Source of the DNA: Telopea speciosissima
Lineage: Eukaryota; Streptophyta; Magnoliopsida; Proteales; Proteaceae
Length of the DNA: 64,000 nt
Assembly: GCF_018873765.1 (NCBI RefSeq)
Contig: NC_057926.1
Location: 37,370,946 to 37,434,945 of the forward strand
Direction: 5' to 3'
The notes under the pieces are model-generated. The model was not told the origin of the DNA, did no database searches, and worked only from the letters and a program-made list of their open reading frames with translations. Within the stretch, counting starts at the first letter, position 1. Each line of letters opens with the position of its first letter. Position numbers and translations under genes: made by a program. Shown one piece after another: positions 1 through 64,000 of this stretch.

Positions 1-997
1 TGCCCTGGTAATTTAACACATTTTTATATTGTCATTTCACATAAAAAGCACATTAAATATTGCAGAAATTAAAATGACTTTCAGTTGTTTACCCAAAAAA
101 AACAAAGACATTCAGTATATTGATAACTTTTTTTGTTTACATTTGCATTAAATACTATATTAAATAACTTTTGAAAATAAGACACGAGGCAATGAAAAGG
201 AGACGTCAAGTTCTAAACACAACTATAGAACCATAGAGGTGTCACTCATACACTCCCATTATACCGGAAAAAAAAAAAAAAAAAACTCATACACTCCCTT
301 TATATAGGAGCAATGTAAGAAAGAATTTACACACTACAACCAATGAGGGGTTGGGAAATGATATCACCCATATAAGGCTCACATGCATGATCAGAATAAG
401 AGTATGAAATGTAGTTTATAGTATCATTCCCTGGTGATATCGATCGTATCAAGATCAATACATCATTTATTTAAAATCAGAGACATAGCTAAGTACTGCA
501 CCCATCGACTAATCTCCAAATAAGTCATGAATGCTTTGTGAGAGTGTCATAAAGTTTTTATTTTTCCATTCTATACTCTATTACTGTTTTTATTTTTATT
601 TTTTTCGATTTTAAATTCTACAACTTGATGTTCTAGTCTTACTAAAATATTGTGTGGTACCAATTAAGTCTCTTAAACAACTTTGTAAGTGCTTTATTAA
701 AAGTTGTTAAGTAGCAGGTTTAGAGTCATCATCACTCATATCAGTCATATGGATAGAATACCATCACCCAAGCCAGGAATATATAATGATAATATGTAAG
801 AATTCCTTATGTCCAAAGGTCAAAAAACCTACAAAGCTGTTCAAGTAGGCTTCTTAGTAGTTTGTTTAAAAGAGATATGCCTAAAGGGAAAATGCTAGCC
901 TGAGGATCGTCCGCATCCCAATCATTGGATTAGAAGGACCACCTGCAGATGTGGGGATCCACTGACTCTAACCTAACGAAATCTCTGTTATAATTAA
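1..997. other. Intergenic, no gene seen
   Basis: A+T-rich sequence without a credible coding region. A short stretch around 165-260 (an 'ACTTTTGAAAATAAGACA' motif, then 'GTGTCACTCATACACTCCC') resembles 51245-51345, so part of it is probably an old dispersed repeat. Confidence 0.6.
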
Positions 998-1174
998 GGG
1001 AGAAAGTTCTCTGTCCGGGAGTGTGGTCTACGCCAGCACTCACATGAGTCTATCTCTTTCCTCCCCATATGAAAAGATACTTTTGCCTTTTTGTTTTGAT
1101 GAGGAGAGAGATAGAGACATGTGAGTACGTAATTGCATAGGCTACACTCTCGGATGGAAAACGTACTACTTTCC
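998..1174. mobile_element. Fold-back MITE, family F1 (copy 1)
   Basis: The two ends are imperfect inverted repeats around the core 'GTTCTCTGTCCGGGAGTGTGG', and the middle is short and non-coding. The nine bases before the left end (TATAATTAA) and after the right end (ATCAATTAA) match at 7 of 9 positions, which suits a Mutator-type target duplication. Two further copies lie at 1263-1432 and 10356-10524. Confidence 0.7.
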
Positions 1175-1262
1175 ATCAATTAATAATAAGAATACATATC
1201 TTCTCTAGACAATGGTAGAGGCTATAGAGATGAAGAACAATAATAATCCTTCTTAGGTAACA

Positions 1263-1432
1263 GGGAAGTAGTTTTCTGCCCGGGAGTATGGCCTACGCCA
1301 GCACTCCCATGTGTTTATCTCTCTCCTCCTCAAAACATGGGGGCAAAAATGTCTTTTCAAATGAGGAGGAGTGAGATAGACTCATAGGAGTGCTGGCATA
1401 GGCCACACTCCCGAAGAGAGAACTTTCTCCCC
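1263..1432. mobile_element. Fold-back MITE, family F1 (copy 2)
   Basis: Inverted ends match F1: a left 'GCCCGGGAGTATGGCCTACG' motif against a right 'ATAGGCCACACTCCCG' motif. The arms include the alternating CTATCTCTCTCCTCC and GGAGGAGTGAGATAG segments. It lies 88 bp from copy 1 in a different sequence context, so it is not a simple tandem copy. I see no clear target duplication. Confidence 0.7.
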
Positions 1433-2578
1433 AAAATAATTCTCACTTCTTTATAAGGTTGATTCACAATGTAAAATTCTCTCAACTCAATACAGAACAC
1501 GGATCAGACAAACATAGGAAGAACTGCAAGCTGTACAACTCTAGCCACTAACTAAAGTCAACAAAGAACACCACCTCTCTGAGTATGTACCATTCTATAT
1601 GCACTATTCTCTGCACGTGCACCATTCCATGTATACTAATATCTGTACAATATTTTGCACCAAATAGTGCTTCTTGTGCTACATCTCTCATAAAGCACCC
1701 TCTTTGTACGTGTTGGGTTTTGTGTCTTTTATCTAAATTGATTGATGGGTTTAATCAACGGTCTAATGGGTTATTTATTAGGGTCTTCTAATGGGGAGGT
1801 AGAGAAATACTAAAGTACAGAAGAGTGGAAGAGGTAAGAGTCTTCCAAGCTTGTTGAAATCTTTAAGCGAAATAGAGTCGTCAAGAGTGGAGTCTTCAAG
1901 AGAATGGAGGAGATGAATTCTTCAAGAAAGTGTTTCTTCCAAGGGATGAAGTCTTTCAAGGATGGAAGATGAATCCTACTAAAAGAGAGAGCTATCTACC
2001 CAAGAAGAAAGTGAAAACCAAAATGTGAGGAGGAAAATGAGAGAAAGGTGTACAATGGGGCTTGGGTTTAGGAATCAAATTACAAGGATTTTATTATTCT
2101 ATTGATCATCTTAATAGAAGTTTGGTATCACTCCGTGGACGTAAATAGTATTGTCAAATTACGATAAATCTCTTGTGTATGTACTTGTTTTACATTCTTC
2201 GTTTGTTATTGTTGCATATACATTTTCGTATGTTATACACAATTCTATAGGTGTATATATTTTTTGTGCTATGTGCACATTTTCGCGCATTGCCCATATT
2301 TAAAATATGATGTTAGTACCCCTAACACTTTGTGGTTCAACCATTCTCTTTTTTCTCTCAACTTTCTTTTTTTTGGTAGAACTCTTTTTTTCTCTCATTA
2401 TGGTCACAAAGAAATAAGGGACAAGACATTGGCCGGTTCGCCATCTCACAACATGACAAGAATCATTATCAAAACCGATACAGATCAATCATATTGATAT
2501 CGAGCCGAACACAAGATTTTGCCCTCAATTCCAATTTCAGTTAAAAAATAATTTTCAGACAGATTTACCCCGGATCTG
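1433..2578. other. Intergenic, no gene seen
   Basis: No supported coding region. 1850-1990 has repeated TCTTCAAG/GAAG-rich motifs, as often seen in LTR leader sequences, but I could not define LTR ends. Confidence 0.5.
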
Positions 2579-2766
2579 GATTTGGATCGTCTACTACCGA
2601 GCTGCCCAGCAGGACCGTGCTGCCTAGACACGGGGCTACGTGCAGTTACCGCCTTGCCCCCACTCGGGCAAGGCATTTTGGGCAGGGGTAAGGCAGAGAT
2701 TGCGCGTAGCCCCGTGTCAAGGCAGCACAGTCCTGCCGGGCAGCTCAGCAGTAGACGATCCAAATT
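2579..2766. mobile_element. Near-palindromic MITE, family F2 (copy 1)
   Basis: The left arm begins GATTTGGATCGTCTACTACC and the right arm ends with its near-complement. The arms also share 'GAGCTGCCCAGCAGGACCGT' and 'ACACGGGGCTACG' in inverted form, so the single strand could fold over about 70 bp per arm. It is much richer in G+C than its surroundings. A second copy lies 50 kb away at 52128-52317. Confidence 0.8.
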
Positions 2767-2933
2767 CGATTTACCCCTAAACTATTCCACCATAAAAGAT
2801 TGGGTAGATATCTAAATCCACTAATGTTCAGTATTGAGTCTTCACAATCAAGTGAGTTCATTAGTGCATGAAGTGTTTGGGTACAAACCGACAGTTCTCT
2901 CTCGCACCTCTTCCAATCTCCCTCCCTCCCTCA

Positions 2934-3074
2934 TTATCCGCTGTTGTAACTGCAGCGCTGCTGTACTCATCGTGCGGCGTTGCAGGTGCTTATGTGTACA
3001 CAGTGGGCCCCACATGATACACCTGCAGCGCCGCACGATGAGTACAGCAGTGCTGCAGTTACAACAGCGGATAA
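2934..3074. mobile_element. Hairpin MITE-like element, family F3 (copy 1)
   Basis: Two arms of about 53 bp are almost perfect inverted complements (left arm starts TTATCCGCTGTTGTAACTGC). The loop is about 35 bp and contains GTGTACACAGTGGGCCCCAC. The CATCGTGCGG core and the CTGTAACTG..CAGTTACA arms recur at 35110-35184. Confidence 0.75.
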
Positions 3075-3945
3075 AAATCCGATAACTTTGCCCATTCTTT
3101 TTTGTATTATAGGAGAATGAATCTGTGCTGTACGGCAACACTTGATCCACTCAAACCTTTTTTTTTAATATTTTCTTTGGTACAAGCCCCCCCTCCCGCC
3201 CCCCAACCTCCCCAAATCCCTCAAAATATTATTCATTTTTCAACATACACAAGGCTTTGAAATACTGAACCACGTGGAAAGTGGACAAGCTGAAGAAATA
3301 TGGATAACTTTGAGCTGCCAAGTCATATATCATTGACCACAGCTGGGAAAGAAAACTGGTTCTGTTCACAATGCCAGTTGATAAGGATGATGTGTGGAAG
3401 GATACAACTATCCATCATTCATCACCATATAATAATGATACTGTAGATTGCAGTTTTGTTGTTTCCATAATATATGCAATAACTAAGTAGGTTAGTTCTA
3501 CTACTCTCATTGAACTAGTATAGAAGAGAGATTGCTTTAATTGGCCTCTCTTAATTTGACAATGATGACTCAAGTGCATATATGTTCAATAACATGTTAG
3601 TTCACAAGCACTAGGAATTGGAATGTCTATAACTGCTGCATGTAAGAAAAAATGGAGATATGTTATCTGTCTATACATTACAACACCCTGGATTACAAAG
3701 AAGATTGCTATTCCTACCTTGGAATACTTTGAAAACATTACAAGTGCAACTCTACTTAGTATCCCCAATATGAAACAACATAGTTGATACCTCAAACCTC
3801 CTCCCCCCCCCCCCCCCCCATACCCTTTTTCTCCCTCTCCTCAGGGAGACTTTGACACCAAATCAAATCCATGACAGCCCATGGAAACACACATCTCTAT
3901 CTTTATCTCTCTCTTCCTTCTCTAGTTTCTGAGCAAATTCTCTGG
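3075..3945. other. Intergenic; probable 3' flank of the kinesin gene
   Basis: No coding region. The part nearest 3945 is likely the 3' UTR and terminator region of the minus-strand kinesin gene. A C-homopolymer of about 17 bases lies near 3804-3820. Confidence 0.5.
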
Positions 3946-6900
3946 TTAGTTAAAGATTCCTCTTGCTGCTCTCCTAAAGATATCATGGGCCTGTGGGAAA
4001 GTTTCAAGTAGTTATTGATTTTTATTAAGTATCGAACTGAAAGTTTGCGAGGAAAACTGAGAAGTGTTCTTACCTGCTTGGATGAAAGGCCCATCTTCTC
4101 CAAGTCGCACAACTGCAAAAACCCAAGCTATTCTTTTTAGTGGTTCTGAGGGTTAAAACCAAGAAATTTGTTGGACTCTAAATTCACAGGTTTCAAATAT
4201 TTCTTACCGATTGAAAAGGGCTTGTTTCTCTGATCTGGATTATATAATCTGCTCTTTTCTGTCCAATCCCCTGGATGTTGAAGAAAGATAAAAACCATCA
4301 GGAACATGAAGTATGGTTTCTTTTCTTACAATTTTATCTACTGGAATATACCTTTAGCTCCAATAGTTCTTCTCTGTAATCCAAGAATAAAGTAAACAAC
4401 ATCAGCGACGAAAATGTACAATATTAAGTGTTCCACATTAACAGAAAATGAACTTACTAAGATAGAGAAACAGAAACTACCTTCTGGCAGAGTTCAAGAA
4501 TGCAAGGTACTCTTGAACAAGGGAACTCTGTAAGTCCAAATCAACAAAATGATAAAATAAGTGTTAGAACCAAAATTGAAATGACTTGAGAGAAGATTTC
4601 TGATGCCAATGCTTGTACCAACCTTCAAATTGGAACTCCGTGCATTGAACTTATCAAGTGGAGTGCCAGTTATTTGAACTCCATTGCTATCATAGGTTAT
4701 AGGATAAGGTGTTTTAGGAGTCGTGGGCTCAAAGAAAACTAAACATACTCTGTCTTTGGATGAGAGGTCTTCAAGGGTTTTAGTGTTTATATTGGGGTTG
4801 ATGGGAGAAAGAATTTTTCTTATAGAATTTTGTAGTTCTCTGATCCTATCATTAGTTGGTGGCGATCCTAGAGAGTTGGTAGATGGGATGGTTGCACTTA
4901 TGTTATCATCCTTGCCCAAAGGTTTACCTGCAATAAAAGATGATGAAGTTATGTATCCACTTGATTACTATATATTTCCAAAGAAATGTGAAAAAAATTG
5001 TTCTAATCACACTCACGATTTGGTGATGATCCCACAGTGTTGAAAGATGGCATGGTTGTCTTCTTTACTTTGTCTGAAGTCTCACCTGCACAAGAGTTAA
5101 ACAGAACATAACATTAAAATTACAACTCCAGGATTTTCTTTTATTTTCATTTTTCTTTACTTGGGGTGGTTGGGGATGGGGGGACCGTCCAATTCAAACC
5201 CAGTTCATCTGCTTGATATGCCTAGTAGAAATGTACAAGTTAAATAACTTTCATTTTATTCCCTCAAATTTTCTATAGCAACTTACCCAACAAGTTTAAT
5301 AGATTACAATGATTGTCTTGAAATTTCTAAAACATGATGGTCAGTAGATTCTATGGAAAAGGAAAGTACCAGGTAAAGTTACTGATTCTAGAACACTGAG
5401 CATGCTTCTTGTAGCATCACTGCCTTCTAAGCATTCCTCCGTTGTCTTAAGGCCCATGTCCTGCAACAAGAACTTCTGTCAAGGAGGAAAATGGTGCTGT
5501 GCATGTGTTTATTCATCCACATTTACATTGAGGAAAACCCGCAATGGATGTGTATATCTGAGCATCAACAGACAGTGCAATATTGATGCAGTCATTACAT
5601 CTCTTATCTTTAGTAATACTTGATTCATCATCTCCTATGGTACCTCAATGGTCCTTATAACCATTTACTTTATGAAAGCAAATGGTCTGCAGAGATAATA
5701 ATCCAGTCAACTACAAGAAGATCCAAAGCTCCAACTATTTCAACAAGTAAAAAATCAGCAGAGCAAATCTGTCTATTGGCATCAATGGAGTTGCCCATGT
5801 ACAGAAAATGGTCGTCATGAAAGATAATATGATGGCCAAGAAGAGAAAAGCTACAGTCATATGGAATTTATTTAATGGTGGTTTCCATATCCCTAAGCCT
5901 TCACTATATGTGCTTCTGCTTCGACTTTCATGATAATTGAAACAGGCTTCAAATAGGCTTTGAACATTTTGAGCAATAAATCTCATGAATTAAGAAATGG
6001 AGGTTGACAATACACGGACAATGATTTCCAAGATGATATGTTCCCTAAATGAAAACAGGGGTACAGGGAGAAAACTTGTTTTTCTGTTTGTTAGATATAG
6101 AAAAATATTTGCAGTAGGCAGGTTCCCCATTTGTTTGCAATTGGTTGCTTTGAGGCCCCAGGGTTTGGGCTATCACAACGGAAATCTACTAATGACTGCT
6201 TTCTCAGCTTGTTATTCATCTTTCACAGACTTGTCAATTTGAAAGATAATGTGAATAGATGGTGCCCATTTATTCCTTTAATTTAAATGCCAAAATACTT
6301 ACTGCTTCTTTAATTAAATCTGTTAATTGATGATTTTCCATTGCTTGCACTACCTCCATTGAAGGTGCAACTAGAGCTCCAGAATTGCATAGGTTTCTGT
6401 GAAACATAAAAAATAAAAAGGAAACATAAAACACTAAGTAAACTTGAAGTACAATGTTGGTTGCTTTTCTCAGAGACTCCATGTAGTTGGGCCTTACCTC
6501 TCTTTGGAAGCTGATTCTCTTTGAATGCCAGTAGCCTTTCCTTTTGAAGGAGTTTGATGCAGCTTGGTTCTCTTAAAAGAACTCATATAACTGGGAGTTT
6601 TGATTGAAAATGGAGAACAAGGTGCCACTGTTCTTTGTACACTCTTTGTCTTTCCTTTTGATTCTAGCCAAGCCTGTAGCTTTGCTTCCATGTCAACTTT
6701 CTCCTTTGGAGTATCTTGTTTTTTATCTGAAGAAAAATAATTTGAAATCTGACGCGATCGAGCTGCTAAGCTAATAGTGTGAACTGATTCCTGGTACTCT
6801 CCTGGATTCTATAATTTAAAATAAAGAAAAAAAGGAGTACCCATCAAGTTTCAAAAGTGTTTAATGCAGCAGAATGAATAAGAAGCCATGGAAGAAAGCA

Positions 6901-8375
6901 TCCCAAATTCCTTACCAGACAAACAACCATCAAACAACTACTCATCCCTCCAAGAGAGTCCTGCAATATCCGGGTCAGTTTGCTTTCGCGATATGGTACT
7001 CTGGCTTTATTGTTGTTGAGAGCGTAGATGACATTAGACAAGGCAAAAAGGGACTGGTTGATTTTTGCGCTCTCTTGTAGACGAATTCCCTCATTGTAGG
7101 TCCTCCTATTGTCTTCATTTCCTGGTTGAATAAAGTTATAGATAATGTGAAGAAGAAAAAAGGGAAAAGAAAAGAAAGAGAGTAAATTTGAAGAATCCAT
7201 TATACCACAATAACAAGATTCCAAGGTAGATAACCAACCTGCCAAATCTATGAGGTTCAGCTTCCCTCTAACAAGAGCCTTAGAACCATCCTCTGAAGCT
7301 GAAGAAATAAAAATCACAAGCACTCCATGGCTTCTACTTGAGATGTCATTAAGACTTGTGTGCGCAACTTTGCGGCTTTGGATTCCAGAAGCAAAAATTT
7401 GATGGAACTCAAACATTGAGCTTACAGGTACCCTGGAAAGTCCCCTGAGTTGAACTTGCCCATCCTTGTCCTCCAACAGAGAAATCTCTTTGGCTTTGGG
7501 TTCGAAAAGATCAAAACACCTGTCCATGTATATTTCGTAGTAAGAAATTTCTACTGAACTTCCAGTATTCTTGCACATAGAGAGAACTGTTGACATGGCC
7601 AGAGGCATGAGACCCGGTAGCTCTTCAGATCCCTGCAATCGCAGGTTCATTAACCTTACCATTTAGACCTCGATTAAAATTAAATTTACAGTAAATAAGA
7701 ATTACAAGAAGCCAGACAACATGAATAGGTGAGTGGTCAAGAACCTGAGGGTGGGTTTATTCAGATCATGGACCGTACCACCAAATATGGTTAAGAAACT
7801 AGATGAGTGGAAGAGGTCCAGAAGAAGGAGAAGAAGCCTGGATAATACCTGCATCGTGTAAGTCTTTCCGCTCCCAGTTGCGCCATAAGCAAAAATAGTA
7901 GAATTGAAGCCACCAAAAATCCCATTGATCAAAGGGCTGACTTCTTTGTGGAAGATCTGAGTCACATTGTCGTTCTCTTGACTGAAGAACGAATCTAACT
8001 TATAACATTCCTTCCGGCTGCAATGGGAAGAAAGAGAATACCAGCAAAACCCTCGATTCAGTATTCTCAAAATCAGTGATTCGATCAAAAGCACAATCTA
8101 TACAGGATGGGATAAATGAAAAGAAATTCTTCTCACCTGGACTCGTGATCTTTGAGATGAACGACAACTTCTTCGCCAGACCCACAATCTGGATCGAGAG
8201 CGGAGATGCATGGGGCTGAATTTCCACCTCTGGCAGCGATTTCAGAGGGGAGAAATGGGCGTAACCTTGCTATTACCCTGACTTTAGACGGCAAGGGTTT
8301 CTGGGAAGCCGGAGATCTGGCCATTGTGCCGGCGTCGGTGAGTTCTGTATGGATTTCCATCGAACGATGAAACAA
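3946..8375 (-). CDS. Kinesin-10 family motor protein with C-terminal helix-hairpin-helix
   Basis: I resolve 14 exons with GT..AG borders and consistent phase: 8375-8137, 8017-7849, 7632-7239, 7121-6916, 6808-6498, 6396-6303, 5460-5370, 5085-5017, 4927-4623, 4527-4481, 4373-4352, 4270-4208, 4112-4074, 3990-3946. Together they give 697 aa. The motor domain covers about residues 30-350: P-loop GATGSGKT (125-132), switch I NDISSRSH (231-238), switch II DLAG (265-268). The middle is lysine-rich. The tail (about 640-690) has the helix-hairpin-helix signature [10 protein letters not shown] and ends RAARGIFN. That tail is known from Kid/KIF22-type kinesin-10 chromokinesins, where it binds DNA, so a role on chromosomes or the spindle in mitosis is inferred. 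It most resembles the plant KIN-10B/KIN-10C class; I cannot choose between them. Downstream ATGs at 8360 and 8324 are alternative starts. The 5370-6303 interval reads as one 842-bp intron. Confidence 0.93.
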
Positions 8376-9797
8376 ACTTGAAAGTTGAAAGAGAGAGAAT
8401 TTCGAATTGCAGAGTTACCAACCCCTTTCAACTCCGAAGAAGACAAACTTGAGAGAATGAGTCTTCACCCTCGTGAACAAAGAAATAGAAACGGTAGAAA
8501 AGCTTTTGTGAATTTTGAGTTTTTGACCGTTAGTACGTTGGGAGGGAAAAGCCACTAATCCGGTTCGGATTTTATAAGTCAGGTATCAGATAGGCTTGTG
8601 ACATGCGCACTATCACGATTATTTGTTTCTCTTCTGTCTGCTGGAGTTCATTGTAGATCTTGCTATTCTTCGCACCAGGAATTTCTTACCCTTTTATTCA
8701 ATAAAATTAGAATAAATTACTTGTACACCCCCTATACCATCGCTCGATTACTCCACCTTCAAAGTTTGAACGTATTATTTAAAGGCCCCTGCATTTTAAG
8801 ATGTCTTACAGCTAATTCTTGTCTGTTACTTTTTTTTTTGGTAAAAATTGTCTGTCTGTTAGTTAGTCACCGTTTCATGATGATGTCATGGATTAAAAAA
8901 TCCTAAATGTCTAAACTACCTTTTTAGTTTAGTGAATTGGTTTTTTTACTCTTTGACCATTATAGAAGGGAAGATGCCTTCTCGTTCATTGTTGAACAAA
9001 CCTCCACTCCATTTGCTGCTATTGTGGCAATTTGTAAATGCGGGAGAAAAACGAAGCAAACAACTCAAGAACATCTTACCGCTGTTCAACAAAAAACCCC
9101 AAACCATACTTACTTGTTTTTCTAGTTTTTTTCCAGGAGAAAGAGGGATTGGAAGAGCACGACTAGAGAAACCAAAATGAAAACACCAATTAATTTTTTT
9201 TTTCTTCAACTATTGGAATAGATATGTATACGGAATTTTTAAATTCGTAGAAAATCACGCTTTCTGTCACTGTTGCACTTGGGGATTTTAATCACTAGCT
9301 TTGGGCAATCCTATCTACAAAACCCTAGACCAAATCCGGTCCTTTCTCTTCCGCTATGGTTTGGGAATTCCATGGAGTTGGATGTTGCAAGTTTGTCTCT
9401 AGAATCTCAAGAGATTTTTTTTTTTTTTTAGGTGAAAATCTCAAGAGATTTGAGACCCTATAGTAAGGGCCTAATGGAACGCACTTGACGTCTCTCGCAC
9501 TGGTTGCATTTTGTCAAGAGGTTGAAGACAACCTATTTCGTTTTTTCAGGTTAAAACATTTAAAGAGTAAGTTGGTCATTTTAATTTCACAAGTTTCAAT
9601 TGAATAACTCATAAGGGTATAATGGACTTTTTCATTCAACCACTAACAACAGACTAACACCGTCAGGTTTCATGGGGCTTCACGTAATTGGCCGAAAAAC
9701 CTTGTTTTTCAAAAAAAAAAAAAAATGAAATTCCATGCGATTGGACCAATTTCTCATCATTCGATCTCCGTCTAACTATAGAAATATGACACGTAAT
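8376..9797. other. Kinesin 5' flank and intergenic sequence
   Basis: The first 200 bp should hold the promoter and 5' UTR of the minus-strand kinesin gene; I see no distinctive element. Beyond about 8700 the sequence resembles plant Mutator-type ends (a CTTGTACACCCCCTATACC stretch near 8720, and GACTAACACCGTCAGG near 9653), but I could not pair the ends. No gene. Confidence 0.45.
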
Positions 9798-10757
9798 TAA
9801 GGGTGTCAATTGGTCTGGTTATGTGTTATTGGTCTAGTTCCTTAACGATTCCGACCCTAAGGGGTCAGGATTAGAATCAGACCAGTAAGTTAATTGGTTT
9901 CAAACCTAAGATTCAAGACCATTAACTAATGGGTGAGCTGGTTTTGGTTCCTAATCAGTTCCAAGCAGTCCAAAATTAAAAAAAAAGAAGTCCCCAACAC
10001 ATATTACATATATTCAGTAATATTATAATAAATAACTAATTTTTTGAGTAAAAAATAAGACACTAATATATGCAATCTACCATCATTTTTTTTTCTTCCA
10101 AATCACATAACTAGTCCATAGTACCTTTTATTTTATATTCAATTAATAAGTAGTAACACCATCACCCTCATAAATTTGGATTATTTTAATGTACGTTCTT
10201 AAGTTTGAAATCTCAAATGGACCTTTATATTTACAGTCGAATCTTTGGAAAAATAGTATATGAGACTAGAGGTACTAGTCAAAATTGGAAAACAAAAAAA
10301 ATAAAAAACTTGACTGTAGCTCTCATGACCTTCAGTCTTAAGAATTATATAGTGTGGGAAAAAAAACTTTGTCCAAGAGTGTGGCATACACCAACACTCC
10401 CATGAGTCTATCTCTCTCTTCCCCATGTGAAAAAACACTCATGTCTACTTGTTTTGAGGAGGAGAGAGATGGACACATGGTAGTGATGGCATAGGCCACA
10501 CTTTCGGACTAAAAACTACTTACCAAAATATATAGGGTTAGGATGTAGATTTATTTCAGTCACATTGGTTTCGGTTCCAACAGTTCCTAGTTGGTCTATT
10601 GGTTATGGAATCGTTGACCAATAACTTAATCGATAGATCCAGAACCAGACAAATAATTTAGCAATAGATCTAGAACCTAAACAATATGCAATTGGTTGGG
10701 TTGGTTCCAGTTTTTTGTAGTTCTATTTCCAATATTGTTGCCCAATAGACATAAGGA
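9798..10757. repeat. Dispersed repeat (copy A), begins AAGGGTGTCAATT
   Basis: Starts with AAGGGTGTCAATTGG and is rich in GGTT/AACC motifs. 10083-10345 and 10525-10700 match 14842-15300 in inverted orientation, including the shared stretch CTTAAGAATTATATA. Copy A carries an F1 MITE (10356-10524) that copy B lacks. No coding content; superfamily not assigned. Confidence 0.65.
10356..10524. mobile_element. Fold-back MITE, family F1 (copy 3), with an empty site known
   Basis: Inverted ends share the F1 core (left CCAAGAGTGTGGCATACACC; right GGCATAGGCCACACTTTCGG). The inverted paralogue at 14842-15300 runs straight through this position without the insert, which confirms an insertion and its boundaries to within a few bases. 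Flanking 9-mers (ATATAGTGT and AAAATATAT) are only weakly alike. Confidence 0.75.
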
Positions 10758-11835
10758 GAAAAAGGAAGTAAAAAACAAATTTATATAGAGATACATATAC
10801 CAAATCCTAACCAAACTGAACAAATGTCATCGGACTAGTTTTGGACTGGAATATGATGGGACCGGTTGAAAACCATATCACACCAAACCGATCGATATCT
10901 AGAACGAAATTGAAGCGAAAGATACAGATAAAAAAATCATTAAGTATGAGGTTATGAATAGAATTGATTATCCATTGATTTCAATATTAGTGAGAAGATT
11001 TGTGGTTGTAAGTGAAATTGTTACAAATCAATGAGTATGAGGTTATGAAAAAGGAAATTAATTTGTAACAATGCTTCCATTGATCTTCTTGTTCACTATA
11101 CAAAATTAGTTGGACAGTTAAATGGATTTGATAGTGAGGTTTATTTTATGATCTTAATATTAGTTATTTTCTCACCAATTAGTTATCCAATGATTTTAAT
11201 ATTAACTATCTTCCCTTTACAATGATAAACAATAATTTGATTTGTAACAATGATTTTGCTATAAACACTATTTATCCATTGATTTCAATATTAGTTATAT
11301 ATATTCCCCTTACAATTATTCTTCTTTGTTCCGATTACAACATGAACACATCGAATCAATTTTTCTATTCCTAGTTGTTTATTTGTTTGACTCTAGGAAA
11401 TATGATCTAAAGTGTTTTTATCTAATCTTTCCTCACTACAGGTCATGAATGTAAGATTTCATTGTGGTTCTAGCCCAAAAATAAACCAATCTAAACTGGT
11501 ATTAACCCGATACTGAAAAATCAAAATAAAATGAAATCATACTAGACCGAACCAAAATCAATCGAAAACCAAAGTTCCTTAATAGTTTGGTTTTGGTCTC
11601 ACTGATTCAGCCCGATTGAAATTGGGCTGAACTGACCGTTTGATACCCTAATTGTAATTGTGACTAGTAAGTTGGTAATACATGTCGCAAACAAGAACAT
11701 AACACATGGTATCAGGTACCGTGTCAATCACCGCTGATATTAATATCAACATCGATATCCATACGTCTATATTAATCCAATTCCAAATCAAAATGACACT
11801 TTTTAACTGTATTAGTATTGGGCTCCAACAATACA
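10758..11835. other. Intergenic, no gene seen
   Basis: A+T-rich, with several short internal similarities (for example 'CCATTGATTTCAATATTAG' near 10972 and 11278), suggesting decayed local duplication. No coding region. Confidence 0.5.
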
Positions 11836-12096
11836 TGTAAGACCTAGTCCCTTCCTTGGCATGATATTGTCTGTTTTGGTTAATGGGTCTCTCACGGTTT
11901 TAAAACTCATCATATCAAGTAGAGGAGACTACTCTTTATCAATAGCTTAAGATCTCCCTCCTTAACGAATGTGGGATTAAGTTTGCACCCTCTCACCGAT
12001 CTTTCAAACCCCTCGGTACTAAGCTATCTCTTAGTGGAAACACCTCAACGATATCCCAGACAGATCGGTTCTATGCCATCTTCTTGGGACGTTACA
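11836..12096. mobile_element. Short element with TGTAAGACC..GGGACGTTACA ends
   Basis: The ends are TGTAAGACC and GGACGTTACA, imperfect inverted complements in the TG..CA form of LTRs. The 261-bp body has no coding capacity. It could be a small solo LTR or a MITE. No target duplication is evident (left ATACA, right ATATC). Confidence 0.4.
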
Positions 12097-12485
12097 ATAT
12101 CAATACGGCTTATATGATGATGATACGTGTAACATTGATTGCAAAGTAAAGTACATGAATTAACGGCAATACTAGTTGGAATTTTTTGAAATTAGTTATC
12201 ATCATTAGTGATTTGATTTTGTGATTAGTTTTCTTTGTCATCATAAACTTCCATCCCCTAGGACCAAGATCTTCTACCATCCATCGGGCTGCGGCACAGT
12301 AGAGGATTTTTATTCTGTCCCCTATCCCCTATTGTGTACCGTTGAAAACACTTCTCATTTTCCAATAAAATGGGAGATATATAAGTGATGAGAGGATTCC
12401 TCTTTCATTTGGTGAGTGAAGGGAAAATGAGCGCCTATAATATGTTAGGTAATGATTATAAAAATTTCAACTCTGATGATACCAT

Positions 12486-12724
12486 CATGATTCTAAGTGT
12501 TGGTATTGTATCGGGCGATACGTATTAGTTTTGCTATTCATTGATATTGATACCGTGTCGATATCGTATCGATAGTACGGTACGAACAATGGGTAAAATG
12601 GTCAGAAAACTCTTTTTAAGGACATTCAGGAGTAATTTTGTCCGATCCAGGCCGTACCATATCGGTATCATATCGGTTTTGCTGGTTGCCAATACCCATT
12701 CTGATACCGTGTACTAAAACCATG
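12486..12724. mobile_element. MITE of the GATACGATCGG family, F8 (copy 1)
   Basis: Both halves are rich in TATCGGTATC/GATACCGATA words. The ends are inverted: CATGATTCTAAGT on the left and ACTAAAACCATGG on the right. The centre has the family pattern 'GGTAAAATGGTCAG' plus a T-rich segment. Other copies are at 13015, 13402, 19898, 27068 and 36003. Confidence 0.7.
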
Positions 12725-12747
12725 GATACCACTTTTCACTTTTTTTT

Positions 12748-12921
12748 GGGCACTGCTCCCTGTGTGGGACGTAGGGACTACACCGCACGCGCCTACCAAT
12801 GAGAGCGCCTGTGGTGGCACATTGGGTGGCAGAATTTCCGCCATACATGGGGGCATGACAGCCATTCCGCCTCCCACTGTGCATGGGCGTGGCCCCTACG
12901 TCCCTCCCATGTAGGGAACTT
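12748..12921. mobile_element. G+C-rich fold-back MITE, family F5
   Basis: Left end CTCCCTGTGTGGGACGTAGG pairs imperfectly with the complement of the right end (CCTACGTCCCTCCCATG). The interior has more inverted pieces (TGGTGGCACATTGGGTGGC). Flanks are T-rich on both sides. It starts 24 bp after an F8 copy. Confidence 0.6.
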
Positions 12922-13014
12922 CTTTTTTTATTTATTTTTATTCTTATTTATTTATGATAAATTTCACTTTCCTTCCTTTTTTCCCCTTACCAACAAAGGT
13001 CATTGGAATCACAA

Positions 13015-13220
13015 ATATGGTTCCTGGAATCAGTATCAAATGGGCCATATTAGCAAATTCATATCGGTTTCGGTGAAGATCGATACCGATCCACAAGTAC
13101 TAACCAAGGGTAAAAATATAAATAAAATAAAATTTTATTGATATTTAGGAGTAAAATTGCTCGATGCAAATCAATACGGGCCGACCCTGATCGGTATCAG
13201 CCGAGATGATTACTAAAAAC
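13015..13220. mobile_element. MITE of family F8 (copy 2)
   Basis: Shares with other F8 copies the words GATCGATACCGATCC and GATCGGTATCAGCCGAG and the central 'GGGTAAAAATA..AGGAGTAAAATTG' pattern. The ends are degraded. Confidence 0.55.
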
Positions 13221-13401
13221 CTAATTGCAAATGAGAAAACTGCGTCCGAGGAAAGTAAGAGGGGAGATTCTAGGAGAGAGATTGTTGGTTTTGCTGATGT
13301 GGCCTTTTTCTATTGGGCCTTGCTCCACACTTAGAAATATTTTGAAGCCAGTTTATATAGCGAAAGTTTTCTAGATTTTTGTCAACATAAACTCCCACGG
13401 C

Positions 13402-13652
13402 ATGGTTCCTAATCTCGGTATCGGGATTTGTATAAAAAAAAAATCTTGGTATCGAGATCGGATCATTGGATCGGTTTGATTAGATTGGGATCATCGTCAA
13501 ATATGACAATTTTACCCCTGTTTTTTGTAAAAAAATTCTAATTTTTTTAAAACCTTTTTACCCTTGTCCGTATAGGTGGATCGGATCAGTCTCGGCCGAT
13601 GCCAATCCGATCTGGCCAAAATCGACCGATCCAATATTATAAACCTTGCTCC
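13402..13652. mobile_element. MITE of family F8 (copy 3)
   Basis: Begins CATGGTTCCTAATCTCGGTA and ends with AATATTATAAACCTTG. It contains GGATCGGATCAGTCTCGGCC and the family's central 'TTACCC' plus T-run. Oriented like copies 1 and 2, giving three copies within 1.2 kb. Confidence 0.6.
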
Positions 13653-13789
13653 CTCCCCAATTGTGTTGGGTGAAAACACTCCTCCCAAGTCCAATCAAAT
13701 GGGACTTATGAAAGTGATGGAGGAGTCTTATGCTAATTACACAACACTACCATGATTTATTAATCAAAATTCCCCTAGAAAAAATTCCA

Positions 13790-14446
13790 GGGAAGAATTG
13801 GAAGTACAACAGGGATAGAAAAGGGGGAATAACCACCAAACATTAGAAAGGAACAAATTTGGAGATCGTAAAACAAAATAATGAGCTTCAGAGTTGAGCT
13901 TCCGGGGAATGTATAGCTAAGGAAATAAAACAGAAGACAATTGGCAAACAAGAAATTTTTTATCACCTACAAGATCCAATGTGGCCCAATCAACCGTACC
14001 AGACGAAGAATGTAAAACCACCACTAAGTCCTGATAATCGGAGAAGATAACCCTGCGTTGCAAACCCAAGTGGTGAGCCAATAGGAGACTATCACACAAA
14101 GCCCTTCCATAGCTGAAGGAGAGAAGCCAAAACCAACAATACTTTTTGCTACCAAGAAACGTCCAACACTATTCCGTAGAACCACTCCACGACCACCACT
14201 ATAATGAGAAGAAGACCATGCACCATCTGTGAATATAAAATGATAGAAATCTGGCAACAAAAGGAGAGTGGTAATAGTAGATACGGGGAGTGTTGGTTGA
14301 AACTGCTCGGACCAATGGGCCACTTGCCTACCTTCAACAACTAGAATATCCACAATACACATAGTATGTCTAAGATCAAAATCACACCTACAAAAAACCG
14401 CATGGTTACGAGCTGTTATGTTAAGTAATAACAACAAAAATTTCAA
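13790..14446 (-). pseudogene. LINE-derived RNase H-like domain fragment
   Basis: Read on the minus strand, 14446-14024 encodes a segment with FTDGAWSSSHYSGGRGVVL and a following alpha/beta pattern (SPSAMEGLCVIVSYWLTTW), typical of the RNase H-like domain at the end of plant LINE polyproteins. The next frame (14099-13917) continues with SDYQDLVVVLHSSSGTVDW and then a PRKLNSEAH-type motif near 13900. A frameshift near 14040 and stop codons show it is dead. No reverse transcriptase is attached, so this is a 5'-truncated remnant. Confidence 0.7.
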
Positions 14447-14569
14447 GTAGATGACTTCACCTCCCTTCCTTTATTTTCTTTTGTTTCATACCAGCAAAGC
14501 CCGTCGAAGTTGCAAATGAGAGAATTGAATACAAGGAAGAGAAAAACTAACACAAGAGATTCTACAAGA

Positions 14570-14737
14570 ATGGATCATCTGCACGTACCAACAGGTGAAC
14601 GTACATCTCAGAGCCAATCACATTTTAATTTTGTTTCCATAAAAACCCCTCCTCCCCTTGTAAATGGCAAACATAGGACAAGTGGTTGACTCTGAGATAT
14701 ACGTTCACCTGTTGGTACGTGCAGAGGAACCGAACTC
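14570..14737. mobile_element. Fold-back insertion with about 39-bp inverted arms, family F6
   Basis: 14579-14617 (CTGCACGTACCAACAGGTGA...) and 14686-14724 are near-perfect inverted complements. The insert is flanked by 13-bp direct repeats differing at one base: AGATTCTACAAGA (14557-14569) and AGATTCTACGAGA (14738-14750). A related sequence at 13225-13330 runs through this point without the insert. Confidence 0.7.
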
Positions 14738-14841
14738 AGATTCTACGAGATAGATTGCTAGTTTTGCTGATGTGGGCTTGTTTTTTAATGGGTCTTGCTA
14801 GGTGTAACCGTGGTTGGTTACACTGAGCTTGACACCAAGAC

Positions 14842-15300
14842 AGCTTTACCTTAAGGGTGTCAATTTTGGACTTGAATCGGGAATTAGATCGAAACCGACC
14901 CACTAGGAATTGGAACCAGAATCGACCCACCTAATAGTTTATTGGTCCGGTTTGGGATCTACCGATAAGTTATTGCTCCAGTTCCGGATCTACCAATTAG
15001 GAACCATTGTAACTGGAACAAATCACACCCTAACCCTGTATATTATATAATTCTTAAGACTTTAAGGTCATAAGAGTCAAACCTTTATTTTTTCAGTCTT
15101 TCATTTTGACTGGTACCATTTGTCTTATATACTATTTTACCAAAGTTTTGATTGATAATTTAAAGGTTCATTTGAGAATGCTATCTTAAGAACATAGTTG
15201 TAAATTATCTTAACTTAAGAGGGTGGTGGTGTTGATTTTTTTAATTAAATATAAAACAAGACATAATACAGACTAGTTCCATTATTTGATAAAAATAAAT
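14842..15300. repeat. Dispersed repeat (copy B), inverted relative to copy A
   Basis: Begins TTAAGGGTGTCAATTTTGG. Its reverse complement matches copy A (10083-10345 joined to 10525-10700) across at least 400 bp. It lacks the F1 MITE present in copy A. No coding content. Confidence 0.65.
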
Positions 15301-15712
15301 GATAGTGTTTTGCATGTCTCATGTGAATGAAATTAGTATGTTATTATAAATTCATCCAACTTCTGTAGAAACATAGAAATGAAATCATAGAATGCATTAA
15401 GTAAGAACCCATCAAGAAAACCTCTGGTTGTATGTAACTCACCATGCCAAGAATACAAGTTACATTTATCGTCGCAAGCACCACCATGGTATCTTCAACC
15501 TCAAAAAATTCATCCATCTTCTGCAGAAACATAGAAATGAAATAAAAAAGTATGCATTATGGAAATTTAAGGAGAGTCCTTTAATTGGGAAGGTTTTGGT
15601 CACTTTCTTGATTTCTTTCCCACGAGAACAAAACTATTGGGTTCGGAACCAAGAGATAAAAAAGGAAAACAAAAATTTTCCCCTTTTTTTAAGAAACCAA
15701 TTTAAAAAAATT

Positions 15713-16752
15713 AACCTAATCCGTGGATGATGTAATTGGTTTTTTTTTTTTTTTTGTTTTTTCTTTCAATTTTTGCCACATATGGGTGTCAATTTCGGAT
15801 CAAAACCCTTGAGAGTCTCAAGTTGAGACTCCATGCATAGAAGTGACCCAATGAAAACCGGACCCTTCATCCCATTAATAATTCGGACAGGCTGGTATAT
15901 ATTGGTCCAAGAGTCTCAACGGTTCCAGAATCAATCCAATTTTGAACTGAATGACTGTCATGACTAGGAACCAATTAGGGTGTTTATTTGGTGACATGGA
16001 TTTTGGAATTTTGTATTTATGTGTTCCATTAATTAGGAAAGGAGATTTCCTCTTTAATTGGTATTTAGGTTATATCTTTATTTATTTATGTTCTTAGGTA
16101 TAGATTTTTGTATGTTTAGGTTTGGAATTTTAGATATTGGAAGAGTGCCTAGAACTGTCCCACCCATTAATAATTGATACTGGTTCCTAATATGAAATAA
16201 CTGATCGATTAGCTAATCAGAACAGTAAAGCGAATGGCCTGAAAAAAAATGTAGAATTTAATTAGAACCCATTCAAATTACACAGAACATGCATGGGTGT
16301 GGAATTAGATTCATTGCTAAAGCCCATGTGGCAATTAAGTTCTAAGAGATAGAAACGATACATAGTCAGCCCAATACATATAGTGTTAATAAACTTAGTC
16401 TATGTTTGGGTTGCATTTTTGAAATATATTCTGGGTCTAAGACTCATTGTGAAACTCGGTTTAATTCTTTTTTATTTTCTTGCTTCTACAATGTGTTCTT
16501 GACCCAAAATCTATTTTGAAAATACATATCAAACACTACCTTAGAGTTCCATATGTACACTACTTTGCATGTATACAAAAAGGTTGGTTCACTAAATTAC
16601 TCAACCCAAACCATTCTGGGTTGGTAGAGTTTTGGGTTTTGGTTCAACCCTGACCATACTATCATAAACTAAGACAGTGACATTCCAACCACTCACTGTC
16701 TGTCCTTGACACCATGCACCCTCACGTAAGTGAGAGAAGCAGTGCTAGGAGT
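15713..16752 (+). repeat. About 1 kb duplicated segment, copy 1
   Basis: Matches 18977-19897 in the same orientation, starting near ACCTAATCCGTGGATGATG and ending at GTGAGAGAAGCAGTGCTAGG. Shared landmarks include GAGAGTCTCAAGTTGAGACT and TTTATTTATGTTCTTAGG. Copy 1 has about 80 extra bases near 16150-16240. Non-coding. Confidence 0.8.
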
Positions 16753-18976
16753 AGGGGTGTTAATTCTAGGTTCGCACCGATTAGCCCGACTGAGCTCGAC
16801 TCGGAGTGTTTGTTAATTGTGCTAGGCTCAAACCTGAACTGAATACTATTCGGTCGCTCCCGGTGCAAGGGTCTTACTATTCAGTTCCGGATCACATCAA
16901 CATTCTCTGGGACCGAAGTAACAGAGCACCCGGTTGTACAATGAACCAGAAATTAAACTCAGATTCAGGCTTAAGGCCCTGATAATTGGGGGTTGATTAT
17001 ATAGTAACACAACTCTTAAACTTCTTGAAATCTGGATTCAGACGAGATCAGCAACTAACGAACTCGGTAGATTGTTGAGCGTGCTCTGAAGCATGTTTGA
17101 TAAGATACCAAACTTCTCTGGTATATATCAGAAAATAGAAAGAAAAGTTGAAGAAGATGGGAGGATGGGGTTCTATACTTTATTTTATTTATTTAAATAA
17201 CTACTTCGGGTCGGGTGAAAATGAAATTTTCAACTTTGGCTGCTAACTGTACTTAATGTCAGGGAGAAGATTGATATTTTAACATAGTTTAGGATGTCCG
17301 TGATATTCATATACTTACAGGGGATGTCCCTGATATTTTCCCATCAATCAAAGTATGTGGCATTTTGTTTTGATGATTAATTCATAAAATAGCTAACCTA
17401 ACCTAACCTATGATTAGCTTGATTAATCTTCTACAACACACATTGTATTGTACAGATGTGGAAGAGAGGAGGAGGATGCAATAACTCCATCCATCGGCCA
17501 GAAGATTTATTTACTGTATACTATTCTAATAAGCCCAACCCATGAGATTTATAATCGAAGGAGTCCGGCTCAGCTCCTCCTAGGAGAATAAAACAGTCTC
17601 TCTAGTACGCTTCTTCTTCGATGCAATCATGTGTCCTTCAAAAAACGGGCAACTCTTTCTACCAATTAAGAGTTCGTGAGCGCTATTTTTTTTATGGGAG
17701 AATGTTCTCTGTGCCGATAGTGTAGCCTGAGCCCAAACACATGGGGTGGGCGTAATGACCACCCTGCCCCTATGTAGCAGTCACATGTGTCTGGGCGCAG
17801 ACCCACGCAACCCACCTCCCCTTCTTCTCCTTCTTCGCCAAACACCATTGGCCCACCCTCATCTCCTCATTCCTCTTCGCAACACCCAACCCGTACATAG
17901 AAACAAGAGAAAGCCCCCACCCCTTGCACAGAAACGAGAGAGAACTTTCATCACCCCTTCCAGAACAGTAAAACATGCACCACCCACCCTCTGCAACATC
18001 GCTCCATTTCCTGCTTGCTCTCGCTACCCTTCCTTTCAGCCCTGATCCACCTCCCGGGAGTTGAGGACCCTGAAACATGTACGGAAGACCAAAATTGGCA
18101 CTGCAATAGGGATTTAAGCCGCAGATGGCAACGTCGCCGAAGTAGATGTTCCCAAATAGGGAAAATGGAGTCTCATTTTCATATTTTAAAAAATAAAAAA
18201 TAGCAACCACTAACTAAACCAGAAGAAAGAGTTGCCAGTTTTTTCAAATGACACATGCATGGCATCTAAGAGTGTATAAGAAGAGACCTGCTCTCTCCTC
18301 GTACGGTAGAGGCTGAGGAGATCGAGGTTATATCTTACCAAACGTAGAACAACCCGAGTTAGTTGTAAATATTTCATTAATTAGCTTCCTCCTATATCTC
18401 AAAAATAAGGCCATAGATCCAAACTGAAACTGAGTTCCAAGCATCCACGAGATGATCCTCAATCTATAGAGCAATCAACAATTTATAGTGGACAATAAGG
18501 AAGGAGGGGGAGAAAAAAAAAAAAGGTAAATACATGTGTTTGTTTTTTTTTTTTACTGCCCAATGCAGCAATAAACATGGTTGTATCTTCATATGAAATT
18601 GTGATGGCCTTCCAACTTCACAATTTAGATCATGAAAGTTGTAGTGGTCTGCCTTATTTACATGATGGTCTTCCAACTTCAAAGCAGGACATAGGTTGGC
18701 TCATGAAAATTGCGATAGCCTTCAAACTTCACAATTGAGATTGAAAAGTGTGCCTATAGGAGAGGGTTTCTCACATTATCGGTGTGGAAAGGAATCTGCA
18801 AGCTACACTAATAACTCTTTTGAAAAATGTGACATTCACATAAAACCCACATATTTAGAAGATGATAAAAGAAAAAAAAAAAAAACATGTGAGAGGAAAA
18901 TTGCACTCTGACAACGTGGGAAAGTTTTCCCTTCGTAATTACACTTGTATGACTCCAGATATATTTTTGGCATTTG
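16753..18976. other. Intergenic; one truncated fold-back near 17.7 kb
   Basis: No credible gene. At 17703-17803 a short inverted pair (GCCTGAGCCCAAACACATGG and CACATGTGTCTGGGCGC) begins with GTTCTCTGTGCC and looks like a decayed relative of F1. A C-rich, pyrimidine-biased stretch (17800-18060) gives spurious long ORFs on both strands. Confidence 0.5.
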
Positions 18977-19897
18977 ACCTAATCGGGTGGATGATGTAAT
19001 TGGTATTTTTTTTTTTTTCTTCTTCTTTCTTCCAATTTTTGCCACATATGGATATGTCAATTTGGGACCAGAACCCTTGAGAGTCTCAAGTTGAGACTCC
19101 ATAGAAGTGACCCAATGAAAACCGAAACCTTCATCCCATTAATAATTCGGGCAGGCTGGTATTAGTCCAAGAGTCTCAACGGTTCAAGAATCAATCTAAT
19201 TGTGAACTTAATGATTGACTAGGAACCTATTAGGATATTTATTTGGTGATATGGATTTTGGAATTTCGTATTTATGTGTTCCATTAGGAAAGGAGATTTC
19301 CTCTTTAATTGGTTTTCAGGTTATATCTTTATTTATTTATGTTCTTAGGTATAGATTTTTGTATGTTTAGGTTTGGAATGTTAGATATTGGAAGAGTGCC
19401 TAGAATCTATTGAGAACTAGAACTGTAAAAAAAAAAAAGTAGATGTTAGAACCCATTCAAATTACACAGAACATGAGTGGGGAATTAGTTTCGTTGCTAA
19501 AGCCCATGTGGCAAATTCTGAGAGATGAAAAAATACATAGTCAACCCAATACATATAGTGTTAATTTACGTGGGTTGCATTCTTGGAATACATTATGGGT
19601 TCAAGATCCATTGTGAAATCCGGTTCTTCTTTATTTTCTTGCTTCTGCAACGCATTCTAGATCCAAAATCTATTCCGAAAATACATATCAAAGAAGACCT
19701 TAGACTTCCATACATACACTACTTTGCATGCATACAAAAAAGTTGGTTCACTAAATTACTCAACTCAAACTAAACCATTCTGGGTTGGTAGAGTTTCCCT
19801 GACCAAACTATCATAAACTGAGATAGGGTCATTCCAACTTCTCACTGTCTGTCTTTGCCACCATCCTCACATAAGTGAGAGAAGCACTGCTAGGAGC
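18977..19897 (+). repeat. About 1 kb duplicated segment, copy 2
   Basis: Same orientation as copy 1, about 3.2 kb downstream, with many small indels. Its right end (GAAGCACTGCTAGGAGC) runs directly into an F8-type MITE. The pair ends about 320 bp before the PPR start codon, so copy 2 forms the distal promoter region of that gene. Confidence 0.8.
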
Positions 19898-20052
19898 GAC
19901 CGCTCATACCGATCCAGCTGTACGGATAAGAATAAAAATGTAACAAAATTAATGTTTTTTATAAGAAAACAGAGATAAAAGTGTCATATTTGCCCGAGTT
20001 TGGATGATCCCGATCCGATCCGATCCAGCCGATACCGAGATCACAAACCATG
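19898..20052. mobile_element. MITE of family F8 (copy 4), upstream of the PPR gene
   Basis: Contains ACCGATCCAGCTGTACGGAT, a central A/T block and CCGATCCGATCCGATCCAGC, and ends AGATCACAAACCATG. It lies about 170 bp before the PPR ATG, so it may sit inside the promoter or 5' UTR. Confidence 0.6.
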
Positions 20053-20220
20053 CATGCCCCTGCGCCCACACTCCCCGACCCCAAACATAAAGTTCATCAG
20101 TTCGTGGCACAGAGACAGAGCCCCGCTAAGAGATTCAAACGGACGGTATGAGCGCTCGCTCAACTCTTTAAGCCAAGTCGCAATATGGAAGAGAGATTCT
20201 TTAGTGGATAAATTGGTAGA

Positions 20221-22111
20221 ATGAATGCAGTGGCTATGTGGTGCGAAAGGAGGGCCTTTCACGGCATCTATACAACCATTATACGTAGCAGATTCACTCC
20301 GCGGCTCCACCAAATTATCTCTTCTTCTTTCACCTTCTGCACCCAAAATCCAGATGTTTCCTCTGAGGTGGGAAACCAAATCCAAGACCTTCGAGAGGAG
20401 GAGCTTAGAAACTGCTTATCCTCGAAGATTGAGAAGCTCGCCAGAGGACAACCCGTCCAGTCTGCCTTTCAGAACTGGATGGGCGATGGATTTCCCGTTC
20501 ACAGAGGCGATATCTTCCACACCGTTAATCGACTGAGGAAACTCAATATGAATAAACGCGCCCTTGAGGTGATTCTCCTCTTCTTTTTATAATTTTTGCT
20601 CTGCTTAGTACCTCTTACGATGCATGTTAATGTGGAATTCCTTAAAAGCACACTATGCATTTGCTTAAATGCTTACAAGAACAACGACGCCACCAACTGA
20701 ATCTCTGCAATGTTCGTAGAGTACTACATCAAAAAGTTACATTTTCTTTTGGGTGGGTGCTCATTATTTCCCATTGGATTTACTAAAATCAATGTGTGTG
20801 AATAAGAAAGAGGCACATATAAAAAAGAGTTGAGGTTGAATTTCTGCTACTTTGTGACAGGTAATGGAATGGGTGATTAGGGAAAGACCCTACAAGTTGA
20901 AGGAGCTCGATTACTCTTATCTGTTGGAGTTCACGATTAAGCTTCATGGGATATCGCAAGGTGAGCGTCTCTTCTCCCGTGTACCTCCCCAGTTTCAGAA
21001 TGAGTTGCTCTACAACAATCTTGTCATGGCCTGCTTGGAAAAGGCCGCCATCAGGCTGTCATTGGCATACATGAAGAAGATGAGGGAACTGGGACACCCC
21101 ATCTCTCCCTATGTCTTCAATCGCCTCATAATCCTCCACTCCTCCCCTGGCCGCAGGAAAGCCATCCCGAGAATCCTCACTCAAATGAAGGCTGATGGCG
21201 TTGTCCCTCACGTCTCCACATATAACATTCTCTTGAAAATTGAAGCTAACCAGCACAACATTCAAGGGTTGACAAAGGTGTTTGATGATATGAAACGAGC
21301 ACAAGTCGAGCCTAATGAAATAACATACTGCATTTTGGCTACAGCCCATGTCGTGGCAAGGTTATATGCCGTGTCAGAGGCCTATGTTGAAGCAGTGGAG
21401 AAGGTGAAAACAGGGGATAATTGGTCAACCTTGGATGTTTTACTTATGTTATATGGCTATTTGGGGAAGGAGAAGGAGCTTGAGTGCACATGGCGTGTTG
21501 TACAACAACTCCCCCATGTTAGAAACAAGAGTTTTGTGCTTTCCATTGAAGCATTTGGAAGAATCGGATGGCTAAACCGATCTGAAGAAATTTGGTTGGA
21601 AATGAAGTCAAGTAAACAATTGAGGTACACTGAGCAATACAACTCCATTATATCTGTATATTGCAAACATGGGCTTGTTGATAAAGCATCGGAATTGTTC
21701 AAAGAAATGGAGATCAGTGTGTGCAATGCGAATGCAATAACCTATCGACATCTTGCACTCGGTTGCTTGAAAGCAGGGTTAGTGAAGGAAGCCTTGAAAA
21801 CTCTTGAAGTAGGGATGGATCAAACAACCACTACCAAGGTCAGGAGATCAGCCCCATGGCTGGAAACCACACATTCAATAGTTGAAATCTTTGCAGACAT
21901 GGGTGATATAGAGAATGTAAAGAAATTGTTTGGGGAGTTGAAGGAATCTAGGTATACCAGATATACTTTTGTGTATAATACCTTGATAAGGGCCCATGTT
22001 AAGGCTAAGGTTTATGATCCAGATCTTTTGCGAAAGATGATTCTAGGAGGGGCTAGGCCAGATGATGAGACCTACAGCCTCCTGAAACTTTTGGAGCAGT
22101 TTCGCAATTGA
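20221..22111 (+). CDS. P-type pentatricopeptide repeat protein, At1g07590-like
   Basis: Exon 1 is 20221-20568 (116 codons) and exon 2 is 20861-22111. The donor is GAG|GTGATT and the acceptor ACAG|GTAATG; the join is in phase and gives 532 aa. From about residue 165 there are tandem 35-residue helical PPR motifs, including STYNILLKIEANQHN, EQYNSIISVYCKHGLVDKA, ITYRHLALGCLKAG and FVYNTLIRAHVKA. The first 45 residues are rich in Arg, Ser and Thr and poor in acidic residues, as in a mitochondrial presequence. Overall it resembles Arabidopsis At1g07590, a P-class PPR of about the same length. P-class proteins bind organellar RNA and affect its stability or processing; the RNA target here is unknown. 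No E or DYW domain is present. The start was chosen as the first ATG before a continuous frame; the second ATG is six codons downstream. Confidence 0.93.
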
Positions 22112-23005
22112 TTTCAGTTCACAAACTCTATGGATTTATAATGAGGAAGAGATGTTTTTTTCAAAGGCTCGTCTGGATGCAAATAAAACTACATTAAAAG
22201 AAAGGGAACTAATTTGAAAAGAGCAAATTTTTGTAATTATGGTTACCTAACTAACAAAAATTCTAACCAAGTATGACAATGGAACCTTTATTTCCTATTC
22301 AAATTAAAGAAATTTGATTGAAATAAGGAAAATTTTAAGGGAATACAGTTATAGATTTGTAATGTTTTGGGGTTATTACATAATCATAGTAATGGTGGTG
22401 TAGGTGAAGCTCATGTTGTTGATCCTGCTCCTACTCCAGTTGCAAGCAGTGGAAGCATCAACGATGGTGGCAGCCATGAAGAGGATAATCCACTAACGTC
22501 TCTGGGAAGGAGGGATGGAATTGGTGGAGTTGCAGTTGAAAGTGGAGCTTGAAGACATGGTTCTCCTCAGTTGAAGTATTCGATTGAGGAAGGAGAGGTA
22601 TTTGGTTCTTTTAATCGGAAGGGTAGAATAGGTACTTTATGTCATTACAAGGGCAGAAGTGTTTTTAAGAAAAATTTAACCTGCTGACATCACTCCTTAA
22701 CAGTCCTTGACTAACGGTAAGGGGTGTGTGTAATTTTTTTTTCAGAATCAAGGAAATCGCTAATAAGTGCCCTACTTTGTGTGGGTGCCTTAAAATATTG
22801 ACAAACCTCAGAGGGTGACGTTGATAATTTTTCAAGTTTAATTATAAGGCCTAAAAATTGAGTTTATAGGGTTTAAACTCCAAGTAGCATTTGGAGTTTG
22901 AAAGTCTTATTGGTTGGTTGGTCTGATTAGGATTTTAGAGTTTTAATTGCATAGTCACTTCAAGATTTTAATTCCACTTCTTTTACTCTATTACTTATTG
23001 TAAAA
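22112..23005. other. PPR 3' flank and intergenic, no gene seen
   Basis: The first 200 bp likely hold the PPR 3' UTR. 22378-22552 is an open G-rich stretch (Gly/Ser-rich translation) with no family resemblance, and I do not call it a gene. Confidence 0.5.
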
Positions 23006-23454
23006 TGTTAATGGGCTGGGCCAAATTTGTGCGCCGACAAGGGGCTGGCCGCGCGAGACCCGAGCTCTGGAGGGGTCGGTCACTTAAGTGACCAACCCCT
23101 CCCCTTCTCTGATCGGTTTAGACTTCTAGTGGAAGTCGACCAAGTGAGAGGGGCACCCAGGGTTTTTGTCTATAAATAAGTATTAGGCTTAAACCCTAAC
23201 ACAATTAATTGATATCTCTTTGAGAAGCCGTCTCTCTCCCTCTCTTTCAAGTTCTGTATTATCCTAGGGTTTCCATCGTTGCCTAGGGTTTGGTGGTATA
23301 AAGTTCTTCTTCGTGAAGGAACCTTTCGAGATTGTTCGTGATCGTGATCTACTCGCAACTGCAAGTCGCATTCTATCATCCCTTCCGCTGCGATTCCATT
23401 CGGTTCAGGTAATCCCTAAACCTCTGTGGTTAATAGAATGCTAATATGCTAACA
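23006..23454 (+). mobile_element. LTR (449 bp) of an LTR retrotransposon
   Basis: Begins TGTTAATGGGCTGGGCC and ends GCTAACA, the TG..CA form. A TATA-like GTCTATAAATAAG lies at about 23168, followed by a CTCTCTCCCTCTC leader-like stretch. One base after its end is TGGTATCAGAGC, the usual initiator-tRNA-Met primer-binding site. No second copy of this LTR and no coding internal region exist in the window, so the element is truncated. Confidence 0.75.
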
Positions 23455-23455
23455 G

Positions 23456-23467
23456 TGGTATCAGAGC
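23456..23467 (+). other. Primer-binding site (initiator tRNA-Met)
   Basis: TGGTATCAGAGC is the canonical plant retrotransposon primer-binding sequence, one base after the 449-bp LTR. An inverted, slightly altered copy (GCTCTGATATCA on the plus strand) ends at 23518. Confidence 0.8.
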
Positions 23468-23519
23468 ACCCATGGCACCGGGGAGACTCGAACTCGCGAT
23501 CACCTGCTCTGATATCAAT

Positions 23520-23664
23520 TGTAGGATTAAGCACTTATCAATCTCCCAAAAGACGCCTTGTGAGGGAAGATGCAACTTTAATTCCTTATTGCACACTAGC
23601 CAGCAAGCATCGCTCCCTCGCCCGAGCCGGGATCTGGGCAGGGCATTTTGGTTCACTCCCAACA
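23520..23664 (-). mobile_element. Short LTR-like sequence in opposite orientation (TRIM-like)
   Basis: On the minus strand it starts TGTTGGGAGTGAACC and ends TTAATCCTACA. Two bases later comes TGATATCAGAGC, a one-mismatch primer-binding site. At 145 bp it has the size of TRIM/SMART LTRs. It faces the 449-bp LTR across about 65 bp, so two primer-binding sites point at each other. I saw no 5S-like boxes, so it is not Cassandra. Confidence 0.6.
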
Positions 23665-23863
23665 CTTATCAAACATGAAACATGACCACTGAGAAACCCA
23701 TCTCGCAGGCCTTTCCATGTGACCTACCCTTATTGTGTCGCATGGACACATAATGTGACTGTTCTAACTGCGGGGTGGAGAAGACATGTTCTAGAGACTC
23801 TAGACTAGTAACATATCAAATTCCATTGCCCATTTCAATCAAATAAACCCCATTTGTTTAGGG

Positions 23864-24000
23864 TGGACTTTGGCATAATGGTAAGATTGCTCCATTTCAA
23901 CCTGGTGGTCACGGGTTTGAGTCGGAAAATAGCCTCTCAAGGGTAAAAGGCTGTATACATTATGACATTTCCCAACCCCCTCTGCACTGGTATATCTTTT
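23864..24000 (+). mobile_element. Au-type SINE (diverged)
   Basis: Has the Au SINE order: a tRNA-like head with GGCATAATGGTAAG (A-box region), TTGCTCCATTTCAACCT, a B-box-like GGGTTTGAGTC, then CTGTATACATTATGAC, a C-rich segment, GCACTGGTA and a T-rich tail. Diverged from the better copy at 33066. Confidence 0.75.
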
Positions 24001-24479
24001 TTATTTATTTATTTAATATATATATTTATATCTCAATTGTATGTTCATGTATGTCTATTGTACTCCGACCAGTGTTGCACATTCTTCCATAGTAATGATT
24101 TTTCAAAACCTTGGTTTGCCAGTTAGTGAACTCCATTTGGATTGAAATTTTATATGCGAGCAGTGAACATAATTGCAACTCAAAACAAAAAATAAAACAC
24201 TGAATAAGAATTTGGATTATAAAATCTATGTTTTGCCAAGTGGAATGCCTCGATAAGGCTGAAATTTAACATGTATAGTAGGACCTAGTCTACCTGTCCA
24301 CAAAATTTGGAACCATGTGATTTTCACAAGGTTAATAAAATGAAATCGAATCTGTTATCTTCTCTGATCCATTGATTTTCTCATTGTTCTCTGTTTTTTC
24401 TGTTATCCATAGTTACTACCCCTTTCTTTTTTGATACTCCCCAGTTACTACTCGGATACTATCGTAGTTTCTATTCACA

Positions 24480-24710
24480 GTCCATAATAGAGTTGCTTAT
24501 CTCTTCCTCTTTTCCTATTATTTCTATTTCTAAAAACTCTATTCCACCCTACTCTTCAGTCCATAATACTTCCTCTTTTCCTATTATTTCTATTTCTAAA
24601 AAACTCTATTCCACCCTACTCTTCAGTCCATGATAGTTGCTTATTTCTTCCTCTTTTCCTATTATTTCTATTTCTAAAAACTCTATTCCACCACCCTACT
24701 CTTTTTCCCA
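24480..24710. repeat. Tandem repeat, about 75-bp unit, three copies
   Basis: The string CTATTATTTCTATTTCTAAA followed by ACTCTATTCCACCCTACTCT and TTCAGTCCAT occurs three times near 24515, 24585 and 24660, with small indels. Pyrimidine-rich and non-coding. Confidence 0.8.
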
Positions 24711-26968
24711 CCACCTTTCCTTGTAATTCAGCCTTAGAAAATCCATAACCATAGGTTGTCCCGCATCGCTTCTCCATAAAATTAATACTGATTACTGACA
24801 CTGAGATTTTTCCCTCATTCTGCCATTATCAGCCATGGTAACCCATTCAGCATACAATTCCGAGCATCGCATTTTTCTGCAAAAGCCTCAGAAGGAAATG
24901 ACAGAATGAGACATGGTCTTATTGAATTTACTCTTACAATTATTACAAATTTCCCTTCCTGGTTCCAATCCAGAACCTGTCCCAATAGCACTCCAAAATT
25001 ATCAAAATATACCCAACAATAATTTCTTTTCTCAACTAAAAGGATTTAGTCTATTGTACTTCACAAAAAAACGTGAAAACAGTATTTGGAAGGGATTGTG
25101 ACAACCATCCAATCCAACCACATTTCTTGCTCTAGAAGATTGAAACTCAAATTAAGAAATATCCTAGTCTTGCTTAGTTTAAGTATGCCCTATCATTAGC
25201 TTGCTTAAAACTAAAACTTGTTACAAAAGGAAAGAAATAGTAGGCTTTTTTTTTTTTAAGACAAATCCTAGGGCTTTTCCCAAGAAATCTGCTGATATTG
25301 CCAGGTACTTAAATTTTTGTGTGGCATGTACATAATTTTTTGGGCTAGAGGATGCACATCTCCCAGCTGGGATTCCATGCTTTAATGAGAGTGATGTATT
25401 CAGCTTTTTTGTGGTTCTTTGTTTGATGCATAGTTTTTCGTATATGTTCTATAGGTTGTGGATTATGATCACACTTCAAGTTGTACACACATATCCTTCT
25501 GACCTAGTAACAAGCTAGCACACAAGCAAAGATACTTGCAGAAGTCAAAAAAAAATAAGAAGAGAAATCTAAGTTCCCATGAACCAAGTTGAAAGCTTCC
25601 GATCAACTTTCAATGGTATGCCCTTCAAAACAAGAATTGAGAACCATTCTCAACCATGAAAAAAACCTCCCTTTCATTATTAACCAGTCTCTAAAATATT
25701 TATAGACTAAATTTTATGAAAACTTAAACTAAAGGGTAAACCCAAATCTTCTAAAAACCCAAAATAGAAGGTACACTAACAATCTCACATACAACTCAAA
25801 CCTCACACGTGGGCCTTGCAAAAGTAAAATCACTGAAAACAGACAAAACCTCAGGATTAAACATTTGTATCTTTACTCAGGCTTACCCCAATAACCACCC
25901 TCCTTGCACATCTTCTTCAGCTGTAATAACCATCAGTAGACTAGAAAATGTATTATTTGCATTTGTGTATTCTGATTCAGTATGAGGTAACAACAAAAAA
26001 ATCATAAACGACAGGTAATTATAATCAAGTAAGACCTCCGTGACAGTGATTTGCAGACACTCTAACCAGGCTTAGCCTTCTAACTCTAAATGCAAACCAT
26101 ATCCCACACCTTGCCAGATAATTTACCAGATAGGACACCATTTCCATGATCATCAATGGTAACCAAATGGCTATTGAAGGAGGGATTACGTGCATGGTGG
26201 TGCATTCTCAAATCCATTCATTTGGCAAGTCCCACCAAGAAGTGATGCAGATAATCAGCAAAAGTAGGTTTATTTTAGTGAAATAAACCTTGGGTTAAGT
26301 TCTATACATGTTGGGACTTTGGTAATGAAGAGAGAATTTACTTTATTAGTTACTCTAGTTAGAGGCCTATGTCTTTATTTTATCTGTTTTTGGTAGATTT
26401 TTGCGGATATTGAATCGCAGTTACTTTTGATCCATCCATTGGATCTTCTCAAGCTTTTAAGGCATCAAATCCCCCTCTGAATGGGACCTTTGATACTCAT
26501 ATGAAGTTGATCCAAGCTGTCAATGCGAAGTAATTTCAATTCTTTTATTGCTGCATTGCTGTTTATGGATTTTTCTGGGAAATCTTGTATCTGAAATTAC
26601 TCCAGATCTGTCCAATAAATTTGGCTGAGATTTCGGGGCATTAATAAAGGTCCTCATACACTGGTTCTTCGATTTGATTTATAGTCTGTTCCCAGCCTCT
26701 GATGTGCTGGAATCACTTTTCTCTCCAACTGCCTGTGCTACTCTGATTTGCATTTACTGGGCAGGTCTCAATCTGTGCATATGATTCTATTCTTCAAGTA
26801 ATATTTCAGGCCAGTGTTCTCTCCCTTTGGAAGGTTCAGCGATGTAGATTGTTTCTGATTACGGTTTCCCTCACTGACTTGGGATTTCGATTGTCTCTAG
26901 CACTTGTTCTGGGGATTTTTGTTGCTCACAAAGTGCAGTGGTGATTGCTGGTATTTTATTTTATCAAT
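24711..26968. other. Intergenic; may include the 5' LTR of the Copia element
   Basis: No gene seen up to about 26300. At 26308 the sequence TGTTGGGACTTTGG looks like an LTR start, and TGGTAT at 26948 could be a decayed primer-binding site just before the gag start. It does not match the sequence after the element's 3' end, so this LTR assignment is tentative. Confidence 0.4.
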
Positions 26969-27067
26969 ATGGCAGAATCCAAGCCTCATGTGGACAATGT
27001 TAATGTCCAAATAACTTCTATTAAGTTAAACGGCGCTTCCTTATTTCTCTGGCCATAGGGTGTGGAA

Positions 27068-27264
27068 CAGTGTTCATAATCTTGTTTTGAGGTTGGTAAA
27101 ATCGCCTGGATCGGATCGGTATCAGCCGAGACCAATCCCGATACCGATCCGATACACCTGTACGGACAAGGGAAAAATAGTAATTAAAACAGCTTTTATG
27201 AAAAAATAGGGGCAAATACGTCTTATTTGGCCAATCCGATCTTGATACCATGATTACGTACCTT
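27068..27264. mobile_element. MITE of family F8 (copy 5) inserted in Copia gag
   Basis: The gag reading frame breaks exactly here and resumes after it. The insert is flanked by GGTGTGGAA (27059-27067) and GGTGTTGAA (27265-27273), a 9-bp target duplication with one mismatch. It contains GGATCGGATCGGTATCAGCC and CCGATACCGATCCGATAC like other family members. A 9-bp duplication suggests a Mutator-type transposase moved it. Confidence 0.8.
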
Positions 27265-27959
27265 GGTGTTGAAGTCTATATCACAGCCAAACGAGAGAGG
27301 GATTATCTAACTAGGACTCCACCTGCTCCCACTGCTGATAATTACAAGGATTGGCAATCTGAGAATGCTACTTTACTCTGTTGGCTCTGGAACAGCATGG
27401 AACCCTCTGGCTGCCAATGTCATGTTTCATAAGACTGTAGAAGGTGTCTGAACAAAGTCAAAGAGAGTTTTTTTCAAGACAAAAGTAATTCCCGCATATA
27501 TGACTTGTATGAAAAATTCTTCTACTTCGAGCAGAATGGAAGGCATGTTGGAGACTACAACAGTACACTTAAAGGCATGTGGAAGAACTTAATGTAAATC
27601 AACCAATCTCCATTGATGTTACTGTTCCCAAAACTCAAAATGCTGAGTTCCTTGCTGATAAGTTTCTATCTGGATTGGACTCAGATCTTCAGCCCATCAA
27701 GAGTCAAATATTAGTTGGTGAGAAGATCCCCTCTATGAATGAGGCCTGTTGCAAAATTCAGTGGATTGTGTCTGCCTCTCGGGTCAAACCTGATTCCACT
27801 CCCTTTTCCAAGGATAATTCAGCCTTCACTGCTAATGGTGGTGGTCGTGGTAATGGTGCATCCGGTAGATGTTGTGGATCAGAGGGAGGTTGTGGAAGTG
27901 GTAAGGGTGGTCGTGGCAATCCACCTTCTGATCCAGTTGTTCGTTGGTATACTCATTGT

Positions 27960-28350
27960 GGTCGCCCTAATCACATTGTTGATAAATGTTGGATGAAGTA
28001 TGGCAAGGCCTAGTGGGCACAACAACAATTTTCGAATACTACTGCCTCTGATGGAAATACTGAAGTAGTGAACCCTAATGATACTAATCATGGTCCTTCA
28101 ACTAGAGGTGGTGTCTCATCCCATACTGATATGATCAATCAACTTCTGAAAAGAGTTCAGCAACTTCACATTGTGGTTGCCCTAATCACACTATTGATAA
28201 ATGTTGGATGAAGTATGGCAAGCCCTAGCGAGCATAATAGCAATTTACCAATGACCCCTAATGATACTAATCATGGTCCTTCAACTGGAGGTGGTGTCTC
28301 ATCCCATACTGATATGATCAATCAACCTCTAAAAAGAGTTTAGCAACTTG
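27960..28350 (+). repeat. Tandem duplication spanning the Copia zinc knuckle
   Basis: The block running from GCCCTAATCACATTGTTGAT through ACTGATATGATCAATCAAC occurs twice in a row: about 27964-28170, then a shortened second unit of about 180 bp to 28350. The second unit therefore repeats part of the knuckle (CCTAATCACACTATTG...GATGAAGTATGG). Stop codons are present in both. Confidence 0.75.
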
Positions 28351-29217
28351 AGACATCATCTTCCACATTCAAGGCAACATTAGCTCATTCAGGTACACCT
28401 ATATGTTTCACTTCCTCATCCTCCACTCCTTGGGTGATTGACTCAGGTGCGTCATTACATACGACTAGTAAGCCATATTTGTTCTTTTCATTTTAGCAAT
28501 CTGATTCTCCATCAAAGTTTATTCTTGCCAATGGATCTCCTACTAATGTTACTGACCATGGTGTTGTCCCCTTGTCTTCCATGCTTTCATTATCTATTGT
28601 TCTTTATGTTCCCAAATTGCCTCTTAATCTCTTATTTGTTTAGTCAATTGACGAAACATTTCAACTGCTCCATAACATTTTACCCTTCTCATTATGTGTT
28701 TCAAGATCTCAAGACAAAGATGACGGTTGGTGATGAACATGAGAGGGATAGCCTATACTACTTTGACATTGCCTCCTCTTCTACAGTAGCATCTGCTACC
28801 TCTACTGGCGTTTCTCCTTTACATTGGCACTGCCGACTTGGGCACCTTTCTCTTTCCAAGCTACAACATATGATCCATAGTTGCAAGTCTCTTTTTTGCC
28901 TTAAGTGTGAAACTTGTGAGCTTGCCAAGCATCACTGTACTGGTTTTTCCATCACACTTAATGAGTCTTGGAGTAGGACTTTATTTGATTTAGTTCCTTT
29001 TGATATTTGGAGCCGATGTAGGGTCAAGAATCAGTCCAGTTTTTATTATTTTGTGTCCATTATTAATGACCACTCTTGCATGACGAAGCCGTATCTTTTA
29101 AAAGATTGTTCAGAATTTGTCTGTCTTCAAATAATTTTATAATGAAATAAAAGTTCAATTTGGTGTGTGTTTAAAAATTTTGCGTACAGACAATGCTTTG
29201 TAGATTACCCAATGTGA

Positions 29218-29251
29218 ACAACAAACAACAACAACTCAACCTTATCCCAAC
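29218..29251 (-). mobile_element. 34-bp LINE 3' tail insertion
   Basis: The inserted bases (ending CAACTCAACCTTATCCCAAC) match the 3' terminus of the RTE-like LINEs at 39508 and 41560, in the same orientation. They are flanked by a perfect 16-bp direct repeat AGATTACCCAATGTGA (29202-29217 and 29252-29267). This is an extreme 5' truncation into the dead Copia integrase region. Confidence 0.85.
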
Positions 29252-31597
29252 AGATTACCCAATGTGAGATTTCATCTTTTTGGTCTAACAATAACATTAT
29301 TCACCAGACCAATTGTTCTTATACACTTCAACAAAATGCTTTGGCAGAGCGCATTAATTGCCATTTGTTATGTTCCACATGAATGTTCCAAAAATTTATT
29401 GGGGTGATGCTATGTTGACCACCTGTTTTTTTATTAACCGGATGTCATCTTCTGTTCTTCATAATCACACCCCGTTTTCCGTTGTTTTTCTTAACAGTTC
29501 CTTGTTTGGTTTACCTCGCATTCTTGGTTGTCAATGTTTTATCCATAATCTTTGTTTTGGCTTCATTAAACTGTCTCCTTAGGCTACTAAGTGTATCTTT
29601 CTGAGGTCCTCCCATACCCAAAGGGTTACTAATGTTTTAACCCTATTACTCGTCAGTAATTTGTTAGTTCTGATGTTAACTTCTTTGAGAACACACCCTA
29701 TTTTGGTGGGGTTCTAATTTAGGTCTTATTTGAGCTATTTCTCCTAGTCCACCACCTCTTCCTCAACCCATTCCCCTTAAGGTTTCAGAACCCACACCTC
29801 CTGCAACTACCAGCAAACCTCCAGGAGTGCCCTTATAGTTATACAAGCACTGCCCGAAGCAACTATCGTATGCTCCTGTCATTTCTCTACTCTCACCATT
29901 TGAACCTTTGCCAGTAGATCCTCCTTCTGACACTGATCTCCCTATTTACCTTCGGAAAGGTGCTCGTTCCTGTACTTAGAACTCCTTGGTTACCTATTTG
30001 ATTGCTAATTATGTTTCTATCTCTGATCTACCTGCTTCCCTTCGTCAATTTGCTTAATCTCTACATCTCACTCCATTCATCCCCATTACAAAGCTGTTTT
30101 GTCAAACCCTAGATGGAGAACTGCAATGGATGGGCCTTGCTGTCTTGCATGACTTGGACATTGGTAGAGCTACCTCCCGGTAAAGACCTTTAAGATGTCA
30201 TTGGATAAATACTATTAAGTATAATCTTGATAGTTCAATAGAATGGTTGAAAGCTCGTTTGGTTGCTAAACAGCTAAAGGCTACACTCAGACCTATGGGG
30301 TTGACTACTTTGAGACATTCTCTCCAGTTGCTTGGTTAAATTCTATGCGGATCCTAATATCATTGGTCGTAAATCTTGATTGGCTCCTTTACCAGTTAGA
30401 CATCAAGAATGCGTATAGTAACTTGTAGGAGGAGGTTTATATGGAGCAACCTCCTAAGTATGTTGCTAAGGAGGAGGACACTATGAAAGTTTTTTGGCTA
30501 CAAAAAACTATTCATGGGTTGAAATAGTCCCCATGAGCTTGGTTTGATAAATTTAGCAAAGTTGTTGCTGCATATGGTTTTTCTTAGTGTTATTCAAACC
30601 ACTCATTTTTTGTTCAACGTCAGGACTCTAAAATTAATAAGTTATTATACAGCTTGTTTATGTTGATGACATCATTGTTTCTGGTAATGACATGTCTGGG
30701 ATTACATAGGTTAAGACTTACAACAACATTTTTAGATGAAAGACTTGGGCTCTCTGCATTATTTTCTTTGTGTTGAGGTCGTTCGTAGTAAGAAAGGATT
30801 TAGTTTGTCTCAATGGAAATATGTTCTTGATCTTCTAAGTGAGACAAGGATGCTAGCCTATAGATACTGGACCCTCATGTCAAGCTTGGAGTGTCTGGTG
30901 ACAGAGTTTGAAGATAAATATCAGTATCGAAGACTTCTCGGCAAACTTATATCTTATTGTTACTAGTACCTGACCTGATATCTCCTATGTTGTTGGTGTA
31001 ATTAGTCAATTCATGCAAACACCTAAGCAAGTTCATTAAAAGATAGTTTATCGATAACTTAAGGGTGCACCCGGGAAAGGCCTTATTTATCGTTGTCATA
31101 GTCACACTAGTATTGTTGGTTATTCAGATACTGATTGGGCTGGAGCGGATGGTGATGTCTACCACAAGCTATTGTACATTCTTTGGAGGAAATCTTGTTA
31201 CATGGAGGAATAAGAAACAAACTATTGTGGCCCATTCGAGTGCTGAAGCAAAGTATCAAGCAATGACACACACTGCAATTGAGTTGATGTGGCTTCGGTC
31301 CTTTATTCAAGAGCTTGGTTATTCAACCACCAAACCCATGGAGATGATCTATGATAACCAAGCGTCCATCTACATTGCTAACAATCTAGTCTTTCATGAA
31401 AGGACGAAGCATATAGAAGGAGATTGTCATCTTGTTCAAGACGCAATGATGAAGAAGTTGATCTTCACTACCTTTGTCAGCGTACATAGCCAACTTGAGG
31501 ATTTGTTTGCCAAAGCTTTGTTTCGTAATGTTTATTCTACAAGGATGTTCCAAGCTAAGCATGGGTGATGTGTATGCCGTAGCTTGAGGGGGAGTGG

Positions 31598-31919
31598 TAA
31601 GTGTAGTATAGTCTCAATTTCTATGGTTGCTATGTTCTATTTTTAGTCTTAGATATGATATGATGTTATATTATGAGGGGAGTTTTAGTTATTAGGTGGT
31701 ATAACTTCTTAAAGTCGGTGGACCTGTTTTGTGTTATTAAAAATACATCTCAAGTAGGATTGCTCCAAAACTGATCGAGGATCTAACCCTCAGATTCCAG
31801 TGAAACTTTGCAAAACTGGTCCTCAGTACATAATAGACCTTCAACCAGAATTTGAGCATAATTAGACAAGTCCTCTTTCATTAGTTATTTAAATTTCTCT
31901 CAATTCTTGTTTGTCCTTA
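31598..31919. other. Copia 3' flank, no gene seen
   Basis: Starts with TGTAGTATAGTCTCAATT after the polypurine tract, which could be a 3' LTR start. No matching 5' copy was found. Confidence 0.35.
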
Positions 31920-34322
31920 TTCCCTGTGACCCTATCACCAAGCTGATCTCTTACTGGATACTCCTGGTTTGGGGTTAGCACCGCCTTTAAAAGATCCTTC
32001 TCAGAATCCAAAATGATTAAACTGCGGCATCTCTCATCGTATATTCCATGAACTTCAAAAAGAACTTAAAGGAGTGGTTTTGCCTCTTGAATAACAGATG
32101 CAACTCGTTCCTGCCAATTCATAGCTTCTGGAAATGCCTATTTCTTCCATTTCACGACCAAGGCGAGTGAATATATATACCAACCAATGCATCAAAACTC
32201 TTACTCCTTGATGTGCCCATCCCATATCTTTTGTCTCTCACATACAATTAGACCTTCTTTAACACATTCAGGATCAAGAGGTCCCACTGAAGGTGTTGGA
32301 ATTGGATCCCGAGGAGTAATAATATCAATCCGAGTCTCCATAAGAAGGGCAGATTGATTCACCTCAATCAGTGCATTCTGAGGTATGATTACATTCTCAT
32401 CTTCAACCTACAAAAGAAATGATTAAATTACTCATCAAAATCTGTGGATGAACATATGCACTATACTAGTTGAGTACATTTATAATTTGGTCGAATATCA
32501 AGTCTATTGTAATTTACCCTCATTCAGCAACAGATATTCTTCAATATCTGATAAATAGATTTGATTTTCACCCGAAAATGGATCTGAAGAAAAACTTCTG
32601 CAATTAGCTACATGGATCCTGTTACATCATTCCAATTTACCTTAGTCTTATCTTCTATTAAAATTTCTTTTCTATTGATAAGACAAATTAATAAGTCTTC
32701 AAATATCTTCTTATTAACTCCACCATGTTCTCTCCATTTCTCTACTATACTTTTGAAGCCTTCCCAATGCAATCTGATATAACCTGATTAAAGGTTTCAG
32801 GTGCTAACCACAGGACAGGATCGCAGACAAGTAAAGGAAACCAGATTTAGAGGAAATCTGAGAACACTCAATCCAAGACTTTGATTTCTCTGAATTTCTG
32901 GTCTTAGGCAATAGTGCAATACTCAACCAACAGAAAAAAAAAAAAAAAAAACATCAAACTTTCAAGTGAACCCAACGCTGGATTCTGATCCATGACTCAC
33001 AGCCGAAAATAGAAACCAAGATTCTAAATTTTAGGAAACCAAATATCTTCAGATCCAAGAATTCTGCAACGGTAAGGTTGCTCCATTGCGACCTGATTAG
33101 AGTCCGGAAACAGCTTCGTCGTGAAGCGTAGGTAAGGTTGTGTACATTATGACCCTCCCCAGATCCCACAGTGGTGGGATCCTCATGCACTGAATACGCA
33201 CTTTTTTTCCAAAGATTCTGCAAGATCTGTGGTTCGAATCCTCACATGTATTTGATCTTCAATATATGCCAATTTAGGTACTCATCTATTTCAAATGCTC
33301 TGACTCACTTTATAGATTTGTTCTACCCAAAAAAAAAAAAAAAAAACCTTTATAGATTTGTTGCCCTCCTGTAAAGCATGAATTGTCACAGTCCTAAACT
33401 TATCTTCAAATAATCTTTCCTTTAATTGGACCACTGTGTCCATTTGAATGGTAGGTTCAATTTCAATGACACACCTCTTTCACCAAGTTCTCACAAAGTT
33501 GAAAATCTCCAAGATCCATTAATATAACTCTGAATCCAACAAGTACCATTGAAAGCCTCCTTAACCCCACTCTAACATCATCGATCAAAACCATGTCAAC
33601 AATCATTGATCCCACTCAATGAGCCATCTCAGTATGAATAATAGAATAATTATTTATCTGTCAAGACTGCAAAGTGTATGGCTCGGTTTCAAATTCTAGT
33701 GTAAATCAGAGATTGTTTCTCCTCAAGAATTAAATTCTCACAGTGACAAATTCTAACAAAACTTTCGAAAGTCAAAGAAATGAATGCAGGCAACGCACCT
33801 CAACGACCGCTTCAAGAATGCTTTTCAAGGAAGGATTGATACGAATCACATTGCCAACTGTCAAACCTCTGATCCTGACTGGGCGTTCCCATGGAAATGC
33901 CACAAGCATGAGCAAACTCAAACACACCCTGGTGGTACTTCCTCAATCGAGATCTCATATTGAAACCCCTCAGCCAAACCAAACTCAGTGAGAAGAGAAG
34001 AGCCCCAGAAACCACAAAGAGACCCACAGCTCCCTCCCAAATGCTCCTTTTACCAAACCCAAAATCGCTAAGGGGACGCAAAGTTTGCCTCCAGATAGTC
34101 GCAGGGACATCCAAAATAACCGCAAGTGGGTTCTTCCTTTCCGAAGAGGACGACGCCGGTGGACTCTACCCCTGTGTCGGCTGAGCTCGCTCGGACGTGA
34201 ACGAGTTTCTTCAATGCTCTATATGGCAAGAAGTTGCGGGACGACTCACCCTGGAAGGCAAAAAGGGGAGTGCGTGATACAGGTGGGCAAGTAGACAGCT
34301 GAACCCATTGACTCCCAATCAT
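31920..34322 (-). pseudogene. TGD2: TGD2-like (MCE-domain, plastid lipid import) pseudogene
   Basis: Read on the minus strand, exon 1 (34322-33799) encodes a plastid-transit-like start (MIGSQWVQLS), then RQTLRPLSDFGFGKRSIWEG, a membrane segment (VGLFVVSGALLFSLSLVWL) and the start of the MCE domain. Exon 2 (from 32407 downwards) continues with NALIEVNQSALLMETRIDI, PRDPIPTPSVGPLDPE and DALVG/FTRLGRE motifs. The intervening 1.4 kb intron has GT..AG ends. This order matches Arabidopsis TGD2, the MCE-domain lipid-binding subunit of the TGD1-2-3 importer in the chloroplast inner envelope. Extra bases near 34185 and 33893 shift the frame twice, exon 2 has a stop near 32205, and the tail after about 32100 is scrambled. 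The retained intron indicates a duplicated gene, not a processed copy. Sequencing errors could explain the two frameshifts in exon 1 but not the decayed tail. Confidence 0.85.
33066..33209 (+). mobile_element. Au-type SINE in the TGD2-like intron
   Basis: Well-preserved Au SINE: GCAACGGTAAGGTTGCTCCA at the head, ATTGCGACC, then GTACATTATGACCCTCCCC, CCACAGTGGTGGGATCCTCA, TGCACTGAATACGC and a T-run. It lies antisense to the TGD2-like pseudogene. Confidence 0.9.
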
Positions 34323-35109
34323 CTTCCGCAAAAGACCCAATTCACAGAGATTTGAATCAATGCTCAAGAAACCTAAAAGATGTAATCTGTTTGGAATTTG
34401 TTACAAGAGGGAAGCAACACAACTCTTCCAAGAAATCGACCTAAGGCTCTGATCATGAATCATCAGAGAAACGAGATGTACCAATCTCAGCTAGCATGGA
34501 ACCTTTTTCAACTCAGTCGCAGACTTACTTGATGGAACCATAAAGTAGAGAAGGAAACCTAATAAATAGAATAAAAAAAACAGAGCAAGAGGATGACCGT
34601 CGGGAACAAAGACAAAATGGGAAACTTTGAAAAGAGAAAGGATTAATAATGAGATACGTAGTAAATCCAAAACAGGGAAATGGAACCCCAGTGGTCCTCT
34701 AGGGTTTTCGTGCAGAGACACAACTAGAAATGCAACAAGAACTCCAACTGAACTCGGGACTACACCTAAAAATTTTGCAGCAAATTACCAACCCAGTTCC
34801 ATTTCCAAGTTACGTACTATAATTTAGCATTTTAGGATTTCCATTTTCAAGCTTTTAGGTAGTTTCCGATTCAAAGAGTGACGGAGAAAGTTCTCCGCCA
34901 GCTGCATGAAGAAAGAATCTTTTCGTCCACATTGATTTTGACGATATGATTGGTCTCTGGACTAATCTCTCCTTATTTTTAGGGGGTGCCGTGGGTGGGT
35001 GGGAGGGAGGGAGGGGGGGAATAGATCTTTCCAAGAGCCCATAGGTTAGTAGAGGTGGCAGCCCAAGAGAAGAGGCGGTCAGGGAAAATAAGGATGTCTA
35101 ACATCGAAT
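34323..35109. other. Intergenic 5' of the TGD2-like pseudogene
   Basis: No gene seen. Probably the remains of the pseudogene's promoter. A GGGTGGGTGGGAGGGAGGG-type G-rich run lies near 34995-35020. Confidence 0.5.
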
Positions 35110-35184
35110 TTTTATTTGCTGCTGTAACTGGAGCGCTGTTGTGCGCATCGTGCGGTGCAACAGCAGCGCTCCAGTTACAGCAGC
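35110..35184. mobile_element. Hairpin element, family F3 (copy 2)
   Basis: Arms GCTGCTGTAACTGGAGCGCT and its complement fold around TGCGCATCGTGCGGTG. The insert is flanked by 14-bp sequences differing at one base (GTCTAACATC then GAAT or TAAT). However, the ATCGAATTTTTAT part of the left flank has a counterpart at copy 1, so the true boundary may lie further left. Confidence 0.65.
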
Positions 35185-36002
35185 GTCTAACATCTAATGG
35201 GGGAGACCACTTCCTTGGACTTAGTCACTTTAAGCGTTAGGCACTTAGGTGGTGTCCTACTGTATTGGAGTCAACATCACGCTTAGAGGGGTCCGACTCC
35301 TCTCCAAGGAGCCCAGTGCCATGGGGTATCCTACTGTTGGGCTGTGCAGCACACATCCTGATGTGCGCCAATCAGCCGTTGTATGCCCCCTGAACACACC
35401 ATAGACGTTGGGGTCCCTCGAGAGGAGCTCAATGCAAGAGGTGCTTTCCCTAATTGAATAATCCATGTCATGGTTAAGTCCCACCTCTATTTGTTTGTAA
35501 TGTGGTAGTCTGCTTTGTCAAGTTCACTGTCAAATGGCTACAAGCTTGGTTGGATTGAACCAAAATTATTATCTCTAATGATGTCTTTACTCGGGTAAGA
35601 AAATAGTCAATTATTATCATCGTTGAAGTCTGTCATATCTCCAAATTTTATAGAACATTTATTTAGTTGCGTGGACAAATGATATTTCCATTTCAGCAGT
35701 GGATAGAGAAGACATGACCTAGATTAGTCATGTATCCAAATTTTAGAATCTAATTTAATCAAATACCCCTATTGTATCGACACACATCCCATGTATATCC
35801 ATTTATGTGTACCAGAACTCTAGACATTACCATACAATATTCTCCCAACTCTAAGCGAGAATAGACGGTTTAGAATATTTTTAAAAGAAACCATAAAAAT
35901 AGATGGATCATATTTGTGTTGTCATTTTCGTAAACATCACCTTCCATTGTTACATGCATAACTAATTAATCAAAAAAATATGTGTTGCCTTGTTGCATAA
36001 CC
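35185..36002. other. Intergenic, no gene seen
   Basis: 35230-35480 has a G+C-richer block with small inverted pieces (for example GAGGGGTCCGACTCCTCTCC), perhaps a decayed element. The remainder is A+T-rich. Confidence 0.45.
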
Positions 36003-36240
36003 ATGGTTATAGTGCCCTGAATCGGATCAGGTAACGGTCACGTGCAAAATCGATACAATATCGATACTATATCAGAATGAATCGGTATTATAGACAAAAT
36101 TATCCTTAAAAAATAGATTTACTAACCATTTTACCCCTTATCCGTACCATGTCACCAATACGGTATTGGCACAGTATCAAGATTGGCTATGTACCAAACT
36201 AGTACGTATCGGCCGTATGATACTGATACTTAGAACCATG
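36003..36240. mobile_element. MITE of family F8 (copy 6)
   Basis: Ends CATGGTTATAGTG and CACTTAGAACCATG-type form an inverted pair. The body has TATCGATACTATATC, a central TTATCCTTAAAAAATAG, 'TTTTACCCCTTATCCGTACC' and GTATCGGCCGTATGATAC. At 238 bp it is one of the most complete family members. Confidence 0.7.
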
Positions 36241-36771
36241 AACATAATAACACAACAAATAATTATGGATTGGGATTTCAGTGTTATTTCTGATTTACAA
36301 AGACATAAGACGATCCAAGAATTGCCATCAACTTCTGGGAGTAAGCGTGCTATTATATCAGATGGGACAATTATTCCAAATTTCGATGGCTCATAAGACG
36401 CAAGAGAAGGAATTAGGTGCAGCAGGCTAGATAATGGTGTGGTTTTTTTGGCAGAAGGAAAGAGAAGCGCTACTAAATACGACAGAAAGCTTGTAACAAA
36501 CCTTTTGAAGGAACAACAATAACCTCTACGTATTAGTAATTTAAAAGAGTTCTTTGATGTGTCATTTTTTTTATTCCAACTTCTCAGAGTGCGCTTAAAT
36601 AATGTGTCTAAAACCTTTAAAGAAAGGGGCAATTGCTTATAAATGCTACCGGTGGTTATCTATTTGATGGCGATGTTGAAAGCGGTTAACTCTTGCTAGT
36701 TTTTCTCTTGAATAACCACTTTCTAGTTTTGCTCTTATGGTAGACTTTATTATCTATTCATGTAATTTATT
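36241..36771. other. Intergenic, no gene seen
   Basis: Open frames here on both strands have no recognisable motifs. Confidence 0.5.
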
Positions 36772-37012
36772 CTTTTTTTTTTTTTTTTTTTGGAGACAGG
36801 AGGGGTATCTGACTTTAGGTCGACTAAATCCCCCCTGGGCTTGTACATGAACCCCACGCTATGCACGAACTGGGAGCTTCTGGGCCCTAGTGAGCCTCAT
36901 GCAGGTGGCCCCAAGAAATTATGCAGCATCGAAAGTTTGATCACAAGACCTCGCTTCCTGAGGCCGAATCTCATGTCCCCTCCAAGTCAGCTGCGCTAAC
37001 CCCTTGGGGTTA
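36772..37012 (-). mobile_element. tRNA-derived SINE
   Basis: On the minus strand it starts with a GGGGTTAGCGCAGCTGACTT head, which fits an A-box, followed 35-40 bp later by a degenerate B-box region (GTCTTGTGATCAAAC). The body is G+C-rich and it ends in an A-run of about 19 bases (the T-run at 36772-36791 on the plus strand). Different family from Au. Confidence 0.75.
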
Positions 37013-38331
37013 ATTTATTCATATTTATTACGGATAAAGAACGCAACCACATCCACACATGGACACGTAAAATGACAGGCATACCCACAGGATTTTCTGC
37101 CTTTCCACGGTGTACAAGAGTCATTTTGCACCGTGTGTCTGGGTTGTAGGAGTAGCACACCACACATGCCCAAATAGTGTTCTCTTTCATCGCTTTCCTT
37201 TTAACGAGAAAAACAGGGTGGTCCCAGAATGGCGGCATTTTTCAATTACAAAGGACCCTTCTAAAAAGAAATTCATTTCCGGAGTCACGAATAAAGCTGA
37301 TAAAGAAAAACACACTCAAAGAATCAATCAGTCATATCAACATGAACATTTTTACATACCAAGAGCCAATTTTAAACAAGGTTCATACATGAACACATAA
37401 ATTCCAATTTCCACTTGAATGGAGTTTTAATTTATTCAAAACACACATTGGTTCATTCCAGTTCCACACAGATCGGGAATCATTCAGCAGAATCAAACTC
37501 AAGGTTCATAACCTCGTGACTTAAAAACCTGCAAAAAGGGCAACAAATTCGTCAGCCAGTGATTTACCCATTTAGCATTAGGCCCATTGCACATACACAC
37601 GCTTCTGCAAAAGGAAAACCTGAACCACCATTATCAGTATGCACGCATATCTGAATCAATCACACAATATAACAAAGGAAAAACTTATAATCACGAAAAC
37701 AGTAACAAATATGATGATTTTATTGTGTATTCCTCGCCACCCCAACCACCCAATCGAAGAACCGACTACAGAAAAGGAATGAACCACATCAATCAATAAT
37801 GAAAAGGATGAAGTATGTCCTACACTCATCAAGATGCATCTTCAGTTTCCCAAAGCAAAGGGCATTGCCACTGCTTAAAAAACAATTCAAGTAGTCCAAG
37901 CAGTGTGGTAGACTGGTAGTCCCTAACCATTTGGATTGTTTTTTACGTCTGATAAAGGACATTGCTGGCTGATTTGCTAAAAGAGCACAAACAAGAGAGG
38001 CAGATCTTTGTTCTGTCTGGGTCATCAGTTTTAATGTCTAAAGCTGACAATCCTGTGACAATCAGTTACCACTACTATGGATATCGTATCCAAAATTAAA
38101 AAATTGAAGAGTTTTTCCATGTGGTAAGATGTCACTCGAAATCAATGCCACAATATACACCAATGCCTGTATGTACCAACCTCCAACAATGTGAAGAATG
38201 TCACACTCCCACAAGTTGTCATCCTAGTAGGCCCATAATATCCACCATTCAAACAGTGAAATCAATACAGAAATTGTATCATCATGACAAAAATTTACCC
38301 CAAGTTTTGCAGTGGGAATTGAACTCCTTAT
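37013..38331. other. Intergenic, no clear gene
   Basis: On the minus strand near 37480-37530 there is an acceptor-like TTTTTGCAG followed by an open stretch reading FLSHEVMNLEFDSAE and a stop. It could be a terminal or alternative 3' exon, but I found no partner exons. Otherwise nothing. Confidence 0.35.
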
Positions 38332-38656
38332 GGCTACATTTGGTTGAAAGGGGAATTAAAGGGAAGGGAAGTGAAATTTTTTTAAACCTAAAAAAGGAAC
38401 TTTTGTAAGCATTATACCATGCGATTGTATAAACTACTTAAATTTCTTACCATATTTAGTAATGATACATTTTACATGTCCTTTTAATTTTACTTTTTAA
38501 ACCAAACGGAAATGGATGCAAAGTAAAGTGAAATTTAATAACCAAATATGGAATGATTTAGACTTAGTGATAGAGTCACATGGGGTAAAGTTTCCTTTTT
38601 AGGTTTAAAAATTTCACTTCCCTTCCCTTTAATTCCCTTTGCAACCCAACGAAGCC
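38332..38656. mobile_element. Fold-back MITE, family F7 (copy 1)
   Basis: Ends are inverted: GGCTACATTTGGTTGAAAGG with AAAGGGAAGGGAAGTG on the left, and the complement (CACTTCCCTTCCCTTT..GAAGCC) on the right. 325 bp, non-coding, with a near twin at 45464-45797. The terminal GGCTNCNTTTGG resembles Harbinger- or hAT-type ends; superfamily not assigned. Confidence 0.8.
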
Positions 38657-38919
38657 TATATGAAAATTGTGGTTAGAGATGTAGTCTATCTACGAGTTTT
38701 AGCAAATATCAATGGTGCTAGGGTTTCATTGTTGTCTATGATTTCAGACATACTTGCCCTCTCCGGTAAGGTTTTGACCTCAGTTTTGAACTTGAATAGT
38801 AGTAGAGTTTAGATAAAGTCAAAACGGTAACCAGCTCAGCAGTTTGCTATACAGTCTGGGCTTAAAAAATCAGACTTACGAGAGAGACAAAGGTTCAAAT
38901 CGAAAACCAAAATAAAAAA

Positions 38920-39065
38920 GGGAAAAGGTTCTCTGAGCCGACTGCATCTTTCTATCTCTCTCCTCCTCACATGAAATGACCTCTCTGCCTGCCCATGCAC
39001 GAAACCGTTACGTCACTCCTTGTTCATGTGCTCCCATATGCCGCTTGCTCAGAGAACCTTTACCC
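38920..39065. mobile_element. Mutator-type MITE with perfect 9-bp target duplication, family F4
   Basis: The ends are GGGAAAAGGTTCTCTGAGC and the complement of GGGTAAAGGTTCTCTGAGC. AATAAAAAA occurs immediately before (38911-38919) and after (39066-39074). At 146 bp with no coding capacity, it is a clear non-autonomous Mutator-like element. Confidence 0.85.
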
Positions 39066-39507
39066 AATAAAAAATTAGATAATCGGGTTAATTTTGCCAA
39101 AGGAAGCAGAAGCAGCAGCAAACCCAGAAAGCATGTCCCTTGGTCCGAAGTAATAGACCAAAAAGGTGTCACAAGTGGGGGAGACAGTAGATGTAACATT
39201 TCATGGAAGCAAAAACAATCATGTCACTTCTCATTTACCCAAAAAAGGCACCCCAGTTTCATGTCAATTCCCAGGAGATCCCTCACTTATAGAATATGGA
39301 ATTGATATAATTAACCCTGATGCTAGTCAAACAAGACTAACAATAAATCCTACTGAACTACCCAATATGAACAGTATCTTTGCTAGAATTTACTAAATTT
39401 GAGCACCTTTTGATAAACAACTGCCCTGCATAGAGTAGCTTATAAATCATCGCATCTTTCCACAAAATGAACATTACCTATCACTAAGTGATGTTTCTGC
39501 ATGTCTC
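39066..39507. other. Intergenic, no gene seen
   Basis: No supported feature apart from the 9-bp duplication at its left edge. Confidence 0.5.
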
Positions 39508-39892
39508 AACTCAGCCTTATACCAAGTACCAACTAAATAGGGTTTCTTTCACCAATCAGCTCTATTCAAAGACATAATTGTTACCATGCCCAAGTATGCA
39601 AGTCCTTCACCACTTCTTCTAGGATCATTTTAGGCCTACCCCTAGCTCTTTAAGCTCCTCTAATCTGAATCATATCATTGCTCCATACTGGAGCATTCAG
39701 AAGCCTCCATTGTACATGTTTGCACCACCTCAAATGACATTCTCTCAGCTTATCATGTATTGGAGCTACTCCTAAATTAGCCTAATTTGTTCATTCCTTA
39801 TTTTATCTTTTTTAGTTTACCACCCATCCATCCCAACATCCTCACTTCAAACACACTAAGAGTGTTTATAACTGTCCTATAAAACCTACTAA
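39508..39892 (-). mobile_element. 5'-truncated RTE-like LINE, 3' end only
   Basis: Matches the 3' part of the LINE at 41560-44760 in the same orientation: CAACTCAGCCTTATACC at the tail, CCAACTAAATAGGGTTTC, TCTATTCAAAGACATA, TATCATGTATTGGAGCTACT and AACTGTCCTATAAAAC at the truncation point. About 385 bp remain and no protein domain is left. Confidence 0.75.
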
Positions 39893-40271
39893 GAATGAGT
39901 GCAGGAGCCTAAGAGGTCATGTTATTAAGATAATAGTGAATCAATTTTGTCATTTCTCATTAAGCATACAACAAATGATAAATGGACTATAAAGTAGAAC
40001 AAAACATAAATAAATTAAAATGTAAAATGTGGTGATGAATGACAACAAGAGCTAGAAGACTTGAAATGAATAGGATGAAAGATAAAAATCAAATTACAGG
40101 AAGACACAGATAAATGGCACAAGTCACAAGGTGTTATGAAACAAACAAGCAATAATTTTTCCAGTTCCTTTTTCAAGCAAGATAATATGCACCAGAAAGA
40201 TACGCAAAGTTCATGTAAATGGTAAGATGATACTACCTCATAAACGCAAACAACATCTTGACTAGAGGTTT

Positions 40272-41240
<969 letters not shown>

Positions 41241-41876
41241 TCAAGCACTGGAAACAAAGTGAGTAAAGAAGATGTCAGATCCATATAAAAAGATATATGA
41301 ACAAAACAGAATTTTGGTATCATTGTATAGCCTTCTACCAAATAGACATGAAACTAAAAGAGGAACAAAAATAGTGGAAATATTATTCTTAAGTTAACTA
41401 ATTTTACAATATCAGAATAAGTCCCTTCTACTACATAAAAATTTGCTTACTCTCAAACGAAAAGATGGCATTGAACCTCAGATACATGAACTATAGCTAT
41501 AAATGCAGAAAACAAAGTAAAGCACGCAGACAATAAAACGCAAGATGCATTTCGGATCGCTTCAAGGCACTGCTTGGATAATCAACTCAACTCAACTCGA
41601 CCTTATACCAACTAAATGGGGTCGGCTACAAGGATCTTTTTTTCCCAATCAGCTCTATTCAAAGCCATACTTGTTACTAGTCCTAAACTATGCACGTCTT
41701 TCCTTACCACTTCTCCTAGTGTCATTTTAAGTCTATCCCTGAGTCCCCGACTCTTTTAGCTCCTTCAATCTGAATTAAATCACCTCTCTTTCCTGGAGCA
41801 TTTAAGACCTCCGTTGCACATGTCCATGCCTCCTCAAATAACTTCCTCATAACTTATCATGTATTGGAGCTACTAA

Positions 41877-43038
41877 TGTAGAAGACGTTCAACTAAGAAC
41901 CACTTTACAATAGGATAGATGACAGGTTGCAGCAGAACTTCAAAATAGAAATAAAATCAGAGTTGGTAACTTAGGAGGTAGAGATCAAACCAGCAAACAG
42001 AACTTCACCAAAGTTAGGTCGAGTGGAGGTGATGTTGATCAGGCTCTGTGCTCTAAATTACAGCCAATTCTGATGGCTGAAGGCTGAAGGCTGAAGGCTG
42101 AAGGCTGAAGGCTGAAGGCTGAGATATGAAGATGACTTAAAAATAGAATGTTTAGTGCAGAGGGCAATCTGGCCAGCAGTTGGGGAAGGCAAGCACCATC
42201 GAGTGGACCTCTTGAGGGTCTGAATCAGTCCTCCAAATATCACTGTTGATGGAGGAAAGGATGCTGAGATTAACTCCTTCAATTGCAGCAGCAGGAAGTT
42301 AGGAGGAGGTGCAACCACAGGTGTGTAGATGCCTTCATTGTTCTCTGATTAGCAACAACAACTTCAGCAGTTGTTTGGGTTGTCTTCTGGTCCTTCTCAG
42401 ATGCTGCAGCAGCACTCAATGGCAGTCTCAAGCAACAGGGAAAGTAGGCTCGATTGGGAATAGAGAGATAATGAAGAAGAAAGAGATAGAAAGATAGAAA
42501 ATAAGGGGGATAGGATTTCGGCTCTCTCAACCAGGCTCTCACCAACCCTTCATCCTCTCGCCAGGACAATAGTAATGCTCAAATCATATTCTCATTCATC
42601 AACATAATCATTGGGGGGGGGGGGGGGGGCTCCTAAGAGTTCATACATATTTATGGGCAGCTATTGCTTGCCTTACAAAGTTACAAGTAAGAGAAAATTA
42701 GAAACTTCCAAGAAAAGGAAACAAACTGAAAATAGAAACTTAAGCCTACTTTCTAAATTTGAAATTAGAAACTAAACTAAGCTAAGGTTACTTAATAGAT
42801 AACCACAAGATATCTAAGAGAATAATTCTAATATAGAAACAAAACTGAACTCCTAAATCCCCCATGCATATAGACAAAATTGACTCTTCTAGTAAGGCCT
42901 CCATGCAATCTGGTCTTAGGCCCCACAAGATCTCCTAGTAACATTACCACCAAGGCAAATATGGGGCTGTGACACTGTTCATGAGAACCGTAACGTGAAC
43001 AGTATTTTGGTCTTTTCTTCTTCATGTTTTGACCTACA
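41877..43038 (-). mobile_element. Solo LTR (1.16 kb) nested in the LINE
   Basis: On the minus strand it starts TGTAGGTCAAAACATG and ends GAACGTCTTCTACA, i.e. TG..CA with short inverted termini. A CATAAATATGTATG TATA-like box lies near 42650. AGCTACT occurs on both sides (41868-41874 and 43041-43047), two bases outside each terminus. The LINE sequence continues across the gap. No internal retroviral-type domains remain. It includes a G-homopolymer near 42613-42629. Confidence 0.75.
42074..42123. repeat. (GGCTGAA)n tandem repeat
   Basis: Nearly seven head-to-tail copies of GGCTGAA inside the solo LTR. Confidence 0.95.
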
Positions 43039-44760
43039 TCAGCTACTCCTTAATTAGCTCTAATTTGTTTATCATTATCCATCCATCATTGCAGGTTGTA
43101 TAACTGTCCTACAAATTTTTTCCTTTGAATTTTAAAAGAATACATCTATCACACAACACTCCGGAAGAATCACATCACTTCATCAATCCTATTTTGATTC
43201 TCTATGCAATATCACCATCTATTTCTCATCCTTTATTTATGATTGAAACTAAGTACCTAAAATTTTCACTTGGCGATATCTCCCTACATCAATTTTCACC
43301 ACCCCAATTTCATCCTATTGTTACTAAAGTTATGCGTCATGTACTCCGATTATGTTTTACTTATCTTAAAACCTTTTTGATTCATGCATAACGTATGCAA
43401 TAGGATCGCATTCTTTATTGGGCCCAATCTTTTCCTATAAGGTTGATCTCCATAATTCCAACTTCACATTTATGCCTCCTTTTATTTCAGCAACCAAAAC
43501 AATATCAACAAAAAAATATACACCAACGGATCTGATCCTGAATGTCTCTAATTTGCTCGTGTATAATTAGTGTAAACAAAAACAGGGTTAAAGCTAATCC
43601 TTGATGTAATCCAATTGTAATTAAGATTGGGAATTTAATACCCTCCCCCCACCCCTCTCACAGCTCTGACACTAGTCACTACACCAGTATACATATCTTT
43701 AACCATATCCACATATTAACTAGAAACACTTTTCTTCTCGAACACTTGCCAAATTAATTCCCTATAGAGACTATCATACGTTTTTTCTATGTCAATAGAA
43801 ACAATATAGAGATCCTTCTCACATTCTCTAAAATACTAGTTTCTTGTCTCAGTAGTTTCCAATTACTCTCTCCCATAATTTCATAGTATGACTCATAAGT
43901 TTTATTCCCCTACAGTTAATACAACTTTGTATAACACCTTTACTTATATAAATCGGAACCACAATGGTTCTCTTTCATTCATTTGCATTTTTCTTGGGCT
44001 CATAATCTTATTAAAAACTTGGTTAGCCAAACTATTCTAGTAATTCCTAAACTCTTCCACACCTTTATTGGGATACCATCTGACCTACTGCATTACCTAT
44101 TTCATCTTTTTTAAAGTTCTTCACTTTAGGCACCCTAATGTTCTGTATATATCTAAAATTTGTGAATTTTTTTATTGTTATTACAACCTTCTAAAATACT
44201 ATTACTTTTATTGTTTTCGTTAAGTTGTCAAAATAATTTTTCCAACTCTCTTTGTTCTCCTCATCACTTATTAACACATTATTATCTTCAATTTTAATGC
44301 ATCTAATATGAGGAAATCTCTGCTCTTCCTTTCCCTATTTTAGCTAGTTTATAAATATCTTTTCAACCCCCCTTTGTGCCTAAATTGTTATAGAGTTCCA
44401 CATATTTCTTAGCCATTGCTTTCCCTAGAATCTTCTTAGTCATTTCCAGCAAATTTATACCTTTTTTTTTTTTTTTAATTTTCCTTCATCCTTAGTCCGT
44501 TGTCAAGTTTTAAACCAGGATTTCTTACCCTTAATGGCTGCTTGAACTTCATCACACCACACCAAGTTTCCCTCAATTAATGTTTCTTTCAAATAGTGAT
44601 TTAAAAAAATTGCGGTTCCACCCTTTAACCCAAACCCACATAATACTACCTTCTCTATATATTCTTCAAGATTCCTGATCCCAATTAGGGTGGGGAGAGA
44701 AGGTGCTATGCCATACATGATATGATAAGAGCTGTTGTATCTCATCTAAATCTAACTAAG

Positions 44761-45463
44761 CACCCATCAGAGCACATTACCATTAGTCAAATCTGCAAGC
44801 AGATTTTTTTTTTTTTTAAATCTATATACATTCTTTTAGTGTCTTGACGTATCCATATCTGTAACTGGGTCAACAGGATCAGCTCAGCATTCCAAATAAA
44901 AAATCTGTGACTTCTGCAAACTGATATCTATTTCTTCTAATCAAATGAAATCAGAGGTTTATAACCTAAGCCAGCAGTGAATGGACCATGATGAAATTGG
45001 AAGTTTGGAACTGACTGAGCTCTACAGTTGAGATTCTCTTTCCCAATGAAGAAGAGTAATAACCAATCAATCCAAATTTCAATAGATTACAATACTTGTA
45101 CACAATTTTGTCTCAGTTTGAGTTCCTAAATTATGAGCTTAAAGTTTAGTCCGTAGAGAAGAAACCAGAACACTAAGAAATATACTGATACTATTCTTTC
45201 CTTGAATAATAAGCCCGACAACAATAGAGTATTTCCTTATTATTCTTCCTCGAACCGAATTTCAAGAAAATGATAGATTAATTCCCTACAGAACTCAAAG
45301 ACAAACACTAGAACAACAGGGAATCGAGCAAAATATCACATAGATCCAAATTCCTAAAGTTACTCAGAAAGAAAGTAATTCAAGAACCAAAAAGACATGG
45401 TTTGTAGTGCAAAGGGGGAAAGAAAACAAAATTCAGCATATCCTTACCAAAATTATGAACAAT
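44761..45463. other. Probable CXIP4 5' UTR intron sequence, no gene
   Basis: A+T-rich sequence without coding features between the LINE and an F7 MITE. Confidence 0.4.
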
Positions 45464-45797
45464 GGCTACATTTGGTTGCAAGGGGAATTAAAGGGAAGGG
45501 AAGTGAAACATTTCAAACCTTAAAAAGAAATTTTTGTAATGATTACCCCATGTGATTGTATAAACTACTTAAATTTCATACTATATTTAGTAATGATACA
45601 TTTTACATGTAGTTTTTATTTTACTTTTTAAACCAGAGGAAATTGGATGCAAAGTAAAGTGGAATTTAATAACCAAATATGGAATGATTTGGAGTTAGTT
45701 ATATAGTCACATGGGGTAATGATTACAAAAGTTTTCTTTTTAAGTTAAAATTTTTCACTTCCCTTCCCTTTATTTCCCCTTGCAACCAAACTGAGCC
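45464..45797. mobile_element. Fold-back MITE, family F7 (copy 2)
   Basis: Begins GGCTACATTTGGTTGCAAGG and ends CCTTGCAACCAAACTGAGCC. Internal sequence is collinear with copy 1 (38332-38656), including TTTAGTAATGATACATTTTA and ATGGATGCAAAGTAAAGTG-like blocks. The ends of this copy are better preserved. Confidence 0.8.
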
Positions 45798-47641
45798 AAC
45801 ATGCGTACTACCCATGACAAAAGCATAAAAGACTGAATTTTCATTTCGACAACAAAGAAAATTGTGTTTATGGTTAAGGTTGTTGAATCTGTCGAAACCA
45901 AGTTTCATCAAATCAATTTGCATGGCGGTTAATATGTAAATTTATCTTCAGGTTACCATAGTGTCTCGGCCAATACTCCTACATGTTTGTGATCATGTTT
46001 AACCTTTCTCTATGATAATTCCAAAGGAAAGTTGTCTAGGCCGATACATCATTTGCATTACAAGTTTGACCTGTTTATTCTGAGGACAAGTGTTTAAATG
46101 GAATTGTCTTCAACAACGGATTTGAATAAGGAGAGATGGTAAGCTATAATAGAACAGTTGACTTTGGAGGGGAGGATGAAGCTGGTATTCCTCAGGTCAA
46201 CAATGAATTATCATTTCTTTTCCCTATCAGTGGGAATGTAGATAAATGGAATTCTATGCCACTCCAGAGTGAATCCAGATCCAGATGACAGTGGGAAGAC
46301 ACTATTTCTGATGAAACTCAGAAACGGATTTGTACATAAATGGACGGTTTCCTACACACTATATCAGATAAAAATTCAGGAGATTTCAGTACAATACATT
46401 ATATTCTATCTCAAGCCAAAAAACATAACTAATCTGAAATAAAACCAACGAACAGGATTCCAAAAGAGAAACAAAACCCAAATCTCAGCTGTTGATTAAG
46501 CTCCTGAAATTAAATATATCGGAATGGCTCACATCCTTCAAAGCAAAATGCACCATAGAACGTCGGTCTAATCCTGACTATGTGGTGGTGGAGCCTTGTC
46601 ACTCTTGCCCTAATCTGAAGCACATCCTTTTCACTCCACAATATTACCTACTGTTAGTAGAAAACTGTTTTATGCACAAAACTTGCCATTGACATGATTT
46701 TGTCTTCTTAAATCCGCCATTGAAGTCTCTCTACATTAACCACATCCAGAGGCCAAAAGAAATAAGCTAATGACTGATGATGGTTGAGGGTTGAGTAAAA
46801 TTCCAACTTTTGCAGGGAGGGGGTGATTTGGAGTGCTTTACCTAAACTAAGGATTCAAAAAGAAAGAAAGGGAATTTCAATTTTTGTGGTCAAATATTGA
46901 AGGTTGGAGAGGGATTTCAGAAGGAACGGGAAGTGATTAGAGAAGAAACAGAGACCAGACAAGAAGACCCAGCAAAAGAGTTAGGGTGGTCCTCTCTGCA
47001 AATCCTCCTGTTCGATTCCTCGCTTTCGTTTATAAACACATGTTCATCAGCAACGAAGTACACAGAACCGATTTCTGACTCAAAAACAGAGATCCTCACT
47101 GCGCCAAGAGCTATTTTTATCCAAGGATTTGGTCTTTTAATAGTGAATTGAAGCAATTTGTAACATTGGTATCTGCTCTTAAACCCCATAAATAAATATA
47201 GAAATTTTTTATAAAAACAATAACTCAAAGAAAAGTAAATCTGATCAGTCTCTGTTTCTATGTGTCACATAGTTATTTTATGAGGATAAACTTTACATCC
47301 CATATCTGCATCAAAATGGGGCGTTCAGAATTTTAGACTTTTATTTATTTTGATTTTGATTTCTATTTAGCAAATATTATACCGAATAACCGGGGTAATT
47401 TAAATTATAAAGATAAATTAACGGCATGTAATCCAAACTACTTTAGGACTAGTTCGATGACCTAAATTAGCAAAAGAGGAAAACAACTTCAAGGAAGACG
47501 CAAATAAGGTCAACCGACCTACTTGTGTACCGATCCATGAAAAAAGGAAAAATAAAAGCATAATCCACGAACCGATCTCGGTTTCCAGGGTTTCAATAAT
47601 ATTAGAACAAAGAGAGAGAGAGATGGATTCAACAAACTCAC
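45798..47641. other. Probable CXIP4 5' UTR intron sequence, no gene
   Basis: No supported coding exon on either strand. Short open frames near 46492 and 46897 show no known motifs. Confidence 0.4.
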
Positions 47642-47880
47642 CAATCACAGGATTCAACAATGGATCTGTCTGTCACACCGTACAAAGTTTCAGTTCGATA
47701 ATTCGATGATGCGATTCTCCCGTCAAAAAGAAGCGGACTCGATTGATGACTCAAAAAAGAGCGATAAGGTTGAGGATATCAAGAAGAATGGATCACACAG
47801 AAGACTCTGTAAACACTTTCAAAACGAAAGCTTCAATAGGAATGATCGACACCGAGACGATGGGGGTTGGAGCCCAAGGT
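47642..47880 (-). promoter_or_regulatory. Candidate 5' UTR exon and promoter end of CXIP4
   Basis: On the minus strand a strong donor (CTGTGATTG|GTGAGTTTG) follows about 240 bp without a sustained reading frame and with leader-like CT-rich sequence. The first compatible acceptor before a strong gene start on this strand is the one 22 bp upstream of the CXIP4 ATG (about 41248). The intron would be about 6.4 kb. This is inference from splice sites only; transcript data would decide. Confidence 0.35.
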
Positions 47881-47905
47881 TGACTTGTGAGACATTCAGA
47901 CTTTA

Positions 47906-49654
47906 TATCATGCGCATTAGTATTATCAGGCACCCAATATTCCTCGTACCCCTCAGCGATTCAATATTCTATGTACCACCCCTCAATATTCCATGTATAA
48001 CCCCTGTTTTACATTCTAATGTCAAATAGGTCCAATCCGTTAAGTTTAACCGTTAAATAAAAATTTGATCATTTTATCCTTATTTTTTATATTTATAAAC
48101 TTAAAAAGACTTAATTACCGTGATCTATTTATTTATAATATCAAAAAAATCTTTTTGCCCTACCCTAATTTGATAAGACTTTTTTATTTCTACTCTTTGT
48201 TTTTAAGAATCTAATTCAATCTAATTATTAAAATATCTTTATTAAGACATAATTATTAAAATACCCTCATCTTCCCAAATCTACAAAGAACCTTTTCTCA
48301 AAAATAACAGGATACGAGTCGATCGGTGTGGCCGATGGCGTTCGTATGGCATCGGTGGTTCTCCGGGAAGAGGCGATGGCGTCAATGGACGAGGGTTCGT
48401 CGCCTATGAGCAAGCCAAGGATTTGAGGGAAGCGCAGAGGGAGGAATTGCAGAAAATGGGTTTGTAAGTAGAGGATTGATAGTTTTTCTGGCAGTTGACC
48501 CAGTTGAATGCAGCACCCAAGTCCAGGACTAGCTTTGTGGGTTTCAGAGGCGTTCTCTGCTTGATTGTGGTTGTGTATTGGAGGGTGGAGAGGTCTTTCG
48601 TAATGGGAATGAGAAGTGCTGTTGGTAGAGAGACTGCATAGTATGAGGAGTAGGGAAGGAAGAAGAATATTAAGGAGAAGAAGAAGAAGAAATTGGAGGT
48701 AGAGAGGAGGGCCATGGCGTCGATGATTGAGAATGACTTCACTAAAGCTTTCTGAATTAATTCTGATAATGATGGTGCCTGCTTGGAGGGCGGTGAAGCT
48801 GGTTATTTTGTAATAAATGGAATAAAGCCAATCAATTAAAGGAGCTAGTGCCTTGAATCTTGATCCAAAGCAAATCAAAAAGAGAAAAAAACAGTAACCC
48901 GGTGTAGTGTTTGAAATATGAACAGAGGGGATAACGTGTATTTCATTTGGGGCCTGAAACGTTAGCAGTTTCTGAAATGTTGTGGGTACTTACTTCAAAC
49001 GTATTTCCCCAAAAGATTTGCCATTTCTGAAACTGGTTAGCGATTGTGTCTCTGGATAGAAACGGAGCAGAGGGACTGAATAATCTTCTTCAAAGTAGAA
49101 TGAATCCCTAGATAGAAGAACACGATCAGAATAGGAAGAAAATACAGATCGAACAGCATTTAGGGTTTTGGGAAACCCTAGTATGCTCTCTCAGAGAAAA
49201 AAAAAAAAAAAAAAAAAAGGAAAAAGGTGGGAATCAGAGAACAAAAACCAGTCTGTGTTGGATTTTGAGAGAAGTTTTCAGAAATGGAGGATGGATTTGG
49301 GGAAGATGAGGGTATTTTGGTAATTATGCCCTAACAGGGTATTTTAATAATTAAGTTGGATTAGGTTCTTAAGAACAAATAGCGAGAATAAAAAGGTCTT
49401 ATCAAATTAGGTTAGGGCAAAAAGATCTTTTCATATTATGAACAAATAGGTCAGGATAATTAGGTCTTTTCAAATTTATAAACATAGAAGAAAAAGTAAA
49501 ATGGTCAAGTTTTGAGCACTTATCGGCTAAACTTAACGGTTTGGACTTATCTGAAATTAGGGGGTAAAACAAGAGTGGTACATGGAATATTGAGCCGCTT
49601 AGGAGAATAAGAGGAATATTGGGTGCATTATAAGGAGGTACGTATACTTTACCC
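47906..49654. mobile_element. Long-inverted-repeat (Pack-MULE-like) element carrying a protease gene fragment
   Basis: Arms of about 350 bp (about 47931-48281 and 49293-49625) are inverted complements, with landmarks CACCCAATATTCCTC at the outer ends and ATTACCCTCATCTTCCCAAA-like blocks at the inner ends. The right outer end extends to GGGTAAAGTATACG (minus strand), a typical Mutator-like terminus; the left outer end is degraded (start approximate). Between the arms lies a fragment of a plant aspartic-protease gene and a 21-base A-run region. No transposase is present. Confidence 0.75.
48404..48742 (-). pseudogene. Truncated basic-7S-globulin/xylanase-inhibitor-type aspartic protease
   Basis: A 112-codon minus-strand frame. 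A hydrophobic signal segment (FFFFFSLIFFFLPYSSYYA, about residues 18-36) is followed by ALLIPITKDLSTLQYTTTI, KQRTPLKPTKLVLDLG and NWVNC. This matches the first quarter of EDGP/basic-7S-globulin/xylanase-inhibitor-type proteins, which are secreted A1-family aspartic protease relatives of about 400 aa. The active-site triplet is DLG instead of DTG or DSG, as in the inactive members. The frame stops after LKSLACS and the remaining three quarters, including the second active-site aspartate, are missing. It lies wholly between the arms of the long inverted repeat, so capture by a transposon is the likely origin. Confidence 0.8.
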
Positions 49655-49735
49655 AAAAATAATTTAGGGTGACTATGTAATTGATTTTTTTATCGATACT
49701 TCATAAGTTATCAAATAATTTATAATTTTATTTTT

Positions 49736-51057
49736 GGGAAATTTATGAAACACCCCCTGAAAATGGGTCAAAACTCGGATCACTCCCTGAAATTTGAAAA
49801 TACTCAGATCACCCCCTAAAATAGAGCCCAATACTCAGATTCAACCCTACCGTTAGTAAACGGATGAAATCAACTAGTTAAATTTTTTGAAAACCCTAAA
49901 CTACCCTTGATAAGAGTGTACTTATCATTTTAGCCTTAGATTTAAAAACCCAAAATGTGCTCTTTATTTTTTTCTTAATTAAAATAAAGAATCAAAGAGG
50001 GAATATTCCCTCTCCTCTGCAACCACCAGTACCCATTTTCAGCCGCCGCCGCCACCACCACCCTCCAAAGACCCAAACTCGGTTAATGGAGGAAAAAATA
50101 AAAAGGAGGAGAAAAAAGTGGGTTCAGAATAGACGAAGAAGATGGGTTGCAAATTTATGGGGTTCGGTTCTGGATTTCAGATGGAAGAGAAGTGAAGAGA
50201 AAGCAAAAGGGCAGAATTGATTCAGTCGGAGTATTGGAATGGAGAGAGAATAACCTAACCTAGATGGTGGAAATCGAACAGAGATGAGTTGCAGGTCTTG
50301 ATTTTCTAGCTGTCCTCTCGATTCTTGAACTCAATCCATAACCTAACCTAGATGGTGGAATCCGTGAATTCTTGCAGACAAATGGAAAAATCCTTGCAGA
50401 CAAAAAAGAGAGGAAAACACAGAGAGAAAGAGTGAGGGAAAGAGAAAAAGAGGGAGAGTTGCAGAGGGGCTCACAGCGAGAGGACGGAGAACAAAGGGGC
50501 TCGCGACGATGACGGTAGGGGCTTTGGAGCCTTGCGGAGATGACATCAGGGGCCTGGGGCCTTGAGGTGGAGGGCCTAATAGCCAGGCTAGAGGGCGGAG
50601 ATCACCGGCAAAGCCATCGAAAGGGGCTAACAGGCCTGGTGATGATTGCTAGCGACGGATGATGGGCGACGGAGAAGCACCGGTCAGTAAGCCAATTCAA
50701 TTGGTGGATCAGGTGACCAAGTTCGTCAGGCTGCCCGTGCTAGCTCCGACCTATACGAGTGCCCAACTCGCCATATAGGTCAGAAACTATGAGGTCTGAG
50801 TTTGGCCGCTGGCCGTCGTTAAATCACAACAGAGAACGGAGACGGAGATGGCGTTGAGCAAGAAGAGAAGAAGAGGGAAGGGTAGTAACGTAAATTCAAC
50901 TCTAATGATTTAGTACAAGGGTAAAATAGTCATTTTACACCAATAACTAACAGCAGACTAACACCGTTAGTGTAGAGGGGGTAATCTGAGTATTTTCAAA
51001 TTTCAGGGGGTGATCCGAGTTTCGACCCATTTTCAGGGGGTATTTCATAAATTTCCC
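49736..51057. mobile_element. Mutator-like element, 1322 bp, with perfect 9-bp target duplication
   Basis: Ends are GGGAAATTTATGAAACACCC on the left and its complement with one change on the right. The inverted arms extend about 150 bp, with CTGAAAATGGGTC and CTGAAATTTGAAAATACTCA blocks. TTTATTTTT is found at 49727-49735 and 51058-51066. The 1 kb interior is purine-rich with a short internal direct repeat (ATAACCTAACCTAGATGGTG at about 50250 and 50338) and no transposase. I could not recognise a captured gene in it. Confidence 0.9.
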
Positions 51058-51066
51058 TTTATTTTT

Positions 51067-52127
51067 TTGTCTTCTAGTATAGTACATAAATTTTTTTTCT
51101 ACGAAGAGTAATAATGTCATTTCATATGTATACTCGAAAAATATGCATAACAATAATATCTTTTGATTTGTTTAGTAAATTAATGATACATTTTGATAAT
51201 GATATGTTATTTTTTAAATATTTTTTAAAATTATTATTTATCCTTATATAATAGAACTTTTGAAAATAAGACAAACAATTTTAAAAAAATGCCATGTCCT
51301 ACATACACATATGTAAGTGTCATTCAAACACTCCCCTCCCATTATGTAAATATGAGTGAATTACCATACTCTTAGATATCTGATATACCTAAGTATAACC
51401 ACCCAATAGTATCACGCCACATCATCATCATTATGAATGGTCTAATAGATAAGGGTCCATTGGGTCACACACCAACCAACTCGGAACCTAGAGTTCAATT
51501 ACACGAGGGCATTATCCCCCCACGTGAGGATTGATCAATCGCACTCCTAACATGCCACTGTCAGTTATCACCACATTCTTATAAGGAAATTACCTCCCGA
51601 TAAAGAGCGCTCAGGATTCCTACTAACTAGGGATCACTCTCTCAAAAGGATTCCACCAAGGAATATTCTACCATGAATAGAAGACTTTCAGTATGACTCT
51701 CCACTATGAACTCTACCTAAAATCATACATTATATGTATTTACGTACAAACCATAACAGAGTTTCCTTGACTACAGTTATTTTTATGTGCTACTAAAGAG
51801 ACCTGACTTAAGCATCGAAGAGTACCCCATCGGAGAAAACCGACTCTCTTGTGCTTATTTTGTTCCTCTATGTAGGCTCCCTCACTGGAGGATCCCTTTT
51901 GATGTTGATAAGCTTTTTAGGTCACCCTATTCATCCAAAAGCTAGAACTGTCACACCATCTCACCACATGGCTAAATATTGATGAGCCACACTGATAAGC
52001 TTTTTAGGTCGCCCTATTTAAAGTAATGTTTGCATTTCCAATAGAAAATAAATTACATTAAAAAGAAATTTGTATAGCCTTCATAAGATGGAGCTATTAA
52101 AAGGCATACCTTAGTTATGAGCAACTG
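51067..52127. other. Intergenic, no gene seen
   Basis: A+T-rich. A short direct repeat, GATAAGCTTTTTAGGTC with 'CCCTATT', occurs near 51910 and 51995. The start resembles 165-260. Confidence 0.5.
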
Positions 52128-52317
52128 GAATTTGGATCCTCTACTGCCGAGCTGCCTAGCAAGACTGTACTGCCTTGACACGATGTTGCACGCAATGTCC
52201 GCCTTACCCCTACCCAAACGCCTTGCCCGAGTGGGGGTAAGGCAATAATTGCACGCAGCCCCGTGTCTAGGCAGCATGGTCCTGCCGGGCAACTCGGCAG
52301 TAGAGGATCTGGATCCT
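52128..52317. mobile_element. Near-palindromic MITE, family F2 (copy 2)
   Basis: GAATTTGGATCCTCTACTGC at the left and GGCAGTAGAGGATCTGGATCC at the right. The arms share GAGCTGCCTAGCAAGACTG and CACGATGTTGCACGCAAT-type inverted blocks with copy 1 at 2579-2766. G+C-rich inside A+T-rich flanks. Confidence 0.8.
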
Positions 52318-52995
52318 GAGCAACTGACACAAACTCACCATGCATTGTAGGCATGATACATGGTTATAACTACATTGCCCAAAACATTCGCTATACATCT
52401 TTTTTCTGCTTTCCTTGTTAATCTACATGTATGTTGGTAGGATATGAGAAAGAATTATGGTAATAAACTTTCAAATGCAAAGTCAAAGATATTGGAGATA
52501 ACTAATTTGGTAAGTGCATATTTAACATAGACCTTTAACCTTATTTTTTCCTTTAAATCATAAAAATATTATTTTAATTATATTAGGTTTGGTACATACA
52601 AGGAACACATGTTATATTTCAAGTGCAAAAATGTGAAGTATTTTATTGATAGTAGATTATATAAATTTTTTTATTACTCTTGAGCTTGATTATAAATTTT
52701 ATTTCAGTAGTTTTACTTCCATACAAGCTTCCTTCAATTGATGCACATAGATTTCAAAACCTTTGCAACAATACCAGTGGCTTCCTCAATAAGACCCAAA
52801 AGAATTTATTTGTATTCTTGTATATGGAGATAAATAATTCAAAATATTTCTCATAAAAAGGAAAAAAAATAGTTCTTTTACTTAAACCCATGGTACAAGA
52901 TGAAAGCAATAGTACTAGTGGCTTCCTTTTGTGTTAATGAAAATTGGTTGCATTAGCCAACTACAAGTGACACGATGATTATTCCTCTGATTCTG
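52318..52995. other. Intergenic, no gene seen
   Basis: A+T-rich with no supported feature. Confidence 0.5.
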
Positions 52996-53725
52996 GATTT
53001 TGGATTTTGGATTTTGGAAAATTAGAAAATTGTTGCCAGTGACCGATGATGAGTATAAAATCATAGAAATTTTGGGGAAAATCACCTTTTAAGTTGAACG
53101 GGTCTCCTAAGAGGTTAAAATTGCTTGTATGCAAGCATATTTAGAATTGTAGGCATAGTTTTAGAAATTAGCACTCTACCTGTTACGATCTCAAATTTTT
53201 TATGGAGATTGAGCTTTGATATTGATTCCAATACAAATCAACTAAATTAGGTTGGAATTTATCAGAAACCTCAATCGATCCACTTTTTGGGATCAGATGT
53301 GGAATCGGACTTAAAAAACAAAGGGGCAATTACTAAAACTCCCCTAAACCTATATTTACTCAAGGCCTCATACCCTTAATGTTATATCTGCACCCGAACC
53401 TTAACCTGAACTCCGAATGTAGATCCGGAACCTGGAGAATCCAAGATCATGCCCACTAGCAACCTGTGGTGTACTGACCAGGTAATCATTTGAGAGGAAG
53501 GAAGTCTAGTGGTGACATCTTACATACCAACTAGGAGCCAAGCACCATCCACATGCAGTTGTTTTGTGCACCAATTGATGTACAACCTAAGGTAAACCCT
53601 TTCCTTCATTTGAATTAGGATTTTTAAATAATTAAACACTCTTAGTAGCTTTATTATTTTGTTTGGCAAGTGTCCAAACAATGGCATAAGCCTCTAATAT
53701 ATCTAATGCAAAAACAGCAAGAAAT
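52996..53725 (+). repeat. Direct repeat, copy 1 (5' part of the LTR-like segment)
   Basis: Matches 56609-57367 at high identity, starting with (GGATTTT)n-type sequence and GGAAAATTAGAAAATTGTTG, and ending at AAAAACAGCAAGAAAT. It begins 185 bp before the TG of the putative LTR, so the repeat unit is larger than the LTR end itself. Confidence 0.85.
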
Positions 53726-56394
53726 CACCTACTAGTTGATTTGATCGACCAATACTGCTGATCTATGTAAATTCCACTTCTATTGTGTGGGGCCCAATGT
53801 CTCGCCCCCCATATCATCTCCCTACATTCCAACCAACCCATGGAAATATGGCCTCGACAATGTGACCATGTGGGGCCCACCTATAGGCTTAAGTACATTA
53901 GAATAGGCTATAGAATGTGTTTCAGCCTAAATGACCCCTAGCCAAATAGACCTTAAGGACACTTAGTATAAATAGACTGAGCTCAGGTCTGAGCTCATTT
54001 CACAGCAAAACTATGGGTGAGAAGAAGAAGAAGAGCTTGGGAGGAAGCTTGGATTCCTCCTTGTACTTGAGATCATCAAGGCAAACCCCTTCTCCATCAA
54101 TTGTTCTTTAGTCTCTAAGTTGTTCCTAGGATTTGAGCATGATCAACTTCTGGTTCTTGTCCTATAGTTGTGAACCACCATGTAGCATGAAATTATTTCA
54201 TGATTTCCTTTGTGTAGGAGCTAAGATCTTCACATCCATGTCTAAATCTACCTTCCTAGACCTTTCATATGTTCCTTCAGGTTCTCAGATTTCAGTAGTT
54301 ACCTATCCAGCCTATGAAAGACAACTTAGCATATCAAGAAATGAGTTTAAATCATAGCTTTATGAGGTAGGACTTATTTTCTTTGAATGCATGTTGAACC
54401 CAAGGCCTATTACTTGTAACAGAACTATTATAGAGTAATTCAAACTCTCCCATATATGAATTTTGCAGAGCCTTGTGCATGGAACCCATGCATGTTGGCT
54501 ATGTGAGCCAAAAACCCCAAAACCCCCATGCATGTTCAATCTTTTCAATTGAATATGTAAACTGTCATAGATGTAGCTTACCTATGCTTTCTGATCATTA
54601 ATATCAGCCTTAGATTAATAAAACCAAGCCAAAACACTGATTGCATGTAAAATCCTCGAGCTATACAGTACTAGTCTATTCCCACAGGTCAATTAGATCG
54701 ATCACTACCAGAAACTTGAACCAGGTTTGAACCTGATCAACTCCATAGCTTGAGACATCATGTGGGAGGCCATTTGGGTAAACCAAACAGGAAACCATAC
54801 CATTTCAGCCCTGTTGCCACCTTTTGGCAACAGTTTGACTCCTGGGAAGTGCTTGGATTAACCAATGTTAGCTATGGATGAGATCCTAACCCAAAACCAT
54901 GTGGAAACCATAGACCTATCACCTGAAGACCCTGTGGTGTGAAGCCATGTACATTTCCATAAATCCATTTCAGTTTTTGCTGCTTCCAACAGTACTGGTC
55001 GATTCCCACAGGTCGATTGGATCGACCACTTGGAATCGACCACTGCTGCTGTCATTCCAGAATTGAGTCTTGCTTTGGTTTAAAACTAAGACCAAGGGTA
55101 CCCTTGGACTCCTTGACTATTCAAACATTGATTGATGATTTATTTTGATTTAATTAACCTTAGACTATAACAACTTGCCCGACGACGCATATCGGAGTGC
55201 TTTTGAGAACCGACAGTCCTTCGAACAAGTAGACCATAGCCAAGGTGAGTGGAGATGAATCATTCATGTAGGTGTAAATATATAATGCTGCTAAACATTA
55301 TAAAGATAATTAAATGTTTTTCTTTCTTTTAAATTGCTATGAAATTATGAAATCAATGATATACATGTGGAAATGATTATGTTATGTTGAAATGTTGCAT
55401 TATGATAAAATGCATGATATTGAACTGCTAGACTACATGTCGTAGTCAACTTGGAAATGAATGGTATGGTGAGCCGTAGTATGGGCTACGGGAGCACTGT
55501 ACACTTCATACTTGAAAATGGGGAGTATGGTAGCCTGTAGAATGGGATACAATTGACACCACTTAACTTATACTTACCATGTAGATTATATGGTTTGGTT
55601 GAACATACCCTTATGCTACAGCTCTTACCAACAGGGGTGCATGCGTTGGGGGATCAGGGCCTCCTAAAAGTCGAGGAGGGTAGAATTCGGGATAGGTTGT
55701 CATGGTTATCTTGGGGTCTACCAAGGGGGGAGTTGGTGTTCCTAATCCCAGCGCGGGTTTCATTAGTAATGATTGAGGCCACAACCAAAGTGATGAAAGG
55801 AAGAAGCGGAGGTTGTTGCCCGAGTCATTGCAAGTAGCATCAACCTAGTAACTTAGTTGTGTTGCTAGGTGGACTAGAGTAATAAAATTGAATCCAAGCA
55901 TATAGATTCATGATGATGTGTTGCATCCGTATGCATGATTTATTATTCATTTGCTGGGCTCAGTGGAGCTCATCCCTCGTGGAATATTTCTTTTAGATGA
56001 TTTTACAAGTGGATGTCTCCCTGAATGAGAGAATCATTTTGAACAGGATACTGATAGTGATTGTGACTTTCTCGATATGGATCCTGACCGAGGTGATCCC
56101 TTTGATGTTGGTGTTTAGAGTAGAGCTAGGAGTGGAGATCTAATCAAGGGTTGCCCTTATTTTATTGTCTTTGAACATTCTTTTTGTGGATAGCCTTATG
56201 GCATTTTCTTTTGTAAAGCTTACAAATGCACCTTTTGTACAACTTGTAGTTGATGTAAAGCTTGATAAATGCCTTGTAAGAAACATGTGAACCGTCAGCT
56301 TGAGGAGTCACTTATGAACAATGTACTCATGGCTCTTTTATTGTATAAATTTTTAGTTTCCGGTGCATTCTGATTCACAATACTTCTATGATGG

Positions 56395-56445
<51 letters not shown>

Positions 56446-56558
56446 TGTGTGTGTGTTTGTGAGTGGTGTTAGCTTCTAGATCCTAAAGATGTAGCAGATG
56501 TGGTTTGACATCCAGGTCACCCGCTCAATCCTCTTTGGGAGTGGTTTGGGGTGTGACA
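53181..56558 (+). mobile_element. Probable Gypsy (Tekay/Del-type) long LTR, 3.4 kb
   Basis: Starts TGTTACGATCTCAAATTTT and ends TTTGGGGTGTGACA, resembling the TGTCACGACC..GGTCGTGACA ends of Tekay/Del LTRs. A TATA box (AGTATAAATAGACTGAGC) lies near 53968, followed by a purine-rich leader. The phrase GGGCTCAGTGGAGCTCAYCCC near 55960 recurs at 57925. No primer-binding site follows and no pol domain is present, so it is a solo or truncated LTR. Confidence 0.6.
56396..56457. repeat. (GT)n microsatellite
   Basis: About 30 GT dinucleotides with one A and one T interruption. Confidence 0.97.
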
Positions 56559-56608
56559 CTTAACTTCTTTTTTTATTCTCCCAGAAAATACTACTTCCAC
56601 CTCTTTTT

Positions 56609-58000
56609 TCTGGATATTGGATTTTGGATTTTGGATTTTGAATTTTGAATTTTGAATTTTGGAAAATTAGAAAATTGTTGCCAGTGACAGATGAATATAA
56701 AATCATAGAAATTTTGGGAGAAATCACCTTTTAAGTTGAACGGGTCTCTTAAGAGGTTAAAATTGCTTGTATGTAAGCATTTTTAGAATTGTAGGCATAG
56801 TTTTAGAAATTAGCACTCTACCTGTTCTGATCTCAAATTTTTTATAGAGATTGAGCTTTGATTTTGATTCCAATACAAATCAACTGAATTAGGTTGGAAT
56901 TTATCAGAAACCTCGATTGATCCACTTTTTGGGATCGGATGTGAAATCGGACTTAAAAAACAAAGGGGCAATTACTAAAACTCCCATAAACCTATATTTA
57001 CTCAAGGCCTCATACCCTTAATGTTATATCTGCACCCGAACCTTAACCTGAACTCCGAATGTAGATCCAGAACCCGGAGAATCCAAGGTCATGCCCACTA
57101 ACAACTTGTGGTGTACTGATCAGGTAATCATTTGAGAGGAAGGAAGTCTAGTGGTGACATCTTACATACCAACTAGGAGGCAAGCACCATCCCCATGCAG
57201 TTGTTTTGTGCACCAATTGATGTACAACCTAAGGTAAACCCTTCCCTTCATTTGAATTAGGATTTTTAAATAATTAAACACTCTTAGTAGCTTTATTATC
57301 TTGTTTGGCAAGTTTCCAAACAATGGCATAAGCCTCTAATATGTCTAATACAAAAACAGTAAGAAATATGAATTTACATAGCTTTATGATATTTATTGAT
57401 TTCATTATTTATAACTTATGGTTGTGAATGATATGATGTGGAATGATTGGCAATATAAATTCTTGTGATAGATTAGATGTCGTAGTCGGCTTAGAAACGG
57501 GAGGTATAGTGTGTCGTAGTATGGGATGCGGGAGCACTATACACCTTGTACTATGCCATTTAGACTGCATATGGCTAGGAATGTCATTCCTTAGTGCTAC
57601 AACCCTTACCAGCAGGGGTTCAGGTGTTGGGTGATCATAGCTCCCTGTCACTGAAGAGTGTGAAGGACGCTCGGATGGGGTCCTAGCGATGATTATCGGG
57701 GTCTACCCAAGGGAAGGTATATAGAACCAACGACCACTGTGAGCTCCATACAACAGTTGAGGTTACGTCTCGGGGCGTTTAAGAAGTAACCGAAAACATT
57801 TTTCGAGTTGTCGCAGTAGCACAGACTCGACTTGGGCATTTTTTTATTAGGTGGAATTAATATTAAAATTGAACCCATGCATTTAGGATGGATGCTTGTG
57901 TGTGTGCAGTCTATCCTTTACTTGCTGGGCTCAGTGGAGCTCACCCCTATGGAATTTCCTATTTTTTAGATGATCCTGCAAGTGAATGCGTTTGTGGCAG
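56609..58000 (+). mobile_element. Second, internally deleted copy of the LTR-like segment
   Basis: 56609-57367 repeats 52996-53725. From about 57368 it jumps to sequence matching 55320-55990 (GATGTCGTAGTCGGCTTAG; TATGGGATGCGGGAGCACTA; TGCTGGGCTCAGTGGAGCTC). About 1.6 kb of the other copy, including its TATA region, is missing here. Same orientation as the first copy. Confidence 0.75.
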
Positions 58001-58339
58001 AAAGGATTACTTGAAGAATAGAAACTGATGATATGGCATTACCTTTTTATTTTCTTTTGTTTAATACTATCCTTTTTAGTGGATGAATTTTCACTGTTTA
58101 TATTTTAAAATAGTTGTGTGTTGGCTCGATGGTCGTGAACTTTAGAACATCGAGCTGTTAGAACTTTCAATGTAAATAATATGTATAAAACTTATAGAAC
58201 TTTACTTTCCTTGCACTCTGATCAATGTAACACGTGTTATCTTGAAATTGTGTTGTGCTTGTGATGTGTACTTACTGCATCTGGATCCTGGTGGTCTCCA
58301 AATACATCGGGTTTTCGAGTCATCCATCGAATCCTCCCA
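58001..58339. other. Junction between LTR remnant and tandem array, no gene seen
   Basis: A+T-rich sequence with no supported feature. Confidence 0.4.
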
Positions 58340-58712
58340 GAGAGTGACATTCATTACACCGAGGAAAAAGAAAAAAGAAAAAAAGTAGAAATACATCGAT
58401 TACGAGCAAGAAACTCATCGTTACTCCATAAAATTCAAACCTAGTTTCTGGTCGTATGATGTTGCCTTTGAGATCTCGTGGTGTCCTACTCCTTCTAGTT
58501 AGTCAACCTTTAATGGCGATGTTCTTAATTTTTTGGCTATTTTGCTTTGTTCTTACGGTGGTGTTTGACGCTACTTTTCTATCTAAAATTTATGAGAAAG
58601 ATTCTATCATGGTAACTTTGTTAAAACTCTGGATTCGATTTAAACATTTTGATTTTGTTCTGAAATCCTTAGCTTTTCGTGTTTCTCCCATTAGTATTAA
58701 ATCATGCTTTAG

Positions 58713-58953
58713 TGTTACGATTCTAGAATCTAGAAAGGGATTCAAGAACCATAGCAGGGGATTTTCTCACTATTTCGAGTAAGTGAGGGACTCCTAAGAA
58801 AGGGAGAACAGAGAGAGACTAAACTATTTTCTTCAATCTTTTCATCCTCAATGAATACAAGGAAATCCCTTTTATAGGGACAATACAAATCTAACTAATT
58901 AACAAACACAACCTACAAATCTAACTAATTAACAAATAACCCCCTTCATAACA
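58713..58953 (-). mobile_element. 3' LTR (241 bp)
   Basis: Plus-strand ends TGTTACGATTCTAG and CTTCATAACA. About 95% alike to 61218-61458 by eye, so the insertion is fairly recent compared with other elements here. Confidence 0.9.
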
Positions 58954-59461
58954 TTCCACGGCCCATCAAAACAACCTTGTCCTCAAGGTTGGTGTTAAGG
59001 AGGGAACCATCATACTCACAGACAAATCTCTTATGGCACGGAGTCTAACCGGGAAGAACCGCTCAAATATAAGCCAAAAATATTTCTTCAAACCAATGCT
59101 TCCACCAATGGAAGCTGATGCAAAAGTCCACTTGGGACAGCAGGTCTATGGAAAAGGCATCATTAGCTCACTGTGCTAACCATTAGAGAGAGATGGTTAG
59201 ACAACAGTAGCTCACTTTAGTGGCCCTGAAGTTGAGCAATAAAGTGTGACAAATATCTTTTGGAAGCTAAATCCAACAGCTGAAAGCCCAATCCAACGGT
59301 TGCAAACGATCCTCCTCTTCCACTACAACTTCCTCTTGAAAGGAAAAATGAAAACGAGTAGGAGCCATGAGGCATGACCATCAATACAGCCCTTGTGGAG
59401 CATGCTAGAGGCATCACCTTCAATACTGCTTACGTGGAACAGAGATAAGAGAGAGAGAGAA

Positions 59462-59810
59462 ATGGGATCTACTTATATTGTTTCAATGGCACTTCCATTA
59501 ACTCCCGCAAGCCATAAGAGGCAACCTCTGAGCTCTGACGCCTTCATCAAGCCTGTGTTGGTGAGGAGGCCATCGAGGGCTATGCCAAGATACCATCAAG
59601 AGCCGATGCAAAGCTTGCAGTTCATGCATCACTGAACGATAAGGTTATCACAGGATTGACAACCGCTACCTTAACAGCTTCTTTGGCAATTCCAGAGGTG
59701 GCACTAAAGCTGTTGTATCTCCTTCTCTTAAGAACTTCTTACTCAGCATTGTCGCTGGAGGAGTGGTGCTTGTTGACATATTTGGGGTTGTCATCGGAGC
59801 TGCCCGTTAA
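59462..59810 (+). pseudogene. psbX: Captured psbX (photosystem II subunit X precursor) copy
   Basis: The sequence encodes a transit-peptide-like start (MALPLTPASHKRQPL..DAFIKPVLVRRPSRAMPR). In a shifted frame it continues with [20 protein letters not shown], and in a third frame with [30 protein letters not shown] and a stop. These are the conserved thylakoid-transfer region and single membrane helix of PsbX, a roughly 4-kDa nuclear-encoded photosystem II subunit. Frameshifts near 59592 and 59705 break it. It lies on the strand opposite to the retrotransposon's own direction. I see no introns, so a cDNA or an intronless gene was the source. Confidence 0.88.
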
Positions 59811-59819
59811 GAGAACATC

Positions 59820-59879
59820 CATTATGCTCATGTCGACTGCCCTGGCCACGCCGATCACGGTAAGAACATGATTTCAGGG
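59820..59879 (+). pseudogene. Captured EF-Tu GTPase-motif fragment
   Basis: Twenty codons read [12 protein letters not shown], then HG where YV is expected, then KNMISG. This is the G3 region of bacterial-type elongation factor Tu (DCPGHADYVKNMI), found in plants in plastid and mitochondrial EF-Tu. It starts nine bases after the psbX stop, in the same orientation. No more EF-Tu sequence is recognisable on either side. Confidence 0.75.
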
Positions 59880-60378
59880 TTTTGGAATCACCCAGAACTC
59901 ACCAACACCGCCTAGTCCCAACTCATTGATCTTTTGATGCAAGCCCGTAGAGACAGAGGTACCCTTCAAAGAAATAGAGCCCCCAGCAACAGCAAGTGCC
60001 GAGGCCAGAATTGACTCTGCACCTGTGGTTGGGATGATTGACAGCTCTGCTTACTATAATAACCACTATATCTCGTCGGCGTCGGATTTGTGACCTCCAT
60101 TAACTCCTCAAGTGGGAAATCCCAACCACCATCGTTAACTATTTTGTAACTTGAGACGCCAAGAAACCCGAAGAGGAGACAGGATCATCAGTGTTTAACA
60201 GAGTAACAGTGGGTGTGAGTACCAGCAGATGTGGCGGCCCCAGTGGTGGCCAAGGCAGAATGATCGAGAAATCCAAGAAGCCTACAACATCATCAGGTGA
60301 AACCAAGAAACCTTTGAGCTTGACGCCACCGTGACTGCCCTCTCGCACTCCCGTCGAAGGTGGGGGCTCTGGTGGTGG

Positions 60379-61140
60379 TCAAGGGGTCCAATTCCCTGCT
60401 CTCCCTGTCGCACACGTATGATGGAGGAGGGTGCCAAGATTGAATGTTGAGTGTGGAAGCTTTTGTGGGACGGCACTGCAAGCGAATCCTAGAGCGATTG
60501 GCGGTGGCCATGGTGGAATGGATAAAAAAGCCAAGAAATTTGTGAAATCTTGGTTCAAGAATGGTTTCGCAGCACGAGTGCCATTCCAATTTGCACCAGA
60601 AATGGGTTTCTTGGAATGGTTTTCGGCCATTATCATTGAATCGACAAGTTCAACCATCTCTGTGAAGGGTTTGAAAATTCCTTCACGCTTCACAACCAAC
60701 GCAGCCTGCAACGACGAATCCTGCAATGAAACTTCCACAACGGTTATGCAATCATCGGTTGTGGTCTTCACTGGTACAGCCTCCTCATTCTTTAGGTGGT
60801 CTGCGCCATTCTCAGTCTTGACTGGCTGAACACCAACGACAGTGGTGACTGAAATTTTTACAGAAGCAACAACAACTACAGGGGTGAATGACAACACAAC
60901 CATGGCAATGGAAGAGATCTCTGCCACGGATGCTCCAGATAGTGCCAAGTAAGGTTCAAGATCGGCCATTGAACCAAAATCTTCAACTGCCGCAAGATCA
61001 ACACTGTAAATCCTCTCTTGCTCCTTGCAGATTGCATCTTCAAGACATGGAAGGAATGCATGATTCGGATCTTGACGTTCTAATGACCGGAAAAGGAGAA
61101 CCAGCCTGTTGTACTCAGAGAACAGACCCATTGGAAGCAC
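60379..61140 (-). other. Open frame (253 codons) in the retrotransposon, function unknown
   Basis: The longest open frame in the interior, sense to the element and beginning about 60 bp after the primer-binding site. It begins MLPMGLFSEYNRLVLLF and has a hydrophobic Val-rich middle (VVLSFTPVVVVASVKISV) and no zinc knuckle. I do not recognise it. It may be leftover leader or gag-region sequence, or another captured piece. Confidence 0.4.
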
Positions 61141-61198
61141 TGTGGAGCTTAAGAATGAAAGAACTGAAAGGATGAAAGCAAGGGAAATGGGAAGGAGA

Positions 61199-61217
61199 GG
61201 ATCAATGAAAGCACCAA
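61199..61217 (-). other. Primer-binding-like sequence
   Basis: On the minus strand TTGGTGCTTTCATTGATC follows directly after the 5' LTR. The TTGGTGCTTTCATTGA form is common after plant Gypsy-type LTRs, though the matching tRNA was not checked. Confidence 0.6.
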
Positions 61218-61458
61218 TGTTACGATTCTAGAATCTGGAAAGGGATTCAAGAACCATAGCAGGGGATTTTTTCACTATTTCGAGTAAGTGAGGGACTCCT
61301 AAGAAAGGGAGAACAGAGAGAGACTAAACTGTTTTCTTCAATCTTTTCATCCTCAATGAATAACAGGAAATCCCTTTTATAGGGACAATACAAATCTAAC
61401 TAATTAATAAACACAACCTACAAATCTAACTAATTAACAAATAACTCCATTCATAACA
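61218..61458 (-). mobile_element. 5' LTR (241 bp)
   Basis: On the minus strand it starts TGTTATGAATGGAG and ends AGAATCGTAACA. TATAAAAGGG lies about 80 bp in. Same length as the other LTR. Confidence 0.9.
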
Positions 61459-64000
61459 GTCACTCATACCTTCACGGTACAGATGAAAAAGAAAGATAAA
61501 GAAAAGTGGAAATACATCGATTCCGAGCAAGAAACACATCGTTACTCCATAAAATTCAAAGCTAGTTTCTGGTCATATGATGTTATCTTTGAGATCTCGT
61601 GGTGTCCTACTCCTTCCAGTTAGTCAACCTTTAATGGTAATGTTTTTTATTTTTTGGCTGTTGTCCTTAGTTTTTACGGTGGTGTTTGTCGCTACTTTTC
61701 AATCCAAAATTTAGGAGAAATATTCTATCACTGTAACTTCGTTAAAACTTTGGATTCGATTTATTTCGATTTTGTTTTAAAACCCTAGGCTTTTCGTGTT
61801 TCTCGTATTAGTATTAAATCATGCTTCACTCATACCTTTACTATACCGAGGAAAAAGAAAAATGAAGAAAAGTGAGAATACATCGATTACGAGCAAGAAA
61901 CACATCGTTACTCCAAAAAATTCAAAGCAAGTTTCTCGTCCTGTGATGTTGCCTTAAAGATCTCGTGGTGTCCTACTCCTAGTTACTCAATCTTTAATGG
62001 CGACGTTCTTAATATTTTGGCTGTTGTCCATCATTTTTGCGGTGATTTTTTAAACTACTTTTCTATCCAAAATTTATGAGAAAGATTCTATCATGGTAAC
62101 TTTGTTAAAACTCTGAATTCGATTTAAACATTTTGATTTCGTTTTGAAACCCTAGGCTTTTCGTATTTCTATCATTAGTATTAGATCATTCTTCGCTCAA
62201 ACCTTCACTGCACCAAGGAAAAAGAAAAATGAAGAAAAGTGAAAATACATCGATTACGAGCAAGAAACACATTGTTACTCCATAAAATTCAAAGCTAGTT
62301 TCTGGTTGTATAATGTGGCCTTTAAGATTTCATGGTGTCCTACTCCTTTTAGTTAGTCAACTTTTAATGGCGATGTTCTTGATTTTTTGGTTGTTCTCCT
62401 TCGTTCTTGCGGTGGTGTTTGACGCTACTTTCCTGTCCAAAATTTATGAGAAAGATTCTGTCGTGGTAACTTTGTTAAAACTCTGGATTCAATTTAAAAT
62501 TTTCAATTTTGTTTTGAAACCCTAGGTTTTTCGTGTTTCTCTCATTAGTATTAAATCATGCTTCACTCATACCTTCACTATACCAAGGAAAAAGAAAAGT
62601 GGAAATACAATGATTACGAGCAACAAACACATCGTACTCAATAAAATTCAAAGCTAGTTTCTTATCATATGATGTTGCCTTTGAGATCTCGTGGTATCCT
62701 ACTCCTTCTAATTAGTTAACCTTTAATGGCGATGTTCTTGATATTTTGGTTATTCTCCTTCGTTCTTGCGGTGGTGTTTGACGTTAATTGTATCCGAAAT
62801 TTATGAGAAAGATTCTGTCGTGGTAACTTCGTTAAAACTCTAGATTCAATTTAAATATTTCGATTTTTTTTTGAAACCCTAGGCATTTCATGTTTCTCTC
62901 ATTTGTATTAAATCATACTTCACTCATACCTTTACTGTCCCGACGAAAAAGAAAAATGAAGAAAAGTAAAAATACATCGATTATGAGCAAGAAACATATT
63001 GTTACTCCATAAAATTCAAAGCTAGTTTCTGGTTGTATAGAGTTGCCTTTAAGTTCTAGTGATGTCTTACTTCTTCTAGTTAGTCAACTTTTAATGACAA
63101 TGTTCTTGATTTTTTTGACTTTTCTCCTTCGTTCTTGCGGTGGTGTTTAACGCTACTTTCCTGTCCAAAATTTATTAGAAAGATTCTTTCACGATAACTT
63201 TGTTAAAACTCTGGATTTGATTTAAAATTTTTAATTTTATTTTGAAACCCTTGGCTTTTCGTGTTTCTCTCATTAGTATTAAACCATGCTTCACTCATAC
63301 CTTCAGTTCACCGAAGAAAAAGAAGAATAAAGAAAAACAGAAATACAATGATTACGAGCAACAAACACATCGTACTCTATAAAATTCAAAGCTAGTTTTT
63401 AGTCATATGATGTTGCCTTTGAGATCTCGTGGTGTCCTACTCTTTCTAGTTAGTTAACCTTTAATGGCGATGTTCTTGATTTTTTGGTTGTTCTCCTTCG
63501 TTCTTGCGGTGGTGTTTGACGTTAATTTTTATCTAAAATTTATGAGAAAGATTTAGTCACGGTAACTTCGTTAAAACTCTAGATTTAATTTAAACATTTC
63601 AATTTTTTTTTGAAACCTTAGGCATTTCGTGTTTCTCTCATTTGTATTAAATCATGCTTCACTCTTACCTTCACTGTACAGACGAAAAAGAAAAATGAAG
63701 AAAAGTGGAAATACATCGATTACGAGCAAGAAACACATTGTTACTTCATAAAATTCAAAGCTAGTTTCTGGTTGTATAGATTTGCCTTTAAGATCTAGTG
63801 GTGTCCTACTCTTTCTAGTTAGTCAACTTTTAATGGCAATGTTCTTAATTTTTTTGGCTTTTCTCCTTCGTTCTTGCGGTGGTGTTTGACACTACTTTCT
63901 TGTCCAAAATTTATGAGAAAGATTCTGTCACGATAACTTTGTTAAAACTTTGGATTCGATTTAAAATTTTCAATTTTGTTTTGAAACCCTTGGCTTTTCG

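Follow-up and report, generated by a model that had tools for sequence, protein, structure and literature searches.

Fragments of psbX and EF-Tu genes nested in a non-autonomous LTR retrotransposon of Telopea speciosissima, probably captured from host mRNA

The window, by which we mean the whole 64,000-nucleotide stretch of Telopea speciosissima contig NC_057926.1 that was analysed, contains a 2,746-bp LTR retrotransposon whose interior carries an almost complete, broken copy of psbX nested inside a piece of an EF-Tu gene. According to our best model, which we regard as probable, the element belongs to a small family of non-autonomous LTR retrotransposons with a cargo slot, into which host mRNAs are captured by template switching and in which one cargo can be exchanged for another.

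Structure of the element

The features discussed below are as follows, with positions in the window.

58347..58709, no strand assigned: single satellite monomer to the left of the insertion
58713..61458, minus strand as its own sense: LTR retrotransposon, 2,746 bp, with two direct LTRs and TG...CA ends
58713..58953, minus strand: left LTR, the 3' LTR in element sense, 241 bp, TG...CA
58954..58999, minus strand: 46-bp block conserved in the family, at the polypurine-tract position, adjoining the 3' LTR
59164..59216, no strand assigned: small palindromic insertion CTAACCAT...ATGGTTAG between 9-bp direct repeats TAGCTCACT
59369..59438, plus strand: upstream EF-Tu piece, about 39 bp of it tandemly repeated, from matches to L008
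59434..59817, plus strand: psbX copy with some 5'UTR and nearly the whole reading frame, frameshifted, antisense to the element; likely parent L005
59811..59879, plus strand: downstream EF-Tu piece, from a match to L008
59880..60153, no strand assigned: module common to the glyoxalase-bearing relatives, right slot border, from the family alignment
60379..61227, minus strand: element-sense ORF of 282 codons from stop to stop, first ATG near 61131
61202..61217, minus strand: primer-binding-like site TTGGTGCTTTCATTGA, directly after the 5' LTR
61218..61458, minus strand: right LTR, the 5' LTR in element sense, 241 bp
61460..64000, no strand assigned: satellite array to the right of the insertion, period about 370 bp, about seven monomers

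The two matched 241-bp LTRs of the original prediction are present and are identical at 233 of 241 positions (96.7%), with no gaps and a K80 distance of 0.034. If substitutions are assumed to accumulate at 1.3e-8 or 7e-9 per site and year, general values rather than ones measured on this genome, this divergence corresponds to an insertion age of about 1.3-2.4 million years. Since TATAAAA is found on the minus strand in each LTR and a primer-like site follows the right LTR, the minus strand is taken as the element sense. The position of the 16-mer TTGGTGCTTTCATTGA and its TGG start fit a putative primer-binding site, and 10 of the 11 family leaders that were aligned contain it, as do L064-L066. 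In public collections, the motif matched one viral contig, within a 498-aa ORF, and one bacterial contig; neither match had an LTR or primer-binding-site context, and both were attributed to chance. The relative L042 and its haplotig L046 carry a changed leader (TTGATACTTTCGTTGAG) at the right-hand LTR, without TTGGTGCTTTCATTGA and without the start of the family ORF, which we read as a sign of recombination with another element and of mosaic family members. The window copy is flanked by TTTAG and GTCAC, with no clear target-site duplication; the corresponding sequences are AAGTG/AAGTG in L044, GCTGT/ACTGT, with one mismatch, in L004, and TAGAA/TAGAA in L042, its end being taken as read in the analysis.

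The original prediction of an interior devoid of retroviral-type genes is supported by a six-frame Pfam scan, in which no reverse transcriptase, integrase or gag domain was recognised and only PsbX and EF-Tu, the latter under the Pfam cut-off, were returned at E <= 1. Weak Pfam matches of other interior frames (E 0.087-0.19) were discarded as chance. The 282-codon ORF, the first part of which is common to much of the family, is longer than expected by chance: its 278 codons inside the interior were matched in length by one of 500 interior shuffles, and a frame as long was found in one of 1000 shuffles of 59880-61217. It matched no known family, and none of the 1326 candidates obtained with a 249-aa piece of it reached E <= 0.001. 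The element thus appears to be non-autonomous, although this ORF may hold a gag too divergent for Pfam. With regard to its class, TRIMs are defined by a very short interior, and the 2264-bp interior of the window element falls outside this definition. The LEDKV tail on the minus strand by the 3' LTR resembles the Ty3/gypsy lineage, a likeness only; the element has no reverse transcriptase domain for placement by phylogeny.

Satellite sequence lies at both sides, as had been predicted, but the description of an element inside a satellite array is loose, given one monomer on the left and about seven on the right. Elsewhere in the window, 52989-53725 and 56634-57367 form a direct-repeat pair, each member about 737 bp long. 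The two are 94.8% identical and lie 3.6 kb from each other, and they may represent a further element of LTR type. Pfam further identified a kinesin motor at 6847-7662, a PPR protein at 20858-22108, a gag-pre-integrase fragment at 28438-29139, a CCHC zinc-knuckle protein at 40275-41240, and a xylanase-inhibitor-type fragment at 48407-48802.

The EF-Tu/psbX cargo and its likely parents

An almost full-length psbX, antisense to the element, had been proposed, and three kinds of comparison bear it out. Seven plant PsbX precursors of 115-124 aa can be aligned with 59462-59804 in three frames, starting at residue 1 and reaching about residue 107-116; one of them (P0008) aligns differently from the others in its last part. 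Plant PsbX chains in the PDB match 59643-59807, with a best E of 2.3e-8, and the Pfam PsbX family matches at E 6.3e-10. When the N-terminal piece was searched alone it gave no match, whereas the mature part did. The C-terminal codons lie in another frame, and one tblastn alignment and the DNA alignment reach 59817. The end of psbX therefore probably runs to this position and overlaps the start of EF-Tu at 59811, which makes the nine-base gap originally placed between the two doubtful.

The presence of EF-Tu in the interior was equally correct, the best E to EF-Tu in the PDB being 4.2e-9; the Pfam match (E 0.00019, 21.6 bits) is under the Pfam cut-off of 26.5. Aligned with the EF-Tu gene L008 of the same genome, 59811-59872 corresponds to 1501-1562 (83.9%, E 1e-13), 59380-59438 to 1432-1490 (79.7%, E 3e-9), and 59369-59400 to 1460-1491 (78%, E 0.008). 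EF-Tu thus flanks psbX on both sides, with 10 bp of EF-Tu missing between in the L008 alignment, and psbX is nested inside it. The reading of a lone 20-codon EF-Tu motif following psbX is not upheld, in view of the second, upstream stretch at 59380-59438. At the 3' junction, GAGAAC (59811-59816) fits the psbX end and EF-Tu alike; at the 5' junction, GTGGA is near to both. These short overlaps of about 5-6 nt are compatible with template switching, though they are read from diverged copies. As coding sequence the cargo is broken, and it most likely has no function of its own.

A search of the same genome with 59440-59900 gave six matches, namely the window itself, L004, L005, L006, L007 and L008. 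The parent search that had been suggested found an intact psbX (L005, 122 codons) and an intact EF-Tu gene (L008, 495 codons, its EF-Tu domain preceded by 87 residues), each on a contig other than that of the window and each intronless. L005 shows 89% identity with the window copy and 90% with L004, where the psbX paralogue L006 reaches 81%; the K80 of L005 to the window psbX is 0.117 (0.217 for L006), and its similarity extends into the 5'UTR. L005 and L008 are therefore the likely parents. Both psbX and EF-Tu accordingly lie inside the element with a parent elsewhere in the genome, and the proposal that fragments of two nuclear genes had been joined is upheld, the second being an EF-Tu gene with an N-terminal extension.

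Two of the six matches, the window and L004, span both genes, and both lie within two-LTR elements; no psbX-EF-Tu junction outside LTR elements was found among the six. L004 is a complete element on another contig, with 244-bp LTRs that are 98.8% identical and with the EF-Tu/psbX cassette present. LTR identity is higher within each copy (96.7% in the window, 98.8% in L004) than between them (92.5-95.0%), which indicates separate insertions after the cassette was formed; the chimera thus moved after capture. Because the two copies have in common a 2-bp insertion in psbX relative to L005, the gene was already broken in their ancestor. L007 is truncated and runs from the LTR into psbX, with the upstream EF-Tu junction. 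Its flanks show a direct duplication of about 140 bp (1367-1506 and 2330-2470, identified by eye). A target-site duplication made by an integrase is far shorter, and this copy therefore probably arrived by repair or recombination.

Cargo slot of the family

LTRs of this family were found in at least 43 places of the genome, the two of the window included; this is a lower bound, as 40 of 86 candidates were scored. Twenty regions were compared piecewise. Ten of them (L047-L052, L054-L056, L058) match in the LTR only and L057 matches in part; these eleven were left out of the cargo counts, as was L046, which repeats L042 with the same flanks (98.1%) and was counted as a haplotig.

A glyoxalase-like cargo occupies the slot of seven distinct copies, two of them in L039 and the others in L040, L042, L064, L065 and L066. 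In the stretch read, a single LTR could be assigned to the second glyoxalase copy of L039. L039 comprises three family members adjoining one another, in both orientations, in one 10-kb stretch of a small contig. The L042 cargo was assigned by Pfam, in a scan of four of the six frames of the slot, to an At5g48480-like glyoxalase (E 3e-18). Its 16 matches in the genome are eight element places (seven without the haplotig), two parent exons, and six short matches of 45-95 bp that were left unclassed. The parent gene, on C7 (L067), has a 700-bp GT...AG intron. In all eight cargo places the exon-exon junction is exact, and the intron has no match in the seven loci that hold them, so the glyoxalase cargo derives from spliced mRNA. 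The evidence for spliced-RNA capture comes from this sister cargo and demonstrates an RNA source for it; for EF-Tu/psbX, whose likely parents are intronless, we infer the same source. In the seven copies aligned, and in the haplotig, the glyoxalase cargo is antisense to the element, as are psbX and EF-Tu. In L042, the cargo matches the parent to a point 88 bp short of the parental stop codon, and the slots of the window, L042 and L040 contain no run of 10 A; both observations argue against a free-standing polyadenylated retrocopy.

The slot can hold other sequences as well. One content is common to L041, L043, L045 and L053, and yet another is found in L044 and in the middle copy of L039, which share the last 830 of 2598 bp; L043, L045, L053 and the middle L039 copy were grouped by alignment to L041 or L044. 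No convincing Pfam match was obtained for the slot contents of L041 (1952-3009) and L044 (1821-4418), and a PDB search with one L041 frame gave none. It is possible that they are further captured genes.

On the left, sequence common to the psbX- and glyoxalase-bearing copies ends at about GAAGTTGAGCAA; on the right, it resumes at about ATCTCGGGGTTTTGG, and the cargo between differs. This alignment comprised three psbX-bearing and four glyoxalase-bearing copies on the left, two and four on the right, and left out L064-L066. The palindromic insertion at 59164-59216, which looks like a miniature transposon, occurs in all three psbX-bearing copies of the alignment but in none of its four glyoxalase-bearing copies. 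In the midpoint-rooted LTR tree (20 rows, with 8 of 17 inner branches open), the psbX carriers group together (98/99) in a clade that also holds the glyoxalase carriers L039a and L039c, and the glyoxalase carriers L040 and L042 are in the other main clade. In the simplest reading, the slot borders and the tree together suggest that glyoxalase is the older cargo and that EF-Tu/psbX replaced it in one lineage. Nevertheless, as the L042/L046 leader points to mosaic members, the glyoxalase cassette could have passed from one LTR clade to the other when elements recombined, and this would mimic a replacement.

Capture route, alternative explanations and known systems

In the model that we favour, element RNA would be packaged and copied by the proteins of an inferred autonomous partner. 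While the plus strand of the DNA is synthesised, reverse transcriptase would jump at short stretches of matching sequence to packaged host mRNAs and then return, in the order element, EF-Tu, psbX, EF-Tu, element. Such switching would yield antisense, intron-free cargo without mRNA 3' tails. The new element would then spread together with its cargo, and in the window lineage the EF-Tu/psbX cassette would have taken the place of an older glyoxalase cassette. Reverse transcriptase copies a host mRNA from its 3' to its 5' end, so capture in plus-strand synthesis predicts an antisense gene with its 3' part first in element sense. The observed order is the predicted one: the downstream EF-Tu piece comes first, then psbX read from its end to its start, then the upstream EF-Tu piece. 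Sense cargo would be the simplest expectation for minus-strand switching, as it would for read-through into an adjacent gene. A stretch of about 130 bp immediately upstream of the EF-Tu piece (59240-59370), of no known source, was counted against the capture model. A stronger version, in which the slot is fixed, mRNA capture on the plus strand is repeated and cargo is always antisense, so that the family acts as a cargo-swapping vehicle and keeps generating host-gene copies in antisense, is tentative, and we would sooner doubt it than accept it.

The gene fragments in the transposon had been ascribed to transduplication; the fragments stand, but reverse-transcription-mediated capture is a better fit for their origin, as relatives of the element captured spliced RNA. 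Capture at the DNA level, in which a broken resident element was repaired with psbX/EF-Tu filler and no RNA step was involved for this cargo, would explain the short junction matches equally well, and L005 and L008, being intronless, fit both routes; we consider it unlikely because the glyoxalase cargo, which occupies the same slot in the same orientation, shows precise splicing at eight of eight places and so reveals an RNA route in the family. The nesting could also have arisen in a free cDNA, the chimera having first been a separate retrocopy or chimeric gene that was later picked up whole. Against this, the two own-genome matches that span both genes are both two-LTR elements, in an assembly that may be incomplete, and in a third match, the truncated element L007, the upstream junction is present, which makes a prior chimera very improbable. 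The EF-Tu pieces are short, and chance similarity or an assembly artefact might be suspected; yet an intact gene of this genome matches them at E 3e-9 and 1e-13, and this reading is refuted by the second complete copy L004 on another contig, which leaves its probability at almost nil.

The regulatory effect on the parent gene that had been raised is a separate matter. The cargo is antisense to the inferred LTR transcript, and exact 21-mers are common with the parent psbX in the window (17, longest run 28 nt) and in L004 (32, longest run 42 nt), with none in L007; three glyoxalase copies compared have 16-61 with their parent. With the EF-Tu parent the numbers are one in the window and none in L004 and L007. 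The 21-mers in common with psbX make an antisense or small-RNA action on it conceivable. That the cassette has been kept as a regulator, through LTR-driven RNA or small RNAs directed against psbX, EF-Tu or glyoxalase mRNA, is nevertheless highly improbable, in view of the broken psbX frame and the few copies. Should antisense RNA arise from these copies, they would amount to antisense constructs of natural origin, with a glyoxalase-like protein, a photosystem II subunit and a plastid-type translation factor as their targets.

Within a single genome, one family thus offers apparent successive states of gene capture (spliced glyoxalase-like, nested EF-Tu/psbX, and two further contents), and the stage of reverse transcription at which capture takes place can be tested directly from how the pieces are oriented and ordered. 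Multi-gene capture by small LTR elements is already established by Bs1 and the soybean TRIMs, and template switching between an element and a packaged mRNA is an accepted route (PMC5408686). The account of LTR-mediated retroposition describes packaged mRNA and switching at short similarities, with several switches possible, and places the switch in the first cDNA strand (PMC5408686). A first-strand switch would give sense cargo, and the antisense cargo observed here would rather point to second-strand synthesis. LTR-captured genes in rice and sorghum likewise lie inside full-length LTR elements and many have decayed, but the examples described are annotated protein genes in elements of 9.9-15.8 kb, unlike the window element (PMC3726574). 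Soybean TRIMs such as GmaRetroS15 are closer: they are non-autonomous, contain fragments of up to three host genes as exons without introns, and produced further copies after capture, as in the window family (PMC4717578). However, the gene-carrying soybean TRIMs measure 1,172-1,449 bp, against 2,746 bp and a 282-codon ORF in the window element, and the account of these gene-carrying elements describes neither cargo replacement nor nesting (PMC4717578). Nested capture with in-slot cargo replacement was not found in the open-licence literature, screened mostly by listing, and the two features look new. The Bs1 retroelement of maize resembles the window element in having host gene parts inside an LTR element, in its case parts of three genes (PMC13317346), as exons only (PMC4717578), and the glyoxalase cargo of the present family likewise lacks, in all eight places, the intron of its parent. 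In contrast to Bs1, whose cargo became a transcribed and translated chimeric gene according to the account available, the window element carries an antisense, nested and broken cargo, and the same slot in its relatives holds a different gene.
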